From positions 2,480,001 to 2,544,000 of the forward strand of contig NZ_JAUTBD010000001.1 in NCBI RefSeq assembly GCF_030818935.1: a stretch of DNA of 64,000 nt. Direction: 5' to 3'. The stretch comes from Microbacterium sp. SORGH_AS_1204. GTDB taxonomy: Bacteria > Actinomycetota > Actinomycetes > Actinomycetales > Microbacteriaceae. This document shows positions 1 through 64,000 of this stretch, piece after piece. The notes below the pieces were generated by a model. It had not been told where the DNA came from, did not search any database, and saw nothing but the letters and a program-made list of their open reading frames with translations. A program made the position numbers and the translations under genes. Numbering within the stretch: the first letter of the stretch is position 1; every line of letters starts with the position of its first letter.

Positions 1-207
1 CGCGACGGTCATGCCGCGGTCCTTGAACGAACCGGTGGGGTTCATGCCCTCGAACTTCACCCAGACATCGGCGCCGGTGCGACGCGACAGGGCGGGAGCG
101 GGGATGAGGGGCGTACCGCCCTCGCCGAGCGTGACGACGGTGGAGGCGTCGGTGACGCCCAGGCGGTCGGCGTATTCGCGGAGGACTCCGCGCCAGAGGT
201 GAGCCAT
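1..207 (-). CDS. thrC: threonine synthase, N-terminal part (runs off left edge)
   Basis: Last step of threonine synthesis: converts O-phosphohomoserine to threonine with PLP, in the cytoplasm. Only about 69 codons are present, starting [18 protein letters not shown]. The fragment contains the family's GEGGTPLIP stretch and the motif TGSFKDRGM, whose lysine forms the PLP Schiff base. The ATG lies two bases after the hom stop codon, so [11 protein letters not shown] is probably coupled to hom. The order lysA-hom-thrC is a standard actinobacterial aspartate-family operon. The 3' end is outside the window. Confidence 0.95.
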
Positions 208-209
208 AA

Positions 210-1532
210 TCAGTTCCCTTCCACGCGCAGCACGGACACCACGCGCTCGACGACGCCGCTCGCGGCGAGACGCTCGACGGTCTCGCTCAGGTCCTGCTCG
301 CGGGCCTTGTGTGTTCCGATGACCAGGCGGGCGGAGCCGCCGGTCTGAGTGGTCTGGTCCGCCTCGATGACGGTCTGCTCGACGGTCGCGATTGACACGC
401 GTCCTTCGCTGAGGATGCCGGCGACGGTGGCGAGCACGCCCGGCTTGTCGTCGACCTCGAGGGTGATCTGGTAGCGCGTGATGACGTGTCCGATCGGCAC
501 GGCGGGGAGGTTCGCACGGGTCGACTCCCCCACGCCCACGCCGCCGGCGATGTGGCGGCGCGCGGCCGAGACGACGTCGCCGAGCACGGCGGAGGCGGTC
601 TGCACGCCGCCGGCACCGGCGCCGTAGAACATGAGGTCGCCCGCGGCTTCGGCCTGGACGAACACGGCGTTGTTCGCGCCGTGGACGCTCGCGAGCGGGT
701 GGGTGCGCTCGACGAGCGCGGGGTAGACGCGCACGGAGATCGATTCCGAGCCGTCCTCGGCCGTGAGGCGCTCGCAGACGGCGAGGAGCTTGATCACGTA
801 GCCGGCGTGACGCGCCGACTCGATCATCGCGGCGTCGACCGCGGTGATGCCCTCGCGGTGCACGGCATCCAAGGGGACGGTGGTGTGGAACGCGAGGCTG
901 GCGAGGATCGCGGCCTTCTGCGCGGCGTCGTAGCCCTCGACGTCGGCGGTGGGGTCGGCCTCCGCGTACCCGAGGGCCTGCGCCTGCGCGAGCACGTCGG
1001 CGAAGTCGGCGCCCTCGGTGTCCATGCGGTCGAGGATGTAGTTCGTCGTGCCGTTGACAATGCCCATGATGCGCACGACGCGGTCGCCGGCGAGCGAGTC
1101 GCGCAGCGGCCGGATGATCGGGATGGCACCGGCGGCGGCGGCCTCGTAATACACCTCGGCGCCGACCTGGTCGGCGGCCTCGAAGACCTCGGACCCGTGG
1201 GTGGCCAGCAGCGCCTTGTTCGCCGTGACGACATCGGCGCCCGAGGCGATCGCGTGCAGCACCTGCGTGCGGGCCGGCTCGATGCCGCCCATCAGCTCGA
1301 TGACGATGTCGCTGCCGACGATGAGGGTCTCGGCATCCGTCGTGAAGAGCTCGCGGGGCAGGTCGGCGTCGCGCTTGGAGTCGAGGTTGCGCACCGCGAT
1401 GCCGGCGAGCTCGAGCTTCGCGCCCGCGCGATCGGCGAGTTCGTCGCCGTGCTTGAGCAGCAGATCGGCGACCTGCGAGCCGACGGCGCCGGCGCCGAGG
1501 AGCGCCACGCGGAGCGTGCGGTAGTCGGTCAT
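210..1532 (-). CDS. hom: homoserine dehydrogenase
   Basis: Reduces aspartate semialdehyde to homoserine with NAD(P)H, the branch point to threonine and methionine. The 440-aa protein has an N-terminal Rossmann motif ([13 protein letters not shown]), the segment [11 protein letters not shown], the catalytic-domain stretch [18 protein letters not shown], and a C-terminal ACT domain (about 350-440, starting near [19 protein letters not shown]) of the kind that senses threonine. Its ATG overlaps the lysA stop (ATGA). A 963-codon reading through this region joins hom to an out-of-frame shadow of lysA and is not real. Confidence 0.97.
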
Positions 1533-3004
1533 TCGGTGTCTCCGTGGGGTGTGGCGGTCGTGTCGGATGCCGTGAGGCCGGCGTCGCGCGAGAGCAGGTC
1601 GTCGACGGTCTCGCCGCGGACGATGACGCGCGCGTGTCCGTCTCGGACGGCGACGACCGGCGGACGGGGGGTGTAGTTGTAGTTGTTCGCGAGCGAGAAG
1701 CAGTAGGCGCCGGTCGCGGGGACGCCGAGCAGGTCGCCCGGGGTCACGTCGCGCGGGAGGTATTCGGCATCGACGACGATGTCGCCCGACTCGCAGTGCC
1801 GGCCGACGACGCGCGCGAGCGCCGGCTCCTCGTGGCTCACCCGCGACACCAGACGTGCCGAGAAGTCGGCGCCGTACAGGGCGGGGCGGGCGTTGTCGCT
1901 CATGCCGCCGTCGACGCTGACGTAGGTGCGCTCGAGGTCCTCGGATGCCGCGACGGTCTTGACCGTTCCCACCTCGTAGAGGGTGACCCCGGCCTGGCCG
2001 ACGATGACGCGGCCGGGTTCGGTGGCGACGTCGGGCATCGGGATGCCACGCACCGCGCACTCGTCGGCGATGGCATCCAGGATGCCGTCGGCGATCTCTT
2101 CGATGGGCTTGGGGTCGTCGACGGAGGTGTACGAGATGCCGAATCCGCCGCCGACGTTGAGCAGCGGGATCTCTCCTCCGGCCAGCAGATCGGCGTGCAG
2201 GTCGACCAGTCGCGCCGCCGACTCGCGGAAGCCGGAGGAGTCGAAGATCTGCGAACCGATGTGCGCGTGGAGCCCGACGAACCGCAGGCTCGGGAGCTCG
2301 CGGATGCGCGCGACGGCCTCGACCGCGCCCTCGAGCGAGAAGCCGAACTTCTGGTCTTCGTGTGCGGTGGCGAGGAACGCGTGGGTCTCGGCGTGGACGC
2401 CGGTGCGCACGCGCACGAGGACCGACTGCACCGCTCCGCGACGATCGGCGATGGCAGCCAGGCGCTCGATCTCGATGGGGCTGTCGACGACGACCGAGCC
2501 GATGCCGACCTCGACCGCGCGCTCGAGCTCGCCGACGCTCTTGTTGTTGCCGTGGAAGCCCAGACCCCCGGGCTCGGCTCCCGCCGCGAGGGCGACCTCG
2601 AGTTCGCCGCGGGTGCAGACATCGACGGAGAGCCCCTCGTCGACGACCCAGCGCACGACCTCGGTCGAGAGGAACGCCTTGCCTGCGTAGTAGACGCGGG
2701 CCCGGATGCCGTGTCGTTCGGCGGCGGAGTCGAAAGCGGCGCGTGCACGGCTCGCGTGCGCGCGCACCTCGTTTTCGTCGAGCACGTAGAGCGGTGTGCC
2801 GAAGCGGTCGCGCAGGTCGAAGACCGACACCCCGCCGATCTCGACCGAGCCGTCGTCGACGCGACGGGCGGATGCGGGCCAGACAGGGGCGACGAGCTCG
2901 TTCGCGTGGGCCGGGGCGGTGAGCCACTCGGGCACGAGCGCGGAGTGCGAGGCGGACACAGGGGGACCAATCGGGTTTGCGGCGACGCGACGGCCGCGGA
3001 TCAC
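1529..3004 (-). CDS. lysA: diaminopimelate decarboxylase
   Basis: PLP enzyme (fold-type III) that decarboxylates meso-diaminopimelate to lysine. The PLP lysine is in YYAGKAFL, the phosphate-binding glycines in [11 protein letters not shown], and the active-site cysteine in [10 protein letters not shown] place the start at a GTG preceded by GGAGGT with 7-nt spacing, giving 491 aa. A GTG three codons upstream overlaps that ribosome site; an internal GTG at 2959 ([12 protein letters not shown]) is also possible. First gene of lysA-hom-thrC. In other actinobacteria argS often precedes lysA directly; here about 7 kb of accessory genes intervenes. Confidence 0.95.
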
Positions 3005-3110
3005 GGCTCCCACCTCCGCGGAGAGTCACGCGAGAAGGTGGTGCTTGCAGTCTAGGGCACGGCGTATGCCGCTCCCTTCCCCCGCGGATCGACCGCCGCA
3101 CCGAGCGGGG

Positions 3111-5447
3111 TCAGATGGCGAAGCGGCCGTCCACCGTGCGGACGATCTGCGTTGTCTGCGTGAGTGTGCCCGCCGGCTGATCATCCTGATATATCCGCAC
3201 CCGTGTCGGTTCCGCGGACCTCACGACGAGCATCGCTTCGTCAGGCAGGACGAGACCGTTCAGGGCGCTCACGACCGATGCGGCGGAGTCTTCTCCCCGC
3301 ACTGTGGCCGACGACACCACCCGGCCCGCGGAGGTGAGGACATCGACCCGGTAGTAGGTCGTACCCGAGAAGTACGAATGAGCGGGGTTCCCAAGGGATG
3401 TGGCGACGAGCCGCTTCCCATCGGCGCTGAGGCCGATCGAGCCGACCATGACATCCGCGAGGCCGACGAATTCCAGGACCGACACCGCGGTGACATCAAC
3501 GGGCTGCGTCAACGCTTCCGACGCGCCGTCCCTCGCGCGCAGCACCGCGAACACCCGTCCAGCATTCGAACCGATCTGCGCCGCCACGACGCCGGTTCGG
3601 ACGACGTCGCACCGGCTCCCGTCGGATTCCGTCGGAGAGGTCACCCGCACGCCCGCCGTGTCCGTCTGGCCCAAGTACACGGACCGGGGTACGCCCGAAA
3701 GACTCCCGGTCGGCGGACCGTAAGGCACGTTCCCTTCGACCGGTGAGTCGTTCGACAGCAGGGCAGTCCAGATGTCTTTCGCGAGCGGCGCCCTGCTCGC
3801 CGCGATCGCGAGCGACGAACGGGAGACACCGAGCCCCCACTGCGTGTAGAAGGGCCCCAGGTCGCGACCCGCCACTTCGGAAGTGACCTCCGCGAACAGG
3901 TCGATCTTCTCTTGATCCGAGAGGGGGGCTCGTTCGCCTGTCGCGCGGCGGATGCGATACGCCTGGCTCACGGCCGGGTAGAAGCCTTCCCCGAACGACC
4001 GCCGAAGCTGGTCGAACATCATCAACGGGAAGAAGGGGCTTTCGCTGACGAGGTCGGCGAACCGTCGGTCCACGATGGGCTGGGCGAAGTATCTGGTCAA
4101 GCGCTCCTGAACGTCGGGCGACCGATCGAGGGTGTTGCTCCCTCGATCCCGCTGTTCGATGGCCAACGACGAGATGTTGACCGTCACCTCGAGCAAGCCG
4201 CTCCAGGTGTAGTCGAGGGTCTGATAAGTGTGACCGATCTCGTGCCACAAGACCCATTGATCCGACCCCGAAGCCAATGCAGCGCTCGCTCCGTGGCTCA
4301 CGTGCAGGGAAAGCCACCCCTCGGTCGCGAAGGCGTACGCGCCGCCCGAGTCGGGGCCAGCGATGTAGACGCGGCCGGGATGTTTTCGCGCGACGCCAAC
4401 CGCCCCGTAGCGGAGTCCGTAGACGTCGTCCGTGTGGCTGCGGACGCGATCCAATCGCGCACATATCTCGCCGGGATCGTATGCGCGTGCCACGTCGGGC
4501 GTATCGAGCACGCTCCTCTGGATGTCGGCGAAGACGCGCTGAGAGACGTGTGTGACGACGGGCGCGGCGGCGAACGCCTGCATTTGCCGCCCGAAGTCGG
4601 CGGGGTCGGTGGATCCGTCGATCCAGACGGGATGAGCGTTCCCCCCGGAGATGTCCACGACGACGGCAGACCACTCGCTGTGATTCACGAGGAAGAGCAA
4701 TCCGTCGCGCTTCGCGGTCAGGGTCGTGCGGCCACCTCGCAGAACCGTGCGCTCGAAGTCGACCGTGCCGTCGCTGCGAAAGACGGCCATCGGCCCGCGG
4801 GATCCGATCACCGCCTCCAGCCACCAGGTCGGGGACCCTTCGACGTCGAAGGTGAGCACATCACCCGAACGGACCCAGCGCCCGGTGGGCTGAAGGTCAC
4901 TGTGCGACATACCCCGGTTTTCCGCAACTCGGAACTGCGTCTGATCTCCGTGCGGAAGCGCCACGACCCGAGTCGTCGTTCCATCGATCGAGTGGCGGAT
5001 GAGGATGTCGTCGACGACTTCGAAGGTCGCCGACGCATGCGCCGACGCCGTCATGGCGGTGACGACCCCCGTACCCGGCTTGATACCCACTTCCACCCAG
5101 AGGAGTGCGGAGAGGATGCCACGGCCGTCGGTGATGCCGTCACCTGAATCGATGACGCCTGCGGCCCCGTCGACGGAGAGCATCACAGATACACCCGCTG
5201 ACGGGGCGCCCGTGTCGTCGCGAACCTCCACTTCCAACGCGATGACCTCACCCGCGAGCACGGACGACCGCAGAAGGCGAACCGTGGGCAGGAGTTGTCC
5301 GCTCGACGCGAACGCCGGAGTAGCCACTGTCACCATCACCACCGGCACCGCGATCGCGGCGGACGTCAGAACGGCACGTCGGGGAACGAGCGGACCCACC
5401 TGCTGAGATGAGCGCCAGCCCTGCCGGTCGTTCTTCTCTGGGCCCAT
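3111..5447 (-). CDS. secreted Ig-like / M60-family (enhancin-like) metallopeptidase
   Basis: 778 aa, apparently exported: a twin-arginine-like leader (RR at 23-24, hydrophobic core, cleavage near ATPAFA, residue 47). Next comes a bacterial Ig-like domain (about 52-145). The middle region (about 160-560) carries HEIGHTYQ at 402-409 with Glu420 downstream, which fits the M60 zinc signature HExGHxxQ plus a third Glu ligand. M60 enzymes cleave mucins and other glycoproteins. The C-terminal 200 residues look beta-rich and are unassigned. No LPXTG anchor is seen. Ribosome site AAGGCGGA lies 7 nt before the ATG. The leader style matches the RCC1 protein upstream, so both may belong to one surface or secreted system; substrate unknown. 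Confidence 0.8.
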   Translation of the reverse strand: MGPEKNDRQGWRSSQQVGPLVPRRAVLTSAAIAVPVVMVTVATPAFASSGQLLPTVRLLRSSVLAGEVIALEVEVRDDTGAPSAGVSVMLSVDGAAGVIDSGDGITDGRGILSALLWVEVGIKPGTGVVTAMTASAHASATFEVVDDILIRHSIDGTTTRVVALPHGDQTQFRVAENRGMSHSDLQPTGRWVRSGDVLTFDVEGSPTWWLEAVIGSRGPMAVFRSDGTVDFERTVLRGGRTTLTAKRDGLLFLVNHSEWSAVVVDISGGNAHPVWIDGSTDPADFGRQMQAFAAAPVVTHVSQRVFADIQRSVLDTPDVARAYDPGEICARLDRVRSHTDDVYGLRYGAVGVARKHPGRVYIAGPDSGGAYAFATEGWLSLHVSHGASAALASGSDQWVLWHEIGHTYQTLDYTWSGLLEVTVNISSLAIEQRDRGSNTLDRSPDVQERLTRYFAQPIVDRRFADLVSESPFFPLMMFDQLRRSFGEGFYPAVSQAYRIRRATGERAPLSDQEKIDLFAEVTSEVAGRDLGPFYTQWGLGVSRSSLAIAASRAPLAKDIWTALLSNDSPVEGNVPYGPPTGSLSGVPRSVYLGQTDTAGVRVTSPTESDGSRCDVVRTGVVAAQIGSNAGRVFAVLRARDGASEALTQPVDVTAVSVLEFVGLADVMVGSIGLSADGKRLVATSLGNPAHSYFSGTTYYRVDVLTSAGRVVSSATVRGEDSAASVVSALNGLVLPDEAMLVVRSAEPTRVRIYQDDQPAGTLTQTTQIVRTVDGRFAI

Positions 5448-5484
5448 GTCTGATCCGCCTTCTCACAATTCATCGCCTCGACCA

Positions 5485-5518
5485 GCGAGCGGAACCCGAG
5501 AACCCGGGTCCCGCTCGC
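5485..5518 (-). terminator. hairpin after the RCC1 gene
   Basis: Arms GCGAGCGG-A-ACCCG and CGGGT-C-CCGCTCGC pair with one A/C mismatch around a 6-nt loop, directly after the RCC1 stop and before the M60 start. No U-tract, which is usual at this GC content. It suggests that the two genes are transcribed separately. Confidence 0.6.
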
Positions 5519-5522
5519 GTCC

Positions 5523-8449
5523 TCACGCCGTCTTCACGAGGAAGTAGGTGGCGCTGGTGGTGACGGAGGCGGTGATGATGGTGCTCACCGTCTGCCCCGA
5601 CACGGGGGTCAACTGCGTCGGGGTAGCACGGTTGGTGGTGGTGCCATCGCCGAGCTGCCCGGCGGTGTTGTCACCCCACCCCCACACTTTCCCGTCGGAG
5701 GTCTTCGCGAACGCCGACGACCCCGTTCCGCTGAGGGTGGTCACGTTCGACAGACCCGACACCGCCACCGCGCTCAAGCGCGTCGTGGTCGACCCGTCAC
5801 CGATCTGAGCCTGGTCGTTACCACCCCACGCCGTCACGGACTTGTCCGTCATCACCGCGTACCCGGTGGTGCCACCCGCCACGACCTGCGCAACACCAGT
5901 GAGAGACCCGCTCGCGCCCTGCACGGTTCCCATCGGCAGCGGACTGTTCGACGTCGGCTGACCCTGACCGGCCTGACCGGCGTAGTTTGCCCCCCACGAC
6001 CGCAACGTCCCATTCGACATGAGGGCGTACCCCACGCCACCACCGGCGGCGATCTGCTGCACGTTCGACAGCCCCGACACCGTGATCGGGGCGCCCTGGT
6101 CCGCCGTCGCGCCCGCGCCGAAGCCGGCGTCACCGCGACCCCAACCCTTCACCGAACCGTCCGACAACAACGCGTACGCCTGTTGCGCCCCCGCCGCCAC
6201 CTGCGTCGCCGTCGTGATACCCGACACCTGCACCGGCGTATTCCGCTGATTCCGCGTCGTCCCGTCGCCGACAGTGCCGAACCAGTTATCGCCCCACGCC
6301 CAGATCTTCCCCCCGGCCAACGCATAGAACGTCAACGCCCCCGACGCAATCTGCGTCACACCCGACAGCCCCGGAACCTTCGACCACGTGCTGCGCGACG
6401 AGGACGACCCATCACCCAACTGGCCGTACTCGTACGCCCCCGTCGTCCACACCGTCCCATCCGCCAACAACACCGCCGACGCCTGACTCGTCTTCTTCGA
6501 AGCCGCCACCTGCACAATCGGCGAGGGGAACTGCGTCAACAACTGCACCGGCTGCGACCGCGCCGACGAATCCGACTGCGCCAACGTCCCCAAACGCCCC
6601 GACGGATCCAACCCACACCCCACCGCATTCGCACCCAACACCGTCGTCGTCTGGCTCATCGACGAGTTGCTCGTGGAGGCCGAGACGAGGATGCTCGCCC
6701 CGGGATTGGTCCAAGCGCCGGGAGTGATGGTCACCGAAGCGTTGCCGCTCGAATCGGTGCTCACGGACGACGCGCTCAGCGCAGCCGAACCGGAGGTGGA
6801 GAAGTCCACGGTTGCGCCCGCGACGCCGGACGAATTCGCCGTGACCTTGGCTTGCACGACCGATGCAGACCCTGCCGGGGCCGGCACAGGAACGGTCAGC
6901 GCCAGCGTGGACGAAGCCGTGAGGAAGTAGGTGGCGCTGGTGGTGACGGAGGCGGTGATGATGGTGCTCACCGTCTGCCCCGACACGGGGGTCAACTGCG
7001 TCGGGGTAGCACGGTTGGTGGTGGTGCCATCGCCGAGCTGCCCGGCGGTGTTGTCACCCCACCCCCACACTTTCCCGTCGGAGGTCTTCGCGAACGCCGA
7101 CGACCCCGTTCCGCTGAGGGTGGTCACGTTCGACAGACCCGACACCGCCACCGCGCTCAAGCGCGTCGTGGTCGACCCGTCACCGATCTGAGCCTGGTCG
7201 TTACCACCCCACGCCGTCACGGACTTGTCCGTCATCACCGCGTACCCGGTGGTGCCACCCGCCACGACCTGCGCAACACCAGTGAGAGACCCGCTCGCGC
7301 CCTGCACGGTTCCCATCGGCAGCGGACTGTTCGACGTCGGCTGACCCTGACCGGCCTGACCGGCGTAGTTTGCCCCCCACGACCGCAACGTCCCATTCGA
7401 CATGAGGGCGTACCCCACGCCACCACCGGCGGCGATCTGCTGCACGTTCGACAGCCCCGACACCGTGATCGGGGCGCCCTGGTCCGCCGTCGCGCCCGCG
7501 CCGAAGCCGGCGTCACCGCGACCCCAACCCTTCACCGAACCGTCCGACAACAACGCGTACGCCTGTTGCGCCCCCGCCGCCACCTGCGTCGCCGTCGTGA
7601 TACCCGACACCTGCACCGGCGTATTCCGCTGATTCCGCGTCGTCCCGTCGCCGACAGTGCCGAACCAGTTATCGCCCCACGCCCAGATCTTCCCCCCGGC
7701 CAACGCATAGAACGTCAACGCCCCCGACGCAATCTGCGTCACACCCGACAGCCCCGGAACCTTCGACCACGTGCTGCGCGACGAGGACGACCCATCACCC
7801 AACTGGCCGTACTCGTACGCCCCGTCGTCCACACCGTCCCATCCGCCAACAACACCGCCGACGCCTGACTCGTCTTCTTCGAAGCCGCCACCTGCACAAT
7901 CGGCGAGGGGAACTGCGTCAACAACTGCACCGGCTGCGACCGCGCCGACGAATCCGACTGCGCCAACGTCCCCAAACGCCCCGACGGATCCAACCCACAC
8001 CCCACCGCATTCGCACCCAACACCGTCAGAGACTGAGACGTGGAGTCTGATCCAGCGGTGGCGCCGAGGACGACTGACGAGCCTGGGGCGGCCCAGGTGC
8101 GCCCCAGCGTGAAGTTGGTTGTATATGTGCCGGTCCCGTCGGTGACACCGCTCGCGTTGGCGAATGAGGAGGGGGACGGGGCAGTCAGGGAGACGGGGGC
8201 GGCAGAGACACCAGCACCGGAGGCTTTGACAGAAACGCTGATGGGCACAGTGCTCGCGGCGGGGATGCCGCCGGCCGGTCCGCTGATCGTGACGACCCGA
8301 GCGACGGAATCCGCGAATGCCGGCGTTCCGGACACCATCGAGATCGCCGGCACGGCCCAGGCCGCACCGATCATGATCGTGCGCCGGCTGGGCCCTTCCG
8401 GTCCCCCGATGTCGCGGGTCGCATCGGTACGAACGGTTACTTCATCCAT
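5523..8449 (-). CDS. secreted Ig-like / RCC1 beta-propeller repeat protein, frameshifted
   Basis: With one missing base restored the product is 975 aa: twin-arginine-like leader (RR 22-23, cleavage near PAFA, 46), Ig-like domain (about 50-140), seven RCC1-type blades, a second Ig-like domain, and a second seven-blade propeller. Blades carry the usual WGxNxxGQLGDG signature. The two propellers are the same 369-residue sequence. In the upstream copy a run of five C (as at 6437-6441) is only four (7820-7823). This shifts the frame near residue 209 and would truncate the protein at 236 aa. RCC1 propellers are binding scaffolds; the ligand here is unknown. GAGGGAG precedes the ATG. Sequencing error is the simplest explanation for the shift. 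Confidence 0.8.
5538..6645 (-). repeat. intragenic 1.1-kb duplication, copy B (downstream propeller)
   Basis: 1108 bp encoding the second RCC1 propeller. It matches 6921-8027 wherever I compared it, and the encoded proteins are identical. Identity stops sharply at both ends: before GAGGAAGTAG on the low side and after CAACACCGTC on the high side. The Ig-like segment between the copies is different from the first Ig-like domain. Confidence 0.9.
6921..8027 (-). repeat. intragenic 1.1-kb duplication, copy A (upstream propeller)
   Basis: 1107 bp, offset 1383 bp from copy B until a single C is lost at 7820-7823, then 1382. Near-perfect nucleotide identity over 1.1 kb implies recent duplication or ongoing gene conversion. 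Confidence 0.9.
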
Positions 8450-8925
8450 CAGTGGTCTCCCTCGGAAGTCGGCACCGCTGCACAGGTCGTGCGCATGCAG
8501 ACATTACGAACCCACGACTCGAAGGGAACAGCGCCCCGCCCTGCAGCCGAGCGGGTGAAGTGCGAGCAGAGGCCTCGACGCGGTGCCGTCCTTCAGCTGG
8601 GTGGGCGGAACACTCGTCTCGTCGTTCGCTCGGCACCGGCTCGCGCGTCCCATTTCTGCGGTGTCCGACTCGCCGTGGAAGGCTCGACCCGCGAGCCCCG
8701 GTATGCCGGAGCAGTTCTCCATCGCTCGCCACTGTGCCTCGCCTCCATGCGCTGCGCACCGAGGAGAATTCACCTGTGGGGTGAACCTGCCCGCCATCGT
8801 GCCTGCCGGAGCCGGGGGGGGGATTTCGCCACGTCCCGCGCTGTCAGCGGACGGGGGGGTGGGCGCCGAGAGGACGCCCGTCGCAGCAGCCCCGGCGGGC
8901 GCGCTCTTCCAGGTCGGAGCCGCCT
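8450..8925. other. divergent intergenic region without a convincing gene
   Basis: About 490 bp between the divergent RCC1 and kinase-like genes. Open frames here are short, overlap each other and have no recognisable product or good ribosome site. It contains two G-runs (nine G at 8814-8822, seven at 8853-8859). I looked for a short precursor-peptide gene for the neighbouring PqqD-domain protein and found none that stands out. Confidence 0.5.
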
Positions 8926-8931
8926 TAGGGT
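8926..8931 (+). promoter_or_regulatory. -10 hexamer TAGGGT, leaderless start
   Basis: TAGGGT is followed by 6 nt (GAGGCG) and then the GTG of the HprK-like gene, so transcription should start at or next to the start codon. Confidence 0.5.
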
Positions 8932-8937
8932 GAGGCG

Positions 8938-10038
8938 GTGCAGATCACGCCGATTCAGACCCCGCTCATCGTGGCCGCCGTTGGCGCGCGCGTCGGCATT
9001 GCAACCGACGGGCTGCCCGCCGCCGGTCGGCATGCAATCACCGCCGCGTGGGCCGACGCCCGCCTTCGGCGGCGGTCGGACGCTGACGTCACGGTCCGAA
9101 CGCCGACAAGTGCAGACGAGCGTCAGAGTCTCTCCGACCTCTCGAGCCTCGTGACGCACGCGGCCATCTCGGCCCGACGCGGTGAGCTGTGGATGCTGCA
9201 CGCGGCTGGGCTAGCCGCTCCTGATGGAGGCGTCGTCGTCCTGGTTGGACGTTCAGGTGCGGGGAAGACGACTGCCACGAAGGTCCTCGGCCGTTCTTTG
9301 GGGTACGTCTCCGACGAGACGATCGGCATCGAGGAGGACGGCACGGTCCATCCGTACCGCAAGCCGCTTTCGGTGATCACGCCCGGAGAACGATTCAAGC
9401 TGCAGCATCCTCCGCGCAGTCTCGGATTGCTCCCGCTTCCGAGCGCCAAGCTGCACGTTCGTCGGATCATTCTGCTCGATCGCGATCCGGACACCATCGG
9501 CGCCCGTCTGAGCAACGTCCCGCTGACGGAAGCCCTCGTCACCCTCAGCGAACAATCCAGCGCTCTGGCCGCGATGCCGACGCCATTACGCACCATGGCT
9601 TCGCTCATCCGTCGAACGGGAGGAGTTCTGCGCGCCTCCTACGCGGAAGCGCACTTTCTCACGAGCCTTCTCGACGACATCTTCACCGGTGAAACATGCC
9701 CCGCAGATGCCGCAGACGCACGAGAAGCCACCGTCACCGCTCCGCCGGTACATCCCGCCCCCCACGCCACGGACGTGCGCTACCGCCGCCGTTCGGACGT
9801 GGTCGACTGGTGCACCGTACCGGACGACCAGATCGCCGTTCTCACCTCGGAGGTAGACGGACGAGGCACTCTGCGTATTCTCGGTCCCCTGGCATCCGCC
9901 CTGTGGCGCGCGTCGGATGGGTCCACTCGGTACGAGCTCATGGCGGATTTGCCTCGCTGTTTCGCCGAACCGGACCACGCCGTTGACTTCACCCTGAGTC
10001 AGCTCGTCGAAGCCGGACTCCTCACCGTCGACATGTGA
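8938..10038 (+). CDS. HprK-like P-loop kinase fused to a PqqD-like domain
   Basis: 366 aa, cytoplasmic. Residues about 85-250 resemble the HPr-kinase-like P-loop family: LWMLHAAGLA followed by Walker A GRSGAGKTT (104-112). Residues about 280-366 match the PqqD/RRE pattern (LGPLASALWRASDGSTRYELMADL, then FTLSQLVEAGLLTV), a fold that binds leader peptides of ribosomally made peptides. Such fusions or pairs occur near peptide-modification genes, but no precursor, radical SAM or cyclase gene lies nearby. Its divergent neighbour is the RCC1 gene. It ends 8 nt from the convergent DUF2993 gene. Substrate unknown; the domain calls are from motifs only. Confidence 0.7.
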   Translation: MQITPIQTPLIVAAVGARVGIATDGLPAAGRHAITAAWADARLRRRSDADVTVRTPTSADERQSLSDLSSLVTHAAISARRGELWMLHAAGLAAPDGGVVVLVGRSGAGKTTATKVLGRSLGYVSDETIGIEEDGTVHPYRKPLSVITPGERFKLQHPPRSLGLLPLPSAKLHVRRIILLDRDPDTIGARLSNVPLTEALVTLSEQSSALAAMPTPLRTMASLIRRTGGVLRASYAEAHFLTSLLDDIFTGETCPADAADAREATVTAPPVHPAPHATDVRYRRRSDVVDWCTVPDDQIAVLTSEVDGRGTLRILGPLASALWRASDGSTRYELMADLPRCFAEPDHAVDFTLSQLVEAGLLTVDM

Positions 10039-10045
10039 CCGGCGC

Positions 10046-10819
10046 TCAGCCGCAGGTGCCGTCGCTCTGCAGCGCGGGGTCGCTGATGATCCCGCCGGCG
10101 ATGTCGAAGGTCGCGACGAGGTCTAGCCCCTGCACCGTGGCACCGGTGAGGGTGAGGCCGGCGGGCAGGCGATCGGCGATGCACAGGTTCGACGTCTGCA
10201 GCACGGGATCGGCGATGCCACCGAACTGCCCTCGCAGCGTGTCGGCGTCGATCACGTTTCCCCCCACCGTGAACGAGGTGGGCGTCAGCGTCAGGTCACC
10301 CTCGGCCGCGCCCGGTGTGACGGCGACTCCGACGGGGATCGCGATCCCGAACAGCGACAGCGACGTCTCGAAGGTGACATCCGGTGCCGCAACGTCGACG
10401 GTGCCCGCGGGAACGTCGGGGAGCTGCGCGAGCAGGGCGCGAAGCTGCTCCCTGTCGAGTCGCACCGACGCCACACCGCCGTCGGCGGCGGAACCGCGAG
10501 ACACCGGCACTCCCCGCAGATCCACCAGCACGTCGCCCTGCAGAGGCCCCAGAGCGACGTCGTTCGAAGAGACGGCGACCTCGTCGAGCCGCCCGCCGAG
10601 CACCTGCGGAAGCACCAGGCCGGCCACCTGCACGTCGACATCCTGGTCTTCGGGCAACCCGAGGTTCTGCACCACGAGAGAGCGCACGGTGCTGGTGACG
10701 ACCGAGCGCGCGATGAATTCCGCCGCCACGACCGCGCCGACCAGCAGCACGACAGCGACCACGATGACGGCGATCCAGCGCCCGGTGTGTCGTCGGCGCG
10801 GGGCCGTGGCATCCGTCAC
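10046..10819 (-). CDS. DUF2993 (LmeA-type) lipid-binding-like membrane-anchored protein
   Basis: 257 aa with one N-terminal membrane segment ([21 protein letters not shown]) and an extracytoplasmic beta-rich body typical of DUF2993. Mycobacterial LmeA of this family binds phospholipid and affects cell-envelope mannolipids, so an envelope role is plausible. The GTG start lies 2 nt after the argS stop codon, with GGAGCGG inside the end of argS as its ribosome site, so it is probably [12 protein letters not shown] with argS. Confidence 0.75.
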
Positions 10820-10821
10820 GT

Positions 10822-12487
10822 CTACATCCGCTCCGGGGCGCCCACGCCCAGCAGGGTCAGACCGTTGCGCAGCACCTGACCGGTCGCGTCGTTGAGCCAC
10901 AGGCGGGTGCGGTGCACCGGCTCGACGGGGGCGTCGCCCAGCGGGATGACACGGCAGTTGTCGTACCAGCGGTGGTACAGACCGGCGAGCTCCTCGAGGT
11001 AGCGCGCGACGCGGTGCGGCTCGCGCACCTCGGCGGCGTACGCGACGATGCGGGGGAACTCCTGGAGCACGCCCAGCAGCGCCGACTCGGTCTCGTGGTC
11101 GAGCAGTTCGGGCGCGAACTCCGACCGGTCGACCCCGGATGCGGCGGCGTTGCGCGCCACGTTGTGCGTACGCGCGTGGGCGTACTGCACGTAGAACACC
11201 GGGTTGTCGTTGGTGCGCTTCTGCAGCACGTCGAGGTCGATGTCGAGGTTCGAGTCGGCCGAGCTGCGCGTGAGGGCGTAGCGGGCGGCATCCACTCCGA
11301 CGATCTCGACGAGGTCTTCGAGGGTGACCACGGTGCCGGCGCGCTTCGACATGCGCAGGGGCTGGCCGTCGCGAACGAGGTTGACCATCTGCCCGATCAA
11401 GACCTGCAGGTTGACGTGCGGTTCGTCGCCGAAGGCGGCGCACATCGCCATGAGGCGCTGGACGTAGCCGTGGTGGTTCGGCGCCGAGCATGATGATGCA
11501 GCGGTTGAATCCGCGCTCGCGCTTGTCGAGGTAGTACGCCAGGTCACCCGAGATGTAGGCGGGCTGCCCGTCGGACTTGATGATGACGCGGTCTTTGTCG
11601 TCGCCGAACTCCGTGGAGCGCAGCCACGTCGCGCCGTCGGCCTCGAAGATGTGGCCGAGCTCGCGCAGCCGCGCGACGGCGCGGTCGACGGCGCCGGAGT
11701 CGTGCAGATCGTTCTCGTGGAAGTACACGTCGAAGTCGACGCCGAACTCGTGCAGCGACTGCTTGATCTCGCCGAACATGAGGGTCACGCCGAGCTCGCG
11801 GAAGGCCTCCTGCTTGGCATCCGGCTCGAGGGCGTCGATGTCTCCGTCGTAGGCCTCGGCCACGCGCTTCGCGATGTCGTGGATATATGCACCGCCATAA
11901 CCGTCTTCGGGCGTCGGGTCACCCTGGTGAGCGGCGACGAGGCTGCGGGCGAAGCGATCGATCTGGGCGCCGTGGTCGTTGAAGTAATACTCGCGGGTGA
12001 CCTGGGCGCCCTGCGACGACAGGATGCGCGCGAGGGCATCGCCGAGGGCGGCCCAGCGGGTGCCGCCGAGGTGGATCGGACCGGTCGGGTTCGCGCTGAC
12101 GAATTCGAGGTTGATAATCTCGTCGGCGCGGGAGTCGTTGGTGCCGAACGCGCTGCCCTGCTCGACGATCGTCTTGGCGAGAGCGCCTGCCGCCGCGGCA
12201 TCCAGGCGGATGTTGATGAAGCCCGGGCCTGCGACCTCGACGCTCGCGATGCCGTCGACGGCTTCGAGGCCCGCGGCGATCTCGGCGGCGAACTCGCGCG
12301 GGTTGGCCCCGACGACCTTCGACAGCTTCAACGCGGCGTTGGACGCCCAGTCGCCGTGGTCGCGGTTCTTCGGCCGCTCGAGCGGCAGGTCGGCGGCCGA
12401 GAGCCCGGCCGAAGACCCCTCTCGTCGCGCCTCCGCGAGCGGGGCGATGACGGCGAGCAGGGCGGCGGAGAGGGCAGCGGGATCCAT
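10822..12487 (-). CDS. argS: arginyl-tRNA synthetase, with a +1 frameshift in the read sequence
   Basis: Charges tRNA-Arg; class I synthetase, essential. N-terminal add-on domain, HIGH-type motif in [13 protein letters not shown], and KMSKS-type motif in [10 protein letters not shown], followed by the helical anticodon-binding domain ending GVGAPERM. The frame breaks after CIIMLGA: the DNA reads GCCGAACCACCAC where GCCGACCACCAC (A-D-H-H) is expected, one extra base at 11477-11478. Removing it gives a continuous 554-aa ArgS of normal length. Since argS is essential, this is most likely a base-call error. The tRNA-Arg gene 3.5 kb away is unrelated in transcription. Confidence 0.93.
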
Positions 12488-12496
12488 AGCCCTGCA

Positions 12497-12502
12497 AGTC
12501 TA
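12497..12502 (-). promoter_or_regulatory. -10 hexamer TAGACT of argS
   Basis: TAGACT is separated from the argS ATG by 9 nt (TGCAGGGCT), with no ribosome site at normal spacing. This fits a leaderless or near-leaderless transcript. Confidence 0.45.
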
Positions 12503-12533
12503 GGCGGAGCGGGCTCGCTCCCCCGCCTGCGAA

Positions 12534-12610
12534 CGCGACGCAGGAACACCCGTGGTTCGTGGCGGAACGACCTGTCCGTGGCGGGCCGAGGCCGCGATTC
12601 CTGCGTCGCG
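12534..12610 (-). terminator. spaced inverted repeat downstream of the transglutaminase gene
   Basis: Perfect 13-bp arms CGCGACGCAGGAA (12534-12546) and TTCCTGCGTCGCG (12598-12610) enclose 51 nt. It lies between the stop of the upstream gene and the argS promoter, in the position of a terminator. Similar spaced arms follow other minus-strand genes in the window. Confidence 0.45.
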
Positions 12611-12678
12611 CACCAGGGGCGGGGCCGGGGCCTTCGCGGCACACGATGGCGGGCCGATCATGAAGCGCGGCGGATGCG

Positions 12679-13488
12679 TCAGCCGATCTGCACCAGAGAC
12701 TCGTGGTCGTCGGGGGCAGCGGCATCCGGAACCTCGTCTTCGAGCACCGCGTCGACGTGCATGCGCTCGAGCCCGACGTACCCGCCGTGATAGCTGAGGA
12801 AGGCGCAGTCGGCGGCGTCGCGTCCGGTGGCGATGCGCACGAGGGAGCGACGGTCGGCGAGACGAGTCGCGTCGACGACGTACCAGACGCCGTCGATGTA
12901 CGCCTCGGCGACGGCGTGGAAGTCCATCGGCTCGAGCCCGGGCGCATAGCAGGCGGCGTAGCGCGCGGGCATGTCCATGGCCCGCAGCAGCGCGATCACG
13001 ACGTGCGCGTAGTCGCGGCAGACGCCTTGACCGGTCATCAGCGTCGTGACGGCGCTGTCGGTGCCGAGACTGAGCCCCGGCGTGTAGGTGACGGTGGATG
13101 CCACGAAGTTCGACACCGCCGCGAGCAGCTCGACGCCGGCGAGTCCGCGGAACTGGCGGCGCGCTTGAGCGAAGACCTCATCGGACTGGCAGTAGCGGCT
13201 CGGGCGGAGGTAGGTGATCGTCTCGAGATCGCTCGTGCGGGGGCTCTGGGCGGAACCCGTGACGACCGCTTCGTAGCGTACGGAGAGGGGTCCTTGCTCA
13301 CCCGTCAGGCGGTGCAGACGGCTGCCGGACTGGTCGACGATCTCGGTCGGCGTGTAGACGCGCTCGCCCTGCGAGAAGGTGAGGCGCTCGTGCGCGAACG
13401 GCACCCCCTGCGCCGCGGTGATCTGGAAGATGAGATCGACGGACGCCCCCAGATCGAGGTCGAGTTCAGCGGTCACACGGCGCGGCAC
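12679..13488 (-). CDS. transglutaminase-like cysteine protease-fold protein
   Basis: About 269 aa. N-terminal beta-sandwich typical of bacterial transglutaminase-like proteins, then the core with the triad visible: Cys in GQGVCRDYAHV, His in MDFHAVAEAY, Asp in YVVDATRLA. No signal peptide, so cytoplasmic; the family cleaves or crosslinks peptide or isopeptide bonds and the substrate is unknown. I chose the GTG preceded by GAGGA at 7 nt; a GTG four codons further in (13476) is equally possible, and the longest frame (from 13527) seems too long. It lies 54 nt after the lipoprotein gene and may be in its transcript. Confidence 0.8.
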   Translation of the reverse strand: MPRRVTAELDLDLGASVDLIFQITAAQGVPFAHERLTFSQGERVYTPTEIVDQSGSRLHRLTGEQGPLSVRYEAVVTGSAQSPRTSDLETITYLRPSRYCQSDEVFAQARRQFRGLAGVELLAAVSNFVASTVTYTPGLSLGTDSAVTTLMTGQGVCRDYAHVVIALLRAMDMPARYAACYAPGLEPMDFHAVAEAYIDGVWYVVDATRLADRRSLVRIATGRDAADCAFLSYHGGYVGLERMHVDAVLEDEVPDAAAPDDHESLVQIG

Positions 13489-13542
13489 CGGGCAATCCTC
13501 GCACGCTGTCGGGCACCCCCGGACCACGCGGCGGCAATCCGG

Positions 13543-14094
13543 TCATCCGTCTTTCTTGCCCGGTTCCGACGGACCTTCGTCGCCGGGCTTCTTGTCGTCT
13601 TTCCCACCGGGTCCGCCGTTTCCCCGACCCTTGTTCCCGTTGCCGTTCGAGGGGGTGGCCTTGTCGTTCTCCGTCGGCTCGGAGGGGGTCTGCTCGGCCG
13701 TCTCGGAGGGTGTCGGTTCCGCGGTCTCCTCCGGCTCGACCGTCTCGTCCGGTTCGCTCGTCTGCTCTGGTTCGCTGGTCTGCTCCGGAGACGGCGTTGC
13801 CGACGACGTGGGCGCGGGGGCGGTCAGGTCGGCGCGGACGGTCGCGATGCGCGCCAGGATGGCGTCGGCCTCCGCCGTGGTGATCTCGCCCGCGTCGCGA
13901 CGGGCGATGACGTCGGCCTCGAGCGCGTCGAGGCTCGCGAGCGCCGATGCGTAGTCGCCCGCCGACGCCTGCTCGGCGACGGTCCGGACGGACTGCTGCC
14001 ACGCGGTGGGCGCGGCGGCCGGAGGCGTGCAGGCGGCGAGCGCGACGGTGGCGGCGAACACGAGGGTGGCGGCGGGGGCAGCGCGGCGTATCAC
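13543..14094 (-). CDS. lipoprotein with a long Glu/Thr/Pro-rich tail
   Basis: 183 aa. Lipobox LAAC with Cys22 after a hydrophobic signal. A helical segment (about 32-85, WQQSVRTVAEQASAGDYASALASLDALEADVIARRDAGEITTAEADAILARIATVRADL in short pieces) is followed by a disordered tail with SEPEQTSEPDET-like repeats and a Gly/Lys-rich end. Its GTG overlaps the kinase stop (GTGA), so it is [15 protein letters not shown] coupled to the kinase and may act in the same signalling unit at the membrane. Exact function unknown. Confidence 0.8.
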   Translation of the reverse strand: MIRRAAPAATLVFAATVALAACTPPAAAPTAWQQSVRTVAEQASAGDYASALASLDALEADVIARRDAGEITTAEADAILARIATVRADLTAPAPTSSATPSPEQTSEPEQTSEPDETVEPEETAEPTPSETAEQTPSEPTENDKATPSNGNGNKGRGNGGPGGKDDKKPGDEGPSEPGKKDG

Positions 14095-15335
14095 GGCCCG
14101 ACCTCCTTCCACAGGTCGTCCATGTGTTGATCCAGCGGCTGCGGGAGGGTCGGCAGGTTCGGGTCGGCGCTGCCGCCGGAGTTCGCCAGCGCGACGGCGC
14201 TGACCGCCACCCCCGCGGCGAGGAGAAGCGCGACCACGGATGCCACGATGACCCCCGTGCGCGGCCTGCGGCGCGGATCGCGATCCGGCGGGGACGAGGG
14301 CGGCCGGCCGGGCGTGGACGAGGCGGGAGCGGAGGAGAGTAGGCGCGTGCGATCGTCGGCCGCGGACGAACGGATGCCGTCGGGCTGCGCAACGGCGCGG
14401 GTGCGGTCGCCGTTGCCGAGGACGCGCGTCGGTGCGGTCGCCGATGGCAGGATCGCGGTGGCCGCGTCGACCGAGGAAGCACCCGCCGCGCCGCCCGCGA
14501 GCGTGCGCAGCGCCATGATGACGCCCGCGGCATCCGGTCTCTCGCCCGGTTCGAGGGCGGTCATCCGCTGCAGGACGTCTCGCCACGGTGGGGGGACGTT
14601 CGCGGGGATGTCGGGCGCCGAGACGATGCGAGCGGCGAGCGCTTCGTGCGGAGTCCGAGCGCCGAACGGACGGGTTGCGGTCAACGCCTCGAGTAGGACG
14701 AGCCCGAGCGCGTAGACGTCGCTCGCGGGGGCCGCCGGCATGCCCGTGGCCTGTTCGGGACTGAGGTACGCGGCGGTGCCGATCACGGTGTCGGCGCGCG
14801 TGACCCGCGTGACACCCACCAGGGCGGCGATGCCGAAGTCGGCGAGGGTCGCACGTGGCGATTCGCCGGTGTGCGCGGCGGGGCGGATCAGGATGTTCGA
14901 CGGCTTCACGTCTCGGTGCACGATGCCACGGGCGTGGATGACGGCGAACGCCTCGGCGATCTCGCGACCGATGCGCGCCACCTCCGGTGCGGGCAGGCTG
15001 CCGCGCGCGATGCGGTCGGACAGGGTGGGCCCCGAGATGAGTTCCATCACGAGGTAGGCGGGGCTCCCCGCCAGCTTGGCGTCGTACAGCGTCACCAGAG
15101 AGGGATGCGAGAGCGAGGCGAGCAGCCGGATCTCGGAACGCACCCGCGCCACGTCGGCAGGGTCGGCCCCGTCGCCGTCGATGATCTTCAGCGCGACCGT
15201 CCGCTCGAGTGCGGTGTCCACGGCCTCGTGGACGCGCGCGTATCCGCCGCGGCCGAGGAGCCGACCGAGGCGGTACCGCCCGTCGAAGAGTTCGTCGTCG
15301 ATGCGATAGGCGACGGTGGGCGTCTGATCGCTCAC
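14091..15335 (-). CDS. membrane Ser/Thr protein kinase (PknB-type, no PASTA domains)
   Basis: 414 aa. Hanks-type kinase domain (about 20-280): glycine loop LLGRGGYARVHE, ATP lysine in VALKI, catalytic loop HRDVKPSN, DFG in LADFGIAAL, and SPE for APE. A Ser/Thr/Pro-rich linker follows, then one membrane helix (RTGVIVASVVALLLAAGVAVSAVALA) and a short 35-residue outer tail without PASTA repeats. The GTG start (VSDQTPTVAYRIDDEL) has only a weak ribosome site and lies 31 nt after the small membrane protein gene. Signal and substrate unknown; the coupled lipoprotein is a candidate partner. Confidence 0.9.
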   Translation of the reverse strand: MSDQTPTVAYRIDDELFDGRYRLGRLLGRGGYARVHEAVDTALERTVALKIIDGDGADPADVARVRSEIRLLASLSHPSLVTLYDAKLAGSPAYLVMELISGPTLSDRIARGSLPAPEVARIGREIAEAFAVIHARGIVHRDVKPSNILIRPAAHTGESPRATLADFGIAALVGVTRVTRADTVIGTAAYLSPEQATGMPAAPASDVYALGLVLLEALTATRPFGARTPHEALAARIVSAPDIPANVPPPWRDVLQRMTALEPGERPDAAGVIMALRTLAGGAAGASSVDAATAILPSATAPTRVLGNGDRTRAVAQPDGIRSSAADDRTRLLSSAPASSTPGRPPSSPPDRDPRRRPRTGVIVASVVALLLAAGVAVSAVALANSGGSADPNLPTLPQPLDQHMDDLWKEVGP

Positions 15336-15366
15336 GACGGCGCCCCGGGGAAGAGCCCCGAGCGCA

Positions 15367-15618
15367 TCAGACGAGGTCGTCGTTCGAACGCGTCGTCGAC
15401 CGTGTGACCTGCGCGTCGCCCACGCCCTGGGTGCGGGTGACGGTGTCGGTCTGCCGGCGGCGCGCCAGCAGCACGATCCCGATGAGGAAGACGACGACAC
15501 CGGCGCCCATCATGATGTAGCCGATCATGCTGAGACTGACGTAGTCGTTGGGAAGGTTCACCGCGAAGGCGAGGATGGCGCCGATGACGAACAGCGCGAT
15601 GCCGGCTCCGATGCTCAT
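15367..15618 (-). CDS. small two-helix membrane protein (DUF6458-like)
   Basis: 83 aa: two membrane segments (IGAGIALFVIGAILAFAV and MIGYIMMGAGVVVFLIGIVLLA) and a short polar tail. Matches a small family common in Microbacteriaceae that starts MSIGAGIALFVIGAILAFAV; function unknown. AAAGGGG lies 7 nt before the ATG. Possibly co-transcribed with the kinase. Confidence 0.75.
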   Translation of the reverse strand: MSIGAGIALFVIGAILAFAVNLPNDYVSLSMIGYIMMGAGVVVFLIGIVLLARRRQTDTVTRTQGVGDAQVTRSTTRSNDDLV

Positions 15619-15724
15619 GTCGAACCCCTTTCGAAGGTGGATCCAGCATCGCAAGAGCAGGCTGCACCGGCTCATACTCTTGACAACGACTGTCAAGTCG
15701 GGTGCCGTTCGCCCCCGCCGGGTG

Positions 15725-15730
15725 TGACAT
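15725..15730 (+). promoter_or_regulatory. possible -10 (TGACAT) before GGATGCC-ATG
   Basis: TGACAT, then GGATGCC, then ATG: same layout as several other starts here, but the hexamer deviates from TANNNT at position 2. Confidence 0.3.
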
Positions 15731-15737
15731 GGATGCC

Positions 15738-15935
15738 ATGAGCGCTCACGATGTCACCACCCGATCCAACCGCGGCCAGTGGGAGAACGCGGTCGAGGGC
15801 CGCCCCGAGCTGTCCGCCAGCTTCTCGAGCAAGGAGGAAGCGGTCGATCAGGGCCGCGCCATCGCCGACGAACTCGGTTCGCAGCACATCGTCGAGGATG
15901 CCGAGCCGACCGGCGCAGTCACCGACGAGGAGTGA
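15738..15935 (+). CDS. DUF2188-like small protein
   Basis: 65 aa, MSAHDVTTRSNRGQWENAVEG..., with the DUF2188 pattern of a GxW strand, a FSSKEEAVDQGRAIADELG helix and an acidic tail. Cytoplasmic, function unknown. An ATG three codons earlier (15729) is in frame. I prefer 15738 because GGATGCC precedes it, as for other genes in the window. Confidence 0.7.
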   Translation: MSAHDVTTRSNRGQWENAVEGRPELSASFSSKEEAVDQGRAIADELGSQHIVEDAEPTGAVTDEE

Positions 15936-15954
15936 AGGCGGCGGAGACGACGAA

Positions 15955-15977
15955 GGCCGCGATCGCTGATCGCGGCC
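15955..15977. terminator. hairpin between DUF2188 gene and tRNA-Arg
   Basis: GGCCGCGATC / GATCGCGGCC, 10 perfect base pairs with a 3-nt loop, followed by CTCTCTTCGT. It lies between two converging genes and can serve both strands. Confidence 0.7.
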
Positions 15978-15986
15978 CTCTCTTCG

Positions 15987-16062
15987 TGGTGCCCCCGACA
16001 GGAATCGAACCTGCGACCTTTGGTACCGGAAACCAACGCTCTATCCCCTGAGCTACGGAGGC
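15987..16062 (-). tRNA. tRNA-Arg (anticodon CCG)
   Basis: Full cloverleaf of 76 nt: acceptor GCCTCCG / CGGGGGC, D-arm GCTC...GAGC, anticodon stem TTGGT / ACCAA with loop TTCCGGT (anticodon CCG, reads CGG), T-arm with TTCGATT. Discriminator A and an encoded CCA end. CGG is a common arginine codon at this GC content. Confidence 0.95.
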
Positions 16063-16107
16063 GGACAGCTTCAGGCTATCACCGCGAGGCGGGTCGCCCC
16101 GACGGTA

Positions 16108-16141
16108 CGGGGCGGTGCGGCAGACGCCGGGCGCCGCCCCG
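16108..16141 (-). terminator. hairpin after the small acidic protein gene
   Basis: Outer arms CGGGGCGG / CCGCCCCG with further pairing (GCGGC / GCCG) inside, directly downstream of the minus-strand gene ending at 16153. Confidence 0.5.
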
Positions 16142-16152
16142 CGGCATCCGGA

Positions 16153-16338
16153 TCATTCGTCGCCGATGACGCCGATACCCGTGGCCTGGTGGTCGGCGTT
16201 CGGGTCGTCTTTCGTGGGTGCCTTCGATCCCTCGTCGGGGTCGTTCTCCTGGCTCGGCTTGACCGTGGGGTCGTCGCCGAGGTCGGCGGCGTCGTCGGTC
16301 GGCTGCTCTGCGGGGGCGGAGTTCTGGGGGTCGCTCAT
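16153..16338 (-). CDS. small acidic disordered protein
   Basis: 61 aa, rich in Asp, Glu, Pro and Ala (MSDPQNSAPAEQPTDDAADL...), no hydrophobic core, predicted disordered. AAGGGA lies just before the ATG. Such short acidic proteins are frequent in Microbacteriaceae; no function is known to me. Confidence 0.65.
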   Translation of the reverse strand: MSDPQNSAPAEQPTDDAADLGDDPTVKPSQENDPDEGSKAPTKDDPNADHQATGIGVIGDE

Positions 16339-16422
16339 GGGGTGTCCCTTCGTCGCGTGAACTCCCAGCCTGGCAATGTCGGCCGTCGGGACGCAGCGGC
16401 TTGACCGCGGACGCCCGCGGGC

Positions 16423-16872
16423 TTAGCGACCGAGCAGAGCGCGCAACCGCCGTGCGAGAGGCTGGGTCAGGATGACCTGGCGCCCGTCCACGTCGACCGT
16501 GATGGTGGATCCGCCGAGACCCCGCCCCGGCGCGGGACGCGCGTCGCCGCGGACGTACGCCTCGGCGACATCGACGTACGCGGCGAGGAGTTGGGCGCTC
16601 TGATCCTTCGACGAATTCGCGTCCACGAGCTGCAGTCGATGTCCGGTGTCGGTCTCGACCGAGAACCAGCGCGAGCCCGGCGTCGACACGAGCGCCCACC
16701 GCCGCCCGCGCGTGAACCGCGCCCACGCCGCACCGTCGCGCACCGCCGTCGTGACCGACAGGTCGGCCTGGGCCACGCACAGCACCTCGAGCATGGCGAG
16801 GGCCTCCGCCGCGGTGACGTAGTCGCCGCGGTCCGCACCGAGTCCTCCCCACTCGAATCTGCGCTCGCTCAT
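16423..16872 (-). CDS. conserved hypothetical protein
   Basis: 149 aa starting MSERRFEWGGLGADRGDYV. Mixed alpha/beta, no signal peptide or membrane segment; one helix (AAEALAMLEVLCVAQADL) and a basic C-terminus (LARRLRALLGR). GGTGAGGGG precedes the ATG. Not recognised; a 303-codon extension upstream has poor codon character and no start signal. Confidence 0.6.
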   Translation of the reverse strand: MSERRFEWGGLGADRGDYVTAAEALAMLEVLCVAQADLSVTTAVRDGAAWARFTRGRRWALVSTPGSRWFSVETDTGHRLQLVDANSSKDQSAQLLAAYVDVAEAYVRGDARPAPGRGLGGSTITVDVDGRQVILTQPLARRLRALLGR

Positions 16873-17035
16873 CCCCTCACCGTCCCTGGACTCATCCTCC
16901 CCAGAGGGTAAACCCCGGGGCAGCGGTCGGCGCCGTGCGAAGCGGCCGGGGGCCCACGAAAACCGCGTGGTCACCTCGTCACCGGTTTCAGCGGCGACCG
17001 ACACCGCCCCGCGGGCCTGTTCTGACCGGACGGAA

Positions 17036-17073
17036 CGGATGCCATGGACGCGGTGCAGCGTCCTTGGCATCCG
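17036..17073 (-). terminator. long hairpin after a 43-aa ORF
   Basis: CGGATGCCATGGACGC and GCGTCCTTGGCATCCG pair over 16 bp with one T/T mismatch around a 6-nt loop. It begins 2 nt after the stop of the small ORF at 17076 on the same strand, which supports that ORF being expressed. Contains the GGATGCC/GGCATCC word. Confidence 0.65.
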
Positions 17074-17075
17074 AG

Positions 17076-17207
17076 TCAGTCGCCCTTCACGTCGACGATC
17101 TGACGCAGCGTGTGCCACACGGTCACCAGGTCGGCGGCATCCGCCATGACCCGGTCGATCGGCGTGCGATCCGCGGTCATCGTCTCGTCTTTCGTCGGCT
17201 GTCGCAC
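17076..17207 (-). CDS. candidate small protein (34-43 aa)
   Basis: From a GTG (17207) 43 aa, or from an internal ATG (17180) 34 aa: MTADRTPIDRVMADAADLVT then VWHTLRQIVDVKGD. An amphipathic helix is likely. Evidence for reality: it fills an otherwise empty 415-bp gap, follows the 117-aa gene on the same strand, and is followed at once by a strong hairpin. Ribosome site weak (GACGAG before the ATG). No known family. Confidence 0.45.
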   Translation of the reverse strand: MRQPTKDETMTADRTPIDRVMADAADLVTVWHTLRQIVDVKGD

Positions 17208-17287
17208 CGAACGGCGCGGACGTGCGAACACAGCAGATGCCGTGGACCCCTCGCGAGTGCCATCCCTGTTGCCGAGGCGGGCCCTCG

Positions 17288-17641
17288 TTACGCCTGAGTC
17301 GGCTGATCGAAGTCCCAGTCGATCGGCTCGTCATCCTCGTCGAGCGTCGACGGAACGGCCCGCAGGTGCGGTCGCGGGAACAAGCGGTGCTTGCGCAGTT
17401 CTTCTGCGGCGGCGGTGAAGTCGGGTTCTTCGTCGTCCCACTCGACCGGGGACGACAGCACGTCGTTGCCGACGCCGATGACCAGTTCGGCCTGGGCGAC
17501 CTTCTTGGCGTCCGTGACGATGGGGATGCTCACGGCTTCGGCATGACCTTCCTGCGCCACGGCCGCCGTCAGCTCGACGAGCGACGCGGCGACGTCATCG
17601 GTGGTGGTCACGGTCTCGCCGGCATAGGTCACGCATCGCAT
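17288..17641 (-). CDS. conserved hypothetical protein, acidic C-terminus
   Basis: 117 aa, MRCVTYAGETVTTTDDVAASLVEL... N-terminal half alpha/beta with a strand-rich centre (AVSIPIVTDAKKVAQAELVIGVG), C-terminal half acidic (STLDEDDEPIDWDFDQPTQA). No signal or membrane segment. It probably follows the MarR-coupled 59-aa gene in one transcript (69 nt gap). Function unknown. Confidence 0.65.
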   Translation of the reverse strand: MRCVTYAGETVTTTDDVAASLVELTAAVAQEGHAEAVSIPIVTDAKKVAQAELVIGVGNDVLSSPVEWDDEEPDFTAAAEELRKHRLFPRPHLRAVPSTLDEDDEPIDWDFDQPTQA

Positions 17642-17710
17642 GCCCCCACCCTGCGGCCCCCCTCCGCGGGCCGGGGGTGGGTTGCCCGGACGACGCGAGT
17701 GGGATACGCC

Positions 17711-17890
17711 TCAGTCTCGCCGCTGAGCGGAGCGGAACATCGCCTCGTCGAGCTCGAACCACACGGCGCGCACCGTGTCGAACTCGGCGAACGGTTCGGG
17801 CTGCGGGTCGCTCAGCGGCAGACGATAGCCGCGAGGCAGGTCGTCGACGTGCTGTCCGTCGCGCGGGCCGCCGACGAGCACGTAGATCAC
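17711..17890 (-). CDS. 59-aa conserved-looking protein coupled to MarR
   Basis: Short gene missed by length cut-offs: MIYVLVGGPRDGQHVDDLPR, then GYRLPLSDPQPEPFAEFDTV and RAVWFELDEAMFRSAQRRD. The GTG start overlaps the MarR stop (GTGA), so it is [18 protein letters not shown] with the regulator. The VGGPRDGQ opening and GYRLPL strand look like a compact beta domain. Codon usage fits the neighbours. No function assigned; coupling suggests a role in the response MarR controls. Confidence 0.65.
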   Translation of the reverse strand: MIYVLVGGPRDGQHVDDLPRGYRLPLSDPQPEPFAEFDTVRAVWFELDEAMFRSAQRRD

Positions 17891-18441
17891 GGGGAGTCGA
17901 CCGCCGGCGTTTCGACCGCGACACCGTCGACGGCGTCGCTCATGCGCTGGAGGAACGCGACCACGGCCGCGGACTCCTCGGGCGTCATGTCGATGACGGC
18001 CGCGAGCATGCGATCGTGCATGTTGCCGAGCGTGCGGCGCACCTCGGCATCAGCCCTCGGTGTGACCTGGATGAAGATGCTGCGTCGGTCGTCGGGATTG
18101 GCGGCCCGGGTGATGTGTCCGGAGCGTTCGAGGCGATCGAGGATGGCAGTCGTCGACGCCGTCGAGAGACCCAGGTACTTCGTGAGCTCGCCCGGACGAA
18201 CCTGCCGCGACGAATCGCGCAGCAGATACCGCAGCACGAGGAGTTCGTTCTCGCCCATCGACATGGAGTCGCGTGTGCGGCGACGCATGGCCACCTCGGC
18301 CGCTCGGTAGATGCGCAGGGCCTCGAGAACCGCTTTGCTGCGGTGGCGCCGATCTTGGGGTTCGTCGCCGTACCAATAGGTGACGTCGGCACCCGGCTGG
18401 CTCGTCGGGGGTACGCGGGGCGTGGTCTCGACGTCTGTCAT
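17887..18441 (-). CDS. MarR-family transcriptional regulator
   Basis: 184 aa. Winged helix-turn-helix at about 70-135: MSMGENELLVLRYLL, ELTKYLGLSTASTTAILDRLERSGHI recognition region, and the wing RAANPDDRRSIFIQVT. N- and C-terminal helices would form the dimer interface. GGGAGGAG precedes the ATG. Transcribed away from the DUF7882-like gene across a 113-bp AT-richer spacer carrying inverted repeats, so autoregulation plus control of the divergent gene is likely. Ligand unknown. Confidence 0.9.
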   Translation of the reverse strand: MTDVETTPRVPPTSQPGADVTYWYGDEPQDRRHRSKAVLEALRIYRAAEVAMRRRTRDSMSMGENELLVLRYLLRDSSRQVRPGELTKYLGLSTASTTAILDRLERSGHITRAANPDDRRSIFIQVTPRADAEVRRTLGNMHDRMLAAVIDMTPEESAAVVAFLQRMSDAVDGVAVETPAVDSP

Positions 18442-18485
18442 GGCACACTCCTCCCGCTCGTACCGTGACTATACATCGGAAATAA

Positions 18486-18503
18486 TAGTTAGACAAACTA
18501 GTT
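18486..18503. promoter_or_regulatory. probable MarR operator in the divergent promoter
   Basis: TAGTT-AGACA-AACTA is a perfect 5-bp inverted repeat; it overlaps the palindrome AACTAGTT. The patch is AT-rich against about 70 % GC around it and lies midway between the MarR gene and the gene it faces, the usual place for a MarR dimer site. Binding is inferred. Confidence 0.5.
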
Positions 18504-18554
18504 ACTAAGCGAGTATGTTCTCAGTGCAGCTAATCGCTTTGAAGGGAGCACCCC

Positions 18555-18938
18555 ATGGGCCACCTGTTCTACGGGACGTCGACCGAGTCGATCCAGATCC
18601 CCGACCGCCTTCTCGCGCACATCAAGGTCGTCGTCACGACCAAGCTCCGCCGCAGCGAGAGCTTCACCCTCAGCTGGGCACACGTCGACGGCGCCCCCGG
18701 GCGTTCCACCCTGTGGCTGCAGCCCGCGATACCCCTCCGCTTCGTCTTCGACTCGACCGAGCCCGAAGCCCTCAGCTCCTCGACCCTGAAGAGCATGGCC
18801 GACATGGCGAACTCCTCTGCGGGCCTCACGGTCGACCTGAAGGCGGAGATCCCCACGACCGAGCCGGCTCCGCGCCCGGCATCCGTTCGCTCTGCGGCGC
18901 CCGCCGCTCGCCGTCGCACTCTTCCCGTGGCGGCGTGA
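18555..18938 (+). CDS. DUF7882-like small conserved actinobacterial protein
   Basis: 127 aa, MGHLFYGTSTESIQIPDRLL..., with the segment LAHIKVVVTTKLRRSESFTLSW that typifies a family widespread in Microbacteriaceae and sometimes misnamed DNA ligase. No catalytic motif is visible; C-terminus is Ala/Pro/Arg-rich. GAAGGGAG lies upstream of the ATG. Divergent from MarR, followed 2 nt later by a membrane protein gene. Confidence 0.7.
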   Translation: MGHLFYGTSTESIQIPDRLLAHIKVVVTTKLRRSESFTLSWAHVDGAPGRSTLWLQPAIPLRFVFDSTEPEALSSSTLKSMADMANSSAGLTVDLKAEIPTTEPAPRPASVRSAAPAARRRTLPVAA

Positions 18939-18940
18939 CC

Positions 18941-19282
18941 ATGTCCGATGTCTCCCTGACACCCCCTACGCCGCTCGTCTCCGCCCGCACCCTGTGGGCG
19001 AAGGTCGACACGGGATTCTGGGTGGCACACCGCGGCGGCGAGTACTTCGGATGCGTCGATGCCGTGGCGGGCGGATTCGTCGCCCGCGACGCACACGGTG
19101 TGCCCATCGGCCGGTACGACTCGCTCGAGACCGCGAAATCATCGCTGCGCTCGACCACCCACCCGGCCAACGCGTCGCGTCGGCGTCTCATCGACCGTAC
19201 GGCACTGGTCGCAGCCACCGCGCTCGGCGGGACCGCGCTGGCGCTCGGCCTGACGGCGGGAGCACTCGCCCCCTACCTGTGA
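18941..19282 (+). CDS. small protein with C-terminal membrane helix
   Basis: 113 aa. Soluble N-terminal part (ARTLWAKVDTGFWVAHRGGE..., a small beta domain with a GRYDSLETAKSSL helix) and one C-terminal membrane segment (TALVAATALGGTALALGLTAGAL). The gene starts 2 nt after the previous stop, so the two are one operon. Function unknown. Confidence 0.65.
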   Translation: MSDVSLTPPTPLVSARTLWAKVDTGFWVAHRGGEYFGCVDAVAGGFVARDAHGVPIGRYDSLETAKSSLRSTTHPANASRRRLIDRTALVAATALGGTALALGLTAGALAPYL

Positions 19283-19371
19283 GCCGTCACGACGGTTCGC
19301 GGTCGACCCCCTGGACACCGCCCCGGCGGCGTGCAACCGTGTCATTTCTGCGTGCACGGGATGGAGAAATC

Positions 19372-19533
19372 ATGACGCACCACGACGGCCACTCGAACGA
19401 CGACCACTCCGCAGCGCCCGACGACGCATCGAACGGCGCCGGCAGCGAATCCCCGGAAGAGGGTGCCGCGGCCCAGAAGGACGCGGACGACGCCGCCACC
19501 ACCGACGCCTCGCCCACCGGCGACATCGGCTGA
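19372..19533 (+). CDS. small acidic His/Asp-rich protein
   Basis: 53 aa, MTHHDGHSNDDHSAAPDDAS... The His/Asp-rich N-terminus could bind metal but this is speculation; the rest is disordered. GGAGA precedes the ATG. Stops 4 nt before the convergent SPL-like gene ends. Confidence 0.55.
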   Translation: MTHHDGHSNDDHSAAPDDASNGAGSESPEEGAAAQKDADDAATTDASPTGDIG

Positions 19534-19537
19534 CCGC

Positions 19538-20608
19538 TCAGAACGCGTAGCGCACTCGGCAGTAGGGAAGTAGTCGCGCGATGAGGTCGGTGAGCGCGGC
19601 GACGGCCTGGGCCTTGAGCGGATGCCGATAGCGCACGTTGACGGTGCCGTTCTGCGAGCGCTTCTGTTCTTGCACCGACGGCGTCCACAACAGTTCTTCG
19701 CCCTTCGGATGCCACCCGAGGTTGACGTCGTGCAACCCCTCGTTGTGCGTGAGGAAGATCACCTCGCACGCGAGTTGTGCCTTGGCGCGAGCGTGGAGCG
19801 CCGCGTCGAGCTGGTCGAAGAGCTCAGCCCAGTCGGCGAGCCATGTCGGCGTGATGATGACGGGCGAGAAGTTCACGTGGACCTCGTAGCCGGCGTCGAC
19901 GAAGTCGTTGATGGCGGCGATCCGCTCCGCCATGGGCGACGTGCGCAGGTCGGTGACACGGGCCGTTGCGGCGGGCATGAGCGAGAAACGGATGCGGGTG
20001 CGCCCGGCGGGGTCCCACTCGAGCAGGTCTCGATTGACGAACTTCGTCGCAAAGGAGGCCTTGGCGGTCGGCGACATGCGGAAGAGATCGCACACGTCGC
20101 GTACGTTCTCGCTGATCATCGCGTCGACCGAGCAATCGCCGTTCTCACCGATGTCGTACACCCACGCCTCGGGATCGCACTGGTTCGGCTCGCTCTTCGG
20201 CCCCCTCGCCGCGACATGCCGCGCGATGTGACGAGTGATCTGGTCGATGTTGGCGAAGACCGTGATCGGATTGCTGTAGCCCTTGCGCCGCGGCACGTAA
20301 CAGTAGCTGCAGGCCATGGCGCAGCCGTTGGACAGCGACGGAGCGATGAAATCGGCGGAGCGGCCATTCACGCGCGTGGCGACGCTCTTCTTGGCGCCCA
20401 ACACGAGCGCCTCGGTCTTGATGCGCACCCAGCGGGCCACGTTCGTCTCGTCACCGTGCACCTCGGGGATCTGCCAGTGCGACGCGATCGGCACGATCTC
20501 GGCCTCGGGCCACCGTGCCACGATCTCGCGGCCTCGCTCGAGCTCGAGTGCGGCGTCTTCGGCGTAGATGCGGGTGACGCGCAGCAGGTTCTCTCGTTCG
20601 ACGGCCAT
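19538..20608 (-). CDS. spore photoproduct lyase-family radical SAM protein
   Basis: 356 aa. The radical SAM cluster motif CxxxCxxC is seen in NGCAMACSYCYVPR (near 95). The rest resembles the SplB-like family found in non-sporulating actinobacteria. Classical SplB repairs the thymine dimer of spores; here the substrate is unknown and the classical C-terminal cysteine is not evident. Last gene of an SRPBCC/FAD oxidoreductase/nei operon, 9 nt after nei, which suggests a DNA-damage or light-stress role. Confidence 0.85.
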   Translation of the reverse strand: MAVERENLLRVTRIYAEDAALELERGREIVARWPEAEIVPIASHWQIPEVHGDETNVARWVRIKTEALVLGAKKSVATRVNGRSADFIAPSLSNGCAMACSYCYVPRRKGYSNPITVFANIDQITRHIARHVAARGPKSEPNQCDPEAWVYDIGENGDCSVDAMISENVRDVCDLFRMSPTAKASFATKFVNRDLLEWDPAGRTRIRFSLMPAATARVTDLRTSPMAERIAAINDFVDAGYEVHVNFSPVIITPTWLADWAELFDQLDAALHARAKAQLACEVIFLTHNEGLHDVNLGWHPKGEELLWTPSVQEQKRSQNGTVNVRYRHPLKAQAVAALTDLIARLLPYCRVRYAF

Positions 20609-20617
20609 GGTCTCGTT

Positions 20618-21442
20618 CTACTCCGGGGTTCCGACATCGGCCTCGCCGGGCAGGGGCTGACACCGTGGGCACCACCAGGTGCGTCGCTGCTCGGGATCGT
20701 TCGCCACCTCGTCCCTCACGCGCACCCGCGTGCCGCACCGCAGGCACGGACGGCCCGCCCGACCCGCCACCCAGTGCGACGCGCCCCTGCGGCGATCCCC
20801 GGTCGTGACCTGATACATGCCCGGCACCGTCGCCGAGATCCGCAGGCACCGCGCCGCCAGCGCGACGAGGGCGTCGAGATCCGTCGCCCCGATCGGGGCG
20901 AAGGGATGGATGCCGCGCAGGAAGGCCAGCTCGTTCACCCAGAGGTTGCCGAGCCCCGCGATACGCGTCTGATCGAGGAGGGCGGCCACGAAGGGCCGGT
21001 CGCCCCGTGCCGACAGGCGGCGCACCGCCTCCGCGGCATCCCAGTCCTCCCGTAGCGGGTCCGGGCCGAGGTGGCCGACGACGTCGCGCTCCCGAGAGGT
21101 CGCCACCATCTCGACCACGGGAAGATCGAGGCCCCACACCTCGCGTCCGTCGCCGAGGCGGAGGCGAACACGGGCCTTCTCTCGCGCAACGGACGGCAAC
21201 GACCGGCCCGCGCGGGTGATCGTCCAGCTCCCCTGCATCCGCAGATGCGTGTGGAGCGTCGAGCGGTCGTCGAAGCGCGTCAAGAGGTGTTTGCCGTGCG
21301 TGGCGTACGACGCGATGGTCCGCCCCGCCAGCGACAGTCCGGCTGCGTTGCCCGAGCGCACCTCGCCGTCGATCACGCGACTGCCGCGGGTCGCGGCATC
21401 CAGCCGCTCCCGCAGACGGTAGACACTGTCCCCCTCGGGCAC
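20618..21442 (-). CDS. Fpg/Nei-family DNA glycosylase/AP lyase
   Basis: 274 aa. Starts MPEGDSVYRL: Pro2 and Glu3 are the catalytic N-terminus of the family. Helix-two-turn-helix region (LLDQTRIAGLGNLWVNE) and a C-terminal zinc finger (CLRCG ... WWCPRCQ). Removes oxidised bases and nicks the AP site by beta/delta elimination. The MPEGDS start and QTRIAGLGN favour the Nei branch over Fpg. It starts 2 nt after the oxidoreductase stop. Confidence 0.93.
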   Translation of the reverse strand: MPEGDSVYRLRERLDAATRGSRVIDGEVRSGNAAGLSLAGRTIASYATHGKHLLTRFDDRSTLHTHLRMQGSWTITRAGRSLPSVAREKARVRLRLGDGREVWGLDLPVVEMVATSRERDVVGHLGPDPLREDWDAAEAVRRLSARGDRPFVAALLDQTRIAGLGNLWVNELAFLRGIHPFAPIGATDLDALVALAARCLRISATVPGMYQVTTGDRRRGASHWVAGRAGRPCLRCGTRVRVRDEVANDPEQRRTWWCPRCQPLPGEADVGTPE

Positions 21443-21444
21443 GA

Positions 21445-22926
21445 TCAGGATGCCGCGGCGATGAGCTGATCCTCACGCGGGGCCAGGTCGGGGCGCAGGC
21501 GCGTGCCGAACTCGTGACGCAGCGCGCTGAGGGCCGCCTGCCAACCCGCGAGGCCGTGCACCCCCGGTCCGGGGCTCGTCGACGACGAACACAGATAGAC
21601 GCCCTTCATGGGTGTGCGCCAGGGGTCGGGGGAGAAGACCGGCCGGCCGAGCAGCTGCAGGAGGGTCGGCGCGCCCGCGGAGATGTCTCCGCCGGGGAAG
21701 TTGGGGTTCCACGACTCGACATCGACGGCGGTGCGCGACGACGAAGCCAGGATCGTGTCGCGGAACCCCGGGGCGAACCGCTCGATCTGGGCAACGATGG
21801 CGACTTCGCGGTCGGCGGGGCTTCCCGCGGGGACGTGCGTGTAGGCCCACAGGGTGTGCGCCCCCTCCGGGGCGCGGGTGCGGTCGAACAGCGACGGCTG
21901 CGCCGCCAACACGTAGGGCGCGTCGGGCAGGTCTCCCCGGGCGACGGCGTTCTCGGCCGCGGCGATCTCGGCTCGCGTCCCGCCGACGTGCACCGTCCCC
22001 GCCCGCGCGACGTCGGCATTGGTCCACGGCACCGGCTCCGACAGGGCGAAGTCGACCTTCGCCACACCGCCGCCGTATCGGAACCGCTCCAGCGCGCGAC
22101 GGTAGCCCGCCGGCATCCGTTCTCCCGCCAGCCGGATCAGTGCGCGAGGAGTGGTGTCGAGCAGCAGCGCGCGGGTCGGCGGCAGCTCATCGAGCGATGT
22201 CACCTCGACGCCGGCGTGCAGCACTCCCCCGTGCGCACGGATGTCGGCGATCATGGCATCGGCGATCGCCTGGCTGCCCCCGACGGGAACGGGCCAGCCA
22301 CGGCCGTGCCCGTATGTCGCCAGGACGAGGCCCGCTCCCCCGGCCGCGAGGCTCGGCTGGTGCAGGATCGTGTGGGCCGACACACCCGTGATCAGGCTGG
22401 GCGCGACGTCCTCGCGGAAGCGCGCGTTCCACCACGGCCCGCCCTGCTCGAGCGCACGGATGCCGAACAGGACGGCCGCGAGGGGATCGCCGGGGACGCG
22501 CAGCAGCGCGTTGCCGGTGAAGTCGGCGACGCCGCGCAGGTGGTCCACCAGCGGGCGCATGAGCCGCGCGTAGGCGGGCCCGTCGACGCCCAGACTCTCG
22601 GCGGCGCGCGCGAGATCGCGGTAGGCCAATCCCGCTCGTCCGCCGTCGAGGGGATGCGCATACGACAGCTCGGGAACGACGAGGGGGATGCGACGGTCCA
22701 GGCCGAACTCCCGGAAGAACCATGATTCGAGCGCCAGGGGATGGATGGCCGATCCGACGTCGTGGCGGAAGCCGGGGAGAGTGAGTTCCGCCGTGGACGA
22801 CGCGCCCCCGAACGACGCCGATCTCTCGTACACGGCGACCGACAGCCCCGCCCGGGCGAGCGTGACCGCCGCGGCCAGGCCGTTCGGCCCGGAACCGACG
22901 ATGATCGCGTCGTAGCTCTCGTTCAT
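21445..22926 (-). CDS. phytoene dehydrogenase-like FAD-dependent oxidoreductase
   Basis: 493 aa. N-terminal FAD motif [22 protein letters not shown] with ERSASFGG after it; C-terminal FAD-binding segment ([25 protein letters not shown]). This is the CrtI/COG1233 fold, used for carotenoid desaturation and other flavin oxidations. No carotenoid genes are near, so the substrate is open. ATG overlaps the stop of the SRPBCC gene (ATGA). Confidence 0.85.
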
Positions 22927-23426
22927 CGGTCGATCGGCTCCCTCTCGGCCGTGGATTCGTGGCCGATGGCGTCGGCACCTCCCGTGGTGCCCGGCGCCCC
23001 GCCCTCGGCGAGGTATGCCAGACGGTGCAGCGTCTCGGCGTTACGCCACCGTGTGATCGCGTCGAACACCGTGTCGGGGAGGATCTTGGTGGGGCCGGTG
23101 ACCGGCTCCTCCTGGATGCGCACGACGCACGCGTCGCCGCGGGGCTTGACGTCGAGGGCGACGCGGGCGATCCCGATCGGACCGCCGTGCGGTTCGAGAA
23201 CCGCGCGATACGGCGGATCCCACACCCGCATGACGGTGGTGTCGTTCACCAGTAGGGGCCACGAGCCGAACGAATGGTGCAGCGTGGCCCCTTCCGCCGG
23301 CCACCTCTCGTCGACGTCGCGCATGCGGGAGGTCCCCACCACCCAGAGCGGGTACAGCCATCCGTTCGCGAGCACGCGGAACACATCGTCGGGAGTGCAG
23401 TGCATCAGTCTGACGTTGCGGGCCAT
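22923..23426 (-). CDS. SRPBCC-family (START-like) lipid/hydrophobe-binding protein
   Basis: 167 aa starting MARNVRLMHCTPDDVFRVLA, the typical opening of SRPBCC polyketide-cyclase-like proteins, with the central WPAEGATLHHSFGSWPLLVND strands and a long C-terminal helix region. AGGAGGAG lies 7 nt before this ATG, better than the ATG 15 codons upstream. First gene of the four-gene operon with the FAD oxidoreductase, nei and the radical SAM gene; may present a hydrophobic substrate to the oxidoreductase. Confidence 0.8.
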   Translation of the reverse strand: MARNVRLMHCTPDDVFRVLANGWLYPLWVVGTSRMRDVDERWPAEGATLHHSFGSWPLLVNDTTVMRVWDPPYRAVLEPHGGPIGIARVALDVKPRGDACVVRIQEEPVTGPTKILPDTVFDAITRWRNAETLHRLAYLAEGGAPGTTGGADAIGHESTAEREPIDR

Positions 23427-23562
23427 GGATCGCTCCTCCTTCGCGACACGGGCGGATGCCACGGCTCTCACGCCGCGACAATGCCCACGCTACGGCGCGC
23501 CGGCGACGGTGGTCGCGGAGGTTGCGTCCGGGCGCGCCGCCGGGTAGCGCCGGGGCGGCCGT

Positions 23563-23662
23563 GCCGCCGCGGGCGCGACGAAACGGGCACGCCTGCCGCC
23601 GGGCGACCACGAGCGGCCTCGCCGCCGCGGGCGCGACGAAACGGGCACGCCCGCCGCCGGGC
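23563..23662. repeat. two ~42-bp direct repeats resembling the histidine kinase 3' end
   Basis: Near-identical units at 23563-23604 and 23621-23662 (58-bp offset), sharing the core GCGACGAAACGGGCACGC. Both also resemble the last ~45 bp of the adjacent histidine kinase gene (23676-23720: GCCACCGCGGGCAGGACGAA). The array lies just past the kinase stop codon. Confidence 0.75.
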
Positions 23663-23671
23663 CCCGGACGG

Positions 23672-24847
23672 CTATGCCACCGCGGGCAGGACGAACCAGG
23701 CGCGCGTGCCGCCGGCGGGCGACTCGTCGAGGCCGATCGACCCGCCGTGCGCCTCGACGATGCGTCGACACGTCGCCAGACCGATGCCGATGCCCTGCAC
23801 CTCGGGACCGTGCCCGCGCTCCATCGGCTCGAATACGCGATCGCGCAGCTCCGGCTCGACGGCGTCACCGTTGTCGTCGACATTGATGCGCCACCCGTCG
23901 GGCAGCGTCTCGACGAGCACGCCGATCCGCGGGACGCGCCCCGCGGCGACCGTGAACTTTACCGCGTTGGCGATCAGATTCTGCAGCAGGACGCGGAAGA
24001 GCGTGTCATCGGCACGCACGAAGACGGACGCGTCGACCGTCACCTCGGCGCCCGCGCGCAGGATCGCGCCGTCGAGGTCTGCGAGCACGGCATCCACCGC
24101 GTCGGCGACATCGATGTCGGTGACGTGCGGTCGCGTGCCGCCGATGCGCGCGAAGTCGAGCAGGTCGGTCACCATCGTCGACATGCGCGTCGCCGCCGCC
24201 TCCGCACGGGCGAGCGCCTGAGCGGCCCGCGGCGCTCCCCCCATCTCGGGGCTGTCCGCGGCGAGCTCGAGAAAACCGGAGAGCGCGGTAAGGGGGTTGC
24301 GCAGATCGTGGCTCACCTGCACCGCGAAGTTCTCCAGCATCTCGTTGGACTGCAGCAGATGCCGCTGCACACGGCGGAGCTCGAGCACGTCGATCACCTG
24401 CCGGGCGAGCAGATCGAGGCCGTGAGCCGCGTCGGGCGAGAGCTCACCCACCTCCGAGTCGAAGACGCAGAGGGTGCCGATGGCAACGCCCGCGGGTGTC
24501 ACCAGGGGGCTCGACGCATAGAAGCGGGTGTGAGCGATCTCGCCCGTGACGAAGGGGTTCTGCGCGAACCGGGTGTCCAGCCGCGCATCGGGAACGACGA
24601 CACGCCGCGGGTCGGAGATCACCGCGGCGCACATCGAGTCATCGCGCGCGCACGACGCCGCCTGCACACCGATGGCGGCGACCTGGTGCTGCATCCGGTC
24701 GTCGATGATGTTGATCACCGCGGTCGGCACCCGACACACCGTGGCCGCCAGCTCGACGAGTCCCTGCAGGTCGGGCTCGGGTGGTTCCCCGATCAAGCGG
24801 TATTGCGCGATGGCTTCCCGCCGCGTCACATCGTGTGCCGTCGACAC
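23672..24847 (-). CDS. cytoplasmic GAF-domain sensor histidine kinase
   Basis: 391 aa. GAF domain (about 25-160), HisKA with the phospho-His box VSHDLRNPLTAL (His near 182), HATPase_c with N-box LLQNLIANAVKF and G2-type GIGIGLATCRRIVEAHGG. No membrane segment, so it senses a cytoplasmic signal. The G1 box reads VDDNGDAV where DxGxGI is usual, so the second glycine is missing. No response regulator is adjacent. GTG start preceded by GGGGGGA. Confidence 0.88.
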   Translation of the reverse strand: MSTAHDVTRREAIAQYRLIGEPPEPDLQGLVELAATVCRVPTAVINIIDDRMQHQVAAIGVQAASCARDDSMCAAVISDPRRVVVPDARLDTRFAQNPFVTGEIAHTRFYASSPLVTPAGVAIGTLCVFDSEVGELSPDAAHGLDLLARQVIDVLELRRVQRHLLQSNEMLENFAVQVSHDLRNPLTALSGFLELAADSPEMGGAPRAAQALARAEAAATRMSTMVTDLLDFARIGGTRPHVTDIDVADAVDAVLADLDGAILRAGAEVTVDASVFVRADDTLFRVLLQNLIANAVKFTVAAGRVPRIGVLVETLPDGWRINVDDNGDAVEPELRDRVFEPMERGHGPEVQGIGIGLATCRRIVEAHGGSIGLDESPAGGTRAWFVLPAVA

Positions 24848-24958
24848 GTCATCCCCCCGTGATTCGTTCCCGCGAGCCTATACGCCCGCGGTTACACCGT
24901 CGGGGACGCGACCGGAAGGGGCTCGCGGGCCCCTGGCCGCATCGAGCAGAGTCGACAT

Positions 24959-25273
24959 ATGAGCACCCCGGCCCCCTTCCCCCAGACACCGTCCGATCCC
25001 GGCATGCCCGCCCCCGCGGAACCCACCGCCCCGCACCCCTCGGAGCCCACGGCGCCCACGCCGGCCGAACCCACGATCCCGCTCTCCCCCGAGACGCAGC
25101 CGGCGCCCGCGTCGAGCGCCGACACGTTAGACGAGGTCAGTGCGTCGGGCGATGCGGCGGGCGCCTTCGCGCAGGACGACGACGACGCCGTCGGATCGGC
25201 GGAGATGGATGCCGACAACCCGGTCGAGCAGGACACCATCGACGCCATCGATCCCGGCGGTCGTCCCGACTGA
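24959..25273 (+). CDS. Pro/Ala-rich disordered protein
   Basis: 104 aa. Residues 1-50 are Pro-rich with imperfect repeats (PAEPTAPHPSEPTAPTPAEPT in pieces), the rest acidic (AQDDDDAVGSAEMDADNP). No membrane segment. Followed by a strong terminator. Function unknown; similar short low-complexity proteins occur elsewhere in this window. Confidence 0.6.
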   Translation: MSTPAPFPQTPSDPGMPAPAEPTAPHPSEPTAPTPAEPTIPLSPETQPAPASSADTLDEVSASGDAAGAFAQDDDDAVGSAEMDADNPVEQDTIDAIDPGGRPD

Positions 25274-25289
25274 CCGACCCGGAGACGAC

Positions 25290-25321
25290 GAGAGGGCGGA
25301 GCCGTTCGGCTCCGCCCTCTC
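25290..25321. terminator. bidirectional terminator between convergent genes
   Basis: Perfect 14-bp stem GAGAGGGCGGAGCC / GGCTCCGCCCTCTC with a GTTC loop; followed by GTTCAT on the plus strand. Sits between the stops of two converging genes. Confidence 0.85.
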
Positions 25322-25337
25322 GTTCATGGATGGGCGA

Positions 25338-26651
25338 TCACGGGTTGCCGCGAGTCCACAGCAGCAGGATGGCGACGGCCTGGAGCACGAGGCATCCGAC
25401 GAGGATCGCCGTCCGGCGTCGGGGCGTCGACGACCAGCGCTCGTCGCCGAGCAGGGGCGCCATCGGCATGAGCAGGCGGAACGTGCTCTGCTGCGGCAGG
25501 AAGACGGCGAGGATGTAGACGCCGTAGCTGAAGACGTAGGCGACGACCATGAGGCCGAGCTTGCGCACCGGGCGCGACCACATCAACGCGAGGAACCCCA
25601 CGATCAGCGCGACCACGAGGATGACGCCCACGACGCCGAGGTGCGTCGAGGCCTGGCGGAACCAGGGCGTGAACGGCGTGAACTCGTCATTGCCGACGTA
25701 GTCGAGCCACCAGCCCAGCTCTGTGCGGATGTAGGCGTTGTGCGTGCCCGTGGCGTACTGAGCGATATGGTTCCACGACAGTCCGGTCACGGCGATGGCG
25801 AGACCGGATGCCATGAGCGGCGCCCATTCCTTCATCGGGAACGGATCCACCTTGCGACGGAAGAACCGCACGAGGAAGACGATGCCGAGGGCGAGTCCCA
25901 GCGCGAGGACACCCGGGCGCGTGTACGCCGTGATCACGCCGATCGGCAGGATCCACATGTATCGGCGTTTGATCGCCAACAGCATGCCCGCGAACATCAG
26001 CAGCATGAACAGGCCTTCGCTGTAGCCGATCACGAAGAGGAACGACATCGGCGCGAAGGAGAAGAACACGACCGCCCACCACGAGGCCTGGGGCTTGGTC
26101 ACCGTGCGCATCAGCACGAACAGCAGCCACGTGGCTCCGAGGCTCGCACCCAGACTCAGCAGCACGGCGACCGGCTGCCACCCGAGGCCCGTGACATCGG
26201 AGATGCCGCGGACCAGCGCGGGGAACACCGGCAGGAACGCCCAGTTGTTGGGCAGGATGTCGCCGGAGACGTTCATCGGCAGCGACATGGGGTAGCCGTC
26301 GGCCGCGATCTGGCCGTAGCGGTCGGCATCCCATCCGGTGAGGTAGTCGAAGAAGGTGCCGAGGCGCTCGCTGTCGGGTCCGAAGCCCCAGCGCGCCGCC
26401 TTCGCGATGGAGTAGTACCCCCACAGCATGCCGAAGTTGACGACACGGGCGATCGCCCACAGCAGCAGCACGCGCGCGAACGCGCCGCGCTCGATCGGGA
26501 CGATGCCCTCGGGCTTGCGGAGGACGTCGTGACCGTACTGGCTGAGGGCACGACCGACGCGCGAACCGCGCAGTCGATCGAGGCGACGCGGTCGCGCGAT
26601 GACGCGCGACGGACGGGTCGGGGAGACAAGCTCGCTCGGCGGTGCGCTCAC
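25338..26651 (-). CDS. polytopic GT-C glycosyltransferase (PIG-V/Gpi18-like mannosyltransferase)
   Basis: 437 aa with about ten membrane helices. The conserved outer-loop motif WDADRYGQIAADGYP and the following NWAFLPVFPALV match PIG-V/Gpi18-like GT-C transferases that use polyprenyl-phosphate mannose. The aspartates of WDAD would be catalytic. Likely role: mannosylation of an envelope lipid or glycopolymer. Arg-rich N-terminus (about 50 aa) is cytoplasmic. Monocistronic between a terminator and the SMR gene. Confidence 0.8.
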   Translation of the reverse strand: MSAPPSELVSPTRPSRVIARPRRLDRLRGSRVGRALSQYGHDVLRKPEGIVPIERGAFARVLLLWAIARVVNFGMLWGYYSIAKAARWGFGPDSERLGTFFDYLTGWDADRYGQIAADGYPMSLPMNVSGDILPNNWAFLPVFPALVRGISDVTGLGWQPVAVLLSLGASLGATWLLFVLMRTVTKPQASWWAVVFFSFAPMSFLFVIGYSEGLFMLLMFAGMLLAIKRRYMWILPIGVITAYTRPGVLALGLALGIVFLVRFFRRKVDPFPMKEWAPLMASGLAIAVTGLSWNHIAQYATGTHNAYIRTELGWWLDYVGNDEFTPFTPWFRQASTHLGVVGVILVVALIVGFLALMWSRPVRKLGLMVVAYVFSYGVYILAVFLPQQSTFRLLMPMAPLLGDERWSSTPRRRTAILVGCLVLQAVAILLLWTRGNP

Positions 26652-26780
26652 TCGGAACCTTTCACAAGGGAAGATGTGGGCGAGTGACGACGGTGTCGGG
26701 CCCGGACAAGTGCAAGAAGCCAGATGCTACCGGATGAAAATGAGCGTCCGATACCGTTGACTTTCAGGAAAACGCCCAGG

Positions 26781-27104
26781 TCAGTGGGCGTCTCCGACGA
26801 GTTTCAGCCCGATGACGCAACCGACGAGGCCGAGCACCAGCAGGACCTTCACCAGGGAGATCGCCTCCGTGCCGGTGATCATCGCCACCACCACCGTGAG
26901 CGCCGCCCCGATTCCTACCCAGACGGCGTAGGCGGTACCGGTCGGGATCTCGCGCATCGCGAAGGCGAGCCCGCCCATGGATGCCACCAGGGCCACCCCG
27001 AAGATCACACTGGGCCAGAGCTTGGAGAAGCCCTCCGACCGCCCGAGGGCCGTGGCCCACACGGCCTCGAGGACGCCGGAGAGGATGAGGACGATCCACG
27101 ACAT
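26781..27104 (-). CDS. SMR-family guanidinium exporter (Gdx/SugE type)
   Basis: 107 aa with four membrane helices: MSWIVLILSGVLEAVWATAL... The central Glu in GVLEAVWA is the proton/substrate site (Glu13), and GTAYAVWVGIGA is the helix-3 signature; the W-rich GVLEAVWA context favours the Gdx/SugE branch over EmrE-like drug pumps. Gdx exports guanidinium in exchange for protons. Start set by AAGGAG 7 nt upstream; a long upstream extension is rejected. The leader is a guanidine-III riboswitch, which strongly supports the substrate. Confidence 0.92.
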   Translation of the reverse strand: MSWIVLILSGVLEAVWATALGRSEGFSKLWPSVIFGVALVASMGGLAFAMREIPTGTAYAVWVGIGAALTVVVAMITGTEAISLVKVLLVLGLVGCVIGLKLVGDAH

Positions 27105-27117
27105 GACGATGCTCCTT

Positions 27118-27158
27118 GGCCAGTCTTGTCGCAGTCCGGGTACTGATCCCTCGTCCGG
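27118..27158 (-). promoter_or_regulatory. guanidine-III (ykkC-III) riboswitch
   Basis: 41 nt read on the minus strand. Conserved pieces occur in order: CCGGACGAGG (27158-27149), GTACCCGG (27143-27136), GACAAGAC (27130-27123). CCGG pairs with CCGG (P1), and GATCAG with CTGGCC gives the pseudoknot with one mismatch and a wobble. The element ends directly against the Shine-Dalgarno AAGGAG (27117-27112) of the gdx gene, the layout for control of [11 protein letters not shown]. Known members occur in actinobacteria upstream of such exporters. Called by comparison with the remembered consensus, not by covariance search. Confidence 0.9.
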
Positions 27159-27225
27159 GGACGCGGCGGGCGTCCGGTGTCCACGATAGCGACCCCGCCT
27201 GGGCGCCGCCCGTGCAGTCCGCTCC

Positions 27226-27334
27226 GGCTCCCACCGCCCGGACGCCGTCGCGCGCACGCCCTGGCTACCCTCGCCCGGCCGCCGTCGCCCGCACGCCCCG
27301 GCTCCCCCGCCCGGCTGCCGTTCGCGTGTGCCCC
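27226..27334. repeat. three tandem ~37-bp GC-rich repeats
   Basis: Units 27226-27262, 27263-27299 and 27300-27334 begin GGCTCCCACCGCCCGG, GGCTACCCTCGCCCGG and GGCTCCCCCGCCCGG and keep the same order of words (CCGTCG, CGCACGCCC). They lie upstream of the riboswitch, in a 282-bp stretch without a gene. Confidence 0.7.
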
Positions 27335-27349
27335 GGTTCCAGCGCCGAG

Positions 27350-27408
27350 AAACGCTCTCTCGTGCAGGAAACGCCGCGGCGCACCATTTCTCACTCAGCG
27401 GAGCGTTT
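27350..27408 (-). terminator. spaced inverted repeat after the CPBP-like gene
   Basis: AAACGCTC (27350-27357) and GAGCGTTT (27401-27408) can pair, and GAGAAA / TTTCTC offers an alternative stem. It lies 33 nt downstream of the CPBP-like stop on the minus strand. Same style as the elements at 12534, 29039 and 45060. Confidence 0.4.
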
Positions 27409-27440
27409 GTCGGTGCCCCGACCGGAGCCCGGGGCACGCG

Positions 27441-28301
27441 TCAGATGAGGAAGATGGATGCCGCACCGGGGTTGTGCGCGTGCACGAGCACGCCGAACAC
27501 CACGGCGTCGAACAGCAGGTGCACCGTGACGACGTACCAGAGCGAGCGCGTCTTCAAGAAGAGGAAGCCCTGCACGATCGCGAACGGGATGGTGAGCAAC
27601 GGGCCCCACGACTGGTAGCCGAGCTCCCACAGGAACGACACGAACACGACAGCCTGCAGCAGGTTCGCCGTGAGGTCGGGGAAGTGTCGGCGCAGCAGCA
27701 CGAACACGGTGCAGATGAAGAAGAGTTCGTCCCAGATGCCGACCGCGCCGACGCCGACGAACAGGCGGGCGATCAGCTCGGGGGTGGTCACTTCGGGCCA
27801 GTTCCGGTAAACGCCGGAGGTGATGAAGTAGAACGGCAGGATGAGATAGCCGAGCACGATGACCCCGCCGAGCCACGCCCACTGCCACCAGGTCCAGCGG
27901 CCCCCGCCGCGCCACGGGAAGCGGATCGCATAGTCGCGGTAGACGAAGCGCGAGATGACGTAGGGCACGACGACCGCGCCGCCGAGAGCGAGGGTGAAGC
28001 GCACGAAGGCCGCATTGTCGAGCTCGGCGTGCAGCGGGATGAGGCTGACGATGAACTGGCCGATCGCGACCAGCGACACGTCGCGGGCGATGCTCGGCTC
28101 CTCGCCGCGGGCGAGGGCGACGCCCGCGCGGCGATCGACGAGAATCCCGGATGCCACGGCGAGCGCGAGCAGGATCCAGCCCAGCCACACGATCTGCACG
28201 ACGAACAGCGCCGGGGCGGCGAGGCACACCAGCAGCGCCGGGACGAGTTTGGGCGTCCACGTGGAACGTTCGCGGACCGGCACCGCGGTGTGCGCGGTCA
28301 C
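27441..28301 (-). CDS. CPBP (CaaX/Rce1-like) membrane protein, degenerate active site
   Basis: 286 aa, about seven membrane helices. The C-terminal half follows the CPBP layout: GIWDELFFICTVFVLLRRHFP where active members have EExxxR, then WELGYQSWGPLLTIPFAIVQGFLFLKTRSLW and TVHLLFDAVVF. Motif 1 is altered (DELFFICT), so protease activity is doubtful. The GTG start overlaps the trmB stop (GTGA), so it is [12 protein letters not shown] with trmB. Function unknown. Confidence 0.7.
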   Translation of the reverse strand: MTAHTAVPVRERSTWTPKLVPALLVCLAAPALFVVQIVWLGWILLALAVASGILVDRRAGVALARGEEPSIARDVSLVAIGQFIVSLIPLHAELDNAAFVRFTLALGGAVVVPYVISRFVYRDYAIRFPWRGGGRWTWWQWAWLGGVIVLGYLILPFYFITSGVYRNWPEVTTPELIARLFVGVGAVGIWDELFFICTVFVLLRRHFPDLTANLLQAVVFVSFLWELGYQSWGPLLTIPFAIVQGFLFLKTRSLWYVVTVHLLFDAVVFGVLVHAHNPGAASIFLI

Positions 28302-29020
28302 GGCGAGACCCGGGTGTAGGTCAGGTCGCGGATGTCGCGTCCGACCCGCAGGCCCTTGCGCTCGAAGGCCGTGAGCACACGGCCGTCGAAACGCTCGGCC
28401 CACTCCCCCTCGAACGCCCGCTCGAAGCCCGGGGCCTCGTCGAGCACGTCGCGCATCTGGTCGGCGTAGTCCTGCCAGTCGGTCGCCAGACGCAGTGTGC
28501 CGCCGGGGCGCAGCGCCTGTGCGGTGATGCGGGCGAAGTCGGGGGCCACCAGCCGGCGCTTGGTGTGCTTGTTCTTGTGCCAGGGGTCGGGGAAGAACAC
28601 CCAGAGCTCGTCGATGGATGCCGCCGGCAGCAGGTGCTCGAGCGCCTCCGGCGCGTTGGCCTCCACCAGGCGCAGGTTCTTCACGCCCTCGCGATCGGCG
28701 TCGAGCATCGTGCGCGCGAGGCCCGCCGTGAACACCTCGACGGCGAGGAAGTCTTTCTCGGGGTGAGCTGCGGCCGCCGAGACGATCTGATGGCCCTGCC
28801 CCGAGCCGATCTCGACGACCAGCGGGGCGTTGCGTCCGTACACAGCGGCGGGATCGATCGCCGTCCCGGGCTTCACGCTCGTGGCGGCCGCGGCGCGCTC
28901 GACGGGCAGCAGATAAAACGGCGAGAGCTCGGCCCACGCACGATCCTGCGCCTCCGACATGCGGCCGCTGCGGCGCACGAACGACACCGGCTTGTCGCGG
29001 TAAACGGGCGCGGCATCCAT
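28298..29020 (-). CDS. trmB: tRNA (guanine-N7-)-methyltransferase
   Basis: 240 aa. SAM-dependent methylation of G46 in tRNAs. Motifs: SAM site LVVEIGSGQGHQIV, acidic AVEVFTAGLARTM, and the family signature VFFPDPWHKNKHTKRRLV. The ATG is chosen because a -10 hexamer TAGCCT sits exactly 7 nt upstream (leaderless); no ribosome site is present. Cotranscribed with the CPBP-like gene. Confidence 0.95.
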   Translation of the reverse strand: MDAAPVYRDKPVSFVRRSGRMSEAQDRAWAELSPFYLLPVERAAAATSVKPGTAIDPAAVYGRNAPLVVEIGSGQGHQIVSAAAAHPEKDFLAVEVFTAGLARTMLDADREGVKNLRLVEANAPEALEHLLPAASIDELWVFFPDPWHKNKHTKRRLVAPDFARITAQALRPGGTLRLATDWQDYADQMRDVLDEAPGFERAFEGEWAERFDGRVLTAFERKGLRVGRDIRDLTYTRVSP

Positions 29021-29027
29021 GGCATCC

Positions 29028-29033
29028 AGGCTA
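29028..29033 (-). promoter_or_regulatory. -10 hexamer TAGCCT of trmB, then GGATGCC-ATG
   Basis: TAGCCT, GGATGCC, ATG with no extra base. Predicts a transcript starting at the ATG. Confidence 0.55.
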
Positions 29034-29038
29034 TCCGC

Positions 29039-29103
29039 CGCGTGAGGGGTCAACTTTTGTCGCCCAGACGACGCCGAAGCGACAGAATCTGACCCCTCAC
29101 GCG
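29039..29103 (-). terminator. long inverted repeat after the DUF3097 gene
   Basis: Perfect 14-bp arms CGCGTGAGGGGTCA (29039-29052) and TGACCCCTCACGCG (29090-29103), with a second inner stem TGTCGC / GCGACA. Lies between the DUF3097 stop and the trmB promoter, both minus strand. Confidence 0.65.
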
Positions 29104-29124
29104 AGAGGGCTCGCTTGCGGCCGC

Positions 29125-29958
29125 TCACGGGACGGTCACGAAGTCGATGAGTTCCTCGACGCGGCCGAGCAGGGCCGGCTCGAGGTCGCGGAACGTGGTG
29201 ACCTTCGACAGGATGTGCTGCCACGCGCGGGCGGTGTCGGCCTGCTCCTCAGCGGGCCAGCCGAGGGCACGGCAGACGCCGACCTTCCACTCGATACCGC
29301 GGGGGACCTCGGGCCATGCGGCGATGCCGAGGGCGCGCGGGGTGACGCACTGCCACACGTCGACGAAGGGATGCCCCACGATCCGCACGTGGGCGCCGTG
29401 GCGGCCGCGGGCGATTTTTTCCGCGATGCGCGACTCCTTCGAGTTCGGCACGAGGTGGTCCACGAGCACGCCGTAGCGTCGCTCGGCGGTGGGGGGCTCG
29501 GCATCCAGGGTCTGTTCGAGCAGGTCGACGCCCTCGAGGAACTCGACGACCACGCCCTCGGCCCGGAGGTCTGCGCCCCACACCTTCTCGACGAGCTCGG
29601 CGTCGTGCTTGCCCTCGACGAAGATGCGGCTGGCGCGGGCCGTGCGCGCGCGCTGGTCGGCGACGGCGAACGACCCGGATGCCGTGCGCGTGCGCCCCTT
29701 CGGAGCCGCTGCCGGGGCGGTCAGCACCACCGGCTTGCCGTCGACGAGGAACCCGCCGCCGAGGGGGAACAGCCGGCGTTTGCCGAAACGGTCCTCGAGC
29801 TCGACGTTCATGCCGTCGACGCGGGTCACCGCGCCGACGTAGCCGTCGCCGGCGACTTCGACGACCAGATCGGCGGATGCCGCGACCTGGGCGGGCTTCA
29901 CACGTCCGGCGTCGCGCCAGCCTCGGGCGAGCACATCGGTGCCGTAGCGGTCGTCCAT
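29125..29958 (-). CDS. DUF3097 family protein
   Basis: 277 aa, MDDRYGTDVLARGWR... The family is conserved in actinobacteria. The segment ASRIFVEGKHDAELVEKVWG resembles a TOPRIM-type strand (EGKxDA), with later acidic GVLVDHLV, which hints at nucleic acid or nucleotide chemistry, but no function is known. GGAGG lies before the ATG and TAGGCT further upstream is a candidate -10. Confidence 0.8.
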   Translation of the reverse strand: MDDRYGTDVLARGWRDAGRVKPAQVAASADLVVEVAGDGYVGAVTRVDGMNVELEDRFGKRRLFPLGGGFLVDGKPVVLTAPAAAPKGRTRTASGSFAVADQRARTARASRIFVEGKHDAELVEKVWGADLRAEGVVVEFLEGVDLLEQTLDAEPPTAERRYGVLVDHLVPNSKESRIAEKIARGRHGAHVRIVGHPFVDVWQCVTPRALGIAAWPEVPRGIEWKVGVCRALGWPAEEQADTARAWQHILSKVTTFRDLEPALLGRVEELIDFVTVP

Positions 29959-30080
29959 CTGTACCTCCGAACGCCCGAGCCTAGGCCGCCGAGCCGTGCG
30001 CTGACAGCGGACGCGCCGGACCTACCCGGGTGTCGGAGGTCGTTTATAGGGTGGGAAGTCCAGCGACCGAAGGGGAACGC

Positions 30081-32210
30081 ATGCGAAAGCCCAGGGCGGC
30101 ACGAGTGATCGCCGCGCTGCTGCTCGGGGCCGTCGGGGTGCTGGCGGCACCGTTGACCGCCGTCGCCGTTCCGCCTCCCAGCCTGGGTTCGAGCTATGTG
30201 CTCGACAGCGTGGACGCCCTCACCGACGCCGAGGAAGCCGCCGTACAGAGTCGACTCGTCGCGCTCCGCGAGCAGACCGGGCTCGACATGTGGGCCGTGT
30301 ACGTCCCGGAGTTCACCGATCCCCCCGCCGCCGCGGACTGGGCCAACGAGACCGCGAACAAGAACGAGCTCGGGCCCGACCAGTACGTCCTGGCGGTGGC
30401 GATCAGCGGCGACACGTTCGCCTACTACCTGTCCGGAGACGTCGACGACGGCGTGCTCTCCGCCGCGCAACTCGGCGACATCGAGCAGACGCGGATCGAG
30501 CCCGCCCTCGAGGCCGGCGACGACGCCGGAGCCGCGATCGCGGCCGCCGACGGCATCCGAGCCGCCTACGGCCAGGCCGGCGGCGGCGAGCCCGCTCCTC
30601 CTCCCACCCCCGCCACCCCGAGCGGGCCGGCCGTCGGTCCTGCCCTCATCGTCGGCATGCTGCTCCTCGGCATCGCCGTTGCGCTCGTCTGGTTCTGGCT
30701 GCGGCGGCGACGGCAGGCGACCGGGGATGCGCCGGGTGCGCCGGCCGAGGCCATTGAGAATCTCGCACGGCGCGCGGGATCGGCGCTGGTGTCGACCGAT
30801 GACGCCATCAAGACCAGCGAGCAAGAACTGGGCTTCGCCCGAGCCCAATTCGGCGACGATGCCGCCGCGCCCTTCACCGACGTGCTCGCGCAGGCGAAAG
30901 CCGACCTCGACCGGGCATTCACGATCCAGCAGCAGCTCGACGACGACGTGCCCGAGACGCCGGAACAGCAGCGAGCGGGCTACGCCGAGATCCTCCGCTT
31001 GTGCACGAGTGCCGACGAGGCGCTCGATGCCAAAGCCGCCGCCTTCGACGAACTCCGCGCCCTCGAAGCCGACGCCCCGCGGGTCCTCGTCGCGGCTCGA
31101 GAGCAGCATGCCGCCGCCGAGGCGGCGCTCCCGGCAGCCGAGAACGATTTGACCCGGTTGCGCGAACGCTTCACCGACGATGCCCTCGCGCCCGTGGCGG
31201 ACAACACGTCGCAGGCACGCGCCCGTCTCGAGGTCTCGACCGCTCAAGCGGCCGCGGCCGATGCCGCTCTCGCGTCAGGCCGCGCCGGCGAGGCCGCCGT
31301 CGCGATCCGTGCAGCTCAGGCCGCCGTCGCCCAGGCCGAGACGCTCGAGCGTGCCATCGCGACTCTGGGCGACGACCTCGCCGACGCCGAGAAGCGCGCC
31401 GCCGCGCTGGTCGCCGAGATCGAGGGCGACCTGGTCGCCGCGTCGCGGCTCGCCGACCCCGACGGGCGCGTCGCGGCAGCGGCGGCGTCGGCGCGCACCC
31501 AGCTCGACGCTGCGCGGGGAGCGCTCGGCCCGGGTCGCACCAGCCCGCTCCGCGCGGTCGAGACGCTGCAACAGGCCAACGCGACGATCGACGCGGTGCT
31601 CGGCGAAGCGCGTGACGCCGCCGAACGGCGGCAGCGGGCCGAGAGTCGACTCGACGCCGTTCTCGCGCAGGCACGCGCACAGGTCTCGGCGACAGAAGAC
31701 TTCATCTCGGCGCGACGCGGAGCGGTCGGGCCGACCGCGCGCACGCGTCTCGCCGAGGCGGGCGCGGCGCTCGTGCAAGCCCAGCAGCTGCGCGCAACCG
31801 ACCCGGTCACCGCTCTCGCCACGGCGCAGCGCGCCGCGCAGCTGGCGAGCGACGCCGCCTCCCTGGCGCAGAGCGACGTCGGCGCGTTCGGCGGCATGGG
31901 CGGACTCGGTGGCCTGACCGGCGGCGGCGGAAGCGGCGGCGGCATGATGGGCGCCATCCTCGGGGGCATCGCGGTCGACGCTCTGCTCGGCGGCGGGGGG
32001 CGACGACGGGGCGGTTTCGGCGGCGGCGGACTCGGGAGCCTCGGAGGGCTCGGCGGTCTCGGCGGCGGACTCGGCGGCGGCCGTTCTCGCAGCGGCGGCG
32101 GACTCGGCGGAGGCTTCAGCGGCGGCGGGCGCAGCCGCTCGGGTGGCGGCGGGGGCTTCTCCGGGGGCGGCCGCAGCCGTGCCGGGGGCGGCGGAGGCAG
32201 ACGCCGCTAG
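30081..32210 (+). CDS. TPM-domain membrane protein with coiled coil and Gly-rich tail
   Basis: 709 aa. Signal peptide (1-30), TPM domain facing outside (about 40-165: SYVLDSVDALTDAEEAAVQSRL ... AYYLSGDVDDGVLSAAQ), membrane helix (LIVGMLLLGIAVALVWFWL) and a long Ala/Glu/Gln-rich coiled-coil region (about 240-600). The Gly/Ser/Arg-rich tail has GGGRSRSGGG repeats. The family is linked to envelope and photosystem maintenance in other organisms. AAGGGGAA precedes this ATG; TATAGGGT at about 30042 is a likely -10. It precedes pspA, so envelope stress is a reasonable setting. Confidence 0.85.
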   Translation: MRKPRAARVIAALLLGAVGVLAAPLTAVAVPPPSLGSSYVLDSVDALTDAEEAAVQSRLVALREQTGLDMWAVYVPEFTDPPAAADWANETANKNELGPDQYVLAVAISGDTFAYYLSGDVDDGVLSAAQLGDIEQTRIEPALEAGDDAGAAIAAADGIRAAYGQAGGGEPAPPPTPATPSGPAVGPALIVGMLLLGIAVALVWFWLRRRRQATGDAPGAPAEAIENLARRAGSALVSTDDAIKTSEQELGFARAQFGDDAAAPFTDVLAQAKADLDRAFTIQQQLDDDVPETPEQQRAGYAEILRLCTSADEALDAKAAAFDELRALEADAPRVLVAAREQHAAAEAALPAAENDLTRLRERFTDDALAPVADNTSQARARLEVSTAQAAAADAALASGRAGEAAVAIRAAQAAVAQAETLERAIATLGDDLADAEKRAAALVAEIEGDLVAASRLADPDGRVAAAAASARTQLDAARGALGPGRTSPLRAVETLQQANATIDAVLGEARDAAERRQRAESRLDAVLAQARAQVSATEDFISARRGAVGPTARTRLAEAGAALVQAQQLRATDPVTALATAQRAAQLASDAASLAQSDVGAFGGMGGLGGLTGGGGSGGGMMGAILGGIAVDALLGGGGRRRGGFGGGGLGSLGGLGGLGGGLGGGRSRSGGGLGGGFSGGGRSRSGGGGGFSGGGRSRAGGGGGRRR

Positions 32211-32303
32211 TCCACCCCTCGCGGGTGCCCCGCTCGATCACAGACAATTCGTAGCATCCGACACCAGACTCGACACCGTCGCCCTCAGGAAGGAACACCC
32301 CGC

Positions 32304-33059
32304 ATGGCCAAGCAGTCCATCTTCGGTCGCATCCAGACCCTCGTCCGCGCGAACGTCAACGCGCTCCTCGACCAGGCCGAGGACCCGCAGAAGATGCTCG
32401 ACCAGCTCGTCCGCGACTACTCCAACTCGATCGCCGACGCCGAATCCGCCATCGCCGAGACCATCGGCAACCTGCGTCTGCTCGAGCGCGACCACCAGGA
32501 AGACGTGCAGGCTGCCGCCGAGTGGGGCAACAAGGCCCTCGCCGCCAGCCGAAAAGGCGACGAACTGCGCGCCGGGGGCAACGTCGCCGAGGCCGACAAG
32601 TTCGACAACCTGGCCAAGATCGCCCTGCAGCGTCAGATCACGGCCGAGGGTGAGGCGAAGGCCTCCGCTCCCACCATCGCGGCACAGACCGAGGTCGTCG
32701 ACAAGCTCAAAGACGGCCTGAACGGCATGAAGACCAAGCTCGAGCAGCTCAAGGCCAAGCGCAATGAGCTGACCGCACGCGCCAAGGTCGCCGAGGCGCA
32801 GAACAAGGTGCACGACGCGGTGAAGTCGATCGACGTTCTCGACCCGACCAGCGAGCTCGGCCGCTTCGAAGACAAGATCCGGCGCGAAGAGGCGATCGCC
32901 GCCGGCAAGCAGGAGCTCGCGGCCTCGAGCATCGATGCGCAGTTCAACGCCCTCGAAGACGTCGGCGAGCTCACCGAGGTCGAAGCGCGTCTGGCCGCCC
33001 TCAAGGTCGGCGGCCCCCAGCGCGCGGCCATCGACGCCCCCAGCCCCGACCAGGTCTGA
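32304..33059 (+). CDS. PspA/IM30 (ESCRT-III-like) membrane-maintenance protein
   Basis: 251 aa, almost entirely helical coiled coil: MAKQSIFGRIQTLVRANVNALLDQAEDPQKMLDQLV is the classic PspA/Vipp1 start with the amphipathic membrane-binding helix. It coats and protects stressed membranes. AGGAAGGA precedes the ATG; TAGCAT at 32252 may be the -10. Downstream lies an 18-bp terminator stem, so it is not obviously joined to the arginase-like gene. Confidence 0.93.
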   Translation: MAKQSIFGRIQTLVRANVNALLDQAEDPQKMLDQLVRDYSNSIADAESAIAETIGNLRLLERDHQEDVQAAAEWGNKALAASRKGDELRAGGNVAEADKFDNLAKIALQRQITAEGEAKASAPTIAAQTEVVDKLKDGLNGMKTKLEQLKAKRNELTARAKVAEAQNKVHDAVKSIDVLDPTSELGRFEDKIRREEAIAAGKQELAASSIDAQFNALEDVGELTEVEARLAALKVGGPQRAAIDAPSPDQV

Positions 33060-33064
33060 CCCCT

Positions 33065-33104
33065 CGTGAGTGCACCGCCCGATCGGTCGGGCGGTGCACT
33101 CACG
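33065..33104 (+). terminator. 18-bp perfect hairpin after pspA
   Basis: CGTGAGTGCACCGCCCGA and its exact complement enclose a TCGG loop, 5 nt after the pspA stop. Followed by TCTTCC. Confidence 0.85.
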
Positions 33105-33124
33105 TCTTCCGGCGAGGAGCATCC

Positions 33125-33937
33125 ATGACCCGTTTCATCGTCGCCCCGCAGTGGCAGGGCTCGTCATCCTCTCGCGCCATGCAGCTGATCGACGGCGCCG
33201 AGGCCATCGCGGGTGATCTGCCGCGCGCTTCCACCACGGTTCTCGAGGCTCCGACCGAGGCCGGCGATGCCCAGGGCACCGCCGTGCACCGCCTCAGCGC
33301 CCTGGTGCGCATGAGAGAGCGCATCGAAGAGGCCGTGCGGGGCGCCGGAGAAACCACCGTCGTGGTCGGCGGCGATTGCGGCGTCGCACTCGGCTCGGTG
33401 TCCGCGGTGGCCGGAGACGATCTGGCCGTGGTGTGGATCGACGCGCACGCCGACCTCAACACCCCCGCGTCCTCTCCCAGCGGCGCCTTCCACGGCATGG
33501 TGCTGCGCGCCATCACGGGCGAAGGCGAAGCGCTCCACCGCCTCGATCCCGGCATCCCACCCACCCGCGTCGTGCTCGCGGGCGCACGAGCACTCGACCC
33601 GGAAGAGAAACGCTTCATCGATGAACACGGCGTGCGTGTCATCACCCCGGGGGACCTCGCGGATGCCGAGGTGCTCGCCGACGCCGTCGCCGCCACCGGA
33701 GCTGCGCGCGTGTACGTGCACGTCGACCTCGACGTGCTCGATCCCGCCGAGATGTCGGGGGTCGCCCTGCCCGAGCCCTTCGGCGCACGCACCGCCGAGG
33801 TGGTGGCATCCATTCGACGTCTGCGCGAACGCTTCCCCCTGGCCGGGGCGACGCTGACGGAGTTCTCCCCCTCGTCGCCGGCCGCGGCCGTCGACGATCT
33901 CGGCACGATCCTGCGACTCATCGGAGCCCTCGCATGA
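33125..33937 (+). CDS. arginase/agmatinase-family protein with an altered metal site
   Basis: 270 aa. Metal-site motifs DAHADLNT and HVDLDVLDP are intact. The first motif is VVGGDCGVALG, where GGDHS is usual, so the first Mn-ligand His is replaced by Cys. Related hydrolases act on arginine, agmatine, formiminoglutamate or guanidine-type substrates. With a guanidine riboswitch 6 kb away, a guanidino compound is conceivable but unproven. The stop overlaps the next ATG (ATGA). Confidence 0.85.
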   Translation: MTRFIVAPQWQGSSSSRAMQLIDGAEAIAGDLPRASTTVLEAPTEAGDAQGTAVHRLSALVRMRERIEEAVRGAGETTVVVGGDCGVALGSVSAVAGDDLAVVWIDAHADLNTPASSPSGAFHGMVLRAITGEGEALHRLDPGIPPTRVVLAGARALDPEEKRFIDEHGVRVITPGDLADAEVLADAVAATGAARVYVHVDLDVLDPAEMSGVALPEPFGARTAEVVASIRRLRERFPLAGATLTEFSPSSPAAAVDDLGTILRLIGALA

Positions 33938-34389
33938 GCCCGATCCCGCGCCCGCCGGCCGGCTGGAGGGAACGCGCCGACCGCGCCGTCGCCCGAGGGA
34001 GGAGGCTCGACCGCTTCATCCCGGCGATGCTGCTCGACTCCCCCGTCAGCCGTGTCGGTTACTGGTACGGGTGCGCCCTGGGGTGGACCTGGGGTTCGCT
34101 GTGGAGCACCGGTCGGATCGAGAAGCGGCAGGGCCTCTGGGTCTTCCGGGGGCTCCCCACCTGGGCCTTCCCCCGCGGAGGGGTGTGCGTCGGCGGCTGC
34201 TTCCTGACCGGCGACGAGCGCCCCACCGACACGGTCCTCGGTCACGAGGCCGTCCACCGGCGTCAGTGGCGCCGCTACGGGTTCCTGATGCCGGTACTGT
34301 ACGCCCTCGCGGGCCGAGACCCGTTGCGCAACCGCTTCGAGATCGAGGCCGGCCTGGCCGAGGGCAACTACGTTCCGCGCGGAGGGTGA
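33934..34389 (+). CDS. hypothetical protein with HEAVH motif
   Basis: 151 aa. Aromatic- and Gly-rich centre (VGYWYGCALGWTWGSLWSTGRIEKRQGLW in pieces), then LGHEAVHRRQWRRYGF, an HExxH zinc-protease-like motif, and a C-terminal FEIEAGLAEGNYV whose Glu residues could supply a third ligand. Small size and no signal peptide. A peptidase-like fold is inferred only from the motif. Coupled to the arginase-like gene. Confidence 0.6.
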   Translation: MSPIPRPPAGWRERADRAVARGRRLDRFIPAMLLDSPVSRVGYWYGCALGWTWGSLWSTGRIEKRQGLWVFRGLPTWAFPRGGVCVGGCFLTGDERPTDTVLGHEAVHRRQWRRYGFLMPVLYALAGRDPLRNRFEIEAGLAEGNYVPRGG

Positions 34390-34443
34390 GCCGCGGGGCC
34401 ACCCGTAGCGGCGGGGCGACGGGCGACGGCAGGCGCGCGAGGC

Positions 34444-34626
34444 CGCGTCACCGCGCGGTGGCGGCAGCGCCGTCGCGTCAGCGCGCGGTCGCGTCAACGT
34501 CCCGTCGCGTCACCGCGGGCGCGTCAACGTCCCGTCGCGACACCGCGGTCGCGTCACCGTCCCGTGGCGTCACCGCCATCGCGTCAGCGTCCCGTCGCGT
34601 CAGCGTGCCGTCGCGTCAGCGCGCGG
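34444..34626. repeat. tandem array of 14/16-bp units overlapping a stop codon
   Basis: About eleven units beginning CGCGTCA, alternating 16 bp (CGCGTCAACGTCCCGT type) and 14 bp (CGCGTCACCGCGGG type), giving a 30-bp higher-order period in the middle. The last unit contains the stop codon and final codons of the SIP-like gene on the minus strand. It fills the space between two converging genes. Confidence 0.85.
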
Positions 34627-35080
34627 TCGCGAGTCCGAAGCGTTCGGGCGTGTGGATCGCCTGCGCGTCGACACCGTGGCGGGTGGTGAGGTCGTCGACG
34701 ATCTCGGCCGTGCCGAGGTAGCCGCCGAGCAGGACGACGCGGGTCGCGTCGTCGTCGGCGCACAGCATCTCTCCGGCCCAGCCCGAGACGGCACGGGCGA
34801 GGGCCTGACCGGCGGCGCATCCGCGACCGGTACCGGGCGCTCCCGCGCGGCGCGAGCGATCCAGCCACGTGAGGGTCATTCGCGCCGGGGCCGCGACGGG
34901 CGCGATCCAAGACTCGTCGGGCACCTCGATGAAGACGCGCCCCGTCGAGCAGATCGGCAGCGTCGCCAGGAGAGTCTCGAGCTCGACGAGGGAGGTCTCA
35001 TCGGCGGTCACGAGGTGCTGCACGCGCGTGTGTCGCGAGGCGCGGCAGGCAGCGTCGTTGTGCTCGGAAGAGGGGGCCAT
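34616..35080 (-). CDS. SIP-like (siderophore-interacting) C-terminal-domain protein
   Basis: 154 aa, MAPSSEHNDAACRASRHTRVQ... Corresponds to the C-terminal half of siderophore-interacting ferric reductases (HLVTADETSLVELETLLATLP, DDDATRVVLLGGYLGTAEIV). The N-terminal FAD-binding half is absent, so it is unlikely to reduce iron alone. An iron box and -10 upstream indicate iron regulation. I take the ATG at 35080, 10 nt after TATAGT, over the GTG at 35092 that overlaps the -10. Confidence 0.75.
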   Translation of the reverse strand: MAPSSEHNDAACRASRHTRVQHLVTADETSLVELETLLATLPICSTGRVFIEVPDESWIAPVAAPARMTLTWLDRSRRAGAPGTGRGCAAGQALARAVSGWAGEMLCADDDATRVVLLGGYLGTAEIVDDLTTRHGVDAQAIHTPERFGLATAR

Positions 35081-35090
35081 GATGGCATCC

Positions 35091-35123
35091 ACTATACCCC
35101 CGGCATAGGGTTGCCTAACCTGA
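35091..35123 (-). promoter_or_regulatory. -10 TATAGT and IdeR/DmdR-type iron box
   Basis: 35105-35123 read on the minus strand is TCAGGTTAGGCAACCCTAT, matching 15 of 19 positions of the actinobacterial iron-box consensus TTAGGTTAGGCTAACCTAA. It covers the -35 region of the -10 hexamer TATAGT (35096-35091), so iron-loaded repressor would block RNA polymerase. TATAGT is followed by GGATGCC. Confidence 0.8.
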
Positions 35124-35265
35124 GTTCACGCCCTGTATCTCGACGTCGAGGACACGAGGCAGCACGACCCGCGCCGAAGCCGGCCCTCCACGGCGCCGCC
35201 CGGATCGACCGCGATCGCCTGCGTCGCGTGGTGGACGACGCAGGCGGGCCCCGACGAGCGCGTCG

Positions 35266-35979
35266 TCAGCCGACGAGCACCGCCCGTAGGCGCTCGAGTT
35301 CGCCGTCACGCAGGCCGTGCGCCCGCAGATAGCCGGCCGCAGAGCCGTACTCGCGGTCGAGACGCTCCAGCAGAGCTCGTATGACCGGGGCGGGCGACCG
35401 CGTCGCCAGGGCCTCGGCGTGCACGGCCTCCGGATGCAGCGACCGGATGGCCCGCAGCACGGCGGCGTTGCGTTCGGGCGAGAGCAATCCCTCGGTGCGG
35501 GCGTAATCGGCGACGACCGCCTCACGGTCGACACCCGCCGCATCGAGCGCGATCGCGACCGTCACCCCGGTGCGATCCTTGCCGACGGTGCAGTGCACGA
35601 GGACGGGCTGTGCGGACAGGATGCCGCGCACCACCGACACCACCCGGTCGGCCGAATCGTCGACGATGGCGGCGTACAGCGCATCGAGGCTGACATCGCG
35701 CGCGAAGAACGACGCGACGGAGCCGAGGAAGAGCGGCTCGTGCTGCACCTCGATCGACAGGTCGCCGAGCCGACTCGGCGCGTGCGCCACCTCGCTGTCG
35801 TCGCGGAGGTCGATCACCCGCCGGATGCCGAGCTCGCGAATCGTCCGCAGGCCGGCGTCGTCGACGGCGACGAGGTTGCCGGAGCGGAACAGCACACCCT
35901 GCCGCGTGCGCGCACCACCCGCGGGCAACCCGCCGACGTCGCGGAAGTTGGTCGCGCCCGAGACCAACGACGCGGTCAC
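35266..35979 (-). CDS. tyrosine-protein phosphatase (PtpB-like)
   Basis: 237 aa. Active-site loop VHCTVGKDRTG (Cys-x5-Arg) and the family opening TNFRDVGGLPAGGARTRQGVLFRSGNL. These bacterial PTPs also dephosphorylate Ser/Thr or phosphoinositides. The GTG overlaps the AhpD-like stop (GTGA), so the two are [12 protein letters not shown]. No export signal seen. A Hanks kinase is encoded 20 kb away but there is no evidence that they act together. Confidence 0.92.
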   Translation of the reverse strand: MTASLVSGATNFRDVGGLPAGGARTRQGVLFRSGNLVAVDDAGLRTIRELGIRRVIDLRDDSEVAHAPSRLGDLSIEVQHEPLFLGSVASFFARDVSLDALYAAIVDDSADRVVSVVRGILSAQPVLVHCTVGKDRTGVTVAIALDAAGVDREAVVADYARTEGLLSPERNAAVLRAIRSLHPEAVHAEALATRSPAPVIRALLERLDREYGSAAGYLRAHGLRDGELERLRAVLVG

Positions 35980-36527
35980 GCCCGCTGCTCGCCGTGATCG
36001 TGCGGGCCCCGGGGCTCGGTGATCGCCGGGGGCGTGGCATCCGGGGCGATCTGTGCCGTCGTGCCCGTGCGCGGCGGCACGGGGTAGCGGCCGGCGATGG
36101 CCACCCGGTTGAAGGCGTTGATCGCCACGAGCACCCAGCTGAGCGCGACGTACTCCTGTTCGCTCAGGATGCCGCCCGCCTGATCGTAGACGTCGTCGGG
36201 GATGCCGTCCTCGTGGATGAACGTGAACGACTCGGTGAGTTCGAGCGCTGCGCGTTCCCGCTCGTCGAAGACGCCCGACTCGCGCCAGGTCGCGATCTGC
36301 GCGATGACGTCGGCGTCGAGACCGGCCTTGACCGCGGCGTCGACGTGGACGCGGACGCAGTAGGCGCAGCCGTTCAGCTGCGACGCGTGGATCTGGACGA
36401 TCTCGCGCAGGCGGGCGTCGATGCCTGCGTCGGCGGCCAGACGGCCCACTGTCGTCGAGAACGACCGCAACGCCGCGTACGCCTCGGGGGCCTTCTTCGA
36501 CAGGTGTACGCGCTTCTCCTCGCCCAT
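35976..36527 (-). CDS. AhpD-like/carboxymuconolactone decarboxylase-family protein
   Basis: 183 aa. Core motif NGCAYCVRVHVDAA (CxxC with downstream His) as in AhpD-type peroxidase partners. Helical fold, usually a trimer or hexamer; likely thiol-based redox defence. C-terminal 30 residues are disordered (TTAQIAPDATPPAITEPRGP). Leaderless promoter upstream; the phosphatase gene is coupled behind it. Confidence 0.9.
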   Translation of the reverse strand: MGEEKRVHLSKKAPEAYAALRSFSTTVGRLAADAGIDARLREIVQIHASQLNGCAYCVRVHVDAAVKAGLDADVIAQIATWRESGVFDERERAALELTESFTFIHEDGIPDDVYDQAGGILSEQEYVALSWVLVAINAFNRVAIAGRYPVPPRTGTTAQIAPDATPPAITEPRGPHDHGEQRA

Positions 36528-36533
36528 GGGGAA

Positions 36534-36539
36534 AGCCTA
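36534..36539 (-). promoter_or_regulatory. -10 hexamer TAGGCT, leaderless AhpD-like gene
   Basis: TAGGCT, 6 nt (TTCCCC), ATG; no ribosome site. Confidence 0.5.
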
Positions 36540-36756
36540 TGGCCGCGTCGCCCACGGGGCGCGGGAAGCTGGCGCGGTGTCGGCCCGGCCAGGCCGGCCG
36601 GCGTCGAGACGCGATGCGGAGATCGCGGGTCGGTCGCGTCGTGGCTCTCGCGCGAGAACCGGCCCCTTCGCGGAGAGTCCCGCGTCGTGTCCGCGCGGTC
36701 TCGGGCCGCCGCGCGCGACCCGCGGCACGGCGCCGACGGCGGGCGACGCGCGGTGA

Positions 36757-36762
36757 CAGGCT
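36757..36762 (+). promoter_or_regulatory. possible -10 hexamer CAGGCT, leaderless hydrolase gene
   Basis: CAGGCT, 6 nt (GGGGGC), ATG. One mismatch to TANNNT. Confidence 0.35.
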
Positions 36763-36768
36763 GGGGGC

Positions 36769-37704
36769 ATGCCCGCGCTCGACGAGTTCTCCTTCCTGCC
36801 CGCCCAGGCCGCCGCCCTCGGACGACCCGTGCCGCTCGTGGAGCGCGTGCGGCTGTCGCTCCCCGACGGCCGGACGCTGAGCGGCCTGCGATGGGGCGAC
36901 GCGCCCCCGCGCGTGACGCTGCTGCACGGCGCGGGGCTCAACGCCCACACGTGGGACACCACGCTCCTGCACCTCGGCGAACCGTCCCTCGCCCTCGACC
37001 TCGCCGGACACGGCGACTCATCGTGGCGCGACGACGCCGCGTACGTCGCGCGCGTTCTCAGCCCCGACGTCGTCACCGCCCTCGAGACGTGGACCGACGG
37101 TCCGCAGACCCTGGTGGGCCATTCGCTCGGCGGGCTCACGGCGGCCGCCGTGGCGGCATCCCGTCCGGATCTCGTCGCGCGGCTCGTCGTCGTCGACATC
37201 ACGCCCGGGGTCGATCCCAGCGCCGGCCCCGCCGAGATCCGTGCCTTCTTCGCCGGTCCCACCGACTGGGCGTCGCGGGACGAGCTCGTCGATCGCGCCC
37301 TGGCATTCGGCCTCGGCGGCTCCCGCGAGGCGGCGACCCGCGGCGTCTTCCTCAACTCCCGCGTGCGCGCCGACGGACGCGTGGAGTGGAAGCACCACTT
37401 CGCCCATCTCGCCGCGGCCGCGGCGAACGCCGGCAGCGACTCCTCGACCCCCGATGCCGTGCGCGCGGTGCTCGCGAGCACGGGGTGGGATGACGTCGCG
37501 GGGGTCACCTGCCCCGTCACCCTCATCCGCGGCGAGCGCGGGTTCGTCACGCCGGCGGATGCCGAGGAGTTCACCCGGCGCCTGCCCACCGCCGAGGTGC
37601 GGACACTCGACACGGGGCACAACGCCCAGGAGGAAGATCCGGCCGCGCTCGCCGCCCTCGTCCGCGGAGCCCTGCCGGCCGGCGGATCCGCCGCCACGTC
37701 CTGA
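36769..37704 (+). CDS. alpha/beta-hydrolase
   Basis: 311 aa. Oxyanion segment LLHGAGLNAHTWD, nucleophile elbow LVGHSLGGLTA (Ser), and C-terminal His in LDTGHNAQEEDP with an acid in the region before it. Esterase, lipase or C-C hydrolase type cannot be told from the motifs. No signal peptide. Stops 148 nt before the ABC importer. Confidence 0.88.
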   Translation: MPALDEFSFLPAQAAALGRPVPLVERVRLSLPDGRTLSGLRWGDAPPRVTLLHGAGLNAHTWDTTLLHLGEPSLALDLAGHGDSSWRDDAAYVARVLSPDVVTALETWTDGPQTLVGHSLGGLTAAAVAASRPDLVARLVVVDITPGVDPSAGPAEIRAFFAGPTDWASRDELVDRALAFGLGGSREAATRGVFLNSRVRADGRVEWKHHFAHLAAAAANAGSDSSTPDAVRAVLASTGWDDVAGVTCPVTLIRGERGFVTPADAEEFTRRLPTAEVRTLDTGHNAQEEDPAALAALVRGALPAGGSAATS

Positions 37705-37778
37705 GCCGACAGCTCCTCCCCCGCGTCACACATCGACGCGCACCGTCACAGACGGCTCGGAGGGAATACGGGTGAAAG

Positions 37779-37827
37779 TAGGCTGTTCCCACCCCTGCAC
37801 GGCATCCACAGCACACCCGGATGCCGT
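37779..37827 (+). promoter_or_regulatory. -10 TAGGCT and leader hairpin of the ABC importer operon
   Basis: TAGGCT (37779-37784) is followed by a leader containing a perfect 9-bp hairpin, ACGGCATCC (37799-37807) / GGATGCCGT (37819-37827), 11-nt loop, ahead of the substrate-binding protein gene. Possible mRNA-stability or regulatory element; no known riboswitch class recognised. Confidence 0.45.
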
Positions 37828-37852
37828 CGGCCTGCGAAAGGACAACCCCGCA

Positions 37853-39364
37853 ATGCTGCGCCGCACAGCCCTCGCCACGAGTGCGCTCCTGATCGGAACC
37901 CTGCTGCTCACCTCGTGCACCGGCTCGAACACCGCCCCGAACCCGACGGGCGAGGCAGACCCCGATGCCACCCTCACCGTGCGCCTGTCGCTCGAGCCGT
38001 CCAACCTCGACATCCGCCGCACCGCCGGCGCCGCCCTCGAGCAGGCGCTGGTCGACAACGTCTACCAGGGCCTGGTCACCCGCGACGCCGACGACGACAA
38101 CGCCATCGTGCCCGCACTGGCCACCGAGTGGAACGTCTCGCCCGACGGCCTCACCTACACGTTCACTCTGCGTGAGGGTGTCACCTTCCACGACGGCAGC
38201 GAGCTGACCGCCGATGATGTCGTCTCGTCGCTGCAGACCGCCAAAGACGATGCCACCATCGCCGACAGCTCCGACCTGGCGGGCGTGACCTCGATCGCCT
38301 CCCCCGACGCCTCGACGATCGTGCTGACCCTCGCGCAGCCGAACATCGACTTCCTGTTCACCCTGACCGGGCGCGCCGGGCTCATCTTCCGCAGCGGCGA
38401 CACCACCGACCTGCAGACCGCCGCCAACGGCACCGGCCCGTTCCGCGTCGACACGTGGAACACCGGCCAGAGCCTCACGCTCGCCCGCTACGACGGGTAC
38501 TGGGGCGAGAAGGCCGGTGTCGCCGAGGTCGTGCTCGACTACATCCCCGACAACAGCGCCGCCGTCAACGCGGCCGTCAACGGCGATGTCGACGTCGCCC
38601 TCGAGATCGACCCCGAGCTGCAGAGCCAGATCGAGGGCGTCGGCACCTTCACCATCGAGTCGGGCCTCACGACCGACAAGGGCACCCTGGCGTTCAACAA
38701 CCAGCGGGCACCCCTCAACGACCAGCGCGTGCGCGAGGCCCTTCGCCTGGCCATCGACCACGACGCGTTGATCGAGACGCTGGGCTACGGCGAGACCCTG
38801 TACGGTCCGATCCCGCCGCTCGACCCGGGCTACGAAGACCTCGCCGGAACGGTGGCCTTCGACCCCGACCGCTCGCGCGAGCTCCTCGCCGAGGCGGGCG
38901 TGCAGAACCTCGATCTGACCCTCACCATCCCCAACGTCTACCCCGGCACGATCGCGACCTTCCTGGTCTCGTCGTTCGCCGACATCGGCGTGACGCTGCA
39001 GGTCGAGCAGGTCGACTTCACCGCCTGGTTGCAAGACGTGTACACGAACAAGGACTACGACCTCAGCTTCGTGCGCCACGTCGAGGCGCGCGACTTCAGC
39101 AACTGGGCGAACCCGTCGTACTACTTCGGCTACGACAACCCCGAGGTGCAGAGCCTGTACACCCAGGCGCTCGCCACCACCGACGAGCAGCAGTCCTCCG
39201 ACCTGCTCGCCGAGGCCGCCCGCATCGTGAGCGACCAGGATGCCGCCGACTGGCTGTTCCTGTCGACCCCGCTGACGGCGGTCGGCACGAACGTCGCGAA
39301 CTTCCCGAAGAACTCCCTCAACGTGCGCCTGCCGCTGGCGGGTGTGACGGTCGCGGCGGAGTGA
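37853..39364 (+). CDS. ABC importer substrate-binding lipoprotein (peptide/nickel type, SBP_bac_5)
   Basis: 503 aa. Lipobox LTSC, Cys22. Family segments: AALEQALVDNVYQGLVTRD, LATEWNVSPDGLTYTFTLREGVTFHDG, TGPFRVDTW, and QRVREALRLAIDHDAL. Captures oligopeptides, nickel chelates or similar solutes outside the membrane and passes them to the permeases encoded next. The stop overlaps the permease GTG (GTGA). The ligand is not predictable; no peptidase or nickel enzyme adjoins. Confidence 0.92.
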   Translation: MLRRTALATSALLIGTLLLTSCTGSNTAPNPTGEADPDATLTVRLSLEPSNLDIRRTAGAALEQALVDNVYQGLVTRDADDDNAIVPALATEWNVSPDGLTYTFTLREGVTFHDGSELTADDVVSSLQTAKDDATIADSSDLAGVTSIASPDASTIVLTLAQPNIDFLFTLTGRAGLIFRSGDTTDLQTAANGTGPFRVDTWNTGQSLTLARYDGYWGEKAGVAEVVLDYIPDNSAAVNAAVNGDVDVALEIDPELQSQIEGVGTFTIESGLTTDKGTLAFNNQRAPLNDQRVREALRLAIDHDALIETLGYGETLYGPIPPLDPGYEDLAGTVAFDPDRSRELLAEAGVQNLDLTLTIPNVYPGTIATFLVSSFADIGVTLQVEQVDFTAWLQDVYTNKDYDLSFVRHVEARDFSNWANPSYYFGYDNPEVQSLYTQALATTDEQQSSDLLAEAARIVSDQDAADWLFLSTPLTAVGTNVANFPKNSLNVRLPLAGVTVAAE

Positions 39365-40311
39365 TCCGCTACACGCTGACACGGCTGGGCCTGCTCGTTC
39401 TGGGCCTGGCCGTGGCCAGTGTGCTGATCTTCCTCTCGCTCCGGGTCCTCCCGGGCGACGTGGCACAGCTCATCGCCGGTGCCGAGGCCACGCCACAGCA
39501 GGTCGCCGCCGTGCGCGCGAGCCTGGGCCTCGACGCGCCCCTGTGGACGCAGTACGCCGACTGGATCGGCGGTCTGCTGCGCGGTGACCTGGGAACCTCG
39601 CTCGTCACCGGAACGTCGGTGGTCGGCGAACTGGCCGACAAGGCACGGGTCACGGTGCCGCTGGCGGCCATGTCGCTCACGGTCGCGCTCGTCATCGGCA
39701 TCCCCTTCGGAGTGCTGTCGGCGCTCGGCCGTCGGCGCGCCGCCGGCACCGCCGTCAGTGTCGTCGCGCAGGCTCTCGCGGCGGTCCCGGTGGTGTGGGC
39801 GGGTCTGATGCTCATCGTCGTGTTCTCGGTGTGGCTGGGATGGCTTCCCCCTCAGGGCTTCCCCCGCGCCGGCTGGAACGATCCCGGTGCGGCGGTGCGC
39901 GCGCTGGTCTTGCCCGCGCTCACCATCGGCGTGGTCGAGGGGGCCATGCTGCTGCGCTTCGTGCGCAGCGCGACGCTGCAGGCGCTGGGTCAGGACTACG
40001 TGCGGACGGCCGCCGCGAAGGGCCTCACGCGCACGAGGGCCCTGCTCAGTCACGGCCTGCCCAGCGTGGGCCTGTCGGTCATCACGGTGCTGGGCCTGCA
40101 GATCGCGGGGGTCATCGTGGGCGCCGTCATCATCGAGCAGCTGTTCACCCTCCCGGGCATCGGCCGGATGCTGGTCGGTGACGTGGCATCCCGCGACCTG
40201 CCGAAGGTGCAGGGAGAGCTGCTCGCGCTGACCGGTTTCGTGCTCGTGGTGGGGTTCGTCGTCGATCTCGTGCACCGACTCGTCGACCCTCGACAGCGGG
40301 AGGCGGCATGA
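39361..40311 (+). CDS. ABC importer permease, DppB type
   Basis: 316 aa, six membrane helices. Starts MIRYTLTRLGLLVLGLAVASVLIFLSLRVLPGD, the typical DppB/OppB opening; EAA loop around DYVRTAAAKGLTRTRALLSHGLPS contacts the ATPases. GTG start overlaps the binding-protein stop, and its stop overlaps the next ATG. Confidence 0.93.
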   Translation: MIRYTLTRLGLLVLGLAVASVLIFLSLRVLPGDVAQLIAGAEATPQQVAAVRASLGLDAPLWTQYADWIGGLLRGDLGTSLVTGTSVVGELADKARVTVPLAAMSLTVALVIGIPFGVLSALGRRRAAGTAVSVVAQALAAVPVVWAGLMLIVVFSVWLGWLPPQGFPRAGWNDPGAAVRALVLPALTIGVVEGAMLLRFVRSATLQALGQDYVRTAAAKGLTRTRALLSHGLPSVGLSVITVLGLQIAGVIVGAVIIEQLFTLPGIGRMLVGDVASRDLPKVQGELLALTGFVLVVGFVVDLVHRLVDPRQREAA

Positions 40312-41177
40312 CCACCCTGAAACGTCTGTGGGGCCTGGGAACCGGGCGGTTCGGCATCCTGATCGTCGCTCTCGTTGCGATCACCGCCGTCGTCTCGCTG
40401 TTCTGGACCCCCTTCGACCCGGCGGCCGTCGACGCCCGCGCGCGCTGGAGCGATCCGTCTTGGCCGCACGTGCTCGGCACCGACAACAGCGGCCGTGACA
40501 TCGCCAGTCTGCTGATGGCAGGGGCCCGAACGACCGTCGTCGTCGCCATCGGGGCCGGGGTCGTCGCCTCGGTGCTCGGCATCGCTCTGGCCGCGCTCGG
40601 ATCGCTCACGGCCCGGTGGCTTCGCGAGAGCGTCGCCGTGCTGGTCGACATCCTCATCGCGTTCCCGGTGCTCATCATCGCGATGATGATCACGGCGGTG
40701 TGGGGCGGTTCGCTGGCCGTGGTGATCTGGGCGGTCGGCATCGGCTTCGGTGTCAACGTCGCCCGCGTCACCCGGCCCGAGCTGCGCCGCGTCCTGCACA
40801 GCGACTACGTCCTCGCCGGCCGGGCGAGCGGCCTCACCACCTGGCAGAACCTGACCCGCCACCTCCTCCCGAACGTCGCGCCGGTGTTCATCGTGCAGCT
40901 GTCATGGGGCATGGCCGTCGCGGTGCTCGCCGAGGCGGGTCTGTCGTATCTGGGCTTCGGTGCGCCGGTGACCCAGCCCTCGTGGGGCGTGCTGCTGAGC
41001 GACCTGCAGGCTTACATCGCCGTTCACCCGCTCACCGTGGTGTGGCCGGGCCTGGCCATCACCCTGACGGTGCTGGGGCTGAATCTGCTCGGTGACGCCC
41101 TGCGCGAGGCCGGCGATCCCACGCTGGCGGAGCGGGCGCCCTCCGCCCGCACGCACGTTCCGGGGGTGGTCGCGTGA
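40308..41177 (+). CDS. ABC importer permease, DppC type
   Basis: 289 aa, six membrane helices. HVLGTDNSGRDIASLLMAGARTTVVV is the DppC/OppC hallmark; EAA loop SDYVLAGRASGLTTWQNLTRHLLPN. ATGA overlaps on both sides (with the DppB-type gene before and, as GTGA, the ATPase after) imply one tightly coupled operon. Confidence 0.93.
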   Translation: MTTLKRLWGLGTGRFGILIVALVAITAVVSLFWTPFDPAAVDARARWSDPSWPHVLGTDNSGRDIASLLMAGARTTVVVAIGAGVVASVLGIALAALGSLTARWLRESVAVLVDILIAFPVLIIAMMITAVWGGSLAVVIWAVGIGFGVNVARVTRPELRRVLHSDYVLAGRASGLTTWQNLTRHLLPNVAPVFIVQLSWGMAVAVLAEAGLSYLGFGAPVTQPSWGVLLSDLQAYIAVHPLTVVWPGLAITLTVLGLNLLGDALREAGDPTLAERAPSARTHVPGVVA

Positions 41178-42058
41178 GCCTCGAGGTGACCGACCTGCGC
41201 ATCGAGATCGGTGGACGACCCGTCGTCGACGGCATCTCGTTCGACGTGCCCGACGGGGCCCGCGTGGGCCTCATCGGCGAGTCGGGCTCGGGCAAGTCGC
41301 TCACCGCGCTGGCGGTCCTCGGCCTCCTACCCGACGGCGCGAGAGCCACCGGCAGCGTCCGCTGGAACGGCCGCGAGATCCTGGGGCTGTCCGACCGGGA
41401 GCTGGCGGCGCTGCGCGGCGACGACATCGGCATGGTCTTCCAGGAGCCGCGCACCGCCCTCAACCCCATCCGCACCGTGGGTCGGCAGATCGGCGAGTCG
41501 GTGCGCATCCACGAGCGCGTCTCGCGCCGGGAGGCCCTTGGGCGAGCCGTCGTCGAGGCCGAGCGCGTGGCACTGCCCGATCCCGAGCGCATCGTCTCGC
41601 GCTACCCGCACCAGCTCTCGGGCGGACAACGTCAGCGCGTCGCCATCGCCATGGCCCTGGCGTGCCGGCCGCGCCTGCTCATCGCCGACGAACCGACCAC
41701 CGCGCTCGACGTGACCATCCAGGCCGGTGTTCTCGAGCTGCTTCGCACCCTGGTTCAGGATGCCGGCATGTCGCTGGTCTTCATCACGCACGACCTCGCG
41801 GTGCTGGCGCAGGTCGCGACCCACGCGGTCGTGCTCGAGCACGGTCGCGTGGTCGAGCAGGGCGAAGTGGCCGCGCTGCTGCGCGCGCCGTCGTCGCCGG
41901 TCACGCGCGCCCTCCTGCGCGATGCGACGGCCACCCTGTGGCATCCCGAACGCTCGGCGGATGCCGTGACTGCGGGCGCGGGCGGGGACTCGGCGGGCCG
42001 GAGCCGAGAAGACCGCCCTTCTTCCCCGACGGCACCGGATGAGGAGCAGACGCTGTGA
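41174..42058 (+). CDS. ABC importer ATPase, DppD type
   Basis: 294 aa. Walker A GESGSGKS, signature LSGGQRQR, Walker [13 protein letters not shown], switch His in FITHDL. The family's C-terminal iron-sulfur Cys motif is not visible; the C-terminus is instead a charged disordered tail ([17 protein letters not shown]). GTG start overlaps the upstream stop. Confidence 0.92.
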
Positions 42059-42846
42059 CCGAGACGCTCATCCGTGCGCGCGGGCTCACCCGCGACTACC
42101 CCGCTCCGCGTGCGCGGGGGTTCGGACGCGCCGAGCGCACGTCCGGCCTGGCCGACGTCGACCTGTCGGTGCTGGCGGGCTCCGCGGTCGGCATCATCGG
42201 CGAGTCGGGGTCGGGCAAGTCGACGCTCGTCCGTCTGCTGCTGGGTCTCGACGTCGCCACCGCGGGCACGGTCGACGTCGACGGACGCGCGGTGGACGCG
42301 CGCGGGTCGGCTCGCTCGCTGCACTGGCTCCGCCGCGCGACGGGCATCGTGTTCCAAGACCCGTACGCCTCGCTCGACCCGCGGATGAACATCGGACGGA
42401 TCGTGGGCGAGCCGCTGTGGGCGCTCGACATCTCGGGGGATCGGCGCGCGCGTGTGCGCGAGGTGCTGGAGCAGGTCGGGCTCACGGCCGACATGGCCGA
42501 GCGCTTCCCGCACGAGTTCTCGGGCGGACAGCGTCAGCGCATCGCGCTGGCCCGGGCCATCGTGCACCGCCCGCGCATCCTCGTCGGCGACGAGCCGCTG
42601 TCGGCGCTCGACGTGACCGTTCGGGCGCAGATCCTGCGGCTGCTGGCCCGCCTGCGCGCCGAGGAAGAGCTGACCCTCGTGCTCGTCTCGCACGACATCG
42701 GTGTGGTGCAGAACGTCTGCGATCAGGTCGTCGTGATGAAAGACGGTCGCATCGTCGAGCAGGGCCCCACCGAGAAGGTGCTCCTCCAGCCGCAGGCCGC
42801 CTTCACGCGGCGCCTGCTGGCATCCATCCCGACGCTGCCGGGCTGA
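42055..42846 (+). CDS. ABC importer ATPase, DppF type
   Basis: 263 aa. Walker [10 protein letters not shown], signature FSGGQRQR, Walker B ILVGDEPLSALD, switch VSHDI. Together with the previous ATPase it forms the heterodimeric motor. GTG overlaps the DppD-type stop. Last gene of the importer; the following protease has its own promoter. Confidence 0.92.
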   Translation: MTETLIRARGLTRDYPAPRARGFGRAERTSGLADVDLSVLAGSAVGIIGESGSGKSTLVRLLLGLDVATAGTVDVDGRAVDARGSARSLHWLRRATGIVFQDPYASLDPRMNIGRIVGEPLWALDISGDRRARVREVLEQVGLTADMAERFPHEFSGGQRQRIALARAIVHRPRILVGDEPLSALDVTVRAQILRLLARLRAEEELTLVLVSHDIGVVQNVCDQVVVMKDGRIVEQGPTEKVLLQPQAAFTRRLLASIPTLPG

Positions 42847-42931
42847 CCGGCGGCTCCTCCCCGGGCGGCCCGGGTGGGAATCCGCCCCCCAGAGCGAGGG
42901 CAAGGGATGCCGGGATGTCGGAGGTGCGCGC

Positions 42932-42937
42932 TAGCCT
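42932..42937 (+). promoter_or_regulatory. -10 hexamer TAGCCT, leaderless M4 protease gene
   Basis: TAGCCT, 7 nt (CGGGCGC), ATG at 42945. It decides between this ATG and an in-frame ATG at 42915. Confidence 0.5.
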
Positions 42938-42944
42938 CGGGCGC

Positions 42945-44003
42945 ATGATCGCCGGCATCGTTCCCCCGTTCCTGCTCGACCGTCTCGCCCAGACCGACGA
43001 CCCCCGCCTCGCGCGCGCGGCCGCCGCCGCCCGCAAGACGCTGGCCATGCCGCGGCCGCCGCGGCCGTCGCGCACACGGCTGCGACTGTCGATCGACGGC
43101 GACGCCCTGGTCGCCGAGGCGGTGCCCGCCCCCGATCGCATCATCTCCGACGCCGGCAACACCGAGAACCTGCCGGGGCGGCGCGTGCGCAGCGAAGACG
43201 ACGCGCCCACCGGCGACGCCGCCGTCGACGAGGCGTACGACGGCCTCGGGGCGACGTACGACTTCTTCTGGGACGCCTTCGCACGCGACGGCATCGACGC
43301 CGCGGGCGGCTCCCTGCTGGCGACGGTCCACTTCGGCGACGACTACGACAACGCGTTCTGGAACGGCGAGCGCATGGTGTTCGGCGACGGAGACGGCGAG
43401 GTCTTCGTCGGTTTCACACGCTCGCTCAGCGTCATCGCGCACGAACTCGGCCACGGCGTGACCGAGGCCGCCGGCGGCCTCGAGTACCAGGGGCAGTCCG
43501 GCGCGCTCAACGAGTCGCTCTCCGACGTCTTCGGGGCGCTCGTCGAACAGCACCACCTCGGGCAGACGGCCGATGAGGCGACCTGGCTCATCGGCGAGGG
43601 CATCTTCGCCCCCGAGGTGCAGGGCGACGCGTTGCGGTCGATGAAAGCACCCGGCACGGCCTACGACGACGACGTGCTCGGCAAAGACCCCCAGCCGGGC
43701 CACATGCGCGACTACGTCGAGACCGACGACGACAACGGTGGCGTCCACATCAACTCGGGCATCCCCAACCGCGCGTTCTACCTCGTCGCCACCGCCCTCG
43801 GCGGCCACGCGTGGGAACGCGCGGGGCTCGTCTGGTATCGCACGCTCACCGCCGGCACCCTCTCCCCCACCGCCGACTTCACGGCGTTCGCCGCCGCTAC
43901 CCTCACGGCTGCCGCGGCGGAGTACGGTGAGGAGTCGGAGGAGGTCGCCGCCGTCCGCGCCGCATGGGCCGGAGTCGGCGTCGTGGAGGATGCCGCAGCC
44001 TGA
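42945..44003 (+). CDS. protealysin-like M4 metalloprotease
   Basis: 352 aa. Short protealysin-type propeptide (MIAGIVPPFLLDRLAQ... up to about 65) instead of the long thermolysin propeptide, and no signal peptide, as known for protealysin-like enzymes. Zinc site HELGH with downstream Glu in ALNESLSDVFG; catalytic His in NGGVHINSGIPNRAFY. An ATG at 42915 with AAGGGA upstream is the alternative start. The inhibitor gene overlaps its 3' end. Confidence 0.93.
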   Translation: MIAGIVPPFLLDRLAQTDDPRLARAAAAARKTLAMPRPPRPSRTRLRLSIDGDALVAEAVPAPDRIISDAGNTENLPGRRVRSEDDAPTGDAAVDEAYDGLGATYDFFWDAFARDGIDAAGGSLLATVHFGDDYDNAFWNGERMVFGDGDGEVFVGFTRSLSVIAHELGHGVTEAAGGLEYQGQSGALNESLSDVFGALVEQHHLGQTADEATWLIGEGIFAPEVQGDALRSMKAPGTAYDDDVLGKDPQPGHMRDYVETDDDNGGVHINSGIPNRAFYLVATALGGHAWERAGLVWYRTLTAGTLSPTADFTAFAAATLTAAAAEYGEESEEVAAVRAAWAGVGVVEDAAA

Positions 44004-44316
44004 CGCCGAGAGCACGGAGCGTCTCACCATCATCGTGGTCCGTTCGGGCGGCATCGCCGGCTTGTCGAAGCAGTGGCGGGCGGAGGCCGACGCCGACCGG
44101 GCCCCGCGCTGGCGGGAGCTCGTCGAAAGCTGTCCCTGGGAGGCCGCGTCTACGCCGCCCAGCGGGGCCGACCGCTATCAGTGGCGCATCGAGGTGCACC
44201 ACGGCGGCATCCCCGTTCACCAGGCGCGCCTCGGCGACGGCCAGGTGCAGGGACCGTGGCGCACCCTCGTCGACGAGGTTCGCGAGGCAGCTCCCCCCGC
44301 GCGCGCCCGGCGCTGA
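43990..44316 (+). CDS. emfourin-type protealysin inhibitor
   Basis: 108 aa. Core RLTIIVVRSGGIAGLSKQWRAE... then YQWRIEVHHGGIPVHQARLGDG and GPWRTLVDEVRE matches emfourins, small cytoplasmic proteins that inhibit protealysin-like M4 enzymes and are encoded beside them. The ATG lies 14 nt inside the protease gene, in another frame, so inhibitor and protease are made from one message. A GGAGG touches the ATG, which is unusually close. Confidence 0.85.
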   Translation: MPQPDAESTERLTIIVVRSGGIAGLSKQWRAEADADRAPRWRELVESCPWEAASTPPSGADRYQWRIEVHHGGIPVHQARLGDGQVQGPWRTLVDEVREAAPPARARR

Positions 44317-44428
44317 CGGGCGGGAGTCGCTCGCGCACGGGTGACGGCTGCGAATCCGCACTTCGGCCCTGGAGTCTCGGCGGCTTCCTCCCCGACTGTC
44401 GCTGCGTGCAACAGGCTCGGTGCGCGGC

Positions 44429-45040
44429 TCAGCCGAAGAGCTTCCGCCGCTTCTTCTTCGACGGGATGCTCTTCTGCAGGTAGACCACGCCCAGCCAGCG
44501 GCCGAACTTGAACCCGACACGCCCCATGCGGCCGACCTCGGTGAAGCCGAGCTTCTCGTGCAGGGCGATCGACGCGTCGGCGCCCTTGTCGCTGATGGCG
44601 GCGACCATCTCGCGGATCCCCAATTCCTGGCACGCCTCGATGAGGGCCTCGAGCAGCGCGCGCCCGAGGCCTTTGCCCGCTGCGGCCTGGCCGAGGTAGA
44701 TGGAGTTCTCGACGGTGTAGCGGTACGCCGACTTCGACTGCCACGGCTGCACGAGGGCGTATCCCAGGATCTGTCCGCTCGGGGACTGCGCCACCAGGAA
44801 CGGCAGCTTGAGCTTCTCGAGCGTGGCGAATTTGTCACGCCATTTGGCGAGCGTCCACGCCTTCTCGTCGAACGTCACGACGGAGTTGCGGACGTAATAG
44901 TTGTAGATCTCCCGGATGTCGGGGATGTCCGCCGCCGTCGCCGGGCGGATCTCGTACGAGAACGGCCGCTCCGGCTCGGGCGCGCGGCGCAGATGCGCGG
45001 GCAGCCGCCGACGACTCTTCTCGTACTCCTCTTCCAGCAC
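44429..45040 (-). CDS. GNAT N-acetyltransferase (phosphinothricin acetyltransferase-like)
   Basis: 203 aa. Acetyl-CoA loop QAAAGKGLGRALLEAL preceded by VENSIYLG, and IRPATAADIPDIREIYNYYV, the PAT/bar-like opening; GFTEVGRMGRVGFKFGRWLGVVYLQK is the typical end. Substrate likely an amino acid or analogue. C-terminus strongly basic (SKKKRRKLFG). Lies downstream of the ung terminator. Confidence 0.88.
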   Translation of the reverse strand: MLEEEYEKSRRRLPAHLRRAPEPERPFSYEIRPATAADIPDIREIYNYYVRNSVVTFDEKAWTLAKWRDKFATLEKLKLPFLVAQSPSGQILGYALVQPWQSKSAYRYTVENSIYLGQAAAGKGLGRALLEALIEACQELGIREMVAAISDKGADASIALHEKLGFTEVGRMGRVGFKFGRWLGVVYLQKSIPSKKKRRKLFG

Positions 45041-45059
45041 CCCGCCAGCCTACGGGCGT

Positions 45060-45103
45060 CGCGGTTTCCGGCGTGTGTCGGTCCGCCTCGACACGAAACC
45101 GCG
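45060..45103 (-). terminator. hairpin after ung
   Basis: CGCGGTTTC / GAAACCGCG outer arms with inner GTGTCG / CGACAC pairing, 10 nt downstream of the ung stop. Confidence 0.6.
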
Positions 45104-45113
45104 TCCCGAGGGA

Positions 45114-45800
45114 TCAGGCCGGCAGCCGCCAGTCCACGGCATTCGCACCCTGCTGCTCGAGAAGAGCGTTGACGCGCGAGAACGGCTTCGACCCGAAGAA
45201 TCCGCGGCTCGCGGACAGCGGCGACGGGTGCGGAGACGAGACGACAGCCGTCTGCCCCAGCAACGGAGCGAGGTTCATGGCATCGCGGCCCCACAGCACC
45301 GCCACCAGCGGCGCATCTCGGGCGACGAGGCACCGGATCGCGTGCTCGGTGACGCGTTCCCATCCCCAGCCGCGGTGGGATGCCGGTGCGCCCGGGGCGA
45401 CCGTGAGAACCCTGTTGAGCAGCATGACACCCTGAGCAGCCCACGCCGACAGGTCTCCGTGCGCCACGGGCGTGATTGCGAGATCGTCGGAGAGCTCCCG
45501 ATAGATGTTCGCGAGGCTGCGCGGCACGGGCCGCACGTGCGGATCGACCGCGAACGACAGTCCGATCGGGTGACCGGGGGTCGGATACGGATCCTGGCCG
45601 ACGATCAGTACGCGCACGGCGTCGAGCGGGGTGCGAAAGGCACGCAGCACCAGCTCCCCGGCGGGCAGGTACGGTTTCCCCTCCTGCCGCAGACGCTCAC
45701 CGATCGCGGCGATGTCGTCGGCGACGGGCGCCAGCGGCGTCACCCACGTGGGGTGGATGAGCCCGGCCTCCGCGAGCTCGGCGAGAGACCTGGCCGTCAC
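45114..45800 (-). CDS. ung: uracil-DNA glycosylase
   Basis: 228 aa. Excises uracil from DNA. Water-activating motif [16 protein letters not shown] and the minor-groove loop [17 protein letters not shown] are intact; MLLNRVLTV follows the family pattern. The GTG overlaps the stop of the phosphoribosyltransferase (GTGA). A longer reading that joins it to that gene comes from the frameshift there. Confidence 0.96.
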
Positions 45801-46283
45801 GCCGCGTCTTCCTCGGCCACCGATCCTCGGTGCGACCACGGGAACTCGATCCAGAGCGTGGTGTTCTTCCACGAGTAGTCGGGCGTCACGACGGTGGTCG
45901 GCTTCGTGTAGATCACCGCGGAACGCGCCTCGGCGCCGTGCCGGTCGAGCAGCTTGACGGCCAGGTCGAGGGTGCAGACCGCTGTCGGCGACGTCGTCGA
46001 CGAGCAGCACACGGCGCCCCTCGAGGTACGACAGGTCCAGTGCGGGCGGCAGCACCTCCGGCGCGTCGAGCACCGTGCCCACACCGGTGTAGAACTCCAC
46101 GTTCAGCGCCCCGCAGTTCTTCACGCCGAGACCGTAGGCGATCGCGCCGCCCGGCAGCAGCCCGCCGCGGGCGATGGCGACGACCACCTCGGGGTGGAAC
46201 CCGTCGGCGACGATCGCGCGCGAGATGTCGCGCGTGGCGACTCCGAAATCGTCCCAGCTCAACCGCTCGCGCTCGTCCGTCAC
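45797..46283 (-). CDS. purine-type phosphoribosyltransferase, frameshifted in the read sequence
   Basis: With one base removed the protein is 161 aa: [20 protein letters not shown]..., PRPP-binding loop [11 protein letters not shown], and C-terminal [26 protein letters not shown], similar to xanthine/hypoxanthine-type phosphoribosyltransferases. The frame breaks after VADSGL: the minus strand reads CTGCACC where CTGACC is expected (extra base at about 45974). Without correction it would run into ung. Coupled to ung by GTGA overlap. Confidence 0.85.
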
Positions 46284-46415
46284 ACCGGATCCTCTCGTCG
46301 ACTGCTCTCACCCTAGGCGCTCCGGCGGGTGCCGCTGCGCCCGGGCACGACCGGGGCGTCGCGCCGCCGCGTCGCCGATCGCTTCGAGTCGGACACCCGT
46401 GGCGGGCGACCGACG

Positions 46416-47186
46416 TCAGCGCGTCGTCAAGGGCCCCCGCGCCAGCAGATGCTGCGCCGACTGCGCTACCGGGCGCATCGTCACCAGGTCGAGGTTGACG
46501 TGCCCGGGGGCGTCGAGAGCGTAGACGATGACGTCGGCCACGTCATCGGCCACCAACGGCGCTTCGACGCCCTCGTAGAGCTTGTCGGCGGCATCCTTGT
46601 CACCGCCCAGTCGATTGAGCGTGAACTCCTCCGTGCGCACCATGCCCGGTGCGATCTCGATCACGCGCAGCGGCTCACCGTTCAGCTCCTGTCGCAGCGC
46701 GTGCACGAGCATCGCCTCGCCCGCCTTCGCCGCGTTGTAGCCGCCACCACCGGGGTAGGCCGTCTGCGCGGCCGTCGAGGTGACGAACAGCAGGTCGGCG
46801 TGACCCGCGCCGTCGGCCGCTCGTCGCAGGCCCGGGAGAAGGGATGCCACCAGCCGCTGACCCGACAGGACGTTGACCTCGAACATCCAGCGCCAGTCTT
46901 CGGGGTCGCCGGCCTCGACGCGGTCGCTGCCGCGCGCACCACCCGCCACGTGGACGAGCGCATCGATGCCGCCGGTCTGGTCGAGCCAGCCGGCGAGGGC
47001 GGCGACGGCGTCGCCGTCGGTCAGGTCGGCGGCATAGGCCACCACGCCCGTCTCGGCCTCGAGCGCGGCGAGACGGTCGGCGCGCCGGGCGACGCCCACC
47101 ACGTCCCACCCGCGGGCGCGCAGCGCACGCGCCGTCGCCTCTCCGATACCCGAACTGGCCCCGGTCACCACTGCGCGTCGCGTCAT
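46416..47186 (-). CDS. short-chain dehydrogenase/reductase
   Basis: 256 aa. NAD(P) motif VVTGASSGIGEA, catalytic Ser in LFVTSTAAQTA, Tyr-Lys in YNAAKAGEA. Classical SDR with an Arg-rich second strand (GVARRADRL) favouring NADP. Leaderless: -10 TACCGT then GGATGCC then ATG. Substrate unknown. Confidence 0.9.
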   Translation of the reverse strand: MTRRAVVTGASSGIGEATARALRARGWDVVGVARRADRLAALEAETGVVAYAADLTDGDAVAALAGWLDQTGGIDALVHVAGGARGSDRVEAGDPEDWRWMFEVNVLSGQRLVASLLPGLRRAADGAGHADLLFVTSTAAQTAYPGGGGYNAAKAGEAMLVHALRQELNGEPLRVIEIAPGMVRTEEFTLNRLGGDKDAADKLYEGVEAPLVADDVADVIVYALDAPGHVNLDLVTMRPVAQSAQHLLARGPLTTR

Positions 47187-47193
47187 GGCATCC

Positions 47194-47199
47194 ACGGTA
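47194..47199 (-). promoter_or_regulatory. -10 hexamer TACCGT, then GGATGCC-ATG
   Basis: Exact TANNNT, 7-nt GGATGCC spacer, ATG of the SDR gene. Confidence 0.5.
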
Positions 47200-47359
47200 C
47201 TGCGCGCCCCCGACATCGGTCGGGCCGCGTGCGCACCACGCACGTGGAGCTCCCGCGAGGTTACGGCCCGTGTCCGGGGCGCTTGTCGGTGCCGGAGGGG
47301 GTGTCTACGCTCGCAGCAGGCCACGGCGACCGCCCGGCCACACGACCTGAGGAGCAGCC

Positions 47360-48682
47360 ATGTCGGCACCCGAGAACTGGCGTTTCGAGACCAAGCAGAT
47401 CCACACGGGCGCCCAGCCCGACCCGGTGACCAAGGCTCGTGCCACCCCGATCTACCAGACCACCTCGTACGTGTTCGACAACGCCACGCACGCCGCGAAC
47501 CTGTTCGCGCTCGCGGAGTTCGGCAACATCTACACGCGTATCCAGAACCCCACGCAGGACGTCGTCGAGCAGCGCGTCGCGGGCCTCGAGGGCGGCACCG
47601 GTGCCCTCCTCGTCGCCAGTGGACAGGCCGCCGAGACCTTCGCGGTGCTCAACATCGCCCAGGCGGGCGACCACATCGTCTCGTCGAGCTCGATCTACGG
47701 CGGCACGTACAACCTGTTCAAGTACACGCTCGCCAAGCTGGGCATCGAGACGACCTTCGTCGAGAACCAGGACGACCCCGAGGAATGGCGTGCGGCGGTC
47801 CGCCCGAACACGAAGCTCTTCTTCGCCGAGACGATCGGCAACCCGAAGATCAACGTCCTCGACATCCGCTCGGTCGCCGACGTCGCGCACGAGGCCGGTG
47901 TGCCGCTCATCGTCGACAATACGATCGCCACGCCTTACCTCATCCGGCCCTTCGAGCACGGCGCCGACATCATCGTGCACTCGGCGACGAAGTTCCTCGG
48001 CGGTCACGGAACCACGATCGGCGGCGTCATCGTCGACGGCGGTCGCTTCCCGTGGTCCGAGCACTCCGACCGCTTCCCCGGCCTCACCACGCCCGACCCC
48101 TCGTACCACGGCGCCGTGTACACCCAGGCGGTCGGCGACGGCCTCGCCTACATCATCAAGGCGCGTGTGCAGCTGCTGCGCGACCTCGGCGCATCGATCG
48201 CCCCGCAGAGCGCGTGGCAGCTCATCCAGGGCATCGAGACCCTGTCGCTGCGCGTCGAGCGGCACGTGCAGAACGCCCAGGAGATCGCGGAGTGGCTGGA
48301 GTCGCACCCCGACGTCGCCAGCGTGAACTACTCGGGCCTGCCCACCTCGCCCTGGTACGCCGCCGCCAACAACTACGCCCCCAAGGGTGTCGGCGCGGTG
48401 CTGTCGTTCGAGCTCAAGGGCGGCGTCGAAGCCGGTCGCGAGTTCGTGAACGCGCTGAGCCTGTTCAGCCACCTCGCCAACATCGGCGACGTGCGCTCCC
48501 TCGTGATCCACCCGGCCTCTACGACGCACTCGCAGCTCACGCCCGAGCAGCAGCTGACCGCCGGCGTGACGCCGGGCCTCGTGCGCCTGTCGGTGGGCCT
48601 CGAGAACATCGACGACCTCAAGGCCGACCTCGACCAGGCCCTCGCCGCCGCGCGCCGCCTGTCCGAGGCCTCGCGCGTCTGA
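47360..48682 (+). CDS. metY: O-acetylhomoserine sulfhydrylase
   Basis: 440 aa. PLP enzyme making homocysteine from O-acetylhomoserine and sulfide. PLP lysine in HSATKFLGGHG; ETKQIHTGAQPDPVTKARATPIYQTTSYVF is the family opening. GAGGAG precedes the ATG. Works with metX 1 kb downstream, which makes its substrate; an antisense SDR gene separates them. No SAM riboswitch seen in the 170-bp upstream region. Confidence 0.95.
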   Translation: MSAPENWRFETKQIHTGAQPDPVTKARATPIYQTTSYVFDNATHAANLFALAEFGNIYTRIQNPTQDVVEQRVAGLEGGTGALLVASGQAAETFAVLNIAQAGDHIVSSSSIYGGTYNLFKYTLAKLGIETTFVENQDDPEEWRAAVRPNTKLFFAETIGNPKINVLDIRSVADVAHEAGVPLIVDNTIATPYLIRPFEHGADIIVHSATKFLGGHGTTIGGVIVDGGRFPWSEHSDRFPGLTTPDPSYHGAVYTQAVGDGLAYIIKARVQLLRDLGASIAPQSAWQLIQGIETLSLRVERHVQNAQEIAEWLESHPDVASVNYSGLPTSPWYAAANNYAPKGVGAVLSFELKGGVEAGREFVNALSLFSHLANIGDVRSLVIHPASTTHSQLTPEQQLTAGVTPGLVRLSVGLENIDDLKADLDQALAAARRLSEASRV

Positions 48683-48695
48683 GTCTGTTCGAGAA

Positions 48696-48723
48696 CGCCC
48701 CGGTCCGCACGCGGATCGGGGCG
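48696..48723 (+). terminator. hairpin after metY
   Basis: CGCCCCGGTCCGC / GCGGATCGGGGCG, 13-bp stem with one mismatch and a very short loop, 13 nt after the metY stop. Confidence 0.65.
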
Positions 48724-48847
48724 CTCCCCTTCGCCGGGAGCGACCCGACCGCCGGGGCGGGAGGCGATTCGGGCACGGGAGAACGAACATAGGCTGCGGC
48801 ATCCTCCACTCCCCGAATCCCCTCCGCTCGAGGGCGTGGCCCGGCCG

Positions 48848-49547
48848 CTAGACCTTCTGACGCGGCCGGAGGCTGCCCAACCCGCCGTCGACGCCGATCA
48901 CCTGCCCGGTCATCCAGACGTTCTCGGGCGCGAGCAAGAACTCCACCGCCCGCGCCACATCGTCGGGCTCACCGAGCGCGCCCGAGCGGGTGCATCGCCT
49001 CGGACACCTTCCGCGACATGTCGGTCGCCGTCAGCTTCTCGGTCAGCCGCGTCTGCACCAGACCCGGGGCGACCGCGTTCACGCGCAGACCGTGCGCGGC
49101 ATAGCTCGCCGCGGCCGACAGCGTCAGCCCGATCACACCGGCTTTCGCCGCGGCGATGGCGTCGTGGTTCGACAGTCCCGCCAGCGCCGCCGCTGACGAC
49201 ACCAACACCACCGAGCCGCCTCCGCGCATGTGCGCCCCCGCAGCCCGCACCGCGGCGAACGCGGTGGTCAGCGACGCCGCGATGAGCCCGTCGTACTGCG
49301 CGCGCGAGGTCAGGTGCGCGGGCTTGAGCAGCATCGAGCCCGCGAACACCGCGATCCCGTCGAGCTCCCCCGCTTCGCCGACGACGCGGTCCACGGCATC
49401 GAAGTCGGTGGCATCCAGGGTGAAGTCCGGCTCGATGACCGAGGAGTCCCGCGCCGTGGTGACGACGCGGTGCCCCGCGTCGCGCAGTCGAGTCGCCGTC
49501 GCCCCGCCGATGTCACTCGAGGCCGCGATGAGGAGGAAGTTCGCCAT
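48848..49547 (-). CDS. short-chain dehydrogenase, frameshifted in the read sequence
   Basis: With one base removed 232 aa: [21 protein letters not shown] (NAD motif), Ser in [12 protein letters not shown], catalytic Tyr position reads [11 protein letters not shown] so Tyr is not conserved (Asp/Ala), and the end [15 protein letters not shown] ... [15 protein letters not shown]. The frame breaks at HPLGR: GGGCGCGCTCGG is read where GGGCGCCTCGG is expected (48977-48979). Antisense between metY and metX. Either base-call error or a decaying gene. Confidence 0.75.
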
Positions 49548-49630
49548 GCCGCGATTCTGATCACCCCGCCCGCGCCCAGGCGGGGGCTGGACAACGGCGT
49601 AACAGTGCGGACCGCCCCTGTCGCACCCGG

Positions 49631-49636
49631 AAGAAT
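49631..49636 (+). promoter_or_regulatory. possible -10 AAGAAT before GGATGCC-ATG (metX)
   Basis: AAGAAT, GGATGCC, ATG at 49644. One mismatch to TANNNT. Confidence 0.3.
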
Positions 49637-49643
49637 GGATGCC

Positions 49644-50849
49644 ATGGACTGGCAGATCTCCGAAGACACGGTGCCCTCGGCCCCGGTGACGGAGGCCGAC
49701 GCCCGGTCCCTCCTCGGCCGCCCACCGGCGACCGGCGCCTGGCGTGACGGCGACCCCGCGGGTGAGCGCCGCTTCGCCTCCTTCGGGTCGTTCGCGACCG
49801 AGAACGGCGAGTCCCTTCCGCACGTGCGTCTCGCCTACGAGACGTGGGGGGAGCTCTCCCCCGCCCGTGACAATGCGGTGCTCATCCTTCACGCCCTCAC
49901 CGGCGACAGCCACGTGCGCGGCGCCGCGGGTCCCGGGCATCCGACGGCAGGATGGTGGAGCGACCTCGTCGGCCCGGGGGCCGCCATCGACACCGACCGC
50001 TGGTACGTCGTCGCCCCCAACATGCTCGGCGGATGCCAGGGATCGACGGGACCGGCGAGCATCGCCCCCGACGGATACGAGTGGGCGTCGCGCTTCCCGT
50101 ACCTCACGATCCGCGACCAGGTCGCGGCGCAAGCGCTTCTGGCCGACGCGCTCGGCGTCGCGCAGTGGTACGCCGTCGTCGGGGGCTCGATGGGCGGTAT
50201 GCACGCTCTGGAATGGGCCGTGGGCCTGCCCGACCGCGTCGCCCGCGCGGCGATCCTCTCGGCCCCGCCCATCACGACCGCCGACCAGATCGCACTGAAC
50301 TCGGTGCAGCTCGATACCGTGCGCGTCGACCCGCGCTTCGCGGGAGGCGAGTATTACGACGCCGGTGACGGCGACGGCCCCCACCGCGGTCTCGCCCTCG
50401 CGCGCCGCATGGCGTTGCTCAACTACCGAAGCCCTACCGAGCTGAACCAGCGCTTCCAGCGGTCGTGGCAGTCGGGCGTGAGCCCCCTGGGCCGCGGGGG
50501 ACGCTTCGCCGTCGAGAGCTACCTCGACTTCCACGGCAACAAGTTCACCCGTCGTTTCGACGCCAACAGCTACCTCACCCTCGTCGAGGCGATGAACTCG
50601 CATGATGTCGGCCGCGATCGAGACGGCGTCGACGACGCACTCGCCCGCGTCACGGCCACCACGCTCGTGCTCGGCATCGACAGCGACCGGCTCTTCCCCA
50701 TCGATGGACAGCACCGCATCGCCCGTGGCATCCCGCACACGCTCGACGGCGACGAAGCCGTCGTCCTGGCCAGCGACTTCGGTCACGACGGCTTCCTCAT
50801 CGAGACCGCCGCGGTCGCCGCGCACCTGCGCCGGTTGTTCGCGGCCTGA
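49644..50849 (+). CDS. metX: homoserine O-acetyltransferase
   Basis: 401 aa. Alpha/beta-hydrolase-fold enzyme that acetylates homoserine with acetyl-CoA in methionine synthesis. Nucleophile elbow VVGGSMGGMHALEW (Ser), the NMLGGCQGSTGP loop, Asp in LGIDSDRLFP and His in FGHDGFL complete the triad. An ATG three codons upstream is in frame. Homoserine comes from hom at the left end of the window; the product goes to metY. Confidence 0.95.
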   Translation: MDWQISEDTVPSAPVTEADARSLLGRPPATGAWRDGDPAGERRFASFGSFATENGESLPHVRLAYETWGELSPARDNAVLILHALTGDSHVRGAAGPGHPTAGWWSDLVGPGAAIDTDRWYVVAPNMLGGCQGSTGPASIAPDGYEWASRFPYLTIRDQVAAQALLADALGVAQWYAVVGGSMGGMHALEWAVGLPDRVARAAILSAPPITTADQIALNSVQLDTVRVDPRFAGGEYYDAGDGDGPHRGLALARRMALLNYRSPTELNQRFQRSWQSGVSPLGRGGRFAVESYLDFHGNKFTRRFDANSYLTLVEAMNSHDVGRDRDGVDDALARVTATTLVLGIDSDRLFPIDGQHRIARGIPHTLDGDEAVVLASDFGHDGFLIETAAVAAHLRRLFAA

Positions 50850-50855
50850 GGCTCC

Positions 50856-50878
50856 GGATGCCGCGGGCTCCGGCATCC
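50856..50878. terminator. hairpin between metX and the MFS gene
   Basis: GGATGCCG / CGGCATCC, 8 bp, 7-nt loop, 6 nt after the metX stop, between converging genes. Confidence 0.5.
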
Positions 50879-50975
50879 ATCGCCCCCTGCCCCCTGTGCC
50901 GGCGGGCGCTCTCCTCGTCGGGGCTCGGCGGCACGGCTCGACGGCGCGACGGACAGCGGCCCCCGATCGGACGGG

Positions 50976-52223
50976 TCAGCCCTGGGTGGGGATCGATCCG
51001 GTGATGGCGGTCTGCGCGGCCTCGGCCGCCGGCATCCGGTGCGCGGGGTGCCGGCCGGTGCGGTCCTCGCGACGATACGAGACGACGGCCACGACGAGTC
51101 CGCCGAGGGCCAGCACCGCGCCGACCCAGGCGGGTGCCTCGAGTCCGAGGCCCAGCGCGATCCCGATGCCGCCGAGGAACGCACCGAGACTGTTGCCGAT
51201 GTTCAGGGCCGAGTGGTTCAGCGCCGCGGCAATCGACTGGTTGTCTTCGGCGACGTCCATCAGACGGGTCTGGATCGCCGGGCTCAGCGCCGCCCCGCAG
51301 AAGGCGACCAGGAACGCGAACAGCACGAGGCTCACGATCCACCCCGCCGTGACGGCGGCACCGACGGATGCCGCGGCGAGGGCGATCAGCCCCACGTAGA
51401 GCCAGAAGCGCAGGTCTTTGTCGGCGAGGGTGCCACCCACGACATTGCCGACCGTCATGCCGACGCCCATGAGCACGAGCACGAGCGAGACGGCCCACTC
51501 CGGCTGACCGGCCACGTCGGTGACCATGGGCGCGATGTAGCTGTACATCGCGAACAAGCCCCCGAAACCGATCGCGCCGATCCCGAGTGCGAACCACACC
51601 TGACCGATGCGAAACACGCGCAGCTCATCGGCCAGGCGTCGACCGGGCGAGCCGGGATGCTTCGGCACGAACAGGGCGATGCAGATCGTCGCGAGCACGA
51701 AGATGCCGGTGACGACGGCGAACGCCGCGCGCCAGCCCACCTGCTGGCCCAGTAGCGTCCCGAGCGGTACGCCGACGACGTTGGCGATCGTCAGTCCCGT
51801 GAGCACGAACGCGACGCCCTTCGCGCGGTTGCCGGGTCCGAGGGCGTCGGCCGCGACGAGTGCGCCGATGCCGAAATAGGCGCCGTGCGGGAGCCCGGCG
51901 AGGAAGCGGGATGCCGCGACGAGCTCGAAGGTGGGCGCGATGACCGTCAGCAGGGTGAAGAACGCCAACGCGGCGGCCAGCACGATCATCACGCGGTGTC
52001 GCGGAAAGCGCGCCACGGAGCCTGCGATCGTGGGCGCGCCGACGACGACGCCGAGGGCGTACAGCGAGATGAGCCAGCCGGCCTGGGCGATGGCGTCATC
52101 GGGCGAGGCGGCCCAGACGCCCGGAACGAGTTCACGAGCGATGTTGGGCAGCAGGCCCATCACCACGAACTCGGTCATGCCGATGCCGAAGCTGCCGATG
52201 GCGAGAGAAAGGAGCGCCCGCAT
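50976..52223 (-). CDS. MFS exporter (DHA1, AraJ/CmlR-like)
   Basis: 415 aa, twelve membrane helices. MRALLSLAIGSFGIGMTEFVVMGLLPNIA is the DHA1 drug/arabinose-efflux opening (FxIGxxEFxxMGLLP), with RFPRHRVMI after helix 2. Probably exports a drug or sugar. AGAGGT precedes this ATG; a longer frame is not needed. C-terminal tail is cytoplasmic. Confidence 0.9.
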   Translation of the reverse strand: MRALLSLAIGSFGIGMTEFVVMGLLPNIARELVPGVWAASPDDAIAQAGWLISLYALGVVVGAPTIAGSVARFPRHRVMIVLAAALAFFTLLTVIAPTFELVAASRFLAGLPHGAYFGIGALVAADALGPGNRAKGVAFVLTGLTIANVVGVPLGTLLGQQVGWRAAFAVVTGIFVLATICIALFVPKHPGSPGRRLADELRVFRIGQVWFALGIGAIGFGGLFAMYSYIAPMVTDVAGQPEWAVSLVLVLMGVGMTVGNVVGGTLADKDLRFWLYVGLIALAAASVGAAVTAGWIVSLVLFAFLVAFCGAALSPAIQTRLMDVAEDNQSIAAALNHSALNIGNSLGAFLGGIGIALGLGLEAPAWVGAVLALGGLVVAVVSYRREDRTGRHPAHRMPAAEAAQTAITGSIPTQG

Positions 52224-52452
52224 CGCCGCACCTCTCGAGGTCGTCGAAGAGGTCACGCACCGATCGTAGCGGGATCGGCACCAGAGGCCGAATCGTTTCG
52301 ACGCCTCTCGACCCGGTGACATCGGCGTGGTCCGAGTGTCGCGGTTCCTCCCCACCCGGCAACGTCGATGAGTTCTCCCCGACCCGCGACATCGGCGGAT
52401 TTCACCCGCTCCGAACGTGGCACTCTCTGACTCCTCGCCACACAATGAAGGG

Positions 52453-52854
52453 ATGCCGGAGATGACGGAACCACAGGTATGGGTGCTGATCGGAACGTTC
52501 GCCGCCGCCGTCCTGGGTGGGATGACGTTCAGCACGAACCTGATCATGGGCTCGCTCTCCAAAGTCATCACGGCGAACACCGACCGCCTGGAGTCTCGGA
52601 TCGACGCGCTGCGCTCCGAGACGATGTCGGAGTTCCAAGCGACGCGGTATCGAATCGACAGCGTCGAGAGCGGGCTGAACGCCAAGATCGACCGCGTCGA
52701 AGCCGGACTCACCGCCAAGATCGAGACCGTCGAAGCCCGCCTCACTTCCCAGATCGAGACCGTCGAGAGTCGGCTGCGCGGCGACATGGCCCGCATCGAT
52801 GCAGACGTCACGGCCATCGCGAAGCGCGTCTGGACAGAGCCACCCGCCACGTGA
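52453..52854 (+). CDS. small membrane-anchored hendecad coiled-coil protein
   Basis: 133 aa. One N-terminal membrane helix (VWVLIGTFAAAVLGGMTFSTNLI), then a coiled coil to the end. Residues about 72-128 are five 11-residue units: SGLNAKIDRVE, AGLTAKIETVE, ARLTSQIETVE, SRLRGDMARID, ADVTAIAKRVW, i.e. a right-handed hendecad pattern. An ATG three codons later is an alternative start. Function unknown; resembles membrane-tethered spacers. Confidence 0.7.
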   Translation: MPEMTEPQVWVLIGTFAAAVLGGMTFSTNLIMGSLSKVITANTDRLESRIDALRSETMSEFQATRYRIDSVESGLNAKIDRVEAGLTAKIETVEARLTSQIETVESRLRGDMARIDADVTAIAKRVWTEPPAT

Positions 52855-52955
52855 CGATGCGGCGCCGAGACGGTGCAGCAGTTGCCGGAGTGGTCGTCTC
52901 GGCCGGTCCGGAAACCCAGGGAGGCGAAGCGCGTGACGCCGAGGCCTGATGGGGC

Positions 52956-53282
52956 TCAGTCGGCCCGGCGCTCGAGGGCCTCTTCGAGTCGCTCGACCTT
53001 GCCGTCGATCTCGCCCGTGCGTCCCGGGCGGATGTCGGCCTTCAGCACCAGTGACACGCGCGATCCGTAGGGCAGGACGGCATCCGTCGCCGCCTTGACG
53101 ACGGCGAACACCTCGTCCCACTCCCCCTCGACCTCGGTGAACATCGAGGTTGTGCGGTGAGGCAGGCCCGAGGCCCGCACGACGGCGACCGCCGCGGCGA
53201 CCGCGTCATGGACCGATCCGTCGGGATTCTCTGCCGAGGCGGAACCGATGCCGGAAGGAGCGACCGAGAAAGCGATGAGCAT
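52956..53282 (-). CDS. MTH1187/YkoF-type thiamine-binding domain protein
   Basis: 108 aa, MLIAFSVAPSGIGSASAENPDG... The ferredoxin-like thiamine/HMP-binding fold: VAAAVAVVRASGLPHRTTSMFTEVEGEWDEVFAVVKAA and RVSLVLKADIRPGRTG. Such proteins bind thiamine or its pyrimidine and act as carriers. Leaderless promoter upstream. No thiamine genes are adjacent. Confidence 0.85.
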   Translation of the reverse strand: MLIAFSVAPSGIGSASAENPDGSVHDAVAAAVAVVRASGLPHRTTSMFTEVEGEWDEVFAVVKAATDAVLPYGSRVSLVLKADIRPGRTGEIDGKVERLEEALERRAD

Positions 53283-53288
53283 GCCACG

Positions 53289-53294
53289 AGACTA
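53289..53294 (-). promoter_or_regulatory. -10 hexamer TAGTCT, leaderless
   Basis: TAGTCT, 6 nt (CGTGGC), ATG of the thiamine-binding protein gene. Confidence 0.5.
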
Positions 53295-53362
53295 CGTGTC
53301 GCGCGTCGCCGCGCCGAGTGCAGTGGGTATCGGCGTCTCCCCGGCGCGTGGCAGCACGATCC

Positions 53363-53453
53363 CGCGCGCCACGATCTCCTGGGGCCGTGGCGGCGCGGCG
53401 AACGCCCGGCCAACCGCGCGCCACGATCTCCTGAGGCCGTGGCGGCGCGGCGA
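53363..53453. repeat. two 39-bp direct repeats, 52-bp period
   Basis: 53363-53401 and 53415-53453 share CGCGCGCCACGATCTCCTG and GGCCGTGGCGGCGCGG with one substitution between them. A looser third copy (CACGATCTCGCGCAGGCC, 53537) lies in the 3' part of the GT87 gene. The array lies past that gene's stop codon. Confidence 0.75.
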
Positions 53454-53491
53454 CCGCCCCGCCTGCCGGGGTGTGCGAGACACCCGCGAGG

Positions 53492-54799
53492 TCAGCGTCC
53501 CGCAGGAATCCGCGCCGGAGTCGGCCGTCGACCCGTCACGATCTCGCGCAGGCCCGCGGGCGGGCGTACGCGACCGGTCGGTGCCTTCACGACGCGCACG
53601 ATCGCCCAGACCAGGAGCACCAGCGCCAGGAGGTTGCGCACCTCGAGCACGATCACGGGGAACGGGTTGGGGTGCGTCGCCATGAGGCCGTCGTACAGCA
53701 GCGGGTACATCCATTGCGTGAGGCCGGCGATCACCAGGGTCATCCCGGCGAAGGCGTACCAGCGGCGACGATCGAGCATCAGTCCCAGCGCCACGGGGGC
53801 GAACAGCCACACGTAGTACTGCGGCGATCCCACCTTGTTCAGGGCGATGAACGCCGTCACGAGCGCCAGGGACAGTGGCGGGAAAAGGGTGAGGTAGGTG
53901 GCGCCGTGACGCAGCTTCCACACGCCGACGGCGGCCACGCCCGCCATGACGAGCAGCATGATCGGCGTCATCGCGGCGATGAGCGGCTCCGCGCCCGGCC
54001 CGGTCACCTGGAAGGTCAGCACGTCACCGTCGTAGTAGACCTCGCTGCCGGGCACGTAGAAGGCGGCGAGGAACATGTACAGGCCACCGACCGGAGCCTC
54101 CATCTGAATGCCGCGCGTGGTCTGATCGCCGACGAAGCCGAAGACGAAGGGAGCACCGCCGAGCGCCACCACGGGGATGATCGTGGCCAGCGACACCGCC
54201 ACGGCTCCCCAGACGAGCGCGAGCCGGCGGCGGATCACGACGAGACCGGCCGCCAGGATGGCCGCGGGCCACACTTTCATCCACACCGCGATCGACAGCA
54301 GCAGGGATGCCACGAAGGGGCGGCGCAGCATCCAGATCCCGCCGAGCAGGGCGAGGGGCACCGTAGTGCCGTCGATACGGTAGATGCCGACCGGGCCGAT
54401 GAGAAGGATGGCCGCGAGCCAGAACCACGCCGCGATCACGCGGCCGCGCGAGCGCCCCCGGCCGACGAGCACGAGGAAGGCGACGAGGTTCACCAGCGAC
54501 ACCGTCAGCGCCCACGCGGGCGTGTAACCGATGGCCCAGGCGAAGACCCACGCGAAGGTCATCGGCAGGAAGGCGAGCTGGGGGTAGATCCACTTCTCGG
54601 TGATCCCCGGCCACTGCCAGGTGTCGCTGCGCGTGCACGAGGTCACGTCGATGCCGCCGAACAGGGCGCAACGCGACCACGGCTCGTACACCAGGTACAC
54701 GTCGCCCATCGGCTCGTTGGGCTGTTGATAACCCAGAACGGCGACGACGACGTGCACGGCCACGAACGCGATCAACAGGGGAACGACACGCCTCAGCAC
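53492..54799 (-). CDS. GT87-family membrane mannosyltransferase-like protein (DUF2029)
   Basis: 435 aa, about ten membrane helices. VYLVYEPWS near the start, Asp/Arg in the GPVGIYRIDGTTVPLALLGGIW loop and FIALNKVGSPQYYVWLFAP are typical of GT-C GT87 proteins that transfer mannose from a polyprenyl donor in the envelope. GTG start, leaderless. C-terminal 30 residues are basic and cytoplasmic. Confidence 0.82.
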   Translation of the reverse strand: MLRRVVPLLIAFVAVHVVVAVLGYQQPNEPMGDVYLVYEPWSRCALFGGIDVTSCTRSDTWQWPGITEKWIYPQLAFLPMTFAWVFAWAIGYTPAWALTVSLVNLVAFLVLVGRGRSRGRVIAAWFWLAAILLIGPVGIYRIDGTTVPLALLGGIWMLRRPFVASLLLSIAVWMKVWPAAILAAGLVVIRRRLALVWGAVAVSLATIIPVVALGGAPFVFGFVGDQTTRGIQMEAPVGGLYMFLAAFYVPGSEVYYDGDVLTFQVTGPGAEPLIAAMTPIMLLVMAGVAAVGVWKLRHGATYLTLFPPLSLALVTAFIALNKVGSPQYYVWLFAPVALGLMLDRRRWYAFAGMTLVIAGLTQWMYPLLYDGLMATHPNPFPVIVLEVRNLLALVLLVWAIVRVVKAPTGRVRPPAGLREIVTGRRPTPARIPAGR

Positions 54800-54805
54800 C
54801 GGCCA

Positions 54806-54811
54806 ATCCTA
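54806..54811 (-). promoter_or_regulatory. -10 hexamer TAGGAT, leaderless GT87 gene
   Basis: TAGGAT, 6 nt (TGGCCG), GTG start. Confidence 0.45.
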
Positions 54812-54883
54812 AGCGGCGCCTCCTGAGCACCCGCACGTACGCCCACTCCGTCCGCGTCACCACGCGCGCATGAGCACCGAACG

Positions 54884-55741
54884 TTATGCGATCGAGTCCC
54901 CGATCAGGGCAGCGACCACCCCCGGCAGCGCCTCGGCGACATCGAGAGCGGTGATCGGGCCTCCCCCGCCGCCGTGCGCGAGCGACGCGGCGACACCGGC
55001 ACGGCCGTGCACCCACGCCGCCGTCGCCGCGCACGCCGCCAGGTCGTCCGTCGCGGTGCGTCCGGCCGCGACCGCGCCGGCGGTGATGGCCCCGAGCACC
55101 CCGCCCAGCACATCGCCCGTCCCCGCCGTCGCCAGCCACGGCGTCCCCGCCGAGACGCGACGGCTCCACCCGCCCGGTGCCGCGACGATCGTCACGGATC
55201 CCTTCGACAACACCACCCCGCCGAACGCCTCCGCCGTCTCGCGGGCGACGCCTTCTCTCGCGTCATCGTCCCGCGCATCGTCGACCCCCAGCCCCAGCGC
55301 CTCGCGCAGCCGCGTCAGTTCACGAGCGTGCGGGGTGACGATCACCGGCGCCGATGCCCCCGGCACGAGATCCAGCGCACCGGCGTCGACGACGACCGGC
55401 ACGGCCTCGTTCAGGATGCCGCGCAGCGCGGCCGTCTCGGCGGCGCCGCGCTCGGCGGCATCCGTGCCCGACCCGATCACCCACGCCTGTACGCGCCCGT
55501 CGGCGGTCACCGTCTCGGGCCGCCGCTGCAGCACGAGGTCCTGCGCGCGGTCGGGTCCGAGGTAGCGGACCATCCCCGTACCGGTGCGCCACGCGGCCTC
55601 GACACCGAGCACCGCGGCGCCGGGGTACCGGGTGGACCCGGTGCGCAGCCCCACGACACCGCGGGAATACTTGTCGTCGTGGGCCGTTGGCCTCCGCAGT
55701 ACGCGGGCGGCATCCAGCCCGCCCCACTCCCTCGCCGTCAT
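54884..55741 (-). CDS. nnrD: ADP-dependent NAD(P)H-hydrate dehydratase
   Basis: 285 aa. Repairs hydrated NAD(P)H. Ribokinase-like motifs: KYSRGVVGLRTGSTRYPGAAVLG, TPHARELTRL, and anion-hole GTGDVLGGVLGA with catalytic Asp. The epimerase half found in fused enzymes is absent, so an epimerase must be elsewhere. Leaderless start. Confidence 0.93.
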   Translation of the reverse strand: MTAREWGGLDAARVLRRPTAHDDKYSRGVVGLRTGSTRYPGAAVLGVEAAWRTGTGMVRYLGPDRAQDLVLQRRPETVTADGRVQAWVIGSGTDAAERGAAETAALRGILNEAVPVVVDAGALDLVPGASAPVIVTPHARELTRLREALGLGVDDARDDDAREGVARETAEAFGGVVLSKGSVTIVAAPGGWSRRVSAGTPWLATAGTGDVLGGVLGAITAGAVAAGRTATDDLAACAATAAWVHGRAGVAASLAHGGGGGPITALDVAEALPGVVAALIGDSIA

Positions 55742-55747
55742 GGCGTC

Positions 55748-55753
55748 ACCCTA
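55748..55753 (-). promoter_or_regulatory. -10 hexamer TAGGGT, leaderless nnrD
   Basis: TAGGGT, 6 nt (GACGCC), ATG. Confidence 0.5.
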
Positions 55754-55769
55754 GAACGCGAAGGTCCCC

Positions 55770-56828
55770 GTGAGCGCCCTCTTCACACCCCTGTCCATCC
55801 GCGGTATCGAGATGCGCAACCGTCTGTGGGTGTCGCCGATGTGTCAGTACAGCGCCGTCGACGGGATGCCGAACGACTGGCATCACGTGCACCTCGCCCA
55901 GTTCGCCGCCGGCGGTGCGGGCCTGGTGATCGCCGAGGCGAGCGCCGTCTCACCCGAGGGGCGGATCTCGCCCGACGACGCCGGACTGTGGAACGATGCG
56001 CAGGCCGCCACATGGGCACCGATCGTGGCGGCAGTCCGTTCGCGCAGGGCGGTCGCGGGCGTGCAGCTCAGCCACGCCGGGCGCAAGGCCTCGACCACGT
56101 CGCCGCTCACCGGTGGGCGGGGCACGGTTGCGCGTGACGCGGGCGGGTGGACCACCGTGGCGCCGTCCGCGCTCGCCTACGACGCCTTCGCCGAGCCGGT
56201 CGCGCTCGACGAGAAGGGCATCGAGAAGGTCGTGGCCGACTTCGCCCATGCCGCCCGCCGGGCCGTGGGCGCCGGCTTCGAGGTCGTCGAGGTGCACGCG
56301 GCCCACGGATATCTCCTGCACCAGTTCCTCTCGCCGCTGACGAACCGTCGTGACGACGAGTACGGCGGGTCGTTCGAGAACCGGGTGCGCCTGCTCGTGC
56401 GGGTCACGGAGGCGGTTCGGGCCGCGGCACCCGACGCAGCCGTGTTCGTTCGGTTCTCGGCGACCGACGCGGCCGAGGGCGGGTGGGATGTCGCCGATAC
56501 GGTCGCCGCCGCCCGGGTGGCGGCCGAAGCCGGAGCCGACCTGATCGACGTCTCCAGCGGCGGACTCGTGCCCGAGCAGCACATCGTCCCGGGCCCCGGC
56601 TACCAGGTCGACTACGCCGAGACGGTCCGCCGCGAGACCGGCCTGCTCGTCGCCGCCGTCGGCATGATCGACGACCCGACATTCGGCGAGCAGATCCTCG
56701 CCGACGGCCGCGCCGACGCGATCCTGTCGGGCCGCGAGTGGCTGCGCGACCCCCATTACGCGCTCCGCGCCGCCGCGGCCCTCGGGGCGGACCTTCCCGC
56801 TCCCGCGCAGTACCTCCGCGCCTACTGA
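55770..56828 (+). CDS. Old Yellow Enzyme family NADH:flavin oxidoreductase (YqjM-like)
   Basis: 352 aa. TIM-barrel FMN enzyme reducing activated C=C bonds. YqjM-class marks: Cys in SPMCQYS, substrate His pair in EVHAAHGYLLHQFLSPLTNRR, then DDEYGGSFENR, and FMN-phosphate region VGMIDDPTF ... DAILSGREWLRDPH. Likely acts on enals or quinones in detoxification. GTG start; divergent from nnrD over 28 bp. Confidence 0.92.
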   Translation: MSALFTPLSIRGIEMRNRLWVSPMCQYSAVDGMPNDWHHVHLAQFAAGGAGLVIAEASAVSPEGRISPDDAGLWNDAQAATWAPIVAAVRSRRAVAGVQLSHAGRKASTTSPLTGGRGTVARDAGGWTTVAPSALAYDAFAEPVALDEKGIEKVVADFAHAARRAVGAGFEVVEVHAAHGYLLHQFLSPLTNRRDDEYGGSFENRVRLLVRVTEAVRAAAPDAAVFVRFSATDAAEGGWDVADTVAAARVAAEAGADLIDVSSGGLVPEQHIVPGPGYQVDYAETVRRETGLLVAAVGMIDDPTFGEQILADGRADAILSGREWLRDPHYALRAAAALGADLPAPAQYLRAY

Positions 56829-56989
56829 GCCGGCGGGCCGACGCGGGAGAGGTTCGGTGCGCGCCTGTCGCCGCGGAGCCGTTTCCTCGCAGACCACGAC
56901 GCCATCGCTGCGAACAGGGCGCCGGTGGCGGAGGCCGTCCGTTGCGCCGGATCAGCCCCAGCCGGCGCCCGCACACCCGCGTTCGCCGG

Positions 56990-57033
56990 AACAACGGATG
57001 CCACGAGGCCCAGGCCCCGTGGCATCCGTTGTT
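56990..57033. terminator. bidirectional terminator between convergent genes
   Basis: Perfect 16-bp arms AACAACGGATGCCACG / CGTGGCATCCGTTGTT with a 12-nt loop. Lies just before the CorC-like stop on the minus strand and after the OYE gene on the plus strand. The TTGTT end gives a short T-tract. Confidence 0.85.
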
Positions 57034-57039
57034 CTGCTG

Positions 57040-58098
57040 TCAGGCGAAGCGGCGACGCTCGGTGGCGTCCTGCACCTCGCCCACGAGCTCTTCGATGACG
57101 TCCTCGAGGAACAGCACGGCCTGCACGTCGCCCTGCTCGTCGCGCACCTGGGCGAGGTGCCGACCGGAGCGGCGCATGAGCGCGAGGGCGTCCTCGAGGT
57201 CGGTCGTCTCCAGCACCGACACCATGTGGTGCACGCGCTTGCTCGGGATGGGCCGGAGCATGTCGGCATCCGCCCCCTCCGCCGCGCGCAACACGTCTTT
57301 CAGGTGCACGTAGCCCGTGGGGTTTCCTCCGCGGTCGACGATCACGTACCGCGAGTACCCGTGCTGCGCGACCGCACGCTCGATCTCGGCGGGGGTCGTG
57401 GTCTCGGGGAGAGTGACCAACTGCCCCATCGGCACCGCGATGTCGGCGGCCTTCTTCTCGGTGAACTCCACCACCGCCGTGACCGTGCCCGCGGAGTCGT
57501 CGAGCACGCCCTCCCGGCGCGACTGCGTCACGATCGTGGCGACCTCGTCGAGGGTGTACGTCGAGGCGGCCTCGTCTTTGGGCTCCACCCGGAACAGTCG
57601 CAGCACGTGGTTGGCCGTCCAGTTCAACGCGACGATGATCGGGTAGAACGCCTTCGACACCGCCACCAGGGGCGGCGCGAGCATGAGCACCGCACGGTCG
57701 GGCAGCGAGAACGCGAGGTTCTTCGGCACCATCTCGCCGAACACGACGTGCAGGTACGACACGATCAGCAGCGCGACGATGAACGAGGCGATGTCGACCG
57801 CGGCCTCGGGGATGCCGGTGAGGCCGAGCGGCCCCGCCAGCAGGTGGTGGATCGCCGGCTCCGACACGTTCAGGATCAGCAGCGAGCAGATCGTGATGCC
57901 GAGCTGACAGGTCGCCAGCATGAGGGTGGCGTGCTCCATGGCGTAGAGCGCCGTCTTGGCGGCACGCGAGCCGCGATCGGCGTGCGGTTCGATCTGCGAA
58001 CGACGCGCCGAGATGACGGCGAACTCTGCGCCGACGAAGAAGGCATTGGCGACCAGCAACACGACCAGCCACGCGATTCCCGCCCAATCGCTCATCAC
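57040..58098 (-). CDS. CNNM/HlyC-CorC family protein, short form
   Basis: 352 aa. DUF21/CNNM membrane domain (four helices, 1-190) and a CBS pair (about 210-335), but no C-terminal CorC_HlyC domain. Related proteins move or sense Mg2+. The GTG overlaps the stop of the longer paralogue (GTGATG), with an ATG one codon later as the alternative start; the two are [12 protein letters not shown] and may form a heterodimer. Confidence 0.88.
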   Translation of the reverse strand: MMSDWAGIAWLVVLLVANAFFVGAEFAVISARRSQIEPHADRGSRAAKTALYAMEHATLMLATCQLGITICSLLILNVSEPAIHHLLAGPLGLTGIPEAAVDIASFIVALLIVSYLHVVFGEMVPKNLAFSLPDRAVLMLAPPLVAVSKAFYPIIVALNWTANHVLRLFRVEPKDEAASTYTLDEVATIVTQSRREGVLDDSAGTVTAVVEFTEKKAADIAVPMGQLVTLPETTTPAEIERAVAQHGYSRYVIVDRGGNPTGYVHLKDVLRAAEGADADMLRPIPSKRVHHMVSVLETTDLEDALALMRRSGRHLAQVRDEQGDVQAVLFLEDVIEELVGEVQDATERRRFA

Positions 58099-59435
58099 TG
58101 ATCACCGCCCTTCGCCGCGCGGACGAGGTCGTCGACGTCCTGCTCCTTCGGGGTGGGGGTGAACTGCACGCGGTCGACGCGACGGCCGTCCATGCGCTGC
58201 ACGGCGAGAACACCGTCGTCGATGTCGACGGTGTCGCCCACCACCGGGATGCGCTCCAGGGCAGCCATGATGAAACCGCCCACGGTGTCGTAGACCTCCC
58301 CCTCGGGCACGCGCACACCCGCGCGATCGAGCACTTCGTCGGGTCGCAGGTCGCCGGGGAAGGTGACGGATGCCGCGGAGCGCACGACGCCCGCGCGCGA
58401 GCGGTCGTGCTCGTCGAGCACCTCGCCGACGATCTCCTCCACGAGGTCTTCGAGGGTGACGACGCCCGCAGTGCCGCCGTACTCGTCGACGACGATCGCC
58501 ATCTGATACCCGCGCGAGCGCAGTTCCGAGACGAGGGTGTCGAGGTGCACGGTTTCGGGGACGCGCAGCGGCTCGGTCGACAGAGCCGCGACCGGCACCT
58601 CCGCACGCTTCTCGCGCGGCACCCCGATCGCCGCCTTGAGGTGCACGACGCCGACGATGTCGTCCATCGACTCGCCGTACACCGGGAAGCGGCTGTGGCC
58701 GGTGCGCCGCGCGAGCTGCACGACGTCGTCGGCCGGGTCGCCCGCGGCGAGCGCGTGCACGCTGGGACGCGGGGTCATGACGTCGGCGGCGCTGAGGCGG
58801 GCGAAGGTGAGACTGCGATCGAGAAGGGATGCCGTGTCTTTCTCGAGCATGCCGGCGCTGGCCGAGCGCTTGACCAGGCTCGACAACTCCTCGGCGGAGC
58901 GGGCGCCCGACAGCTCCTCCTTGGGCTCGACGCCCATGGCGCGGAGCACGCCGTTGGCGCTGCCGTTGAGAACGACGATCGCGGGTTTGAACACCGCGGT
59001 GAAGGCGACCTGGAACGGGATGACGAGCTTCGCCGTCTGCCGCGGAATGGCCAGGGCGAAGTTCTTCGGCACGAGCTCACCGAGGATCATCGACAGCACC
59101 GTGGCGAACCCCACGCCGATCACGGCGGCGAGCGAGACGATGAGCGCCTCGGGCAGCCCCCACGATTGGAAGACGGGACGCAACAGGTTCGAGATCGCCG
59201 GTTCCATCGTGTATCCGGTGAGCAGCGTCGTCAGCGTGATGCCCAGCTGAGCGCTCGACAGGTGCGTCGACGTGATGCGCAGGGCGTCGATGGTCAACGA
59301 CAGCCGTGATTCGCCGGCGTCGCGGCGCGATTCGAGGTCGGCGCGGTCGAGGTTGACGAGGGCGAACTCGCTGGCGACGAACAGTCCGGTTCCCACGGTG
59401 AGAAGCAGCCCCACGCCCAGCATGACGTAATCCAT
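58095..59435 (-). CDS. CNNM/HlyC-CorC family protein, long form
   Basis: 446 aa. CNNM membrane domain ([35 protein letters not shown]...), CBS pair with [12 protein letters not shown] and [24 protein letters not shown], then a full CorC_HlyC domain (about 360-430). Probable Mg2+/Co2+ homeostasis at the membrane. First gene of the pair. Confidence 0.9.
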
Positions 59436-59591
59436 CAGGCATCACCCCCGCTCGAGCGTTCGGCGGAAGGGGGTCGGTGGGGCGTGGGTCTACAACTGGG
59501 AGGGTCGTCCATCGTGCCGTCGATTCTATTCGCACCCCGGCTCCCCGGCATCCCGTTCCTCCACACCCTTCGCGCTGGGGAGGATGGACGA

Positions 59592-60626
59592 ATGGATGCC
59601 CGTTCTCCGGCGCAGGTGCGCGCGATGGCGGCCGAATCGGCCGTCGTGCGCCGCTATGTGCATCGCTTCGGTCCGGTCGCGTGGGGCCACGCCGCGACCC
59701 CCGGTGTCGACGGCGCCCGCACCTGGCACTACTGGTGGCATGCGCACCTGCTCCACGTACTCCGCGACGCCCAGGAGCATCGGCCCGATCCGCGCCGAGC
59801 CCGTCTGCTGCGCGCGATCCACCGCGGCATCGCCGTTCGCACGCTCGGACGCTGGACGACGCCGTTCTACGACGATGTCGCCTGGATGACCCTCGCCCTG
59901 CAGCGCTACGACCTACACGACCGGCGCATCGACCGCCTCACTCGCCGGCTGGGCGACGCCCGTGACCCGGAGGTCGGCGCCCTCCCCTGGGCGGTCGGCA
60001 GCGTGCTCTACAACGCCCCCGCCAACGGCCCGGCGGCGATCGCCCTCGCCTGGTCCGCGCGTCGGGGCATCGCCGTCGACCTCGACGCGTGGGTGGCGAC
60101 GACGCTCGACGACCCGGCGACCGGACTGGTGCGCGACGGCATCGAACACGGCGTCGTCCGCCCCGAGGTCTGGACCTACAACCAGGGCGTGGCGATCGGG
60201 TCCGCCCTCGCCCTCGCCGAGGGGGCGCCCGACGCCGACGCCCGCGAGGCGCACGAGGCGCGGGCGATGGCGCTCGTGCACGCGGTCGAACGGTGGTGCG
60301 AGCCCGACGGCGGCCTCTTCCCGGCGGCCGGCGGCGGCGACGGCGGGCTGTTCGCCGGCATCCTCGCCCGCTATCTGGCGGAGGCCGCGGTGTGGTTCGC
60401 CCGCGACGTCTCGAACGACGAGCATCGGCAGGCGTCCCGCGTCGCAAGCGAGCTCGTGCATCGCAATGCGCACGCGCTGTGGCTCGGCCGACGCGAAGGG
60501 TTCTTCGCCGCGGATCCCCGGCGCCCGGCCCGCGCCGAAGACGCCGACCTCGACCTGTCGGTGCAGCTCGGGGCGTGGATCACGCTCGAGGCCGATGTCG
60601 AGGTGGCGCGCTTGGTCACCAGCTGA
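59592..60626 (+). CDS. glycoside hydrolase family 76-like protein
   Basis: 344 aa. Alpha/alpha-barrel with the catalytic pair in FYDDVAWMTLALQRY and the WTYNQGVAIGSALALAEG segment of GH76 alpha-1,6-mannanases. No signal peptide, so possibly cytosolic. GGGGAGG precedes this ATG; a longer frame upstream lacks support. Two mannosyltransferase-type genes elsewhere in the window fit mannan metabolism. Its 3' end overlaps guaB1 by 11 bp tail to tail. Confidence 0.85.
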   Translation: MDARSPAQVRAMAAESAVVRRYVHRFGPVAWGHAATPGVDGARTWHYWWHAHLLHVLRDAQEHRPDPRRARLLRAIHRGIAVRTLGRWTTPFYDDVAWMTLALQRYDLHDRRIDRLTRRLGDARDPEVGALPWAVGSVLYNAPANGPAAIALAWSARRGIAVDLDAWVATTLDDPATGLVRDGIEHGVVRPEVWTYNQGVAIGSALALAEGAPDADAREAHEARAMALVHAVERWCEPDGGLFPAAGGGDGGLFAGILARYLAEAAVWFARDVSNDEHRQASRVASELVHRNAHALWLGRREGFFAADPRRPARAEDADLDLSVQLGAWITLEADVEVARLVTS

Positions 60627-62076
60627 CGGGGAGCGCCTTGCCTTCTTCGTACCCGGCCGCCGACTGCAGGCCCACGCGCGCACGCTCGTGGAACTGCGCG
60701 ACCGTCGAGGCCCCGGCGTAGGTGAACGACGAGCGCACGCCAGAGGTGATCATGTCGAGCAGGTCTTCCAGACCCGGCCGCTGCGGGTCGAGGTAGATGC
60801 GCGACGACGAGATGCCCTCGGCGAACAACTCCTTGCGGGCGCGCTCGAAGGGATCGAGGCGGCCGAACCGCCCCTGCACCGCCTTGGTCGACGCCATGCC
60901 CCACGACTCCTTGTAGAGCAGACCCGCATCGTCGGTGCGCAGACGCCCGGGCGACTCGATCGTGCCGGCGAACCACGAGCCGATCATGACGGATGCCGCG
61001 CCCGCGGCCAGCGCGAGGGCGACGTCGCGCGGGTAGCGGACACCGCCGTCGGCCCAGACGTGTGCACCGACGCTGCGCGCCGCCTCGGCCGTCTCGAGGA
61101 CCGCTGAGAACTGCGGTCGACCGACGGCGGTCATCATGCGGGTCGTGCACATGGCGCCCGGCCCGACGCCCACTTTCAGAATCGTCGCGCCGGCGTCCGT
61201 GAGGTCACGCACGCCCTCGGCGGTCACGACGTTTCCGGCGGCGATCGGGATGCCGAGATCCAGCGCTGCCACCTCGCCCAGCGCCCGCAGCATCTGCGCC
61301 TGGTGCCCGTGCGCGGTGTCGACGACGAGGACGTCGACCCCGGCCGCAGCGAGCGCCCGCGCCTTACCGGCGACGTCGCCGTTGATACCCACGGCCGCGG
61401 CGACGATGAGGTGTCCGTCGGCATCGACGCCCGGGCGATAGACCGAGTCGCGCAACGCGCTGCGCAGCGACAGGGTGCCGACCACGCGATCACCGTCCAC
61501 GACCGCGACGACATCGGCGCCGGTCTGCTCGATCAGCGCGAACACCGCCCGCGGATCGCCGACGCGGGAGACCTCCACGAGCGGGGTTTCACCGCGGGTG
61601 ATGTCGCCGAGCGTGGCGTCCAGAAGAGCGCTCGCCAGACGCGGGGCCGGCACGATCCCGCGGAAACCGGCGAGATCGACGACACCGTCCTCGCGCGTTT
61701 CGGCGACCACGATGCCGCGACCGGCGACCGGCGGCATGAGCAGACGCGCGTCGGCCACCGTCGCACCCGGAGGCAGCACCAGGGGCGCGTCCCACGCGAC
61801 GGGCTGCGACTTGACCCACTCGACCGCCTCGAGCATCTCGGGCAGGGCGAGGTCTTGCGGAAGAACGCCGAGACCGCCGCGACGCGCCAGGGCGGCGGCC
61901 AGCCTCGTGCCCGTGACCGAGTTCATGTTCGCCGAGACGAGCGGCAACGTCGCCCCGCTGCCGTCGGCGGGGGCGAGATCCACGTCGAGGCGACTGCGCA
62001 CCTCGGAATGACGCGGGACGAGGAACACGTCCGAGTACGTCAGGTCGACATCGGGCTGTGCGCCGGAGAACTCCAT
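60616..62076 (-). CDS. guaB1: GuaB1-family IMP dehydrogenase-related protein (GMP reductase)
   Basis: 486 aa. IMPDH/GMPR barrel with an inserted CBS pair (about 95-220). Catalytic Cys in KVGVGPGAMCTTRMM, NAD-site VVDTAHGHQAQM, and phosphate loop DGGVRYPRDVAL. Mycobacterial GuaB1 of this family acts as GMP reductase, converting GMP to IMP, so that role is likely. GGATGCC precedes the ATG. Confidence 0.92.
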   Translation of the reverse strand: MEFSGAQPDVDLTYSDVFLVPRHSEVRSRLDVDLAPADGSGATLPLVSANMNSVTGTRLAAALARRGGLGVLPQDLALPEMLEAVEWVKSQPVAWDAPLVLPPGATVADARLLMPPVAGRGIVVAETREDGVVDLAGFRGIVPAPRLASALLDATLGDITRGETPLVEVSRVGDPRAVFALIEQTGADVVAVVDGDRVVGTLSLRSALRDSVYRPGVDADGHLIVAAAVGINGDVAGKARALAAAGVDVLVVDTAHGHQAQMLRALGEVAALDLGIPIAAGNVVTAEGVRDLTDAGATILKVGVGPGAMCTTRMMTAVGRPQFSAVLETAEAARSVGAHVWADGGVRYPRDVALALAAGAASVMIGSWFAGTIESPGRLRTDDAGLLYKESWGMASTKAVQGRFGRLDPFERARKELFAEGISSSRIYLDPQRPGLEDLLDMITSGVRSSFTYAGASTVAQFHERARVGLQSAAGYEEGKALPVSW

Positions 62077-62083
62077 GGCATCC

Positions 62084-62089
62084 ACTTCA
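62084..62089 (-). promoter_or_regulatory. possible -10 TGAAGT before GGATGCC-ATG (guaB1)
   Basis: TGAAGT, GGATGCC, ATG. One mismatch to TANNNT; divergent from kgd. Confidence 0.3.
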
Positions 62090-62148
62090 GCACACCATTC
62101 GAAAGTAAAGGCCTCGTAAAGGCCACGGCCCCCCACGGCAACCTCGAC

Positions 62149-62154
62149 TAGGCT
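62149..62154 (+). promoter_or_regulatory. -10 hexamer TAGGCT of kgd
   Basis: TAGGCT 86 nt before the GTG start, in the 164-bp spacer shared with guaB1. Confidence 0.4.
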
Positions 62155-62240
62155 GGCAGACGCGCAGGACGCGAGTCGTCTGTGACGGTGACGTCGGCGC
62201 ATCCACAGGAATCTTCATCGAGGAAAGCAGGCGATCGACT

Positions 62241-64000
62241 GTGTCGAGCCAGGTGACGGGCGTCGGTACTTCGAGCGAGGGCGAGTTCGGCGCGAACGAG
62301 TGGCTCGTAGACGAACTCTACGAACAGTTCAAAGTCGACAAGCACTCCGTAGACAAGGCCTGGTGGCCGATCCTGGAGGCGTACCACCCGGTCGTCGACG
62401 GATCCTCGGCCGCCGCTCCCCCGCCCTCCGCGCCGCAGGCGCCGACGGCCTCCGAGCCCCGGCCCGTCACGGCCCCGATCCCGGTGGTCGGTCAGGCACC
62501 CGTCGCCCGTACGACGACGAAGCCCGCGGCCCCGCAGCCCATCCCGGCGCAGGCGCCGAACGTCGTCCCCTCGACCGGTGCCGACAGCACCGAAGAAGAC
62601 CGCGTGACCGTGCTGAAGGGGATGCCGAAGGCGCTGGCATCCAACATGGACGACTCGTTGACGGTGCCCACCGCGACCAGCGTCCGCACGATCCCGGCCA
62701 AGCTGATGATCGACAACCGCATCGTCATCAACAACCACATGTCGCGCACGCGCGGCGGCAAGGTGAGCTTCACCCACCTGATCGGCTGGGCGCTGATCCA
62801 GGCGCTCAAGGAGTTCCCGAGCCAGAACGTCTACTACGCCGAGATCGACGGCAAGCCCTCGGTCGTCGCCCCCGCGCACGTCAACCTCGGCATCGCGATC
62901 GACATGCCCAAGCCCGACGGCTCGCGCGCGCTGCTCGTGCCCAGCATCAAACGGGCCGACACCCTCACGTTCGGCGAGTTCCTCGCCTCCTACGAAGACC
63001 TCGTGCGCCGCGCCCGCGGCAACAAGCTCACCCCCGGCGACTTCCAGGGCACCACGGTCTCGCTGACCAACCCCGGCGGCATCGGAACGGTCCACTCCGT
63101 CCCGCGCCTCATGCGCGGTCAGGGTGCGATCATCGGCGCGGGCGCCCTCGACTACCCCGCCGAGTTCATGGGGGCGAGCGAGAAGACGCTCAACGAGTTG
63201 GCGATCGGCAAGACGATCACCCTCACCAGCACCTACGACCACCGCGTCATCCAGGGCGCCGGCTCGGGCGAGTTCTTGAAGAAGGTACACGAGCTGCTCA
63301 TCGGGCAGCGCGGCTTCTACGACGACATCTTCGCCGCACTGCGCATCCCCTACGCCCCCATCCACTGGGCGGCCGACATCAGCGTCGACGTCTCCGAGCG
63401 CATCGACAAGAGCGCGCGCGTGCAGGAGCTCATCAACTCCTACCGCGTGCGCGGTCACCTCATGGCCGACATCGATCCGCTCGAGTACGTGCAGCGCACG
63501 CACCCCGACCTCGAGATCGAGTCGCACGGCCTGACCTTCTGGGACCTCGACCGCGAGTTCGTCACCAACGGCCTGGGCGGCAAGCGCGTGGCGAAGCTCC
63601 GCGACATCCTCGGCGTCCTGCGCGACTCGTACTGCCGCACCATCGGCGTCGAGTACATGCACATCCAAGACCCCGCGCAGCGCCAGTGGTTCCAGAGCAA
63701 CGTCGAGGTCAAGTACACCAAGCCCGGCCACGACGAGCAGCTGCGCATCCTGTCGAAGCTCAACCAGGCCGAGGCCTTCGAGACGTTCCTGCAGACCAAG
63801 TACGTCGGCCAGAAGCGCTTCAGCCTCGAGGGCGGCGAGTCCCTCATCCCGCTGCTGGACCAGATCCTGCAGGGAGCGGCGTCGGCCGGACTCGACGGCG
63901 CTGCCATCGGCATGGCGCACCGCGGACGCCTGAACGTGCTCACCAACATCGCCGGCAAGACCTACGGCCACGTCTTCCGCGAGTTCGAGGGTGCCGTCGC
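62241..64000 (+). CDS. kgd: multifunctional 2-oxoglutarate decarboxylase/dehydrogenase, 5' part (runs off right edge)
   Basis: About 586 codons of a protein usually near 1230 aa. Order: N-terminal helix ([38 protein letters not shown]), Pro/Ala-rich linker (about 55-110), E2-type succinyltransferase domain (about 120-370, with [18 protein letters not shown]), and the start of the thiamine-diphosphate E1 domain ([23 protein letters not shown] ... [27 protein letters not shown]). This E2-E1 fusion is specific to actinobacteria and runs the 2-oxoglutarate step of the TCA cycle. GTG start without a strong ribosome site. The long minus-strand frame opposite it is a shadow. Confidence 0.96.

Follow-up and report, generated by a model that had tools for sequence, protein, structure and literature searches.

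A guanidine-III riboswitch before a Gdx-type SMR exporter gene in Microbacterium, with a candidate OFF helix at the start codon

What is already known of RNAs such as the one described here? According to the literature, guanidine-III riboswitches are mainly actinobacterial and precede SMR genes. They are described as ON switches: once the ligand is bound, the pseudoknot is complete, alternative structures are displaced and the Shine-Dalgarno sequence becomes available (PMC12186494, PMC5696562). The class has also been reported to shield its mRNA against RNase E (PMC12186494). P1 and P2 are formed even without ligand, a state in which the third strand is loose, and in the T. fusca structure C6, G7 and G17 touch guanidinium (PMC5696562). 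Guanidine-I, -II and -IV riboswitches sense the same ligand and accompany similar genes, but their folds differ. The class, its ligand, its structure, its actinobacterial distribution, its link to SMR genes and its ON control are published; in the literature consulted, its OFF state is outlined only broadly.

How does the present locus compare? Our window, the whole stretch of 64,000 nucleotides from Microbacterium sp. SORGH_AS_1204, holds a guanidine-III riboswitch that belongs clearly to this known class and is otherwise ordinary (Table 1). The initial annotation, made from the letters of the sequence, had already named the class and proposed a covariance-model search as the check; run over the whole window with cmscan, this search yields an RF01763 match whose score of 54.4 bits exceeds the gathering score (36), with an alignment spanning the full model (1-67 of 67) and an E-value of 1.7e-8, which is far beyond chance. 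Searched across the whole genome, the match has an E-value of 2.3e-10 and is the sole one for RF01763 at E <= 0.001 in 3.7 Mb (genome 94.9% complete). No other guanidine family reaches its cut-off within the window, and Guanidine-I has no match anywhere in the window's genome. The window's only other Rfam match at gathering score is a tRNA gene (15990-16062, minus strand).

The 41-nt core, CCGGACGAGGGATCAGTACCCGGACTGCGACAAGACTGGCC, is numbered according to the scheme of the T. fusca structure (PMC5696562). Its conserved blocks lie exactly where the initial annotation, which named no strand, had seen them; its two CCGG segments can form P1 as had been described (27158-27155, C1-G4, with 27139-27136), and it stops at 27118, one base before the AAGGAG that begins at 27117, again as had been described. 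The span given there, 27104-27158, was right for the core but did not take in the 5' hairpin that Rfam's model includes. P2 joins 27148-27142 to 27124-27118 and keeps six of seven pairs in the cmscan alignment, the exception being an A-C mismatch (27147 x 27119) flagged by the program. The nucleotides in contact with the ligand are all present and unchanged, with C6 at 27153, G7 at 27152 and the equivalent of G17 at 27143. The window strand between C1 and G17 is one nucleotide shorter than its T. fusca counterpart. The 41 letters of the T. fusca aptamer agree with the pairs named in PMC5696562. Overall, the locus resembles the T. fusca riboswitch (5NWQ) in P1, P2, the contact nucleotides, the downstream Shine-Dalgarno sequence and the exporter gene; it differs in the P2 mismatch and in the distance from the aptamer's 3' end to the Shine-Dalgarno sequence, which is 0 nt here and 16 nt in T. 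fusca (PMC5696562).

Table 1. Features at and around the riboswitch, in window coordinates
Feature	Position	Strand	Evidence or remark
SMR exporter gene, Gdx type, 107 aa (P0001)	26781-27104	-	PF00893 76.1 bits
Predicted OFF hairpin	27096-27134	-	27134-27123 with 27107-27096; AAGGAG in loop
Start codon ATG of SMR gene	27104-27102	-	sequence
GUC directly before start codon	27105-27107	-	candidate OFF partner of G34-A35-C36 (27125-27123)
Shine-Dalgarno AAGGAG	27117-27112	-	sequence; abuts aptamer 3' end
Guanidine-III riboswitch with 5' hairpin (Rfam model)	27115-27179	-	RF01763 54.4 bits
41-nt aptamer core C1-C41	27118-27158	-	sequence, numbered per PMC5696562
5' hairpin of Rfam model	27179-27159	-	
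-10-like TATCGT	27183-27188	-	counterparts in relatives
Rce1-like (CPBP) membrane protease	27441-28256	-	neighbour
TrmB tRNA methyltransferase	28298-29224	-	neighbour
DUF3097 protein	29125-29958	-	neighbour
TPM-domain protein	30030-32210	+	neighbour

The gene behind the aptamer had been annotated as an SMR exporter, which its PF00893 score bears out (cut-off 23.7 bits), and it is the genome's only match to this family. The best solved relative of its product, P0001, is 6wk5 (Gdx-Clo, the exemplar of the Gdx guanidinium exporters); the likeness extends over the whole length (residues 1-102, E 1.3e-17), and the residues E13, W16, S42, Y59 and W62 are all present. According to PMC7695847, S42, Y59 and W62 are a conserved feature of SMR proteins as a whole, and position 16 is a conserved Trp in Gdx proteins but Gly or Ala in Qac drug exporters. 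Of the 21 models with a match to P0001, the NCBIfam SugE equivalog NF008512 ranks first. Setting P0001 apart from the Gdx exporters is its score against this model, 88.3 bits and thus below the cut-off of 126. We consider it a Gdx-type SMR protein with guanidinium as its likely substrate. As W16 and the 6wk5 relationship already point to guanidinium, the view that one could not be sure of the substrate from the protein alone goes too far, and so does the claim that the riboswitch by itself identifies it: the riboswitch agrees with the protein and corroborates guanidinium export, without proving the substrate. For an exporter whose family name stands for multidrug resistance, both a regulator and a likely substrate can thereby be annotated with confidence. 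The CPBP protease, TrmB, DUF3097 and TPM-domain neighbours show no obvious tie to guanidine.

Among relatives, RF01763 was detected in 100 of the 199 family genomes sampled, in 38 of 59 genus genomes and in 175 of 394 genomes at class level. All 138 distinct family and genus places were examined, and in 130 of them an SMR gene lies directly 3' of the element, in 35 cases as the first of a tandem SMR pair; at the other eight, a small membrane protein of CBU_0592 type follows. Close SMR relatives (E < 1e-29) are found in 41 of the 59 genus genomes, 38 of which have the riboswitch. The three without a detectable guanidine-III match carry tandem SMR pairs (L146-L148). Other tandem SMR pairs retain the riboswitch with a GCGG/CCGC P1. 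Among the nearest 80 of 578 SMR genes from named genomes, 79 have a loose aptamer pattern, and the best named relatives are mostly Microbacterium. Of 90 places examined in the class sample, 83 were placed and seven left unplaced; by HMM, 70 of the placed loci precede SMR genes and three CBU_0592-type genes, and the ten that precede neither were excluded from the P1, fold and covariation counts. L123 was excluded from the spacing, accessibility, register, hairpin-energy, fold, covariation and P1 counts. In 136 of 137 placed family loci, the start codon follows C41 at a distance of 11-22 nt.

The relatives also speak for the pseudoknot, whose partners the initial annotation had recognized. Leaving out two misplaced loci of 210 (L205, L232), all four P1 pairs are possible in 208 of 208 placed loci, and they are realized as CCGG/CCGG in 158, GCGG/CCGC in 38, CCCG/CGGG in ten and two single types, so that compensatory changes support the pairing. 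When P1 partners were permuted, the mean was 3.585 of 4 pairs and the observed value was reached in 0 of 1000 permutations, uncorrected for relatedness and with positions 3-4 partly fixed beforehand by anchoring the landmarks on GGACGA or ACGA. The presence of ACGA at positions 5-8 in 209 of 210 loci was not used, because the loci had been located by that motif.

Taken together, we hold with a probability of about 0.93 that the guanidine-III riboswitch switches on a Gdx-type SMR guanidinium exporter, with less certainty for the part played by the ACAAGAC hairpin described below. Our basis for this reading is the sequence, the covariance score, the P1 covariation, the gene link and the position, with the ligand and the ON direction coming from the literature. 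The transcript should begin just before the riboswitch, as indicated by the -10-like TATCGT: in 112 of 137 loci TANNNT lies 28-45 nt 5' of C1, whereas a control position another 160 nt upstream shows it in 2 of the 137. A scan for a strict sigma-70 consensus promoter and a terminator found nothing. Guanidinium binding would close the RNA into an H-type pseudoknot of P1, P2 and the third strand, which would end at the Shine-Dalgarno sequence and leave both the start codon and this sequence free; when guanidine is lacking, a competing pairing would hide the start, so that the exporter would be made only upon guanidine build-up. The earlier statement that folding directly controls ribosome access matches the published class model but goes too far for an ON switch, in which the folded form exposes the site, so that something else must hide it without guanidine. 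This competing structure is predicted, less certainly, to be a hairpin of the ACAAGAC strand with GUC-AUG-UCGUGG.

What argues for such a hairpin? Of its 12 positions in the window, 11 could pair across the start codon, leaving only A27126 (A33) opposite A27104 of the AUG unpaired, and the hairpin is part of the leader's minimum-energy fold as well as of its centroid fold, with the start codon paired and AAGGAG in the loop. It contains a GUC that complements G34-A35-C36 in the conserved ACAAGAC strand. This GUC stands before the start in 93 of 138 riboswitch loci (88 of 130 SMR, 5 of 8 CBU_0592), against only 1 among 109 ordinary starts picked under a strict rule from 464 kb of the window's genome, and in 12 of 23 clusters after protein clustering at 65%. 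L006, whose start was taken at a TTG lying one codon further 3', is counted as non-GTC. Across the 35 tandem loci, GUC precedes 24 first genes and none of the second genes, and it is found in 0 of the 3 riboswitch-less SMR pairs (L146-L148), as checked before the first start. Two other backgrounds were discarded: an initial set of 192 starts (4 GTC) that seemed to contain many wrong starts, and a set from the relatives' flanks (16 of 28 GTC), 19 of whose 28 members were SMR starts themselves (15 GTC), and where the single GTC among the remaining nine had bases identical to the L006 SMR leader.

Pairing and energy calculations over the relatives point in the same direction. When nucleotides 25-36 are placed opposite -3 to +9, a mean of 8.44 of 12 pairs forms across 137 loci, which is the highest value among 13 registers, with the runner-up at 6.61. 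The local hairpins come to -14.68 kcal/mol, versus -10.15 kcal/mol with the start regions of other genes (native lower in 125 of 137) and -11.92 kcal/mol when only the three bases are swapped (native lower in 119 of 137). Local folds contain at least two of the three GAC/GUC pairs in 76 of 129 family SMR loci versus 53 of 1290 shuffles, and in 20 of 70 loci of other families versus 11 of 700; in full-leader folds the numbers go down to 60 of 129 for family SMR loci, with 1 of 8 for CBU_0592 loci. Some relatives, such as L177, L033 and L117, have perfect 8-pair hairpins around the Shine-Dalgarno sequence, and nucleotides 37 and -4 are associated (Fisher p 0.0018, uncorrected for relatedness). 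We tentatively propose that in Microbacteriaceae and related actinobacteria a conserved OFF helix of G34-A35-C36 with GUC, which is absent from the Rfam model, may drive the guanidine-III switch; it is predicted often to run through the start codon or to close a hairpin with the Shine-Dalgarno sequence in its loop. If so, ligand binding and initiation would compete for one strand, G34-A35-C36, a part of the core and of P2 in the bound form. The comparative set of 138 family and genus places and 90 class places thus offers a concrete, testable OFF-state model. Neither this pairing nor the CBU_0592 link was found in the literature searched, a body of texts to which the original guanidine-III paper did not belong, and either may be in print.

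We give the OFF pairing somewhat less than an even chance, because several observations weigh against it. Outside the family, GUC is patchy (32 of 70 SMR loci); covariation of the helix is weak, with ungapped z values of 1.8, 2.0 and 2.2 and 0.9 in the 23 clusters at 65%; its outer part falls in codons that are also constrained by the protein; and L336, the sole SMR gene of the best 80 without a recognized aptamer, has GUC as well. Accessibility from the Shine-Dalgarno sequence to the start is 0.55 in the window with the aptamer free and 0.54 with it locked, and across loci it averages 0.42 free and 0.48 locked (higher when locked in 88 of 137). The stability of the window leader is not unusual compared with shuffles (z -0.27), and P1 and P2 are reported to form in the ligand-free state (PMC5696562). 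The same riboswitch could work from another platform, the GUC complementarity being incidental, to which we likewise give somewhat less than an even chance: shielding from RNase E, as reported for the class (PMC12186494), would be the main effect, or the third strand would provide the OFF state by pairing GGACGA (27156-27151) with UCGUCC (27094-27089) instead of engaging the ACAAGAC strand. The weak covariation of the ACAAGAC/GUC helix fits this rival; in keeping with its second form, the unbound RNA leaves the third strand loose (PMC5696562) and the GGACGA/UCGUCC pairing is present in the window's minimum-energy fold. However, the TCGTC needed to pair with GACGA occurs in only 26 of 138 loci, for which reason we rejected GACGA as the main partner of the UCGUC before the start, attractive as it is for the window. 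Likewise, a purely incidental complementarity does not explain a GUC that is conserved at riboswitch starts and not at second SMR genes, riboswitch-less SMR pairs or ordinary genes.

Doubts about the aptamer itself carry far less weight. Members of the class also accept methyl-, amino- and ethylguanidine as well as agmatine (PMC5696562), and a real aptamer could in principle sense such a substituted guanidine or another ligand; with C6, G7 and the G17 equivalent unchanged in front of a Gdx-type SMR gene, we deem this very improbable. A chance resemblance or a decayed riboswitch, for which the single P2 mismatch and nothing further could be adduced, is of negligible probability in view of the E-value obtained in the window, the genus-wide conservation of the arrangement, the intact SMR gene and the P1 pairs that are possible in all 208 loci.

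Apart from the SMR genes, guanidine-III leaders precede the uncharacterized CBU_0592 family of small membrane proteins, for whose name our literature search found no paper. All eight proteins behind the family leaders L063, L072, L092, L099, L108, L109, L119 and L122 (in each of these loci the aptamer begins at base 201 of the reading strand) score above the NF047864 cut-off, and at the class level three further genes of this type (L206, L222, L237) stand behind guanidine-III elements; the eight family cases suggest that the protein has some connection to guanidine. The window's genome has a CBU_0592 gene outside the window (G000:C1:3453428-3453637, minus strand, locus L149, 94.9 bits), with no guanidine-III match nearby at the Rfam cut-off. 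Four of the eight leaders (L099, L108, L109, L119), and two of the 130 SMR leaders (L118, L123), have a shortened core in which GACAAG-ACG is reduced to GACG-ACG. Three more CBU_0592 leaders of the family, L269, L274 and L278, appear similarly shortened by eye; none of them reaches the Rfam cut-off for guanidine-III, and L278 has a compensatory P1, CUGG/CCAG. The shortened core is possibly a variant with an altered ligand preference. Other partner genes at the class level are six ureohydrolases of the arginase/agmatinase type, assigned by eye (L170, L174, L176, L178, L179, L186; one checked, PF00491), speB being a known guanidine-III partner in the literature, and two metallo-beta-lactamase-fold hydrolases, likewise assigned by eye (L245, L250; one checked, PF00753).
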